Source: Lachnospiraceae bacterium (GTDB lineage Bacteria > Bacillota > Clostridia > Lachnospirales > Lachnospiraceae). From it: 34,720 nt of DNA. The position numbers were made by a program, and so were the translations under genes. This document shows, one piece after another, positions 1 through 34,720 of the stretch. The stretch's first letter is position 1. The number at the start of each line of letters is the position of its first letter. The stretch spans positions 1 through 34,720 of the forward strand of contig JAGAMG010000031.1 of assembly GCA_017624835.1 (NCBI GenBank). Direction: 5' to 3'. Under the pieces are notes generated by a model that did no database searches, was not told the origin of the DNA, and saw only the letters and a program-made list of their open reading frames with translations.

Positions 1-8
1 ATTAATAA

Positions 9-36
9 TTGTATGGATTGTATTTTTGTATACAAT
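9..36 (+). promoter_or_regulatory. Putative promoter with inverted repeat ahead of the BCAA-binding lipoprotein gene
   Basis: TTGTAT (9-14) and TACAAT (31-36) sit 16 bases apart and form a plausible sigma-A promoter. A perfect inverted repeat, ATTGTAT-N6-ATACAAT (17-36), covers the -10 element, and ATTGTAT also occurs as a direct repeat at 8-14. This placement fits an operator, but I cannot name the regulator. The repeat does not resemble the CodY motif. The site lies near the window edge, so an upstream promoter may also exist. Confidence 0.4.
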
Positions 37-93
37 AGCACCTGCGATTATGTAATATGCTTTTTTAGAAAAGCAAAAAGGAGGATACATATT

Positions 94-1266
94 ATGAAGA
101 AATTTAACAAGTTTGTAAGTGTTGCAGTTGCATCCGCAATGGTTATGGCATTGGCAGGATGTGGTGCTGCTGACAAGGGTGCTGCTGACAAGGGTTCATC
201 CGACACCTTTAAGATTGGCGGAATCGGACCTACCACAGGTGGTGCAGCAATTTACGGTCTGGCTGTTCAGAATGCAGCTCAGCTTGCAGTGGATGACATT
301 AATGCTGCCGGTGGTGTAAATGGTTATAAGCTGGAAATGAATTTCCAGGATGATGAGCATGATCCTGAGAAGGCATTGAATGCTTACAATGTAGTAAAGG
401 ATTGGGGCGCACAGGTATTGGTAGGCTGTGTTACCAGTGGTCCTTGTATCGCAGTAACAGAGAAGACTAAGGCTGACAATATGTTCCAGCTTACTCCTTC
501 CGGTACCGCAGTAGAGTGTACTCAGTATGATAACTGCTTCCGTGTATGCTTCTCCGATCCTAATCAGGGCTTGGAAAGTGCAAAATACATTGGTGAAAAC
601 GGTCTTGCAACCAAGGTTGCCGTAATTTACGACAGCTCCGATGTATATTCTTCCGGTATTTATGAAGCATTTGCAAAGGAAGCTGCAAACCAGAGCTTTG
701 AAATCGTAGCAGCAGAAGCATTTACCGCCGACAGCAAGACTGATTTTTCCGTACAGCTTCAGAAGGCAAAGGATGCCGGTGCTGATATGGTATTCTTACC
801 TATTTACTATCAGGAATCCGCTTTGATTCTGACTCAGGCTGCCGGTATGGATTATGCGCCTGTATTCTTTAGCTGTGATGGTATGGATGGTATTTTAGGT
901 GGTGTTGAAAACTTTGATACCGCTCTTGCAGAAGGTGTTATGTTATTATCTCCCTTTGCTTCCAATTCTACTGATGAATTAACACAGAAGTTTGTAGCAA
1001 GCTATCAGGAGAAATATGGTGAAGTTCCTAATCAGTTCGCAGCAGATGCATATGACGCTGTATATGCAATTAAAGCTGCCATTGAGAAGAGTGGTGTTAC
1101 TCCTGATATGAGTGTATCCGATATCTGTGATAAAATCAAAGAAGCTATGACTCAGATTAGCATTGAAGGTGTTACCGCTAAGGGCTTATCCTGGACAGCA
1201 GATGGTGAGCCTAACAAGGAGCCTATGGTATTAAAGATTGAAAACGGTGCATACACCATCTTATAA
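94..1266 (+). CDS. Branched-chain amino acid ABC transporter, substrate-binding lipoprotein (LivK/LivJ-like)
   Basis: This is a 390-residue extracellular solute-binding protein of the Leu/Ile/Val type (periplasmic-binding protein fold I), which captures the amino acid and delivers it to the permease encoded next door. The start at 94 is chosen because AAAGGAGG precedes it and because a lipoprotein signal follows directly: MKK, a hydrophobic stretch, then lipobox LAGC with Cys23 as the lipidation site. The mature part opens with the family-typical GGIGPTTGG and a following ING/AAGGVNG loop. Just after the lipobox, a perfect 15-bp tandem duplication (163-192) repeats GAADK in the flexible linker. 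A terminator and a new promoter separate the gene from livHMGF, so it can be made in excess over the membrane components. The exact ligand (Leu, Ile, Val or another amino acid) cannot be read from sequence. Confidence 0.93.
   Translation: MKKFNKFVSVAVASAMVMALAGCGAADKGAADKGSSDTFKIGGIGPTTGGAAIYGLAVQNAAQLAVDDINAAGGVNGYKLEMNFQDDEHDPEKALNAYNVVKDWGAQVLVGCVTSGPCIAVTEKTKADNMFQLTPSGTAVECTQYDNCFRVCFSDPNQGLESAKYIGENGLATKVAVIYDSSDVYSSGIYEAFAKEAANQSFEIVAAEAFTADSKTDFSVQLQKAKDAGADMVFLPIYYQESALILTQAAGMDYAPVFFSCDGMDGILGGVENFDTALAEGVMLLSPFASNSTDELTQKFVASYQEKYGEVPNQFAADAYDAVYAIKAAIEKSGVTPDMSVSDICDKIKEAMTQISIEGVTAKGLSWTADGEPNKEPMVLKIENGAYTIL
163..192 (+). repeat. Perfect 2 x 15-bp tandem repeat in the lipoprotein linker
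   Basis: GGTGCTGCTGACAAG occurs twice head to tail (163-177 and 178-192) and encodes GAADK-GAADK directly after the lipidated cysteine. It lengthens the linker between the membrane anchor and the binding domain in frame. Confidence 0.9.
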
Positions 1267-1285
1267 TAATTTGTTTTAAAAGAGC

Positions 1286-1316
1286 GGAGGGTTGTTGAAA
1301 GGCAATCCTCCTTTTT
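1286..1316 (+). terminator. Intrinsic terminator after the binding-protein gene
   Basis: GGAGGGTTG (1286-1294) pairs with CAATCCTCC (1303-1311) with one G-T pair and an 8-base loop. It is followed by TTTTT (1312-1316). It lies between the binding-protein gene and the permease genes and probably attenuates rather than fully stops readthrough. Confidence 0.85.
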
Positions 1317-1351
1317 GGTATTTCAGTTTTCTATTTCTTAAAGTTATTTGC

Positions 1352-1380
1352 TTGCTAGATGGCAGTAATTCTGTTATACT
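1352..1380 (+). promoter_or_regulatory. Putative sigma-A promoter for the livHMGF genes
   Basis: TTGCTA (1352-1357), a 17-base spacer and TATACT (1375-1380) lie downstream of the terminator and 42 bases ahead of the permease start. This suggests that the membrane and ATPase genes have their own promoter. Confidence 0.6.
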
Positions 1381-1422
1381 TTATCTTATTATGGCATATA
1401 TTTTGCAACAGTGGAGGTTCTT

Positions 1423-2307
1423 ATGAGTTTCATTCAATATTTAATAAGTGGTATCAGCCTGGGAAGCGTATACGCATTGATTGCTTTAGGATATACCATG
1501 GTGTACGGAATTGCAAAGATGCTGAACTTTGCACATGGAGATGTTATTATGGTTGGTGGATTTACTACCTATACCATATGCAGTACCTTGGGATTACATC
1601 CTATAATCGGTATTATTGTGTCGGTTGTAGTATGTACACTCTTGGGTATTACGATAGAAAAAATTGCATATAAGCCACTTCGTAAGGCTTCTTCACCTCT
1701 TGCGGTTTTGATTACTGCCATTGGTGTCAGCTATTTATTACAGAATCTGGCACTCTTAATTTTTGGAGCAAATGCCAAGTCCTTTACCTCTGTGGTTTCC
1801 ATGGAGCCTATTAAGTTAGCAGACGGCCAGCTTAGTATTACCGGGGAAACCATTGTAACCATTGTTTGCTGTATCCTGATTATGATTGGATTAATGTTCT
1901 TTATCAATAAGACAAAGGCAGGACAGGCAATGCTGGCAGTTTCAGAGGACAAGGGCGCTGCACAGCTTATGGGTATTAATGTGGACGGAACGATTGCACT
2001 TACCTTTGCCATTGGTTCTGCATTAGCAGCAATTGCCGGTGTATTACTATGTTCCGCCTATCCTTCTTTAACCCCTTATACAGGTTCCATGCCCGGTATT
2101 AAAGCCTTTGTTGCTGCAGTATTCGGTGGTATCGGTTCTATTCCCGGAGCATTTATCGGTGGTATTTTACTTGGTGTCATTGAAATATTAAGTAAAGCCT
2201 ATATTTCTTCTCAGATGTCGGATGCAATTTGTTTTGCGGTACTGATTATTGTACTGTTAGTGAAGCCTACGGGACTTCTTGGAAAAAATATTCAGGAAAA
2301 GGTTTAA
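1423..2307 (+). CDS. livH: Branched-chain amino acid ABC transporter permease LivH
   Basis: A 294-residue integral membrane permease with about eight hydrophobic segments. With LivM it forms the channel of the branched-chain amino acid importer. Family signs are the N-terminal ALGYTMVYGIAKMLNFAHGD block (roughly residues 21-40) and the late glycine-rich FGGIGSIPGAFIGG cytoplasmic loop that contacts the ATPases. The ATG at 1423 is preferred over an in-frame GTG at 1411 because GGAGG (1413-1417) lies five bases ahead of it. The length is normal for LivH. The gene is the first of a tight livH-livM-livG-livF group, and the stop lies one base before the livM start, which suggests translational coupling. 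Confidence 0.93.
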   Translation: MSFIQYLISGISLGSVYALIALGYTMVYGIAKMLNFAHGDVIMVGGFTTYTICSTLGLHPIIGIIVSVVVCTLLGITIEKIAYKPLRKASSPLAVLITAIGVSYLLQNLALLIFGANAKSFTSVVSMEPIKLADGQLSITGETIVTIVCCILIMIGLMFFINKTKAGQAMLAVSEDKGAAQLMGINVDGTIALTFAIGSALAAIAGVLLCSAYPSLTPYTGSMPGIKAFVAAVFGGIGSIPGAFIGGILLGVIEILSKAYISSQMSDAICFAVLIIVLLVKPTGLLGKNIQEKV

Positions 2308-2308
2308 T

Positions 2309-3391
2309 ATGGGGACAAGAATGAAAAAGCTATTAATAAATAAAACATTGAAACAAAATTTAATAACTTACGGAATTGTAATTGTGGCATATCTTGTGAT
2401 TCAGATTATGGTAAGTTTAGGACTTGTAAGCAGCTTATTAAAGGGCTTGCTGGTTCCTTTATGTGTCTATGCAATTCTTGCGGTTTCGCTGAATCTGGTG
2501 GTAGGAATTTTAGGAGAATTGAGTCTTGGGCATGCAGGTTTTATGTGTGTGGGTGCTTTTGCCAGTGCCTTCTTTTCCATGTGCATGAAATCCACCAATA
2601 TGCCCTCAGCCCTTCGTTTTTTGATTGCAATTTTAATCGGAGCTGCTTCGGCAGCGATTTGCGGTATTTTGATTGGTATTCCGGTACTTAGATTAAAGGG
2701 AGATTATCTGGCGATTGTAACCCTTGCTTTTGGTGAAATTATTAAAAATATTGTAAACAGTCTCTATATTGGGTTGGATGAAGCAGGATTTCATTTTTCC
2801 ATGGAGAGTACAATGGATTTAAATCTGTCTGAGACGGGTACGGTTATTATTAAGGGTGCTCAGGGTATTACCGGTACGCCCAATGATTCCACATTTACAG
2901 TGGGTGTGATTTTATTGTTGCTTACTTTGGTGATTGTATTGAATCTCATTCATTCCCGCGACGGACGTGCCATTATGTCTATTCGTGACAATACCATTGC
3001 TGCAGAATCCATCGGTATTCATGTAACTAAGTATAAGCTTATGGCATTTACCATTTCCGCGGCTTTAGCAGGTGTTGCAGGTGTGTTATATGCCCATAAT
3101 TTGTCTTCCCTGACAGCAACCCAGAAGAATTTCGGTTATAATCAGTCCATTATGATTCTGGTATTTGTAGTACTTGGAGGAATCGGAAATATCAGAGGCT
3201 CTGTGATTTCAGCGGTAATTTTAACCTTACTTCCTGAGCTCTTACGTGGTCTTAATGATTACCGTATGCTGATTTATGCGGTAGTACTGATTGTAATGAT
3301 GCTCTTTAACTGGGCTCCTAAATGTATTGAGTGGAGAGCAAAGCTTCTTTATAAATTTAAGAATAAAAAGACTGCAAAGGAGGCTGAGTAA
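2309..3391 (+). CDS. livM: Branched-chain amino acid ABC transporter permease LivM
   Basis: The second permease of the importer, about 360 residues and strongly hydrophobic. Recognition rests on the LSLNLVVGILGELSLGHAGF block (roughly residues 59-78, counting from 2309) and the C-terminal LGGIGNIRGSV loop, both typical of LivM. The reading frame stays open upstream of 2309, but those extra codons lie inside livH. Two starts are possible: ATG 2309, one base after the livH stop, and ATG 2321, preceded by GGGGA with good spacing. I give the longer one, and the difference is four residues. The protein ends with a basic tail, and an AAGGAGG site for livG lies inside its last codons. Confidence 0.93.
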   Translation: MGTRMKKLLINKTLKQNLITYGIVIVAYLVIQIMVSLGLVSSLLKGLLVPLCVYAILAVSLNLVVGILGELSLGHAGFMCVGAFASAFFSMCMKSTNMPSALRFLIAILIGAASAAICGILIGIPVLRLKGDYLAIVTLAFGEIIKNIVNSLYIGLDEAGFHFSMESTMDLNLSETGTVIIKGAQGITGTPNDSTFTVGVILLLLTLVIVLNLIHSRDGRAIMSIRDNTIAAESIGIHVTKYKLMAFTISAALAGVAGVLYAHNLSSLTATQKNFGYNQSIMILVFVVLGGIGNIRGSVISAVILTLLPELLRGLNDYRMLIYAVVLIVMMLFNWAPKCIEWRAKLLYKFKNKKTAKEAE

Positions 3392-3393
3392 TT

Positions 3394-4152
3394 ATGACAT
3401 TATTAGAAGTAAAAAACTTAAGCATATCCTTTGGCGGACTTCGTGCTGTAGACGATTTTAATATTAGTATTAAGCAGGGCTGTCTCTACGGCTTGATTGG
3501 ACCAAACGGTGCAGGTAAAACTACGGTTTTCAATTTGCTTACAGGAGTTTATAAACCCAATGAAGGAATTATTACCTTAGGTGGTAAGAATATTACCGGT
3601 AAGAAGACCATTGAGATTAATCAGGAAGGGATTGCAAGAACCTTCCAGAATATTCGTTTGTTTAAAGAACTTTCCGTAATTGATAATGTAAAGGCAGGGC
3701 TTCATAATCACTTAAAATACAGCACTGTAGAAGGAATTTTACGTTTACCCAGATTTCATAAGATTGAAAAGGAAATGACTGAGCAGGCGATGGAGCTTCT
3801 GAAGGTATTTGACCTGGATGGTGAGGCAGATACTCTGGCTGCTAATTTGCCCTATGGTAAGCAGCGTAAACTGGAAATTGCCAGAGCTCTTGCCACTAAG
3901 CCCAAATTACTTTTGTTGGATGAGCCTGCAGCAGGTATGAATCCAAATGAAACCTTGGAATTGATGGATACCATCCGTTTTGTACGGGATAACTTTGATA
4001 TGACCATTTTGTTGATTGAACATGATATGAAGCTGGTAAGCGGTATCTGTGAGGAGCTTACCGTGTTGAACTTTGGTCGTGTCCTTTGTCAGGGCAAAAC
4101 TGCAGATGTGCTGAATAACCCGGAAGTTATCAAGGCATATCTGGGTGAATAG
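3394..4152 (+). CDS. livG: Branched-chain amino acid ABC transporter ATP-binding protein LivG
   Basis: A 252-residue ABC ATPase that powers the LivHM permease together with LivF. Walker A is GPNGAGKT (36-43) and Walker B is KLLLLDEP (171-178). The H-loop reads IEHDM. The signature helix is LPYGKQRKLEIARAL (152-166) in place of the canonical LSGGQ, a variation that is normal for LivG and separates it from LivF. The gene starts two bases after the livM stop behind an AGGAGG site, so the two are very likely coupled. The length is normal and no defects are visible. Confidence 0.95.
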   Translation: MTLLEVKNLSISFGGLRAVDDFNISIKQGCLYGLIGPNGAGKTTVFNLLTGVYKPNEGIITLGGKNITGKKTIEINQEGIARTFQNIRLFKELSVIDNVKAGLHNHLKYSTVEGILRLPRFHKIEKEMTEQAMELLKVFDLDGEADTLAANLPYGKQRKLEIARALATKPKLLLLDEPAAGMNPNETLELMDTIRFVRDNFDMTILLIEHDMKLVSGICEELTVLNFGRVLCQGKTADVLNNPEVIKAYLGE

Positions 4153-4164
4153 GAGGATATACCA

Positions 4165-4875
4165 ATGGCGATGTTAGAGGTAAAGGATTTAAAAGTATAT
4201 TATGGTATGATTCAGGCAATTAAGGGTGTGTCCTTTCATGTAAATGAGGGCGAGGTTATTGCACTGATTGGTGCTAATGGTGCCGGTAAGACCACTATTC
4301 TGCATACTGTTTCAGGTTTGCTTGCACCCAAGGAAGGCAGTGTTACCTTTGAAGGAACAGATATTACAAAGGTACCCGGTCATAAAATTGTATCCATGGG
4401 AATGGCACATGTTCCGGAGGGCAGACGTGTATTTGCACAGCTTTCCGTGCTTCAAAATTTAAAAATGGGAGCTTATACCCGAAGAGATAAGGAAGAGATT
4501 AATCAGACCCTGCAAACGGTATTTGACCGTTTCCCTCGTTTGGAGGAGCGTCAAAATCAGATGGCAGGAACCTTAAGTGGTGGTGAGCAGCAGATGCTTG
4601 CCATGGGACGTGCATTGATGTCCCATCCTAAAATTATTTTGATGGATGAGCCGTCCATGGGACTTTCCCCTATTTTTGTAAATGAAATCTTTGACATTAT
4701 TCAAGAAGTAAGTAAAAGTGGTACAACCGTACTATTGGTAGAACAGAATGCAAAGAAGGCTTTGTCCATTGCAGACCGTGCTTATGTTTTGGAAACAGGT
4801 AATATTGTATTAGAAGGCAAGGCAAGTGAGTTATTGAATGATGATTCTATTAAGAAGGCATATCTTGGCGAATAA
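4165..4875 (+). CDS. livF: Branched-chain amino acid ABC transporter ATP-binding protein LivF
   Basis: The second ATPase of the importer, 236 residues. Walker A is GANGAGKT (36-43), the signature is LSGGEQQ (137-143), Walker B is ILMDEP (158-163), and the switch region reads VEQNAKKAL, which is characteristic of LivF. It follows livG by 12 bases and has its own AGGAGG site at the end of livG. It presumably forms a heterodimer with LivG on the cytoplasmic face of LivHM. Confidence 0.95.
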   Translation: MAMLEVKDLKVYYGMIQAIKGVSFHVNEGEVIALIGANGAGKTTILHTVSGLLAPKEGSVTFEGTDITKVPGHKIVSMGMAHVPEGRRVFAQLSVLQNLKMGAYTRRDKEEINQTLQTVFDRFPRLEERQNQMAGTLSGGEQQMLAMGRALMSHPKIILMDEPSMGLSPIFVNEIFDIIQEVSKSGTTVLLVEQNAKKALSIADRAYVLETGNIVLEGKASELLNDDSIKKAYLGE

Positions 4876-4920
4876 ATAGCAACTCATGTATTGTGATAAC
4901 CTTGAAAAAGGAGGCAAAGT

Positions 4921-5544
4921 ATGGAAAATGTAGTAATTACAATTGCAAGACAGTATGGTAGTGGCGGAAGAACGGTAGGAGAGATGCTTGCAAACAAGCT
5001 GGGTATTCATTTTTATGACAAGGAATTGATGAAGCTTGCAAGTGATGAAAGTGGTATTAATGAAGCACTTTTTGTAAATGCAGACGAAAAGGTAAAAAGT
5101 ACCAAGCTTTTCAATCTTGCCAAAAGTGCATATCATGGTGAATTAATCCCACCGGAAAGTGATGATTTTACCTCCAGTGATAACCTGTTTAATTATCAGG
5201 CGAAAATCATCCGTAAGCTGGCAGAGGACGGCGAGTCCTGCGTAATTATGGGAAGAGCAGCGGACTATGTTTTAAAGGATTATGATAATGTTCTCAGTGT
5301 GTTTGTTCATGCACCTAAGGATTTCTGCATAGAGCAGGCAGCCAAGAAGCACAGCATGAGCGAAAAAGAGCTGGAGCGTTATATCGCTAAAACCGATAGA
5401 CACAGAGCCGGATACTATAAGTATCACACCGGAAGAGAATGGACGGATGCAAGAAATTATGATTTATGTCTGGACAGCTCCAAGCTTGGCTTTGAAAGAT
5501 GCGTAGAAGAGATTATTGCATATATGAAGGTAAGATTTCAGTAA
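4921..5544 (+). CDS. Cytidylate kinase-like family protein
   Basis: A 207-residue protein of the cytidylate kinase-like P-loop family (Cytidylate_kin2 type). The N-terminus has the divergent P-loop ITIARQYGSGGRTVG (about residues 6-20), followed by a central VIMGRAADYVL strand/helix and a late arginine-rich segment (TDRHRAGYYKYHTGREW) that resembles the lid region of nucleoside monophosphate kinases. Members are widespread in Clostridia, often in several copies, and their true substrate is generally unproven, so I do not call it cmk. It starts 45 bases after livF behind AAAGGAGG with no terminator between, so it is probably co-transcribed with the amino acid importer. Any metabolic link to amino acid uptake is unclear. 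Confidence 0.85.
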   Translation: MENVVITIARQYGSGGRTVGEMLANKLGIHFYDKELMKLASDESGINEALFVNADEKVKSTKLFNLAKSAYHGELIPPESDDFTSSDNLFNYQAKIIRKLAEDGESCVIMGRAADYVLKDYDNVLSVFVHAPKDFCIEQAAKKHSMSEKELERYIAKTDRHRAGYYKYHTGREWTDARNYDLCLDSSKLGFERCVEEIIAYMKVRFQ

Positions 5545-5590
5545 TTTTGTTAGTATAAGCTCTTTATAGTAAAAATAATACACAAATAAT

Positions 5591-5636
5591 AAAAGCACAG
5601 CAAACATCCTATTACAAATGTTTGTTGTGCTTTTTT
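5591..5636. terminator. Strong terminator, probably bidirectional, between the kinase-like gene and lexA
   Basis: A 16-bp stem with one G-T pair (5592-5607 with 5618-5633) and a 10-base loop runs straight into a T tract on the + strand. The left arm starts with an A tract, so it also reads as a terminator on the - strand. It lies between two convergent genes and should end both transcripts. Confidence 0.9.
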
Positions 5637-5701
5637 GGTAGTGTGTCTTACGACGCATGTTTCTTAAGGGTTAAGCTGTAGCTTATTTAAGAGATAAATA
5701 T

Positions 5702-6319
5702 TTAGCGGTAGAAACGGAATACACCGAACACGGTTCCAAGAATTTGGCAATCATCAACAATAATCGGATCCATGGTATCATTTTCCGGCTGAAGACGAAT
5801 GTGACCATCCTCTTTATAAAAGGTCTTAACCGTTGCAGAATCATCAATTAAAGCGACTACGATGTCACCATTGTGAGCTGTGTTTTTGGAATTTACAAAT
5901 ACACGGTCGCCGTTAAAAATACCGGCATTAATCATGGAATCACCACGAACATTTAATATGAAGGATTCCCCCTTGGGAACTACATCTGCCGGCACAGGGA
6001 AGTACTCCTGAATATTTTCTTCTGCAAGAATGGGCTGTCCGGCCGCCACATTGCCAATAACAGGAAGACTAACCATTTCGGTACGAACCATCTGAAAGCT
6101 GTCATCACAGATTTCAATGGCACGGGGCTTGGTAGGGTCACGTCGAATATAGCCGTTTTTTTCCAGAGTTTCTAAGTGAGAGTGAACGGAAGAGGTGGAC
6201 TTTAAATTAACAGTCTCACAAATTTCCCGTACAGTAGGGGGATAGCCCCTCTTTAAAATTTCTTCTTTAATATAATCCAGAATTTCCTGCTGTTTAGCAG
6301 AGATTTTACCATAACTCAT
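5702..6319 (-). CDS. lexA: LexA repressor, SOS regulator with self-cleaving peptidase domain
   Basis: A 205-residue transcriptional repressor of the SOS response, inactivated by RecA-stimulated self-cleavage. The N-terminal winged helix (1-70) contains PPTVREI and the recognition helix [20 protein letters not shown]. The cleavage bond is Ala93-Gly94 within [13 protein letters not shown]. The catalytic pair is Ser128 (GDSM) and Lys165 (ATVKTF), so the S24 peptidase domain is complete. The start at 6319 has GGAGGATATAAC directly upstream. The gene diverges from a LysM/membrane protein gene across DNA rich in LexA boxes, some overlapping its own -35 region, so autoregulation is likely. Confidence 0.97.
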
Positions 6320-6396
6320 GTTATATCCTCCGTTTCATAATTTCATATATGTAAAAAATAAATCTAAATCATAGAAGTACTTGTTGATTTAAGGTT

Positions 6397-6425
6397 AGTA
6401 TAACATATGGATACGAAAAAAGCAA
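6397..6425 (-). promoter_or_regulatory. Putative lexA promoter
   Basis: On the minus strand, TTGCTT (6420-6425), a 17-base spacer and TATACT (6397-6402) lie about 78 bases upstream of the lexA start. The -35 overlaps a degenerate LexA box (6423-6436), which fits weak autorepression. Confidence 0.6.
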
Positions 6426-6449
6426 ACATATATTCCAAAAATATGTTCG
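6423..6449. promoter_or_regulatory. Two degenerate LexA boxes on the lexA side
   Basis: CAAACATATATTCC (6423-6436) and CAAAAATATGTTCG (6436-6449) match 11 and 12 of 14 positions of the Bacillus-type SOS box CGAACRNRYGTTYG, counted by eye. They share one base and lie at and just upstream of the lexA -35 element. Confidence 0.5.
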
Positions 6450-6456
6450 ATTTCCA

Positions 6457-6485
6457 TTGACAAGAGAATACATGTTCGGTATAAT
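6457..6485 (+). promoter_or_regulatory. Consensus sigma-A promoter of the LysM/membrane protein gene
   Basis: A perfect TTGACA (6457-6462), a 17-base spacer and a perfect TATAAT (6480-6485) form a textbook promoter. Such a strong promoter is usual for genes held off by a repressor, and a LexA box occupies its spacer. Confidence 0.88.
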
Positions 6486-6522
6486 ACACCTATAAGAACA
6501 AATGTTTGCGAACAAAGTTTCG
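6465..6522 (+). promoter_or_regulatory. Three LexA (SOS) boxes over the LysM gene promoter
   Basis: Box 1, AGAATACATGTTCG (6465-6478), lies in the promoter spacer. Box 2, AGAACAAATGTTTG (6495-6508), and box 3, CGAACAAAGTTTCG (6509-6522), abut each other just downstream of the -10. They match 12, 13 and 12 of 14 positions of CGAACRNRYGTTYG. Box 3 is also the core of the palindrome at 6508-6523. The adjacency of lexA and the spacing around the promoter make LexA control very likely. Confidence 0.8.
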
Positions 6523-6614
6523 CATGATACATAATAATTATATATCAAGTATATAGATAATATATATTACTATGAGAAAGGTTGGTTTTGAAAATGCAAA
6601 AGAGGGTATATGAT

Positions 6615-6980
6615 ATGACGGATAGAGAGATTAGAGCATATAAGAGAAAGTTACGCAGAAAAAAAGAAATCAGACGCAAGCTCATGATGGGACTTATGAC
6701 CTTTTGTCTGATTATGGTATGTGCTGTTTCCTATCATGCACTGCACTCTAATGCAAGTACTGTGGATGAGGAATTAAATTTTAAGTATTATACCAATATC
6801 ACCGTAGAATATGGTGAGACTTTATGGGATATTGCTGATAAATATATTGACTATCAGGAATATAAGGACAGGGCTGCTTACATTGCGGAGGTGCAGAGCA
6901 TTAATCATTTAAATGATGATGTAATCAGAGCCGGACAGCATTTGGTGGTTCCCTATTATTCCAATGAGTTTGTTAAATAG
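6615..6980 (+). CDS. Small membrane-anchored LysM protein, candidate SOS cell-division inhibitor (YneA-like)
   Basis: About 121 residues: a very basic N-terminus (REIRAYKRKLRRKKEIRRK), one membrane segment (about 29-47, MMGLMTFCLIMVCAVSYHAL) and a C-terminal LysM-type domain that begins at ITVEYGETLWDIADKY and ends near GQHLVVPYY. This is the layout of Bacillus YneA, the SOS-induced division inhibitor, which is also divergent from lexA. The basic end should stay in the cytoplasm, with LysM facing the cell wall. I prefer ATG 6615 because GAGGG (6602-6606) sits eight bases ahead. ATG 6594, in frame, would add seven residues but has only a distant GAAAGG. A TTG at 6582 is less likely. The function is inferred from architecture, position and LexA boxes. 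A general peptidoglycan-binding role is the alternative. Confidence 0.85.
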   Translation: MTDREIRAYKRKLRRKKEIRRKLMMGLMTFCLIMVCAVSYHALHSNASTVDEELNFKYYTNITVEYGETLWDIADKYIDYQEYKDRAAYIAEVQSINHLNDDVIRAGQHLVVPYYSNEFVK

Positions 6981-7031
6981 TGCTATTTCTGTAGTAATAT
7001 TTTTTGCAGTTTTTAAGATATTTTTAGTTTT

Positions 7032-8093
7032 TTATTTTTTCTCGCGCAAGCGTACTACATTGGCAGCTTTACGGCGTCGTTCGTCTTCTTGAGCGGCATA
7101 GTGTTTTCTTGTGGTATTAACATCCTGATGTCCAAGAACGTCTGCCACCAGATAGATATCGCCGGTTTCCTGGTACAAAGTAGTTCCGTAGGTGCTTCGA
7201 AGCTTATGAGGCGTGATTTTTTTAAGCGTGGTTACTCTGGAAGCATACTTTTTTACTAGGTTTTCTACGGAACGAACTGCCATTCTGCGATTTTGCAGGG
7301 ACAGAAATAATGCATTTTCATGTCCTTCTTCCGGAATGATATGTTCCCGTTCCTCCAAATAATCCAAGAGAGCAGTTTCAACCTCTTCTCCGAAGTAAAT
7401 TACAGCTTCATATCCGCCTTTTCTTCGGATTTTTATTCCACCCACATCAAAATTGACATCTGTAATATCAAGTCCTACACATTCGGATACACGGATACCT
7501 GTTCCCAGTAGAAGTGTAAGGAGAGCAACATCACGTATTCTGGTTTTTTTGTGATATTCTAATTCTTTTTTGGTTAGCTTCGTACCTGCCTCCACCTGAT
7601 CAAGCAAAATAGCAACTTCATTAGGTTCCAGACGAATAATTTCTTTTTGATGTTTTTTAGGCATGGGTACAAGAGCTGCGGGATTTTTTTCTATCAGCTC
7701 ATTTTCAAAGTAGTAATTATAAAAGCTTCGTAGAGAAGCCAGCTTACGTTCTTTTCCACGTTCATCATTGGTGATATCCTTGCCGTCTTTTTGATACAAT
7801 GTAATATATTCCAAAAATTCTTCAATATCCATGCGGGTAAGCTGTGCCAAAATATCTAAAGATATGTCTTTTATATCCATTTTTGCACAAATACTGTTTT
7901 TGGTATGAAGAAATTCAAAAAACAATCGGATATCATAGGCATAAGCTAATCTGGTTCTTGTAGAAGTATAATCCTCAATACCCCTGAAATAGGTACGACA
8001 AAAGGAAGGCAGGGTATCAAGAACTGCTCTGAATTTTAAGATATTTTGTTTGTTTTGTTCATCATGGTAATTATCTGATTTTATTACTGCCAA
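7032..8093 (-). CDS. Tyrosine recombinase (XerS-like site-specific recombinase)
   Basis: A 353-residue tyrosine recombinase. The N-terminal SAM-like DNA-binding domain (about 25-140) is followed by the catalytic domain with Arg201 (GTGIRVSE), Lys225 (RRKGG), His296 and Arg299 (HKLR), His322 (GHQD) and nucleophile Tyr332 (KHY), so all active-site residues are present. The N-terminal layout and length recall XerS, the single chromosome-dimer recombinase of streptococci, more than XerC/D. No phage genes or attachment repeats lie nearby, so a housekeeping or regulatory role is more likely than prophage integration. The start is a TTG at 8093 inside the end of the upstream ttcA-like gene (23-bp overlap). 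The only upstream purine-rich stretch is a modest GGACGG, and no ATG is available near the N-terminus. Confidence 0.85.
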   Translation of the reverse strand: MAVIKSDNYHDEQNKQNILKFRAVLDTLPSFCRTYFRGIEDYTSTRTRLAYAYDIRLFFEFLHTKNSICAKMDIKDISLDILAQLTRMDIEEFLEYITLYQKDGKDITNDERGKERKLASLRSFYNYYFENELIEKNPAALVPMPKKHQKEIIRLEPNEVAILLDQVEAGTKLTKKELEYHKKTRIRDVALLTLLLGTGIRVSECVGLDITDVNFDVGGIKIRRKGGYEAVIYFGEEVETALLDYLEEREHIIPEEGHENALFLSLQNRRMAVRSVENLVKKYASRVTTLKKITPHKLRSTYGTTLYQETGDIYLVADVLGHQDVNTTRKHYAAQEDERRRKAANVVRLREKK

Positions 8094-8811
8094 AGTATTC
8101 CGTCCATCCTTTCAGGTTCCCGTTTTGGATTGCGGTAAACATTCTTTCTTTTACACCGGGATTTTCAAGATTTAACTGTCTAAGGAGATTTTTGATATAT
8201 TCTCTTTTAGTATGTCCATCAGCTGGGCAGGGGCTTTTTACTACGGGTACATTATATTTATTTACAAAACCAATTACATCCACCTCATTCATATACATAA
8301 GAGGTCTGATAACTGTTAAGTCCATTCTATCTAAATAGGTTACAGGGGAAAAGGTATGAAAACGACCTTCAAAAATTAAAGACATCAGCATGGTCTCTAC
8401 CACGTCATCCTTATGATGGGCGTAGGCTACTTTATTGCATCCGGTCTGTTTAATGGCTTCATTTAAAGCCCCTTTTCGCATTTTTGCACAAAGGGAACAG
8501 GGATTGCTTTCCTTGCGATCCTCAAAGATAATTTGGGCAATATCTGTTTTTACGACAGTATATTCCACCTGTAATTCCTCGCACAAGGCCTTTATTTTGT
8601 CCAAATTTAGATTTTGAAAGCCCAGGTCAACTGTAACAGCATGAATAGTAAAATGCTTGGGATAAAAGCGTTTCAGTCCATGCAGGGCATACAGAAGAGT
8701 AAGGCTGTCCTTTCCGCCGGATATGCCTACTGCAATTTTATCTCCTTCTTCAATCATATGATAATCGTCCACTGCTTTACGGACATAACTGAGTACCTGT
8801 TGTAATTTCAT
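8071..8811 (-). CDS. TtcA-like tRNA 2-thiolation protein (PP-loop ATPase)
   Basis: A 246-residue N-type ATP pyrophosphatase of the TtcA/TilS group, which activates a tRNA base with ATP for sulfur insertion. In TtcA this gives 2-thiocytidine at position 32. The PP-loop SGGKDS is at 31-36. Cys105 and Cys108 (CSLC) with Cys195 (SPCPADG) match the cysteines that hold the iron-sulfur cluster in TtcA-type enzymes. The AHHKDD block (131-136) is also family-typical. The start is ATG 8811 with AAAGGA six bases ahead, and a GTG five codons upstream lacks such support. The reading frame overlaps the recombinase start by 23 bases, so the two are probably co-translated. The base modified in this organism is inferred only from the family. 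Confidence 0.9.
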   Translation of the reverse strand: MKLQQVLSYVRKAVDDYHMIEEGDKIAVGISGGKDSLTLLYALHGLKRFYPKHFTIHAVTVDLGFQNLNLDKIKALCEELQVEYTVVKTDIAQIIFEDRKESNPCSLCAKMRKGALNEAIKQTGCNKVAYAHHKDDVVETMLMSLIFEGRFHTFSPVTYLDRMDLTVIRPLMYMNEVDVIGFVNKYNVPVVKSPCPADGHTKREYIKNLLRQLNLENPGVKERMFTAIQNGNLKGWTEYFGSNKIR

Positions 8812-8844
8812 AGAAATTCCTTTCACAATATATATTCTTCATTT

Positions 8845-8873
8845 ATTTTATACTTTTTCCATAGGGGTTACAA
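8845..8873 (-). promoter_or_regulatory. Putative promoter of the ttcA-like/recombinase operon
   Basis: On the minus strand, TTGTAA (8868-8873), a 17-base spacer and TAAAAT (8845-8850) lie about 35 bases ahead of the ATG at 8811. Confidence 0.6.
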
Positions 8874-8907
8874 TTACTTTTTTGTAAAAAAAAATCTATG
8901 AAAACTT

Positions 8908-8924
8908 TATAATATTTCGAAATA
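8908..8924 (+). promoter_or_regulatory. TATAAT element fused to a 12-bp palindrome ahead of rubrerythrin
   Basis: TATAAT (8908-8913) shares its last T with a perfect palindrome, TATTTCGAAATA (8913-8924), in the 184-bp region between the divergent ttcA-like gene and rubrerythrin. No -35 with normal spacing is visible (TTGTAA at 8882-8887 is 20 bases away). It could be an operator for a redox or metal-sensing repressor. It does not fit the PerR consensus well. Confidence 0.35.
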
Positions 8925-8995
8925 AAGAAATAATCTCATTTTTTACGGAAATACTTACCATGTAAAATAAATTTTATAAGTAAAAGGAGTCAGAT

Positions 8996-9607
8996 ATGGC
9001 AGTAGAATTTAAGCAAAGTGAAACAAAGGACAATTTGATGCGTGCATTTGCAGGAGAAAGTCAGGCTAGAAATCGCTATACTTTTGCAGCATCTCAGGCG
9101 AAAAAGGATGGTTTACACGTAATCAGTGCTATTTTTGCCTTTACGGCATCTCAGGAAAAGGAGCATGCTGAAATTTTTTATAATCATTTAAAGGAAATGG
9201 CAGGAGAGAACATCATAATTGATGGCGGATATCCTGTTGATATTTCAGACAGTATAGCAGATTTATTACGCATGGCTCAGCATAATGAATACGAAGAGCA
9301 CGAACCTGTATATAAGGCTTTTGGTGAAAAAGCAAAAGAGGAAGGCTTTGAAAAAGTAGCGGCATCCTTTTTACAGATTGCGGAAATTGAAAAGACTCAT
9401 GGAGATCGTTTTGGAAAGTATGCGCAGCTTTTGGAAGAGGGAAAACTTTTTGTTTCTGATGTAGAAACCGAATGGATGTGTTTAAACTGCGGTTATGTAT
9501 ATAAAGGAACAAAGGCTCCTAATATTTGTCCGGTATGTAAACATGATCAGGGCTATTTTATTCGTTTTGAATTGGCACCATATGAAGAAAAGCGTCAAAA
9601 TATGTAA
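8996..9607 (+). CDS. Rubrerythrin (oxidative-stress peroxidase)
   Basis: A 203-residue cytoplasmic rubrerythrin, a non-heme iron peroxidase that reduces hydrogen peroxide in anaerobes. The ferritin-like diiron domain (1-145) carries Glu21 (GESQARNRY), the ExxH pairs Glu54/His57 (QEKEHAE) and Glu132/His135 (EIEKTHGDR), and glutamates around 98-103. The rubredoxin domain follows with Cys162/Cys165 (CLNC) and Cys178/Cys181 (CPVC). Both iron sites are complete. AAAGGAG precedes the ATG at 8996. The gene appears to stand alone: a promoter-like element for the next gene lies after it. It supports an anaerobic lifestyle. Confidence 0.96.
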   Translation: MAVEFKQSETKDNLMRAFAGESQARNRYTFAASQAKKDGLHVISAIFAFTASQEKEHAEIFYNHLKEMAGENIIIDGGYPVDISDSIADLLRMAQHNEYEEHEPVYKAFGEKAKEEGFEKVAASFLQIAEIEKTHGDRFGKYAQLLEEGKLFVSDVETEWMCLNCGYVYKGTKAPNICPVCKHDQGYFIRFELAPYEEKRQNM

Positions 9608-9624
9608 TATTTAAAAACCTTAAC

Positions 9625-9653
9625 TTGTAGTAGGGGCGGATTAAGTGTATTAT
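9625..9653 (+). promoter_or_regulatory. Putative promoter of the AI-2E-family/dtd operon
   Basis: TTGTAG (9625-9630), a 17-base spacer and TATTAT (9648-9653) lie 43 bases upstream of the ATG at 9697. Confidence 0.5.
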
Positions 9654-9696
9654 ATTATTATAGAAAAATGATGTTACCAAAGAAAGGAATTCTTAT

Positions 9697-11013
9697 ATGA
9701 AATTCAATCTTAATAACAAATATTTTAGGTGGGGACTGACAGCATTTTTAGTAATAGTAGCCAGTATTTGCTTTTATTATCTAATGTTTCATGCATCTAA
9801 TATTAAAGCGGCTGTTAGTATTGCAGTTAACTTAATATTGCCAATTATGTTTGGTTTTGTGATAGCTTATTTGATGACACCGCTTTTAAATCATATTGAA
9901 TATTATATATTAATTCCTTTCTTTAAATGGATAAAATTAAAGGAAACGTCAAAAACAAAAGGGCTGATAAGAGGAATTGGTATAACGCTTACAAGCTGCT
10001 TGGTTTTTGCAGTAATTTATCTGTTATGTTCCATGATGCTTTCACAGATTGTCCCCAGTATCATGAATATTATATCTAATTTTGATACCTATATTACCAA
10101 TTTTACAGTCTGGATTAATGGAATATTGGAAGATAATCCTACTTTAGGAAATTATGTAAATCATATGATTAATAAATATTCCGTAGAATTGGAAAATTGG
10201 TTGAATGGTACTGTTTTAACAACAACGAGTGAATTAATTAAGAGTCTTTCCCTTAGTGTTATCAGCGTAGTAGGCGTTTTATGGGATTTTATTATTGGAT
10301 TTATTATTGCAGTGTATGTACTTATCAGTAAAGAAAAATTTGCCGGACAGGCAAAAAAGATTGCTTATGCAGTATTTGAGAAGAGTACTGCTAATGTGGT
10401 AATCCGAAATTTTCGATTTACTCATAAAACCTTTATAGGTTTTGTTGGTGGAAAAATCATTGATTCCCTGATTATCGGATGCCTTTGCTTTGTAGGAACC
10501 TCGCTTTTAAAAACTCCTTATGCAGTGTTAGTAAGTCTTGTAATTGGAGTTACGAATATTATACCTTTTTTTGGACCTTTTTTGGGTGCAGTTCCATGTC
10601 TTATTTTGATTTTTGTAGTAGATCCTTTGAATCCTTTAAATTGTTTATATTTTGCAATTTTTATATTTGCTTTACAGCAGTTTGACGGTAATATATTAGG
10701 TCCCAAAATTCTTGGAGATTCCACAGGTCTTACCGGTTTTTGGGTTATTTTTTCCATCACCTTATTCGGAGGCTTTTTTGGAGTTCCCGGTATGGTTGTA
10801 GGTGTTCCTGTATTTGCTGTTATTTATGCAAGTATCCGTTCCCTTGTAAATGCCTCTCTGGAAAAGAAAAATATGCCTAAGGATACTACGGATTATATTA
10901 ATCTGGCATATGTTGATGAGAAGGGTTATCATGAATATATTCCGGAATATAAACAGAAAAAAATTGCGCGGGAAAACAAAAAGAAAAATCAGGATGATGA
11001 TAAGGAGAACTAA
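9697..11013 (+). CDS. AI-2E family membrane transporter (PerM/YtvI-like)
   Basis: A 438-residue polytopic membrane protein of the AI-2E/PerM family. Hydrophobic segments begin at about 11-30 and 42-62, then near 95-115. They resume around 185-210 and continue to about 385, giving the usual eight-helix pattern with a large loop in the first half. Typical family motifs include [32 protein letters not shown] and [16 protein letters not shown]. The C-terminus is a charged cytoplasmic tail. Members have been linked to autoinducer export, sodium-proton exchange or other small-solute transport, and this sequence does not say which. The ATG at 9697 has AAAGGA upstream. The gene ends two bases before dtd and carries the dtd ribosome binding site in its last codons. 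Confidence 0.9.
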
Positions 11014-11015
11014 AA

Positions 11016-11471
11016 ATGCGTTTTGTGATACAGCGCGTTAAGCATGCTAAGGTTGAGGTAGACGAAAAAATTATTGGCTCCATTGAACAAGGTTTTTTGG
11101 TATTAGTCGGAATCAGTAATGAAGATACGGAGCAGATTGCAGATAAAATGACCAAAAAATTAATAGGGCTTCGAATTTTTGAGGATGAAAACGGTAAGAC
11201 AAATCTGGATTTAAAATCAGTAGGTGGTGAATTGTTGATTATTTCACAATTTACTCTGTATGCAGATTGCAAAAAGGGAAATCGACCTTCCTTTGTCAGA
11301 GCCGGTGAACCTGAAAAGGCTGAAAAATTGTATCATTATATTATTGAACAATGTAAAAAAGAAATTCCTAAGGTTCAGGAAGGATGCTTTGGGGCTGATA
11401 TGAAGGTTTCTTTGTTGAATGATGGACCCTTTACAGTAGTTTTAGATTCTGATGAAATAGTAACAAAATAA
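11016..11471 (+). CDS. dtd: D-aminoacyl-tRNA deacylase
   Basis: A 151-residue proofreading enzyme that hydrolyses D-amino acids (and glycine mis-charged on tRNA-Ala) from tRNA. The two active-site signatures are present: SQFTLYAD (77-84) and the Gly-cisPro motif region NDGPFT (135-140, Gly137-Pro138), which in the family rejects L-amino acids. The length matches the family exactly. The ATG lies two bases after the upstream stop with AAGGAG inside the upstream gene, so translation is coupled to the AI-2E-family transporter. Confidence 0.96.
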
Positions 11472-11484
11472 GCATGTATGTGTC

Positions 11485-11542
11485 AAACCCACACATAACT
11501 ATTCGTTAAAGTTGTCTTTTGCGCATAGTTGGATGTGGGTTT
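11485..11542. repeat. Long imperfect hairpin downstream of dtd
   Basis: AAACCCACACATAACTAT (11485-11502) pairs with ATAGTTGGATGTGGGTTT (11525-11542) apart from a three-base internal mismatch. The loop is 22 bases. No T tract follows on either strand, so it is not a typical terminator. It may stabilise the dtd transcript end. Confidence 0.55.
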
Positions 11543-11598
11543 ATAATATTCCTTTATCATTTGGGTTTTATTCTGTTTCAATAGATTTGACATATAGA

Positions 11599-11644
11599 AA
11601 CCGCCAAAAAACTAAATTAAATAGCTTTCTGGCGGTTATTTTTT
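11599..11644. terminator. Terminator between convergent dtd and the alpha-galactosidase operon
   Basis: AACCGCCA (11599-11606) pairs with TGGCGGTT (11630-11637). It is followed on the + strand by ATTTTTT, and on the - strand by TTTCTATATG. The loop is A/T-rich. It should end the dtd transcript and may also end the glycosidase operon, whose last stop codon lies at its edge. Confidence 0.75.
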
Positions 11645-14072
11645 ATTCCTTTAAGGATTCCATAAAGTACATTCTGGCACAAAAATCTTGAAAAAATCTA
11701 ACATCATTATTATAACCGGTTCCTGCAAATGATTGTTTTAGCTTCACACCATGATACATTAATGTATCCCCATAAGCATAAGTATCTTCAATTTCTCCAT
11801 CCATTTTTACAAACTTGGCAATCAGATTATGCGCTAGGGAATCCTGCTTAATATGAACGGGAGAAACGGTGTTTACCAAATCTCCAAAGCCCTTTAAATC
11901 ATATTTCAGGATGCGGTTGTAAAAATGATATACTTGATTAGAAGCCAGTCCTTTTGCCTGATAATAGCCATATGTAGTGTTTGGCACCACAAGCCGTTGT
12001 AAAATCATGCCCACTGCTTTTTCCTTATCCGGAGAAACACAGGTCCATTCCATGGTATTGCCGGCACCATTCTTAAGAACACTGTAGCCTTGTTGACTTG
12101 TATGGTCACCAAAACTTCTACCTCGACAAAAGGCTCCAAACTGCAGAACCTCTCTCCATTCCTTATAAAGAGCAATCTGTGCTTTGATAGCAGCCATATC
12201 CTCTTTTTTCATATCACAGAAATTACATTCATATCCAAAGATACCAAAGGCAGCCACTGCAAAACGTGTCTCCAAAGGCGTGGTACGCAATGTCTGGTGA
12301 TTTGGACAGGCAGAAACATGCGCACTTACCACTGACATGGGATAGCCATAGCTGTAGCCGTTTTGGATTTCAGCTCTACAAATAGCATCCGTGTTGTCAC
12401 TTGCCCATATTTGAGGAAAATAGCATAAAATGCCTAAATCAAAGCGATTTCCGCCTGAGGCACAGCCCTCAAATAAAATGTGGGGGAAGCTTTTCGTCAG
12501 CTCCTTCATACAACGGTAAAGTCCCAGATAATATCTATGTGCCACCTCGCCCTGACGTTCCGGTGAGAAATTTTGTGAAAAGCAATCCGTAAAGGTTCGG
12601 TTCATATCCCACTTTACATAAGTGATTTCCGCAGAAGAAAAAAGCTTACTCATCTCTTGTATGATGTAATCTTGTACCTCTTCATTGGATAAATCTAAGA
12701 TACGCTGGTTTCGCCCCTCGGAATGAGGTTTATCGGGAATTTGCAGTACCCACTCAGGATGTGCCTCATAGAGACGGCTGTTTACATTTACCATCTCCGG
12801 CTCCACCCAAATACCCAAATCCAAGCTCAATGCCTTGATTTTCTTGCAAAGTCCGTCCACACCCTTTGGCAGCTTTTTTGTATTAACCTGCCAATCTCCT
12901 AGGGAGCTGGTGTCATCATTTCGCTCTCCAAACCAGCCGTCATCCATAACGAATAGCTCAATTCCTGCTTCTTTTCCGGCTTTTGCAAGCCTTAACAGGC
13001 GACTTTCGTTGATGTCAAAATAGGCAGCTTCCCAGCTATTTAAAAGAATGGGACGAGGCTTTCTCTTCCACTCTCCTCTTACAATATGCTCTCGAACAAA
13101 GGCATGCATCTGGCTGCTCATACCGTTATACCCCTTCCTAGAATAGGTCATAACCGCTTCGGGAGCTTCAAAGGTATCTCCGGGATTTAATAGAAAACAA
13201 AATGACTGGGGATTGATACCCGACACAAATCTTGTTTTTCCAAAACCACTTACCTCCAGCGCTTCATAATGATTTCCACTGTAAATCAAATTAAAGCCAT
13301 AGCACTCTCCAAAATCCTCTGTGGTGTGTTCCCTTCCAAGCATTACAAAGGGATTGGCTCTGCTGGAGGAGGTTCCTGTATAAGAAGCATTTACATGTTT
13401 TCCTGATGAAACAAGATTGCTACTTTTGTGCATTTCTCTTGCCCATTCCCCATTAAAGCCGGTAAACACATAATCTGCATCTGAGAAATCCAACTGTAAG
13501 CTCATAAGGCGCTGTAATTTTATCTGACTGTCACTGCAATTACACAGCTTGGCACTTCTGGTAAGAACATCGCAGTCCTCATAAACATAATAATGCAGTT
13601 CCAGCTCCATGTCATATTGCTTATCATACAGTAAGATACAAAGATGCTCTACTTTATTGTTTTCATCATAGGAACCGGGAAGGGTTAAAAAGGGCTCCTT
13701 CCCCTGTGTGATTGTAAAATCCTTGAATAAAAAGTCCGAGGTGAAGCTACCATCCTCATGTATAATTTCAAGAAAGGGTTCCCTGATATCTCCTTTTCCA
13801 TAGGAGGACATTTCCAGACACATATCCTCCAAAGAGAAGTTTTTGTGTTCTCCATCATATACATTGGTATTACCGGGAGCAAAGGAATGTTTTTCCAGGA
13901 GACATTCTGTTAATCGAGTATTGATGTCAGAATTCTCCTGATACACGGGGTTATATAGGGTTATTCTGGAGCCATAATATAAATGCTCCAAATGTCCGGT
14001 TTCTGTTACCCTAAAAGCATATGTAGTATTAGGGGTGCTTAATTCAAAGGTAAGATTCTGTTCTCTAATCAT
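11643..14072 (-). CDS. Alpha-galactosidase, glycoside hydrolase family 36
   Basis: An 809-residue GH36 enzyme that releases terminal alpha-galactose from melibiose, raffinose-type sugars or galactomannan fragments. An N-terminal beta-sandwich (about 1-330) is followed by the catalytic barrel with WEAAYFDI, VMDDGWFGERNDD (375-387) and GIWVEPEMVN. The nucleophile is Asp489 (YVKWDMNR), then EGCASGGNRFD (535-545), and the acid/base is Asp559 (WASDNTD). There is no signal peptide, so it acts inside the cell on imported sugar. The ATG at 14072 has AGGAGG upstream. It is the last gene of the TetR-GH2-symporter-GH36 operon, 32 bases after the symporter. It is longer than many clostridial GH36 enzymes (about 730), and the extra length is spread out with no recognisable added domain. 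Confidence 0.95.
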   Translation of the reverse strand: MIREQNLTFELSTPNTTYAFRVTETGHLEHLYYGSRITLYNPVYQENSDINTRLTECLLEKHSFAPGNTNVYDGEHKNFSLEDMCLEMSSYGKGDIREPFLEIIHEDGSFTSDFLFKDFTITQGKEPFLTLPGSYDENNKVEHLCILLYDKQYDMELELHYYVYEDCDVLTRSAKLCNCSDSQIKLQRLMSLQLDFSDADYVFTGFNGEWAREMHKSSNLVSSGKHVNASYTGTSSSRANPFVMLGREHTTEDFGECYGFNLIYSGNHYEALEVSGFGKTRFVSGINPQSFCFLLNPGDTFEAPEAVMTYSRKGYNGMSSQMHAFVREHIVRGEWKRKPRPILLNSWEAAYFDINESRLLRLAKAGKEAGIELFVMDDGWFGERNDDTSSLGDWQVNTKKLPKGVDGLCKKIKALSLDLGIWVEPEMVNVNSRLYEAHPEWVLQIPDKPHSEGRNQRILDLSNEEVQDYIIQEMSKLFSSAEITYVKWDMNRTFTDCFSQNFSPERQGEVAHRYYLGLYRCMKELTKSFPHILFEGCASGGNRFDLGILCYFPQIWASDNTDAICRAEIQNGYSYGYPMSVVSAHVSACPNHQTLRTTPLETRFAVAAFGIFGYECNFCDMKKEDMAAIKAQIALYKEWREVLQFGAFCRGRSFGDHTSQQGYSVLKNGAGNTMEWTCVSPDKEKAVGMILQRLVVPNTTYGYYQAKGLASNQVYHFYNRILKYDLKGFGDLVNTVSPVHIKQDSLAHNLIAKFVKMDGEIEDTYAYGDTLMYHGVKLKQSFAGTGYNNDVRFFQDFCARMYFMESLKE

Positions 14073-14104
14073 GGGATAACCTCCTAAGGAACTTTTGTTC
14101 TTTT

Positions 14105-15475
14105 TTATTCCTTTATCGCATCATTGATTTCCGCAATCTTTTCATCAGTAAGAATATATTTTTTGTGGAAATACCATACTGCAGCTACCAACCCGAAAAT
14201 CGGAATTACCGTCATGGTCATACGAAGACCGATTACAGAGCTTTCCCCGGAAGCTTCCACTATTTCGGTTACATTTGTAGTATCGGAGCTTAAATTACAA
14301 ATACTAAGACATACAGAGGCAATTAATGCAGAAACACCGGATGCCAGCTTTACCACAAAGGTCTGCATGGAGAAAATAACACTTTCATCTCTACGGTTAT
14401 TTTTCCACTGACCATAGTCCACCGTATTGGCAAGGAAAACAGTGGTCAATACCGTCAGGCAGCCGTTTGCCACGAAAATAAAGAATCCGGGAATAAACAA
14501 TATAAATACATTTGACATATTGGTAAAGGTCAGCGCCAGCAATACGGCATATCCCACTACTGCCATGATAATACTAATATAGAAAATCCTTATAGTATTG
14601 AAAAATTTGCGAAGCAATGGGAAAAATAGCATCATGGAAAGAATCTGCATTGCTCCGCCAAAGGTGTTAAACAAGGTATAGGCATTATGCCAGCCCTCTC
14701 CACCCATATCATATTTGAAAAAGTAAATAACCAGGTTAGATGTAATATAAATGGCACTGTTAATTAAAACAATGGTAATTACAACCGTCATTGCCTGATC
14801 GTTTTGGAGCAGTGCCTTAAACATTTGACCAACGGAAGGACTATCTACGTCGACAGTGGATTTTTCTTTGATATTTAAGCAGGTAATGCCAATAAATATT
14901 ACAAATAAAACGGCAATGATAAGGGAAAATAATTGGAAACCAACTCTTTCATTTCCCTGTCCCAATATATAAACGCACTGCATGGTAATAATGGTAACAA
15001 TGGCTGAACCAACACCTGCGCAGGAACGGGCAAGGGTTGAGAGTCCTTCTCTCTCTTTACCGCCCTGAGTAAAAGCAGGAATCATGGACCAATAAGGAAT
15101 ATCCATCATGGTATAGGTAACGCCCCAGAGAATGTAGGTAACTGCAGCGTAAACAACCAGGTCACCCCCCTTTAATATCGTGGGGGCTGCAAACATAAAA
15201 TAAAGTACTCCGGCATTTAAAAGAGTTCCAATTAACAGCCAGGGTCTGAATTTACCCCATTTGGTACGGGTTTTCGCCACAATCACACCCATAATAGGAT
15301 CGTTAAAAGCATCAAACACTCTTGCAGCCATTAAAATAATCCCCATCGCAAAAGCATTTACCCCTAAAATATCCTGATAATAATACAATATATAGCTTGC
15401 AGAAAGCATGTAAACCATATCTTTTCCTACAGCACCCAGACCATAGGAAAATTTTTCTTTACCCGTTAGTTTCAT
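14105..15475 (-). CDS. MelB-type glycoside:cation symporter (GPH family)
   Basis: A 456-residue twelve-helix sugar transporter of the glycoside-pentoside-hexuronide family, homologous to melibiose permease MelB. The cation-site block RVFDAFNDPIMG places Arg52, Asp55 and Asp59 at the same numbers as in Escherichia coli MelB, followed by the loop TRTKWGKFRPW. This supports the ATG at 15475, which has AAGGAG upstream, over an ATG seven codons earlier that lacks a ribosome binding site. It lies between a GH2 and a GH36 glycosidase, so its cargo is probably a galactoside. Coupling to sodium or protons is inferred from the family. Confidence 0.93.
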   Translation of the reverse strand: MKLTGKEKFSYGLGAVGKDMVYMLSASYILYYYQDILGVNAFAMGIILMAARVFDAFNDPIMGVIVAKTRTKWGKFRPWLLIGTLLNAGVLYFMFAAPTILKGGDLVVYAAVTYILWGVTYTMMDIPYWSMIPAFTQGGKEREGLSTLARSCAGVGSAIVTIITMQCVYILGQGNERVGFQLFSLIIAVLFVIFIGITCLNIKEKSTVDVDSPSVGQMFKALLQNDQAMTVVITIVLINSAIYITSNLVIYFFKYDMGGEGWHNAYTLFNTFGGAMQILSMMLFFPLLRKFFNTIRIFYISIIMAVVGYAVLLALTFTNMSNVFILFIPGFFIFVANGCLTVLTTVFLANTVDYGQWKNNRRDESVIFSMQTFVVKLASGVSALIASVCLSICNLSSDTTNVTEIVEASGESSVIGLRMTMTVIPIFGLVAAVWYFHKKYILTDEKIAEINDAIKE

Positions 15476-15520
15476 AAGATTTTGTCTCCTTCTCATTTTT
15501 TTATTCAGATTGAATTCATT

Positions 15521-18010
15521 TTATACAGTTTTTTTTGTAGTCACAGTAAAAGGGATTCGATATTCTTCCATCTGTGATGCCTTGATAATCAGGGTTCCTG
15601 CACCGGATTTGCCTTTGGATTTCACATAGGTGCCACCCATACCGCCCTGTAGGGAAATCAGCTTGGGACCAATCAGTTCAATATCCCCTTCTACGGAAAG
15701 CATGACCGGTTCCTGATAAAAGCTTAAGATGTTTTCATGCTCATCCAATGCCTGTATGCGCACCAGTGCTACATCATAGGTGTTACTCTCCTGTAAATTG
15801 GTGTGATCTGCCAAAGCCTTCATGTGTAATGCTTTCATAGGCTCTTTTATCAGCGTTTTCACTACTTTTCCATTCTTAATTGCCTCAAAGCGGTAGGAAG
15901 TGGATTCACCGCCCCAGTCACCTACATACTTAGTATACAGGGTAATGGCATCGGAAAAGTTCATTCGATATAAAAGTAACATCTTCAAAATGGTAAAATA
16001 CACTTTTTTCGGAGCGTTTCCGATACCATATTTTGCTACAACATTTAATGCGTCTGTAATTTCCTTTGCATGGGCAGGCTTAAAATTCTCCTGCTCTGCT
16101 ATCATATTTCCAATAAAATCATCAATGACAATGGGACCGCGCTTCATATTTTTGTAGGGACTGTCCGTTGTCACATATTCCTTGATAAAGTAATCATTCT
16201 TGTACATTCGCACAGAATCCGCATTGGTAAATAACCAGGTGGTTCCACGGTTACAACCGGGATGCTCACCAATATCCATGGAGGAGCTTAGCTCCAGCAC
16301 CGGTGTAGCGTCTTGCTGACAGGCATAGATTGCAGCTGCCATTTTGGAGTTGCGGAACATATCCATAACGCCGTGATAGCAAACATGATCTCCACTGCCA
16401 AAATCCTTGTGGGTATTATAATCAAACATACACCAGCCAAAGCTTCCTGCAATATCCTCTTCCCCCGCAATGGCATCCAATACATTGGCATGCCGAAGAG
16501 CATGCTCCAAACGGTGCTCCTCACAATCAAAGACTTTGGTGGGGAACATATGCCCATTGTATTCACTGACAAGGTATGGCTTTTCCATATTGGAGGTAAT
16601 AGCTTTTTTCTTTTCACAGCCGGGATGTTTGCCATCATGGACAAAGTCATTATAGGTATAAACATCTTCAAAAAGATGGCTTTTCTTTAAAGCCCGTACC
16701 CCTCCTGTCTGACGGTAAGGATCCATTTGGTGTGCCGCTTCATTGGTACGTTTGTAAAACTCATCATCATCGGCAGATTCATTGATGCGTACGCCCCAAA
16801 GGATAATGGAGGTATGATTGCGATATTGTTTTATCATGTCCTTTACATTTTCCACCGCTTGATTTTTCCATTCCTCATTGCCAATATGCTGCCAGCCGGG
16901 AATTTCTGTGAACACCAGCAGTCCTAACTCATCACATTTGTCCAAGAAATAATGGCTTTGAGGATAATGGGAGGTGCGCACTGCATTGACGCCCAATTCC
17001 TTTTTTAGAATCTCAGCATCCAGTTCCTGCATGGACTTTGGCATTGCGTAGCCCACATAAGGATAACATTGATGGCGATTTAAGCCTCTGATTTTCAATT
17101 TTTGTCCATTTAAGTAAAAGCCATCAGTTTTAAATTTGGCATCCCGGAATCCCATGGTTACTGTATAGGTATCTAAAAAGGCTTCTCCCTGGTACAGCTC
17201 AGTTACCAATTCATAGAGATGGGGATGCTCTGTGTCCCATAATTCTACGGTTTGATTGGTAACAAAAGAGAGGTTCAGAGAAGGAATAGCATTTTCCCTA
17301 GAAATCTCTTTTGTAAACTCTTGTAGCACTTCAGCAGCTGGTGTTTTTTGTTCTCTTACAATACTTACAGCCTCTTTTTTTATGAGTCTTTGTTTTATTG
17401 TAAGTGCAGTCCAAGAGGTATTTAATACTTCGCCGCCTAATGTAATCTCAGAACATACCTCTGGTTTTGGGGTGGTATAATTTCCTTTTAAATCCGTATG
17501 TACAAACACATCCTCCAGATATATTGGATTTTTAATATCCAGATAAACATCCCGGTAAATGCCTCCATAGGTCATATAATCAATGACATAACCAAAAGGA
17601 GGAATGTTCAGGCTTTCCCGGCTGTCCACCTTAACTACCAAAATATTTTCAGCATCGTAATTTAGATAATTGCTTAAATCTACGGTATAAGCAGTATAGC
17701 CGCAATGATGTTCTCCTACCTTTTCGCCATTACAGAAAACTTCACTGGCATGGGCAACACCATCCAGAGTTAAAAGAACTTTCTTCCCCTGCCATTCCTT
17801 AGATGCAAAGAGGCTTTTTCGGTAGCCACTTACCATCTGGTATATGGATTCATCAAAATAATGAAAGGGCGTTTCCTTACAGGTATGTGGCAGACGAACC
17901 TGAGTAAGAGCATTTGTCCGGCATTCCGGCATTAATAATTCCTCGGTAAACTGCTCTGTAAAAAGCCACTCATTGTTTAAATAAATTCTGTTTGAGATTT
18001 GTTTCTCCAT
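15521..18010 (-). CDS. Glycoside hydrolase family 2 enzyme, probably a beta-galactosidase-type glycosidase
   Basis: An 829-residue intracellular GH2 enzyme. Sugar-binding jelly-roll (about 10-160), immunoglobulin-like domain (165-295) and TIM barrel (from 297) are in the usual order. Landmarks are IRGLNRHQ (307-314), VNAVRTSHYP (341-350), acid/base Glu411 (GVRINES) and nucleophile Glu483 (LVSEYNG). The region after the nucleophile reads YHGVMDMFRNSK and lacks the Asn-x-Lys motif that binds glucuronate, so a beta-glucuronidase is unlikely. A long C-terminal part (about 600-829) looks like additional beta domains. No signal peptide. The ATG at 18010 has AAAGGA. Being with a MelB-type symporter and alpha-galactosidase, it probably acts on a galactose-containing glycoside, but beta-mannosidase and other GH2 activities are not excluded. 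Confidence 0.88.
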   Translation of the reverse strand: MEKQISNRIYLNNEWLFTEQFTEELLMPECRTNALTQVRLPHTCKETPFHYFDESIYQMVSGYRKSLFASKEWQGKKVLLTLDGVAHASEVFCNGEKVGEHHCGYTAYTVDLSNYLNYDAENILVVKVDSRESLNIPPFGYVIDYMTYGGIYRDVYLDIKNPIYLEDVFVHTDLKGNYTTPKPEVCSEITLGGEVLNTSWTALTIKQRLIKKEAVSIVREQKTPAAEVLQEFTKEISRENAIPSLNLSFVTNQTVELWDTEHPHLYELVTELYQGEAFLDTYTVTMGFRDAKFKTDGFYLNGQKLKIRGLNRHQCYPYVGYAMPKSMQELDAEILKKELGVNAVRTSHYPQSHYFLDKCDELGLLVFTEIPGWQHIGNEEWKNQAVENVKDMIKQYRNHTSIILWGVRINESADDDEFYKRTNEAAHQMDPYRQTGGVRALKKSHLFEDVYTYNDFVHDGKHPGCEKKKAITSNMEKPYLVSEYNGHMFPTKVFDCEEHRLEHALRHANVLDAIAGEEDIAGSFGWCMFDYNTHKDFGSGDHVCYHGVMDMFRNSKMAAAIYACQQDATPVLELSSSMDIGEHPGCNRGTTWLFTNADSVRMYKNDYFIKEYVTTDSPYKNMKRGPIVIDDFIGNMIAEQENFKPAHAKEITDALNVVAKYGIGNAPKKVYFTILKMLLLYRMNFSDAITLYTKYVGDWGGESTSYRFEAIKNGKVVKTLIKEPMKALHMKALADHTNLQESNTYDVALVRIQALDEHENILSFYQEPVMLSVEGDIELIGPKLISLQGGMGGTYVKSKGKSGAGTLIIKASQMEEYRIPFTVTTKKTV

Positions 18011-18059
18011 GATGTAATCCTTTCTCTTTTTTCAAAAATTTGTATTCTTATCAATTCAT

Positions 18060-18620
18060 TTATTTCACGGTAATGCCATCAACCAATATGCCTACAACTT
18101 CTTCCAATGCTTCTGTATAGGTCAGTCCGTTTCTGATAAGGATATCCCGCTGAAAAAATTGCTCCAATGCAGCCTCAAGCATCATCTTTACAAGGGCAAC
18201 AGGAATGGGGCGGATGACACCTTCTTGCATACCCTGCTCCAATAGCTGAATACTGCTTTCCCAGCCTGTTTCCAAACGTTCTTCTACCTTTCGGTAAATT
18301 TGGGGATATTTTTCCTTTAACAGGTAAAGCTGCCGGAAATCAATTTCCTTATAGCCCTCCGGTAAAACCCCCAGAATTTTACGTATTTTTTCCAGAGTAG
18401 ACAAGGAAGTATCCTCTAATACTTGTCTTTCGCTTTCCTTGATGGAATCAAACATATAATCCACCACCGCATAAAAAAGGGTTTCTTTATCGCTGAATAC
18501 GGTATAAATGGTTTTTTTGCTGATGCAAAGCTGTTTGGCAATGTCGTCCATGGTAAATTTCAAGCCTTTTTGATTAAAGACTACTATGGTTCCTTCAATG
18601 ATACTTTCTCGTAATTCCAT
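18060..18620 (-). CDS. TetR/AcrR family transcriptional regulator of the glycosidase operon
   Basis: A 186-residue TetR-family protein. The N-terminal helix-turn-helix is clear: FTMDDIAKQLCISKKTIYTVFSDKETLF (about residues 22-49, positions read by eye). The C-terminal ligand-binding part is helical and has no recognisable ligand signature. It is the first gene of the operon, 49 bases ahead of GH2, with AAGGAG before the ATG at 18620. The promoter just upstream is flanked by two inverted copies of a 40-bp element with TetR-like dyads, so it most likely represses itself and the three downstream genes until a sugar or glycoside inducer binds. TetR control of a GH2/GPH pair recalls GusR (UidR) of Escherichia coli. 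Confidence 0.9.
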   Translation of the reverse strand: MELRESIIEGTIVVFNQKGLKFTMDDIAKQLCISKKTIYTVFSDKETLFYAVVDYMFDSIKESERQVLEDTSLSTLEKIRKILGVLPEGYKEIDFRQLYLLKEKYPQIYRKVEERLETGWESSIQLLEQGMQEGVIRPIPVALVKMMLEAALEQFFQRDILIRNGLTYTEALEEVVGILVDGITVK

Positions 18621-18650
18621 TTCTAATCTCCTTATATGTGGTTTCTATCA

Positions 18651-18751
18651 AAAAAGAGGAAACTCAAATTTGTGTTTTAGTTTCCTTGATTGTAACATGA
18701 AATAAAAGTCACATCAAGAAACTAAATTCACAAAAACAGTTTCCTCTTTTT
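18651..18751. promoter_or_regulatory. Paired inverted operator-like elements flanking the glycosidase-operon promoter
   Basis: A 40-bp element (18651-18690) recurs in inverted orientation at 18713-18751. Both contain AAAAAGAGGAAACT, a divergent 14-base centre, then AGTTTC and TTGAT. Each is itself a dyad, GGAAACT-N14-AGTTTC. The 22 bases between them hold the core promoter spacer. This is the natural binding region for the TetR regulator encoded next. Confidence 0.8.
18689..18717 (-). promoter_or_regulatory. Promoter of the TetR-GH2-symporter-GH36 operon
   Basis: On the minus strand, TTGATG (18712-18717), a 17-base spacer and TACAAT (18689-18694) form a good sigma-A promoter about 69 bases ahead of the tetR start. 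Each hexamer overlaps the inner edge of one operator-like element. Confidence 0.7.
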
Positions 18752-18787
18752 ATGTAAATATACTAAATATCAAGTTTTTTACCGTTA

Positions 18788-18804
18788 CAAATAAGTCTTA
18801 TTTG
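18788..18804. repeat. 17-bp palindrome just after the dehydrogenase gene
   Basis: CAAATAAGTCTTATTTG is a perfect dyad with a one-base centre, two bases after the stop of the upstream dehydrogenase-like gene. A weak stem-loop is possible but no T tract follows, so a terminator role is doubtful. Confidence 0.5.
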
Positions 18805-18806
18805 TT

Positions 18807-19790
18807 TTACAGAATAATAAGCGGATTCTCCACATGATTCATCATATCATGTACTCCCTTTATGCTCTTATATGCCATATCCCGAACTACCTTTTCAGTG
18901 TAAAACGCAGTATGAGGAGAAAGAATCACATTAGGGAAGGAACGTAAAATCGCCATCTGACGGTTTTCAATGACATCCCCCATTCTATTGATATAATAGA
19001 GACCATCCTCATGCTCTAACACATCCAATGCTGCATGACCGATTTTACCGGATTCAATAGCGGCAATCAAATCTTCCGTATCAATTAAGGCACCTCTTGC
19101 AGTATTGATGATAATCACATCCTCCTTCATTTGTGCAAATGCAGAAGCATTTAACATATGGTAATTGTCCGAGGTAGAGGGAGCATGGAGCGTAATAATA
19201 TCACTTTGGGTATAAAGCTCTTCCAAAGGCACATATTCTGCCATAGCAGCACATTCCTCATTAGGATATAAATCATAAGCAAGGATACGACAACCAAAGG
19301 TGGAAAGATGCTTGATAACGGTTTTGCCAATCTGACCGGTTCCGATGACACCTACGGTACAATCGCAGATATCCTTGCCCATTTTCCCCTTCAAGGTATA
19401 ATCCTGCACTCTGGAACGTTCTAAAATATGGCAGATATTGCGGCAGCACATAAGCATCAGCATAATGGCATAATCTGCTACAGTTTCCGGTGCATAGGAA
19501 ACATGGCAAACACCAATGCCCAATTCCTTGGCATGCGCTAAATCAATATGATCCACACCGATGGAGCGAGTGGCAATAAAGCGAATCCCCACCTCATAAA
19601 AACGATCCAGCATATCTGCATTTAAATCACAGGGGGTACAGCTGATGGCATCATAGCCCCTTGCCAATTCTACATTTTCCGGGCTGGGATAGGCAGTGGT
19701 ATAACCATATTCGCAGGAGTATTCCTTGGAATAATAATCAAAGAACTCCTTTTCATCAAATTCTCTCAAAGCATAGGCAAAAATTTTCAT
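18807..19790 (-). CDS. D-isomer-specific 2-hydroxyacid dehydrogenase, D-lactate dehydrogenase/VanH-like
   Basis: A 327-residue NAD-dependent dehydrogenase that reduces 2-keto acids to D-2-hydroxy acids, most likely pyruvate to D-lactate. The NAD-binding motif is GVIGTGQIG (147-155). Catalytic residues are Arg232 (NTARGALID), Glu259 (DVLEHEDG) and His293 (SPHTAFYTE). ATRSIGVDHID (73-83) and the domain layout match D-lactate dehydrogenases and VanH rather than phosphoglycerate dehydrogenase. No D-Ala-D-Lac ligase or VanX-like gene is present here, so vancomycin resistance is not indicated. GGAG lies upstream of the ATG at 19790, and the NUDIX gene is 68 bases upstream on the same strand. Confidence 0.88.
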   Translation of the reverse strand: MKIFAYALREFDEKEFFDYYSKEYSCEYGYTTAYPSPENVELARGYDAISCTPCDLNADMLDRFYEVGIRFIATRSIGVDHIDLAHAKELGIGVCHVSYAPETVADYAIMLMLMCCRNICHILERSRVQDYTLKGKMGKDICDCTVGVIGTGQIGKTVIKHLSTFGCRILAYDLYPNEECAAMAEYVPLEELYTQSDIITLHAPSTSDNYHMLNASAFAQMKEDVIIINTARGALIDTEDLIAAIESGKIGHAALDVLEHEDGLYYINRMGDVIENRQMAILRSFPNVILSPHTAFYTEKVVRDMAYKSIKGVHDMMNHVENPLIIL

Positions 19791-19858
19791 ATCTGATATC
19801 TCCGTTCTTTATTAGCATAACCATCTGTATATAAAACTAATTGTAACTTAAGCAAGTA

Positions 19859-20416
19859 TTAAAAGCTGCCAAATTGTGCAAAGTAAAATGCCGCCATCTG
19901 GGCACGGGAACTGAAGGGTTCCTTTTCCAAAAGTTCACAAACCTCTTCTCTGGTATAAAGCCTGGCTTCAATCTGCTCATTTTCAGAGGAATTGTCACTA
20001 ATCTCCCCTTCCGCTTCTACGAAAGCAATATAGGTAGTGGTATCAGAAATCGCTACTGCTGCATAGGAGGGAGGAAGAATTTTCTTAATATTCTTTACTC
20101 TTAGTCCTGTTTCCTCATATAATTCCCTGACAATACAGTCCTCAATGGTTTCCTTGGGCTCTAACATGCCGGCACAGAGATTGTAAACACTACGGTTCAC
20201 GCCCATGCGAAATTCGTGGAGCAACAACAGCTTGTCATCCATGGTTGCCACAATGGACACCCCGCTTGGAGCACCGCCCACATCCTCAATGGTGCTTAGC
20301 TCCCGTCTGCTGACGATTTCGTATTTCTTTTCACGACCTGCTTTATTCTGATAGGTAATCTCGTAGTTTTTTAGATATTTACCGTCTCTTACCTTTTCAA
20401 ACTTTATAAATTGCAA
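19859..20416 (-). CDS. NUDIX hydrolase, ADP-ribose pyrophosphatase-like
   Basis: A 185-residue NUDIX enzyme that probably cleaves ADP-ribose or a related nucleoside diphosphate sugar. The full Nudix box is present, with G-x5-E-x7-REL-x-EE-x-GL spelled GMLEPKE, seven residues, then RELYEETGL. The preceding VATMDDKLLLLHEFRMGVNRSVYNLCAG segment resembles the ADP-ribose pyrophosphatase subgroup. The start is a TTG at 20416, preceded by AAGGAG at eight bases. No in-frame ATG exists nearby (the only ATG there runs straight into TAG). It follows the RNase E/G gene on the same strand by 41 bases. Confidence 0.9.
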   Translation of the reverse strand: MQFIKFEKVRDGKYLKNYEITYQNKAGREKKYEIVSRRELSTIEDVGGAPSGVSIVATMDDKLLLLHEFRMGVNRSVYNLCAGMLEPKETIEDCIVRELYEETGLRVKNIKKILPPSYAAVAISDTTTYIAFVEAEGEISDNSSENEQIEARLYTREEVCELLEKEPFSSRAQMAAFYFAQFGSF

Positions 20417-20457
20417 TCTACATACTCCTTAACTTCTTACTATTATATTTTAATGTC

Positions 20458-21750
20458 TTAATTAATAAAAAGCTGCTCATGTAAAGGCTTATATTCCTTC
20501 TTACGGGTAATTTCCACCAAGCCCAATGAAGTCATATCAACCACCGCTGTTTTTTGCTTGTCCCTATGCACAAATTTGCGCAAAAGCTCCAAAAGCTCTT
20601 CTTGCTGCTCCTTAGAATTCATATTGATAAAATCTACCACAATAATACCGGATAAATTTCGAAGACGTAGTTGCAGGGCAATTTCCTCAGCGGCTTCACA
20701 GTTGATTTTGTAGATTGCCTCCTGATTACTCTTCTTTGCCTCGTATTTGCCCGAATTTACGTCGATAACGGTTAAAGCCTCTGTAGGCTCGATTACAAGA
20801 TAACCGCCGCTTTTAAGCCACACACGAGGTTCTAGGGCGGTATCTAATTTACTTTCCAAGGCATAAAGCTTTGTCAGCGGAAAACTTTCATCCTCATAGA
20901 GACGAACTGTTTTTTCAGGAAGTTTCTTTACAATATACTCCGAAAGCTCTGTATAAAGTATCTGGCTATCCGTAAGGATTTCCTCATATTCATAGGGATA
21001 TACTAATTGCTGTAAAACTGCTTCAAAATCAGCAGGGGCTTCCTTTAAACAGGAAAAACAGGTTCGGTGACAGGCATTTTTCAACAAACTGACCCAGTCA
21101 GTCGATATTTCTCGAAAACTCTCTGTCCATTCTTCCTCCGATAACTCTCCTGCTTTTGTGCGAATTACCATACCAACAAATAATTTATCTGGGTCAAAGG
21201 GTAATATTTCAGAGGGACAAAGTTCCTTTAACAGGTTTTGTTGCTTTACATAAGCCTTTAACTCTTCTTTTTTCTCCTTAGACAGCTTCCCGGAATATCC
21301 TATCCCCGGCTTTCCTAAACTTATGGCAAATACCTCATTGGATAAGGATATCTGTGCTGTTACCGATGTCTGCTTTGTCTTTTGGGCATCTCTGACAATT
21401 TGGACAAGCAGCTCATCCCCTTCTAAAATCCTTCCGTCCGGAATGCGATTGGTAAGGAATGCACCTTTTGTCTCTTTCATAGGCAAAAAACAGATTTCTC
21501 CCCCGGCAATTTCCACAAAACAGGCATCAATATTCTTCACTACATTTTTTACTTTTCCAAGATAAAGGGCACCTATTTTACTGGCATTTTCAGGAAAAAT
21601 CCTAGCGGCAGTCAACCGTTCCTTTTGAATCAGAAGGGCACACAGGCGGTTTCGTACTTTGGTAAAAAGCAATTTTCCCTTCTGTGTGCTCTGTAATGCC
21701 AAATCATCCTCGGATATTGTCGTTTTCCTTGTATTAATGTTTCGGCTCAA
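20458..21750 (-). CDS. Ribonuclease E/G family protein
   Basis: A 430-residue endoribonuclease of the RNase E/G family, which cuts single-stranded RNA in mRNA decay and rRNA/tRNA maturation. An S1-type RNA-binding segment (about 58-135) begins with GALYLGKVKNVVKNIDACFVE. The DNase I-like catalytic core has Asp330 (LTVIDVNSGK) and Asp373 (IIVVDFINM), the two metal-binding aspartates of the family, and GLVEITRKK near 410-418. The chain ends ten residues or so later and lacks the CPxC zinc-link and small domain of E. coli RNase E/G, so tetramer assembly must differ. The start is TTG at 21750 with GGAGAG eight bases ahead, and a stop codon lies five codons upstream. It follows the radical SAM and DUF2344 genes, its usual partners in Clostridia. 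Confidence 0.9.
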   Translation of the reverse strand: MSRNINTRKTTISEDDLALQSTQKGKLLFTKVRNRLCALLIQKERLTAARIFPENASKIGALYLGKVKNVVKNIDACFVEIAGGEICFLPMKETKGAFLTNRIPDGRILEGDELLVQIVRDAQKTKQTSVTAQISLSNEVFAISLGKPGIGYSGKLSKEKKEELKAYVKQQNLLKELCPSEILPFDPDKLFVGMVIRTKAGELSEEEWTESFREISTDWVSLLKNACHRTCFSCLKEAPADFEAVLQQLVYPYEYEEILTDSQILYTELSEYIVKKLPEKTVRLYEDESFPLTKLYALESKLDTALEPRVWLKSGGYLVIEPTEALTVIDVNSGKYEAKKSNQEAIYKINCEAAEEIALQLRLRNLSGIIVVDFINMNSKEQQEELLELLRKFVHRDKQKTAVVDMTSLGLVEITRKKEYKPLHEQLFIN

Positions 21751-21773
21751 TTTATATACTCTCCATTAAATTC

Positions 21774-22463
21774 TTACACCCCATCCAAAGGCACAAGCTT
21801 ACGTTCCTCTTCTGTGCCAATATTTGTAAAGGTATCCTCTCTGGTTACCAACAGCGCATTTTCCTGCAATACTTCTCCGTGCTCGGCAAGCAAAGCTTCA
21901 ATAATCTGTACAGGCTTAATATTTCCTGCACTGGAAGCATCCACAAGCATGGAAAAAGCATTATTCAGCCATTGCAGCTCATAGATACCTTCTTTTAAAT
22001 TTATCTCTCTGGTTCCCTTTTTGGTTTCCTTGGTATACAAAATCTCTTCCTTAGCAAGAAAAGCAGGTAAAGCCGCTGCAATATCAAGTTTCGGCTCTCT
22101 GCCCTCCCTAAATCGTACCGTATAGGATGCTGCAGCCACACTTGCCATGGCATTTCCGGCGGTATCCGGTAACACAATCACAGAGGTCACCTCAATTCCG
22201 GGAGCATTTACTGCATTTAAACGATTCTTAACATCCTCACAGGAGGTCAGGGAATTTACCTCGATATCCATATATTCTCCATTGCTCTCTAAGCCCACAC
22301 TTAAGGGAGAAGCAAAGGACATAATCTGATGAGGACTAAAGCCTGTGGAGTATGCCACGTCTATTTCGGCACGGCGAATTGCCTTCTGGAAATAACGCAT
22401 TACATCCAGATGCCCGATAAAACGGATGGGTCCGTATTTTCTAAATTTAATTCGCAATCTCAT
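21774..22463 (-). CDS. DUF2344 protein, radical SAM-associated (TIGR03936 type)
   Basis: A 229-residue protein of unknown molecular function. The N-terminus has the family block FRKYGPIRFIGHLDVMRYFQ (7-26), then YSTGFSPHQIMSFASPLSVG (38-57). The family is found directly next to, or fused with, the B12-binding radical SAM protein encoded upstream here, which implies a shared pathway. The gap to the radical SAM gene is 34 bases and to RNase E/G 23 bases, all on one strand. The ATG at 22463 has AAAGGA. No catalytic residues are known to me. A substrate- or RNA-binding role for the partner enzyme is a reasonable guess only. Confidence 0.88.
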   Translation of the reverse strand: MRLRIKFRKYGPIRFIGHLDVMRYFQKAIRRAEIDVAYSTGFSPHQIMSFASPLSVGLESNGEYMDIEVNSLTSCEDVKNRLNAVNAPGIEVTSVIVLPDTAGNAMASVAAASYTVRFREGREPKLDIAAALPAFLAKEEILYTKETKKGTREINLKEGIYELQWLNNAFSMLVDASSAGNIKPVQIIEALLAEHGEVLQENALLVTREDTFTNIGTEEERKLVPLDGV

Positions 22464-22497
22464 GGTTAATTCCTTTCTAATCTAAAAATGCCATGCG

Positions 22498-24366
22498 CTA
22501 TCTCGTAAAGCAGATGCCTCCGCCAAAACGGTTTGCGCCGCATCCCTGACATTTTAGCTTGCAGTTTTCTGAAATTTCTTCCTTCTGAGCCTTTAACCAT
22601 TCTCTCTTTAGGAATTCCTTGGTGACACCGCAATCAATGAAATCCCAAGGGAAAATTTCATCCAGGGGACGTTCTCTGTTGGCATAAAATTCTACCGACA
22701 GACCGCAATCCTCAAAAGCCTGCATCCACTTTTCATTATCAAAATATTCACTCCAGGCATCATAGAAGCCGCCATTCTGATATACATGCAAAATTACCTG
22801 AGAAAGTCTTCTGTCACCTCTTGCCAAAACGCCTTCCAATACACTGGCATCCGCTTCATGCCAGTTATATTTAATACTTTTTTGATTTAACTGCTCTGTA
22901 ATGGCTTTTTTAGTCTGGTATGCCTTATCCAAAAATTCTTCCTTGGTACACTGTGCTGCCCACTGGAAAGGGGTAAAGGGCTTTGGCACAAAGAAAGAAG
23001 TACTGGTTACAATCTGCACCTTGCCGTTCACACGTTTTTCCTTGGGAACGGTATCAAAAAAAGTGGCAGCAATTTTGTTGGAAAGCTCTGCAATACCTCT
23101 GATATCCTCTTCTGTCTCGGTGGGTAAGCCCAGCATAAAGTATAGCTTTACTCTGGTCCACCCGCCTTCAAAGGCAAGGGCGGAGCCCTGTAAAATTACC
23201 TCCTCAGTCAGCCCCTTATTGATAACATCTCTCAAACGCTGGCTTCCAGCCTCCGGTGCAAAGGTCAGACTTGATTTCTTCACATCCTGTACCTTACTCA
23301 TTACATCCAAAGAAAAAGCATCTATACGAAGGGAAGGCAGGGAAATATTGATATGCTTTTTATTGCATTCTTCAATCAGAAAATCAATTAATTCCGGTAG
23401 TTTACTGTAATCACTGGAGCTCAGGGAGCTTAAAGATATTTCTTCATGTCCGGTGTTTTTCAGCATTTCTAAGGCATACTTCTTTAAAGTATCCACATCA
23501 CGTTCTCTTACAGGACGATAAAGCTGCCCTGCCTGACAGAAGCGACACCCTCTGATACAGCCTCTTTGAATCTCCAAAACCACTCTGTCCTGAGTCACCT
23601 TAATATAGGGTACTACGGGCTTCATGGGATAATAGGTATTGGTTACATCCATTTCAATTTCTTTGGTAATGGATAACGGAATCCCCTTTTCAGTGGGCAA
23701 AAAGGATGCAATAGTACCGTCTTCCTTGTAGGTTACTTCATAGAATCCGGGTACATACATGCCGGGGATTCTTGCCGCACGGCGTAAAAACTCTTCTCGA
23801 CCCAGCTTGGCATTTTTACATTCCTTGTAAAGATTGATTAAGGCTTCGTACTGTGTTTCCCCTTCGCCGATATAGAAAATATCAAAGAAATCTGCAATGG
23901 GCTCCGGATTATAGGTGCAGGGGCCACCGCCAATTACAATGGGGCAATCCTCTCCTCGCTGTGATGCCAACAAGGGAATCTGTGCCAAATCAAGAATCTG
24001 TAAAATATTGGTATAACACATTTCATACTGAATAGTAATACCCAGGAAATCAAAGTCCTTAATCGGCTCCTGGGATTCCAATGCAAATAGTGGGATATTT
24101 TCCCTACGCATAATGGCATCCAAATCCACCCAAGGCGAATAAACACGCTCGCACCATACATCCTCCATGGAATTAAACATATCATACAAAATCTGTATTC
24201 CCAAATGGGACATACCTATTTCGTAAACATCGGGAAAGCACATGGCAAAACGGACATTTACCTTTTCCTTATCCTTTACCACTGCATTTACCTCATTACC
24301 AATGTAACGGGCTGGCTTTTCTATTTTCATTAAAATATCGTCTGATAATGCCAATTTATTATTCAT
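22498..24366 (-). CDS. B12-binding domain radical SAM protein (TIGR03960 type)
   Basis: A 622-residue radical SAM enzyme. The N-terminal part (about 40-210) resembles a cobalamin-binding Rossmann domain, with IVIGGGPCTYNPEPIADFFD, although no DxHxxG cobalamin-ligand motif is obvious. The radical SAM core starts with the cluster motif CIRGCRFC (CX3CX2C, about 276-283). The C-terminal tail is cysteine-rich (CKLKCQGCGAN, plus a final Cys) and could hold another metal site. The start at 24366 has GAGG six bases ahead, and the frame is open further upstream without a ribosome binding site. The reaction is unknown. The constant neighbours, DUF2344 and RNase E/G, point to RNA or ribosome metabolism, which is an inference. 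Confidence 0.9.
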   Translation of the reverse strand: MNNKLALSDDILMKIEKPARYIGNEVNAVVKDKEKVNVRFAMCFPDVYEIGMSHLGIQILYDMFNSMEDVWCERVYSPWVDLDAIMRRENIPLFALESQEPIKDFDFLGITIQYEMCYTNILQILDLAQIPLLASQRGEDCPIVIGGGPCTYNPEPIADFFDIFYIGEGETQYEALINLYKECKNAKLGREEFLRRAARIPGMYVPGFYEVTYKEDGTIASFLPTEKGIPLSITKEIEMDVTNTYYPMKPVVPYIKVTQDRVVLEIQRGCIRGCRFCQAGQLYRPVRERDVDTLKKYALEMLKNTGHEEISLSSLSSSDYSKLPELIDFLIEECNKKHINISLPSLRIDAFSLDVMSKVQDVKKSSLTFAPEAGSQRLRDVINKGLTEEVILQGSALAFEGGWTRVKLYFMLGLPTETEEDIRGIAELSNKIAATFFDTVPKEKRVNGKVQIVTSTSFFVPKPFTPFQWAAQCTKEEFLDKAYQTKKAITEQLNQKSIKYNWHEADASVLEGVLARGDRRLSQVILHVYQNGGFYDAWSEYFDNEKWMQAFEDCGLSVEFYANRERPLDEIFPWDFIDCGVTKEFLKREWLKAQKEEISENCKLKCQGCGANRFGGGICFTR

Positions 24367-24402
24367 TAAAAACCTCTTTCTAAATACATGTATGTCCAGC
24401 AT

Positions 24403-25698
24403 TTAACGACATGCTTCCTTCATCAGCTTTACATCCTGAGCTGTACAGGTTTCATTGGAATATCTTGCTTTTTCATAAACCGCAGCAAAAGCACCGCTTT
24501 CCATCCGCTTTTCCATTTCTCTTGCAGTATAAAAGCCAAGTCTTTCCATAGTAAAATTATCCTCCTTTGCACCTTCTGCCAAAGGATTAGGCTTATAGGA
24601 GGAAGCCTTCTTTTTATAGATTCGGCGAATTTTTTCCTTGGAATCCAAAAATCCAAAAAGCTCAAGAGGACTGCTTTTTCTATGTTTTTGCTTCTTTATC
24701 TCACATTTTTCTCTCACATCCACCGCTTCCGTTGCAGAAATGTCCTTTTTCGTAATACCCTGCTTTTGCATCATTTGATTTGCAAAGGCAATAAAGCGAC
24801 GAATGGCAAAAAAGATTGCTAACAAAATTCCAATCAATAAGGCAACTACTGCAATAACACCCAAAATATGCCAAATTAGAGCAGGCTCTCCGGCTTCCGG
24901 AAGGGCAAGACCGCCGCCACCGGACATCCTTTCATCAATATAAATCTCTGATTCTGTGGTATGATCCGGAAATAATCCAAAGATAAAGGATAAAATAGAA
25001 ACAATCATCCTTTTTAGTGCAGCTAAAATCTGCTTCAGCCAGCTAAATTGAGCTGTACAGAATAAAATTACCATACCGATTAAGGTATATCCAAAGGTCA
25101 GGCGCATACCGGAGCGAAAAATTTGCTTTTCCGGTAAGATACCCGTACTGCTGGAATTTACCACAAGGAAATTGGAATATTCACTTAAATAATAATTTAA
25201 GAAAAATAAACCAACAATTAAAATCAGAATCAGCTTATAGTAGGAATCCCATTCCTTGTTGCCCTGATAATGCTGCAAAAATAAAGACACAGCCACAAAT
25301 CCTACTGCAAAAGGCATTGCCACCACACTATCATCGAAATCCTCCGTGGTCAGGCGCAAATAAATGGAATAAATGGCAAAGCCGATTCCCAGCAAAATGA
25401 AATAGGTTCGGTTGACACTACTGTTTTGTGGCGAAAGCAACAAAGACAGCAAAACAAAACCACCGATTCCTACCAAGTGTAAAAGAACAAGCGGAAAAAA
25501 TTGCTTCAGCTTATTGCGTATTAAATGAAATCCTAAAGGAATCAAGCCTGCCAATATCCATACAAGCAGACTGGGACGTTCCGGCGGAACCATATTACGA
25601 AACAAGGTAGCAACCGTCATGGCAAAAGGATAAAAAACAAGAAAATTTATTTGTGTAATCAGTATTTCCTGAAAAATACGAATTTTATTTTGTCTCAT
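24403..25698 (-). CDS. Polytopic membrane protein with DUF4129-like C-terminal tail
   Basis: A 431-residue protein with about eight or nine hydrophobic segments (roughly 10-245 and a last one near 270-295), followed by a basic cytoplasmic tail. The tail ends with ESGAFAAVYEKARYSNE and similar residues, which resemble the DUF4129 end of transglutaminase-like membrane proteins. It is the third gene of a MoxR-DUF58 operon, the place where those transglutaminase proteins usually sit, but no transglutaminase core (Cys-His-Asp) fits between the membrane segments and the tail. A role in envelope assembly or protein maturation is inferred from context only. The ATG at 25698 has GAGAGG six bases ahead. 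Confidence 0.75.
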   Translation of the reverse strand: MRQNKIRIFQEILITQINFLVFYPFAMTVATLFRNMVPPERPSLLVWILAGLIPLGFHLIRNKLKQFFPLVLLHLVGIGGFVLLSLLLSPQNSSVNRTYFILLGIGFAIYSIYLRLTTEDFDDSVVAMPFAVGFVAVSLFLQHYQGNKEWDSYYKLILILIVGLFFLNYYLSEYSNFLVVNSSSTGILPEKQIFRSGMRLTFGYTLIGMVILFCTAQFSWLKQILAALKRMIVSILSFIFGLFPDHTTESEIYIDERMSGGGGLALPEAGEPALIWHILGVIAVVALLIGILLAIFFAIRRFIAFANQMMQKQGITKKDISATEAVDVREKCEIKKQKHRKSSPLELFGFLDSKEKIRRIYKKKASSYKPNPLAEGAKEDNFTMERLGFYTAREMEKRMESGAFAAVYEKARYSNETCTAQDVKLMKEACR

Positions 25699-25708
25699 GG
25701 ATGGCCTC

Positions 25709-26848
25709 TCAATTCGTTTTCTGTGGTTGCTTTAAATGTAAGAAACGCACATTTTTTTGTAGAAATGCAGGTACCTCGGGATCCTTGGTATCTAAAACGG
25801 GATAAAACCAAATATAATCCTTTCCTATATTATGATACTCTTCTACCAGGTTCAAAAAGGCAGAATAATGATTGGGGGCAACAAAGCAGGTGATGGTTCC
25901 GTTTGCCTCCTCAAGGAGACGTTTTGCAAAATAGGAATTAAAATCCACTACAGGTTTATCCGTGTCAACTCTTGCCAGAGAGCGAAGCACTGCTTCCATC
26001 TGTCCTCTTGCGGCACTGGCTTCCAAAGTAACGGGTTGCCCGTTAATCATATCCACTCCATTACAGAAACAGGAAACCTTAATGCCTTGCTTTAAGAAAA
26101 AGTCACATAAGCCTGCGGCAATCTGCAGGGATGCCTCCACACATTCTTCCTTCTTTAATACACCGTCATCCTCCAGATTCATAAAAATTCTGACGGATTG
26201 TAATGCAGTATAATTCTTTTGATTTACCTTAAAATCCCCTGTTTTGGCTGTTGCCTTCCAGTTGATGCTTCGTAAATCATCGGTAGGCTGATATTCTCTA
26301 ATGCCACGGTATTCAAAGGGATCCTCCAATAGATGTCTTTTGGTCAGCACCTCACCGTTTAATTGCTGCAAAGAGCGACGAAATTCATTGCTGTCAAAAA
26401 TCTTTGGATAAACATAAATGGAGGTAGCTACCGGAAGGGTTTCCACAAACTGATTGGTCATAAACAGATCCGTTGCAACCATATCCATGGAGGTAATAGT
26501 ATAATACCCTCTTCTGCCACCCATAAATTTAATAGTTCTGGTAATCTTTTCCCCACCGTTTATCTGAAATACATCATTTCGATAATACTGATCCGTGGTT
26601 CGGGATCCTTTGGTATCCTCAAATACCAGATGTCTGTCAGCCTGAAATTTTACCTTCAGCATGGAAAGAGGTAAACGCTTCCTGTTTTCGATAACCTCTT
26701 TTAAATGTCCCTCCTGTCCCTCAAAAATGTGGGAAACAGCAAAAGAAATGGTTGCTGTCAGGTCTTTATTCCAAAGCTTTTTATAAATCGTCTGTTGCAG
26801 GGTAAACAATACAAATGCAATAAGTCCAATTCCAATTATCTGTATCAT
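25709..26848 (-). CDS. DUF58 domain protein, partner of MoxR ATPase
   Basis: A 379-residue protein with one N-terminal membrane anchor (about 2-20) and the DUF58 signature EYRGIREYQPTDDLRSINWK (179-198) followed by ATAKTGDFKVNQ. DUF58 proteins carry a von Willebrand A-like fold in the C-terminal half and work with MoxR AAA+ ATPases in complex assembly or metal insertion. Its ATG overlaps the moxR stop (ATGA, 26845-26848), so the two are translationally coupled. Substrate unknown. Confidence 0.9.
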   Translation of the reverse strand: MIQIIGIGLIAFVLFTLQQTIYKKLWNKDLTATISFAVSHIFEGQEGHLKEVIENRKRLPLSMLKVKFQADRHLVFEDTKGSRTTDQYYRNDVFQINGGEKITRTIKFMGGRRGYYTITSMDMVATDLFMTNQFVETLPVATSIYVYPKIFDSNEFRRSLQQLNGEVLTKRHLLEDPFEYRGIREYQPTDDLRSINWKATAKTGDFKVNQKNYTALQSVRIFMNLEDDGVLKKEECVEASLQIAAGLCDFFLKQGIKVSCFCNGVDMINGQPVTLEASAARGQMEAVLRSLARVDTDKPVVDFNSYFAKRLLEEANGTITCFVAPNHYSAFLNLVEEYHNIGKDYIWFYPVLDTKDPEVPAFLQKNVRFLHLKQPQKTN

Positions 26849-27798
26849 GCTGTAAAATCCTCTGTAGGAACGGGAATGCCTGCGATAATCTTTTCCATCA
26901 AAGCATTTTCACCGTTACCATTGTTATCCACGCCATAGCCCAATACCAGACGATGTGCCAGAACAGGTACTGCAACTGCCTTTACATCATCAGGATTTAC
27001 ATAATCACGTCCCTGTAAGTATGCATATGCCTTTACGCTACGTAAGAAAGCAATGCTGCCACGAGGGCTGACACCCATTACAATTCCTTCTGCTGTTCTG
27101 GTAGCTTCAATAATATTTACCATATATTCACGAATACAATTATGCACAAAGACCTGATTAGCTTCTTCTCTTGCAGCAAGCAGCTCATCCAGAGTAAGTG
27201 CACTGGTAAGCTCTGCCAAAGGCTCCTTGGACATATAACGGTCTAAAATTGCCAGCTCCTCTTCTTTGGTAGGCAGCCCCATGGAAAGCTTCATCATAAA
27301 ACGATCCATCTGGGCATCCGGTAAGGGGAATACACCGGCAGATTCGATGGGATTCTGGGTCGCAATAACAAAAAAAGGATTGCCGGGAGTATAGCTTACA
27401 CCATCAATAGTTACCTGACGTTCCTCCATACACTCTAATAAACCGGCCTGAGTTCTGGGGGTTGCACGATTAATCTCATCAGCTAACAATATATTGGTAA
27501 AAACAGGTCCCTTGCGCAAAACAAATTCATTTTTCTGACGATCAAAAATATTGATACCTGTAATATCTCCGGGAAGTAAATCGGGGGTAAACTGAATACG
27601 GTTAAATTCCGCACTTAAGGATTTGGCTAAGGTTTTTGCCAGCTTGGTCTTTCCGGTACCGGGTACATCCTCAAGCAATACATGTCCGTCCGCTACCAGA
27701 GCAGTCAAAAGCAACTTTGCAACCTGTTCCTTTCCGATAATTACTTTTGCAATGTTTGCAAGAACCTTGTCTGAAATATTTTTCCCATTTTGATTCAT
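26845..27798 (-). CDS. MoxR family AAA+ ATPase
   Basis: A 317-residue MoxR-type AAA+ chaperone-like ATPase. Walker A is DVPGTGKT (44-51), Walker B is LLADEINRA (104-112), and the sensor 1 region reads ATQNPIE. The family block GVFPLPDAQMDRF also follows. MoxR proteins remodel or activate partner complexes together with von Willebrand A/DUF58 proteins, and the DUF58 gene overlaps its stop codon. The start is ATG 27798, with AGGAGG ten bases ahead. An open frame continues to 27876 but runs through a clear promoter, so the longer form is not used. Confidence 0.95.
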   Translation of the reverse strand: MNQNGKNISDKVLANIAKVIIGKEQVAKLLLTALVADGHVLLEDVPGTGKTKLAKTLAKSLSAEFNRIQFTPDLLPGDITGINIFDRQKNEFVLRKGPVFTNILLADEINRATPRTQAGLLECMEERQVTIDGVSYTPGNPFFVIATQNPIESAGVFPLPDAQMDRFMMKLSMGLPTKEEELAILDRYMSKEPLAELTSALTLDELLAAREEANQVFVHNCIREYMVNIIEATRTAEGIVMGVSPRGSIAFLRSVKAYAYLQGRDYVNPDDVKAVAVPVLAHRLVLGYGVDNNGNGENALMEKIIAGIPVPTEDFTA

Positions 27799-27847
27799 TT
27801 CAAAATAGCCTCCTATTATGTAATATAGCGTTTTTGCCTTAAGAATT

Positions 27848-27876
27848 AGTATACCACATATACTGCTATTCTCCAA
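27848..27876 (-). promoter_or_regulatory. Promoter of the MoxR-DUF58 operon
   Basis: On the minus strand, TTGGAG (27871-27876), a 17-base spacer and TATACT (27848-27853) lie 50 bases upstream of the moxR start. It is the likely head of the long co-directional run down to 18.8 kb. Confidence 0.7.
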
Positions 27877-27984
27877 TCTTTTTTCCTTGGTAAATCCTAA
27901 AATTTGTTCTTAGAACCGAGAAATAACCATATAGTTAAATAGAGTTTTGCATTTTATATCCATAGGATGAAAGAAGGAAATTTT

Positions 27985-28401
27985 ATGAATGATATTTCAG
28001 TGGAACAAAGATTGGAACTTGTAAAACAGGTTCGTTCTAAATATTATGAGAATCAATCTGATATGATGAATCGGGAACAAATACTATATGGTAAAGCCTT
28101 TCCCAAAAATCAGGAAATTATAAGAAATCCCAGAGACACAGTGGATTTCTATCAGCGTAATATTGACACCGAATCAGAAGGGGAAGGAATTTTTAAGGAT
28201 GGAACCCTTAAAATAAGGTATGCTCTTGCCGCAGTGGCATTTATAACCATTGTTCTACTGGATAAAAGTGAAAAAAATCTGGGTGGAATTTCTATGAATG
28301 ATGTTTTTACTTCCATTCAAACTGATTATGGAGAGGTAATAGAAAACTGGGTTTTTAATACCGATACTGAAAGAGAAATACCGCTGTCAGACAATTTCTA
28401 A
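27985..28401 (+). CDS. Small single-pass membrane protein of unknown function
   Basis: A 138-residue protein that I do not recognise. The first 75 residues are charged and hydrophilic and contain an NREQILYGKAFP stretch. One hydrophobic segment follows (about 78-92, RYALAAVAFITIVLL), and a short acidic tail of about 45 residues ends the chain. There is no signal peptide, so it is probably anchored with the N-terminus in the cytoplasm. ATG 27985 is chosen because AAGGA lies seven bases ahead. An ATG six codons earlier lacks this. It diverges from the MoxR operon across 186 bases, in which GTTCTTAGAAC (27906-27916) is a small dyad. A terminator overlaps its last codons. Confidence 0.75.
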   Translation: MNDISVEQRLELVKQVRSKYYENQSDMMNREQILYGKAFPKNQEIIRNPRDTVDFYQRNIDTESEGEGIFKDGTLKIRYALAAVAFITIVLLDKSEKNLGGISMNDVFTSIQTDYGEVIENWVFNTDTEREIPLSDNF

Positions 28402-28416
28402 CAGCGGTAAATTTTT
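28379..28416 (+). terminator. Terminator overlapping the stop codon of the small membrane protein
   Basis: TACCGCTGT (28379-28387) pairs perfectly with ACAGCGGTA (28401-28409) around a 13-base loop that contains the TAA stop, followed by ATTTTT. The stem starts inside the coding sequence. It may also act weakly on the convergent chemoreceptor gene. Confidence 0.85.
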
Positions 28417-28424
28417 GTAGTATC

Positions 28425-29894
28425 TTATTCTGTGGTGGACTTTTTTAAATCCTCAGCAAGCATATATATACTTTCTAAAATATGATTACATACCTTCATA
28501 TGATTTACTGCATCCTCTGAAGTCTTTACGCCCTCTGTGGAAGCAGCGGCAACCTCTTCACTGGTAGCAGACAACTGTGTTACACTGTCTGCAATAGTAT
28601 TGGTAGCATCTAAAATGGACTGCATATTTGTTTCCGTATTATAAATGTTAACGGACAGTTCTTCCATTTCAGAATGAATATCAGCAAAACGTCTGCCGGT
28701 ATTTTCAATCATTTCATTTTGCTTCTTAACTGAGGATACGGAGGCATCAATACTTTCATTTGCACGTTTGGTATCTTGATTCAATTGCTCAATAATAGCT
28801 GTAATATTATTGGAAGCTTCCTTGGTTTGTTCAGAAAGCTGGCGGATTTCGTCCGCTACCACTGCAAAACCTCTTCCTGCTTCCCCTGCTCTGGCTGCTT
28901 CTATGGAAGCATTTAAGGCCAGCAAATTAGTTTGATTGGATATCTGAATAATGGAACCGATAATATTCTGAACCTCATTGACCTGAACAGTCAAACGTTC
29001 GATTACTTCCACTGTTACATTACTTGCAGCAGCAACATTTTTGGACTGCTCCTTTAATTCTGCAATTTCAGAAGTACCGTCATTAATGGTTGCACTGGTT
29101 CTGTCGGATGCGGCACGCATTTTTTGAATTTCCTTATCTGCCACATCGGAAACCCTTTGAATTTCACCGCACATCTGAGCCTCCATTTGAATGGACTCAG
29201 CAGTATGTACCGTACTGTCTGCAATATTTTGCATAGCAAAATTGTTGGTATTAATACAGTTATCCAATTCTTCAAAGCTTTCCACAGCTTCACTAAAATG
29301 CTTGGTTATGTTTTCTGCAACCATAACCATTTTTTTGTTGCTTTCGTTCTGCTTTTTTGCTGCCTCTGTGATGGATTCAATACTTTCATTATTAAAATAT
29401 AAAAGCAATCGTGATGTGGTGATGGAGGCAATTGCAGATAAAATTAAAGTAAACATTACTATAAAAACATTATTCAGATAAGCATCCACATCTGAGTTAT
29501 CGAATTGTAAAATCAATCGAATCACATTTGCAACAAGAACTACAATATTACCATAGATGGTTAACCGCACATTCATATATGCCATAGAAATGAACAAAAA
29601 GATAAATCCATACATAAAGGTCTGACTATTTTGGTTGACAATTGCGATTATAAAATAAAGGAAGGCACCGGCGCCCATTAACATAATAGTTCCGGCTTTA
29701 CAGCTTCTTTTTAAAAAGTACGCAAAAATACTTATTAAAATTGCAACAATAGTAACAGCTATCTGGTGTATTATTGATGAATTAACCCCCTTACTTAAAA
29801 TTGCGCCTCCGAATGTAATCAAAAAATAGCCATAAAGTATCATTAAAATAGGAAAAACTCTACCATTTGCACGATAATATTGTTTTGTTGTCAT
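28425..29894 (-). CDS. Methyl-accepting chemotaxis protein with six-helix membrane sensor
   Basis: A 489-residue chemoreceptor. Six hydrophobic segments fill residues 12-167 with only short loops. No large extracellular ligand domain and no clear HAMP domain are present. The cytoplasmic signalling coiled coil follows (about 170-489), with the highly conserved hairpin tip [27 protein letters not shown] (331-357), which binds CheA and CheW. Its sensing is therefore likely through the membrane bundle. No other chemotaxis or flagellar genes lie in the window. The ATG at 29894 has AGAGGGG about 12 bases upstream, a rather long spacing. It lies 152 bases downstream of the his operon on the same strand. 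Confidence 0.93.
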
Positions 29895-29956
29895 AATAAA
29901 ATATAACCCCTCTTTCCTTTTTTATATTTATATATGATTAGACAGAAAATAAAGAA

Positions 29957-29988
29957 TGGTATACTGCCCATATATAGACAGTATACCA
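29957..29988. repeat. Perfect 10-bp inverted repeat between hisIE and the chemoreceptor gene
   Basis: TGGTATACTG (29957-29966) and CAGTATACCA (29979-29988) form a perfect dyad with a 12-base spacer. Read on the minus strand it is followed by TTCTTTATTTT, so it could end the his operon. It also contains a TATACT hexamer and could equally be an operator for the chemoreceptor gene. Confidence 0.6.
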
Positions 29989-30046
29989 CTATTTTGTCAG
30001 ATAATAAAGAAAAAAATCGAAAATATAACACAAATATATAAATAAA

Positions 30047-31333
30047 TTATCGATTAGCAAGCTCTGTAGTGATTTCCTCCCAGGTTACATCCTTTTCTGC
30101 CATCAATACCATCATATGATATAGGAAATCGCTGATTTCGTATTTGATTTCATTGGGATTAGGATTTTTGGCTGCAATCACAATTTCGGTAGCCTCTTCT
30201 CCCAGCTTCTTCAAAATCTTATCAATTCCCTTCTCGAACAGATAATTGGTATAGGAGCCTTCCTTGGGATGAATTTTTCTATCCTTGATGACATCAAATA
30301 CTTCTTCAAATACCTGTAAGGGATTGGCACTTTCTTCATAATCTTTTTTAGTAATCCGGTTAAAGAAACAGCTTTTTGCTCCTGTATGGCAGGCTGCTCC
30401 CACCTGGGAAACCTTTGCCAGAATGGTGTCCATATCGCAGTCTGCGGTAAGACTCTTGACATATTGATAATGACCACTGGTGTCACCCTTCAGCCAAAGC
30501 TCATTACGACTTCTGCTGTAATAAGTCATTTTACCCAGCTTCAAGGTCTGATTATATGCCTCTTCATTCATATAGGCTACCATCAGAACTTCCAAAGTAC
30601 GGTAGTCCTGTACTACAACGGGCACCATGCCGTCATTATTCAATTTAAAATCGGACCATTTGTAAGCAGCCTGAAAGGTTTCTACAGGAATATTATTTTC
30701 CTTGCAAAGCTCCTTTAAGGAAAGGATTTCCTTCACATTTTCATTGATGGTATTACCGGTAACACCACAAACATTTTCATAAGCAAAAATCTCCAACAGC
30801 TTATTTAAAGCAATCTGATTAATCTGTACAAAGAAGGGCAAATCAAGCATCTGCATGGATTCCCGAATCTGGTGCGCATTCATAAGTACCATTCCGGATA
30901 TGTATTTCTCAATCAGCTCTTTATTTTTTGCCAAAACAATGGCATCATTGTAGGAAATTAACAGCTTTTCCTTACCAAATTTTAAGGAAACCTCTTCTGT
31001 GATGGCAATATTGCTTTCCTTTTCATAATCAAGGATTGCTTTCTTGCAGCCGGTATAGAGAATCTTTTTTACATCCTCCATACGTTTAATATTACCGGCT
31101 CCGATAACATCCACTTCCGCTACTGCACAGATTTCCTTCATAATATCCAAGGACGTCTCGTGCTCTGCATCCACTTGGGACATATCAAAAATAATCAATT
31201 CATCCGCATTATTTTCACAATAATATTTTGCCAGTCGAACGGGGTTGGTATCCACAATGGTAGTATCCGTAAGACCTTTTACAGCATGCTCTTGATATAA
31301 ATAAATACAGGGAACAAATTTTTTTATTATCAT
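30047..31333 (-). CDS. hisIE: Fusion of a degenerate HisF-like domain with HisI and HisE (histidine biosynthesis)
   Basis: A 428-residue three-part protein. Residues 1-222 align with the HisF/HisA barrel: KKFVPCIYLYQEHAVKG matches the HisF start, then ELIIFDMS (45-52). HisI follows (about 233-330) with YYSRSRNELWLKGDTSGH (271-288), DCDMDT and the zinc/metal Cys-rich ACHTGAKSCFF (314-324). HisE is at about 340-428 (EEATEIVIAAKN). HisI and HisE perform steps 3 and 2 of the pathway (phosphoribosyl-AMP cyclohydrolase and phosphoribosyl-ATP pyrophosphatase) and look complete. In the barrel domain, the position of catalytic Asp11 of HisF is Tyr11, and that of Asp130 appears to be Asn129, so cyclase activity is doubtful. 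The ATG at 31333 has GGAG. Last gene of the his operon visible here. Confidence 0.9.
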   Translation of the reverse strand: MIIKKFVPCIYLYQEHAVKGLTDTTIVDTNPVRLAKYYCENNADELIIFDMSQVDAEHETSLDIMKEICAVAEVDVIGAGNIKRMEDVKKILYTGCKKAILDYEKESNIAITEEVSLKFGKEKLLISYNDAIVLAKNKELIEKYISGMVLMNAHQIRESMQMLDLPFFVQINQIALNKLLEIFAYENVCGVTGNTINENVKEILSLKELCKENNIPVETFQAAYKWSDFKLNNDGMVPVVVQDYRTLEVLMVAYMNEEAYNQTLKLGKMTYYSRSRNELWLKGDTSGHYQYVKSLTADCDMDTILAKVSQVGAACHTGAKSCFFNRITKKDYEESANPLQVFEEVFDVIKDRKIHPKEGSYTNYLFEKGIDKILKKLGEEATEIVIAAKNPNPNEIKYEISDFLYHMMVLMAEKDVTWEEITTELANR

Positions 31334-31395
31334 AGGTATTCTCCGTTTTATATTTTTTTACAACTCTTCTGCCGGGCTTTTTCACTCTCTAAGCT

Positions 31396-31983
31396 CTACA
31401 GAGTGCCCTTTGTACTCAGCACGTCTGCGATTCTTTCATCCATGTCAGTTGCCTGATCCAAAGCCTTGGCAAAGGCCTTAAAGATGGCTTCAATCATATG
31501 ATGATTATTGGTACCTGCAAGCATTTTGATATGAAGATTCATTCCTGCACTGTAGGATACAGCATAGAAAAATTCCCGGATAAGCTCCGTATCCAGATAT
31601 CCCACTCTGGGTACCGTAAACTCACATTCAAAATTCAAATAAGGCCTGCCGCACAAATCAATGGCACAGAGAGCCAAAGCATCGTCCATGGGAAGGATAA
31701 AGTAACCATAGCGCTTCATGCCCTTCTTATCACCGATAGCCTGCTTAATAGCCTCTCCCAGTACAATACCGGCATCCTCAACGGTATGATGTCCATCCAC
31801 CTGTAAGTCACCATTTATCTGACAATCCAAATCAAAGAAGCCATGCTTGGAAAAGCCCTCCAGCATATGGTCAAAAAAACCGATTCCGGTATGAATGGTT
31901 GATTTTCCGCTGCCATCCAAATTCAGTTTCATAGAAATGTCCGTCTCTTTTGTTTTGCGGTTCACTGTTGCTATACGTTCCAT
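31396..31983 (-). CDS. hisB: Imidazoleglycerol-phosphate dehydratase
   Basis: A 195-residue monofunctional HisB, which removes water from imidazole glycerol phosphate in histidine synthesis. Manganese-binding motifs are intact: FDHM (37-40), HHTVED (65-70) and HHMIEA (161-166). It lacks the N-terminal histidinol-phosphatase domain of the enterobacterial bifunctional HisB. The ATG at 31983 has AAAGGAG. It lies 41 bases after hisD and 62 bases before the HisIE fusion. Confidence 0.97.
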   Translation of the reverse strand: MERIATVNRKTKETDISMKLNLDGSGKSTIHTGIGFFDHMLEGFSKHGFFDLDCQINGDLQVDGHHTVEDAGIVLGEAIKQAIGDKKGMKRYGYFILPMDDALALCAIDLCGRPYLNFECEFTVPRVGYLDTELIREFFYAVSYSAGMNLHIKMLAGTNNHHMIEAIFKAFAKALDQATDMDERIADVLSTKGTL

Positions 31984-32024
31984 TTGCCGCTCTCCTTTAT
32001 TATATTCCGCTTGTTTCCAAAACT

Positions 32025-33314
32025 TTACTCGAATCTCACCTTAATACTGTTTGCATGAGCTGTCAAGCCTTCATTTTCTGCAAATAATTCAATATCCTTG
32101 TGTACTTTCTCAAGGGCTTCCTTTGAATAGGAAATAATACTTGTTTTCTTAATAAAATCATCCACATTTACGGGGGAGAAGAATTTTGCGGTTCCGTTGG
32201 TAGGTAAAATGTGGTTGGGACCTGCAAAGTAATCTCCCAAAGGCTCAGAAGCATATTCTCCCAGGAAAATGGCTCCTGCATTTCGGATTTTGGTCATTAC
32301 CTCGAAAGGATTCCTGGTAAGAATCTCCAAGTGCTCGGAAGCAATCTCATTGGCTGCGGCAATTGCTTCAGTCATGTTTTCTGCCAATAAAATATATCCA
32401 TAATTATCCAATGAACTCTGCATTATCTGAGAACGGGATAATTCCTTCACAAAGCCATCCACCTCTACAGAAACCTTTTCGGCCAATTCCTTGGAGGTAG
32501 TAATCAAAATAGCACTTGCCAATTCATCATGCTCTGCCTGGGACAATAAATCCGCTGCTACATAACGGGGATTTGCAGTCTCGTCAGCCAGTACCAAAAT
32601 TTCGCTGGGACCTGCAATGGAATCAATACTTACATAACCATATACAGCTTTCTTTGCCAATGCTACAAAAATATTGCCGGGGCCGGTAATTTTGTCCACC
32701 TTGGGAATGGACTGGGTACCAAATGCCATAGCCGCAATTGCCTGAGCACCGCCCACCTTATAGATGGTATCTACGCCGGCAATATCAGCAGCAACTAAGG
32801 TTCCGGGATTTACTTTTCCATCCGCTCCCGGAGGTGTGGTCATAATAATCTCATCCACACCTGCCACCTTTGCAGGAATTACATTCATCAGTACGCTGGA
32901 TGGGTATGCCGCCTTACCACCGGGCACATATACTCCGGCTTTTTCAATGGCAGTTATTTTCATGCCTAAAATAGTACCATCGGGCTTGGAATCAAACCAA
33001 CTGTTGCGAAGCTGCTTGCTGTGGAATGCTCTGATATTTTCAGCAGATTTACGGATTACCTCAATAAGCTTTGCATCCAGTTTGGAATAAGCTTCGTCAA
33101 TTTCCGCTCTGGAAACCTTAATATTTTCAGGAGTTAATTCAAATTTATCAAATTGCAGGGTGTAATCAAATACAGCCTGATCCCGCGTAGTGCGGACATT
33201 GTCTATAATTTCATTTACAGTGGATTCATATTCTGTATAGTTGTTAGGACTTCTTTTTAACAAATCATTCAGAATACTCTTTTTTGTTTCGTTGGATAAT
33301 TCTACGATTCTCAT
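32025..33314 (-). CDS. hisD: Histidinol dehydrogenase
   Basis: A 429-residue HisD that oxidises histidinol to histidine in two NAD-dependent steps. The zinc ligands Gln259, His262 (LLSQAEHDELASA), Asp361 and His420, and the catalytic pair Glu327-His328 (ASEHLEI) fall within one residue of the E. coli numbering. Gly-rich GPGNIFVALAK (211-221) and GPNHILPT (365-372) are typical. The ATG at 33314 has AAAGG. It lies 33 bases after hisG. Confidence 0.97.
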   Translation of the reverse strand: MRIVELSNETKKSILNDLLKRSPNNYTEYESTVNEIIDNVRTTRDQAVFDYTLQFDKFELTPENIKVSRAEIDEAYSKLDAKLIEVIRKSAENIRAFHSKQLRNSWFDSKPDGTILGMKITAIEKAGVYVPGGKAAYPSSVLMNVIPAKVAGVDEIIMTTPPGADGKVNPGTLVAADIAGVDTIYKVGGAQAIAAMAFGTQSIPKVDKITGPGNIFVALAKKAVYGYVSIDSIAGPSEILVLADETANPRYVAADLLSQAEHDELASAILITTSKELAEKVSVEVDGFVKELSRSQIMQSSLDNYGYILLAENMTEAIAAANEIASEHLEILTRNPFEVMTKIRNAGAIFLGEYASEPLGDYFAGPNHILPTNGTAKFFSPVNVDDFIKKTSIISYSKEALEKVHKDIELFAENEGLTAHANSIKVRFE

Positions 33315-33347
33315 AATATCAGCCTTTCATTTCTCTATGAGTAAGTA

Positions 33348-34007
33348 TTAGCTCTGCTTTTCGGCAAGCTTTTTACGAATTGCCAGTACCAGGGATTTGA
33401 TTCTCTCCGCTTCCATCTGCATACTTACGGGATTTACAATCATTCTTGCGGACAAAGGACAAATCTCCTCCAAAACATCTAAACCATTCTCTTTCAAAGT
33501 TCCGCCGGTTTCCACAATATCTACAATCACATCGGAAAGCTCTACCAGAGGTCCCAATTCTACAGAGCCGTTTAGTTTGATAATATCAACGGTCTGATGC
33601 TTCTTGTCATAAAAATACTCCTTGGCGATATGGGGATATTTGCTGGCAACACGGATTCTTTCATGATGCTTTAACAGTTCTCTGGCTGATTCCGGTCCGC
33701 AGACACACATGCGGCATTTGCCAAAGCCCAAATCCAATACTTCATATACATTTCTGTTTTCTTCTAAAATAGTATCCTTCCCCACTACACCGATATCCGC
33801 TGCACCATATTCTACATAGGTAGGTACGTCAGGACTTTTTGCAAGGAAGAAACGCAGCTTCAATTCTTCATTTACAAAAATCAGTTTACGGGTATCTTTA
33901 TCCTTCATCTCTTCGCAGGTAATACCGATTTCCTCAAAAAGCGCAAGGGTTTTCTGAGCCAATCTTCCTTTTCCCAATGCAAAGGTTAAATATCTTTCTT
34001 CACTCAT
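33348..34007 (-). CDS. hisG: ATP phosphoribosyltransferase, short form (HisG-S)
   Basis: A 219-residue catalytic subunit for the first step of histidine synthesis. It begins with TFALGKGRLAQKT and carries the phosphoribosyl-binding motif DVIVDIVETGGTLKENGL (159-176). The chain stops without the C-terminal regulatory ACT-like domain of long HisG, so it needs HisZ, whose gene overlaps its start by four bases (ATGA, 34004-34007). Feedback inhibition by histidine is therefore expected to act through the HisG-HisZ complex. Confidence 0.97.
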   Translation of the reverse strand: MSEERYLTFALGKGRLAQKTLALFEEIGITCEEMKDKDTRKLIFVNEELKLRFFLAKSPDVPTYVEYGAADIGVVGKDTILEENRNVYEVLDLGFGKCRMCVCGPESARELLKHHERIRVASKYPHIAKEYFYDKKHQTVDIIKLNGSVELGPLVELSDVIVDIVETGGTLKENGLDVLEEICPLSARMIVNPVSMQMEAERIKSLVLAIRKKLAEKQS

Positions 34008-34720
34008 TTGGAAATACTCCTTTCATTGGCAATCAACTCCACAGCAATGCCCTGCTGTCTTAATTGCTTTGCCTGTTGCAGCTTGTTGGCAAAATCTTCC
34101 TGATTTCCGTTTTCATAAGTAATAATCTGTTTTTGATTATTTAGGGAAATTTCCACCTTCTGTCTGGATAATGCCTCTAAAATATCATCCACTACAATTA
34201 CAAAACCGATAGCAGAGGCTTCTTTTCCAAATTGATTCAGAAGATTGTCATATCTGCCTCCCTTTACTACCGCATCACCCACTCCATAGGTATAAGCCTT
34301 AAAAATCACACCTGTATAGTAATTGTATTTGCTGAGCATTCCTAAATCAAAGGAAACATACTCTTCCACACCATAAAGTTTTAACACCTCGTAAAGATTT
34401 TCCAACCTTGCAATGGCATCAAGAGAGCGTTTGTTTTTTACCATTTTCTTTGCTTCGCTTAAGGATTCCCTTGCCTCAAACATATCTGCCAGCTTTAAAA
34501 GATTGGTGTGGTAGGGTTCTTTCACATTTCGCTCTGCCAGCAATTCCTGGGCAGCAAAATAATTTTTGCCGGAAATGCAATTACGAAGCTCTAATTCCGT
34601 ATCCTCGTCCAAACCGGCTTCTTCGCAAAATCCCTTAAAATAATCCACCTCGCCGATGGTTACCTGAAATCTTTCCAGACCGGTATTTTTTAGTGCTTCA
34701 ATTACCAGACTAATCATCTC
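34004..34720 (-). CDS. hisZ: ATP phosphoribosyltransferase regulatory subunit HisZ (5' part outside window)
   Basis: The C-terminal 239 or so residues of HisZ, a histidyl-tRNA synthetase paralogue that lacks tRNA-charging activity and activates short HisG. Recognition rests on SFDLGMLSKYNYYTGVIFKAYTYG and the following GDAVVKGGRYDNLL and IGFVIVVDDI, typical for HisZ. The open frame runs off the right edge. The apparent Met at 34717 is internal, because full HisZ is near 400 residues. It is the first visible gene of the his operon, and the operon promoter lies outside the window. Confidence 0.93.
   Translation of the reverse strand, partial: EMISLVIEALKNTGLERFQVTIGEVDYFKGFCEEAGLDEDTELELRNCISGKNYFAAQELLAERNVKEPYHTNLLKLADMFEARESLSEAKKMVKNKRSLDAIARLENLYEVLKLYGVEEYVSFDLGMLSKYNYYTGVIFKAYTYGVGDAVVKGGRYDNLLNQFGKEASAIGFVIVVDDILEALSRQKVEISLNNQKQIITYENGNQEDFANKLQQAKQLRQQGIAVELIANERSISK

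Follow-up and report, generated by a model that had tools for sequence, protein, structure and literature searches.

The window analysed here is an entire contig of 34,720 bases from a 2.9 Mb assembly that is 85% complete. It contains lexA (5702–6319, minus strand) and a gene for a small LysM protein (6594–6980, plus strand), which diverge from a common gap of 274 bases. The lexA product (205 aa) scored 242 bits against TIGR00498 (cut-off of 111), carries a LexA DNA-binding domain and an S24 peptidase domain according to the domain search, and shares 119 identical residues with the Bacillus velezensis LexA in the alignment. It has the Ala93-Gly94 cleavage pair as well as Ser128 and Lys165. The divergent position of the LysM gene relative to lexA, as given in the initial annotation, was thereby confirmed. 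The open reading frame of the LysM gene has its stop at 6980 and offers three in-frame starts (TTG at 6582, TTG at 6588 and ATG at 6594); counted from the ATG, the protein is 128 aa long. It should be noted that the start of the feature had been set at 6457, but this position belongs to the promoter.

This promoter is of the perfect sigma-A type (TTGACA-17-TATAAT, 6457–6485, plus strand), with 12 of 12 positions matching and a 17-base spacer, exactly as had been claimed. Five LexA-type boxes were found in the gap, of which three lie at the promoter of the LysM gene and two are closer to lexA. One box lies between the −35 and −10 elements (6465–6478), and an abutting pair follows just past the promoter (6495–6508 and 6509–6522), each of the three with 1 mismatch to GAACN4GTTC. 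Compared with CGAACRNRYGTTYG, these boxes match at 12, 13 and 12 of 14 positions, respectively, in agreement with the counts and places reported before. The two touching boxes on the lexA side (6423–6436 and 6436–6449), with 2 mismatches each to GAACN4GTTC, had been left out of the earlier count of three. Over the whole window, the enrichment of the 14-mer is only mild (60 occurrences with up to 3 mismatches versus 42 on average after shuffling, with an sd of 6.75). Within the 274-base gap, 3 sites have at most 1 mismatch to GAACN4GTTC versus 0.048 per dinucleotide shuffle, and 5 sites have at most 2 mismatches versus 0.67 per shuffle. Hence, it is the clustering in the gap, rather than the box frequency over the window, that sets the LexA-type boxes apart.

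A search for lexA-linked LysM genes across Lachnospiraceae had been proposed as a check, and it showed the pair to be conserved. Besides the window, 89 family loci were sampled (29 of the best matches, the 40 that followed them in the list and 20 taken from its weak end), and lexA was adjacent and divergent in 80 of them. All 80 gaps contained a site within 1 mismatch of GAACN4GTTC, with a mean of 2.9 versus 0.07 in shuffled sequences, and the exact GAACN4GTTC was present in 50 gaps versus 0.4% of shuffles. A promoter of at least 10/12 for the LysM gene was found in 70 gaps, a LexA-type box inside the promoter spacer in 62 (raw count) and an abutting box pair (at most 2 mismatches) anywhere in the gap in 74, compared with a mean of 0.6 for mononucleotide shuffles. 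Since the promoter, the spacer box and the abutting pair recur in the family gaps, the layout is conserved beyond the motif alone.

Self-repression is common among lexA genes, and two of the five boxes are found on the lexA side. The boxes could therefore act in lexA autoregulation alone, with the LysM gene a mere neighbour outside SOS control. This explanation is barely credible given the box within the LysM promoter spacer, both here and in the 62 relatives. Moreover, of the 9 family loci where lexA is out of reach (one of them at a contig end), 8 still carry one or more boxes of no more than 1 mismatch, upstream of the LysM gene or at its estimated start. An unlinked homologue that is the second copy in its genome (L013) had no box near it. 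In 16 genomes with lexA and without a LysM homologue, a total of 17 boxes was counted in the 350 bases before lexA, about one each, as against 2.9 per gap (median gap length of 200) where the LysM gene is present, which indicates that the extra boxes accompany the LysM gene. No consistent candidate for another small inhibitor was found beside lexA in these 16 loci, which were drawn from 22 chosen genomes without a match. In two genomes without the LysM gene (L193 and L195), a frame starting like ttcA adjoins lexA, and it looks as if the LysM gene was simply lost there; the window itself has a TtcA-like gene, scoring below the cut-off, at 8071–8826.

The earlier description of a small, basic protein with a LysM domain and a single membrane segment was borne out. 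The basic N-terminal tail (residues 1–29, 6594–6680) is predicted to be cytoplasmic. In comparison with three close relatives, third-codon changes were the most frequent, and therefore the tail is coding. It is net positive in 115 of the 120 proteins of the set, the window protein included. The membrane segment comprises approximately residues 30–48 (6681–6737), with a hydropathy of 1.85 over 19 residues and hydrophobic alignment columns; 119 of the 120 proteins had a hydrophobic segment reaching 1.6 or more, and in 105 of the 120 the positive charge was greater before it than after it. These features predict a single membrane segment with the tail inside and the C-terminus outside. A small-xxx-small pattern was considered for the membrane segment but not adopted, because one of the two positions is occupied by His in the window protein. 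The LysM domain (residues 69–120, 6798–6953; Pfam PF01476, E 2.3e-9) is thus predicted to be extracytoplasmic, and the Pfam scan of the protein revealed no hydrolase domain. The AlphaFold2 model, with a mean pLDDT of 93, consists of one long helix followed by the LysM fold.

Against the NCBIfam YneA model NF010723, the protein scored 57.4 bits (E 1e-15, positions 7–86 of the 87 in the profile). The equivalog cut-off is 60 bits, and under the NCBI rule the protein is therefore "YneA-like" and not YneA. The initial interpretation is supported in part: LexA control and likeness to YneA are backed by synteny, operators and the model match, the score being below that required for the name. Direct similarity to Bacillus YneA is restricted to the LysM region. 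Homologues were further compared in an alignment of 67 proteins, a selected set hand-picked by length and taxon from 108 lexA-divergent proteins. At E 1e-3, 17 of the 67 also match the general LysM protein model and 8 the SafA model, as would be expected if the gene encoded a LysM protein of the generic wall or spore kind (SafA or SpoIIIM type) with lexA as a neighbour by happenstance. We regard this as very improbable: each of the 67 matches the YneA model at the same threshold, YneA is the family that most members match, and linkage to lexA is frequent both in the family and among the best phylum matches.

Regarding the distribution of the gene, a single-sequence search found a homologue in 233 of 299 genomes of the same bacterial family, including 202 of the 245 with a completeness of 90% or more and no more than 5% contamination. 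The remaining 66 of the 299 gave no match in this search, so the LysM gene is dispensable in the family. The profile search reached 260 family genomes, 27 of them with E above 1e-7 and resembling generic LysM proteins. The nearest named relatives of the protein, on which the placement in Lachnospiraceae was based, were found in metagenome-assembled genomes (Lachnospiraceae bacterium, Lachnoclostridium sp. and Acetatifactor sp.) at 58–66% identity. Among seven named loci, five were lexA-divergent, and two (L126 and L127) had neither lexA nor boxes. L126 is a homologue in a Butyrivibrio MAG, with neighbouring frames that we take to be nusA and rimP. At the phylum level, the YneA model matched 281 of 299 genomes at E 1e-3, although it also matches E. 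coli and other control genomes, which means that the 281 are not all YneA-like; 47 of the 299 were above the cut-off. The 30 best phylum loci included 22 that were lexA-divergent (BLAST) and 6 more whose flanks contain lexA; the other two are short loci at contig ends and have no lexA. Boxes were sparser at the phylum loci, with 17 of the 22 lexA-divergent ones having a box of at most 1 mismatch.

A gene for a tyrosine recombinase (7032–8093), XerS/XerC/XerD-like and under all the cut-offs shown, is convergent to the LysM gene in the window. A relative of it occurs in the flank of 37 of the 80 family loci; in 19 it lies downstream in convergent orientation, and in 17 it is downstream and co-directional. 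In B. velezensis, a recombinase-family gene follows yneA. The combination of lexA, the LysM gene and a recombinase gene also occurs in MT835555.1 (L170, "Bacteriophage sp.", unverified), whose four boxes are identical to those of one family locus (L024); despite the phage label, this entry looks like a bacterial contig.

LexA-type boxes were also found elsewhere in the source genome, before recA, ruvA, a PcrA-like helicase gene and TIGR03916, a repair-linked radical-SAM gene. Two of them lie 76 and 48 bases ahead of the recA match; the box near TIGR03916 sits between this gene and asnA, and either gene could be served. This check covered 11 regions chosen by eye among about 100 listed of 105 places. 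Four regions precede repair genes and one precedes an uncharacterised gene (L157); the remaining six are either within open frames or ahead of an HPF-type gene (L161) or other genes. Genome-wide, GAACN4GTTY is not enriched (105 occurrences versus 247 for the reversed pattern), so isolated matches elsewhere carry little meaning. In view of this and of the choice by eye, the boxes in the remainder of the genome serve as support and not as proof. The uncharacterised gene (239–1174 of locus L157, from contig 34 of the source genome, minus strand) encodes 311 aa and has two LexA-type boxes about 330–360 bases upstream, with a tyrosine-recombinase-like frame on the opposite side of the boxes. Neither NCBIfam (at E 1e-5) nor Pfam (at E 0.1) gave a match for its product, and the gene is possibly a new SOS gene.

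In B. subtilis, the membrane segment of YneA contacts FtsW, and its LysM domain binds nascent septal glycan, whereupon septum synthesis stalls (PMC13396833). B. velezensis YneA (LAZ96_RS20325, NF010723) stood in for B. subtilis YneA in our alignment, with an inferred numbering offset of 2 that fits eight published residues. Based on this alignment, YneA residues D46, T47 and I81, which are important for glycan binding, correspond to E75, T76 and I111 of the LysM protein. No clear counterpart was seen for K5, E6, F10, V11 and F14, which direct YneA to midcell and FtsW, in a part of the alignment where the register is uncertain; most of these residues are also missing from a lexA-linked LysM protein of Cytobacillus. 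Taken together, the Bacillus and Lachnospiraceae proteins share a gene position divergent to lexA, LexA-type boxes in the intervening gap, one membrane segment, an extracytoplasmic LysM domain (predicted here) and aligned glycan-binding residues. They differ in the basic N-terminal tail, which is longer in the family (a median of 23 residues before the hydrophobic window versus 5 in B. velezensis YneA), in the extended C-terminal tail, which the window protein does not have, and in the FtsW-targeting membrane residues, which are not visibly common to both.

Other small division inhibitors encoded near lexA are known. According to passages of PMC6851548, YneA is joined by SosA (Staphylococcus), ChiZ (Mycobacterium) and DivS (Corynebacterium), which are likewise SOS-controlled, single-pass proteins. 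As described there, SosA and DivS differ from the window protein in having no LysM domain, and ChiZ differs in its reported hydrolase activity. The closest case in print is Clo1313_1450 of C. thermocellum, which passages of PMC8457756 present as YneA-like in domain structure and divergent from lexA, with a conserved LexA site upstream, also in its orthologues. The same passages suggest that a divergent arrangement of lexA and a YneA-like gene is perhaps common. The remark in the initial annotation that its author knew of no described inhibitor in this clostridial lineage thus needs to be supplemented. Clo1313_1450 belongs to another clostridial species, the likeness to our protein is by description only, and the passages give no division phenotype. 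A C. difficile lexA mutant forms filamentous cells, as stated in passages of PMC4689574, and neither LysM nor yneA occurs in the main text of a study that predicted the LexA regulon of C. difficile in silico (PMC4234289). Among the matches listed in the open-licence literature, there was no experimentally studied SOS division inhibitor for Lachnospiraceae and no work on this protein.

A conserved motif of the signal-peptidase type was overlooked in the initial annotation. Recognition by signal peptidase I follows the −3/−1 rule, and Ser52-Asn53-Ala54 (6747–6755, plus strand), which lies past the membrane segment and ahead of the LysM-side motif KYYTSI, is a candidate site. Ala54 is present in 55 of the 67 aligned homologues, often with a small residue at 52, and the rule holds at 52/54 in 59 of the 67, whereas none of the 17 other pairs of equal spacing between 45 and 64 exceeded 34. 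In unaligned family proteins, [AVST]xA occurred within 14 residues past the hydrophobic core in 83 of 89, versus a mean of 46 (maximum of 59) for shuffled segments. In the phylum set, the excess was not clear by the same test (11 of 24 versus a mean of 6 and a maximum of 12). Residues 51–60 form a hinge that is the least confident stretch of the AlphaFold2 model.

The strong conservation of this motif just past the hydrophobic segment, the long and basic n-region and the confinement of YneA similarity to the LysM domain would also suit an SOS-induced secreted protein, whose signal peptide is cut quickly and whose LysM domain, once free, covers or shields the wall during damage while septation continues. 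YneA itself is said to undergo signal-peptide cleavage (Mo and Burkholder, 2010). In passages of PMC6051672, overexpressed YneA is released into the medium, and the full-length form is thought to be the active one. Release is therefore compatible with a role in division, and known inhibitors occupy the same lexA-divergent position (passages of PMC6851548); on balance, we consider a secreted wall protein unlikely. For a division inhibitor, by analogy with the release of YneA, a cut after Ala54 could free the LysM domain and lift the division block, which would make it a natural off switch. A bolder reading, though less likely than not, is that Lachnospiraceae have a distinct YneA subtype with a timer, in which the long basic tail and the conserved signal peptidase site would provide a membrane contact other than that of Bacillus YneA and then a self-switch-off by LysM release.

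Based on the above results, the LysM gene is best explained as encoding a LexA-repressed, YneA-type SOS division inhibitor, with a probability of about two in three. LexA control and likeness to YneA are well supported, as far as sequence comparison goes, by the synteny, the predicted operators, the NCBIfam YneA model and the boxes at repair genes; inhibition of division is the more conjectural part. We suggest the following scheme. In undamaged cells, LexA dimers on the spacer box and the abutting pair would block transcription, as the sequence and its conservation suggest. DNA damage generally activates RecA, which leads to the self-cleavage of LexA, and the LysM gene would then be expressed. 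The basic tail and the hydrophobic segment are predicted to anchor the protein in the membrane so that the tail stays inside and the LysM domain faces outwards. By analogy with B. subtilis YneA (PMC13396833), the membrane segment may dock on the divisome, possibly on FtsW, and the LysM domain may bind nascent septal glycan, so that septum synthesis would stall. Finally, signal peptidase, by a cut after Ala54, and perhaps also a CtpA-type protease, which is encoded in the source genome, may separate or destroy the LysM part, after which division would resume.

Lachnospiraceae are dominant gut bacteria. The lexA/LysM pair provides a concrete and conserved candidate in this family, with predicted operators, membrane segment, glycan-binding residues and cut site. 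Counts are now attached to a pairing that had been noted in print for C. thermocellum. The kind of protein is already known from YneA and the C. thermocellum gene, and the Lachnospiraceae protein is a well-supported new candidate member of it.
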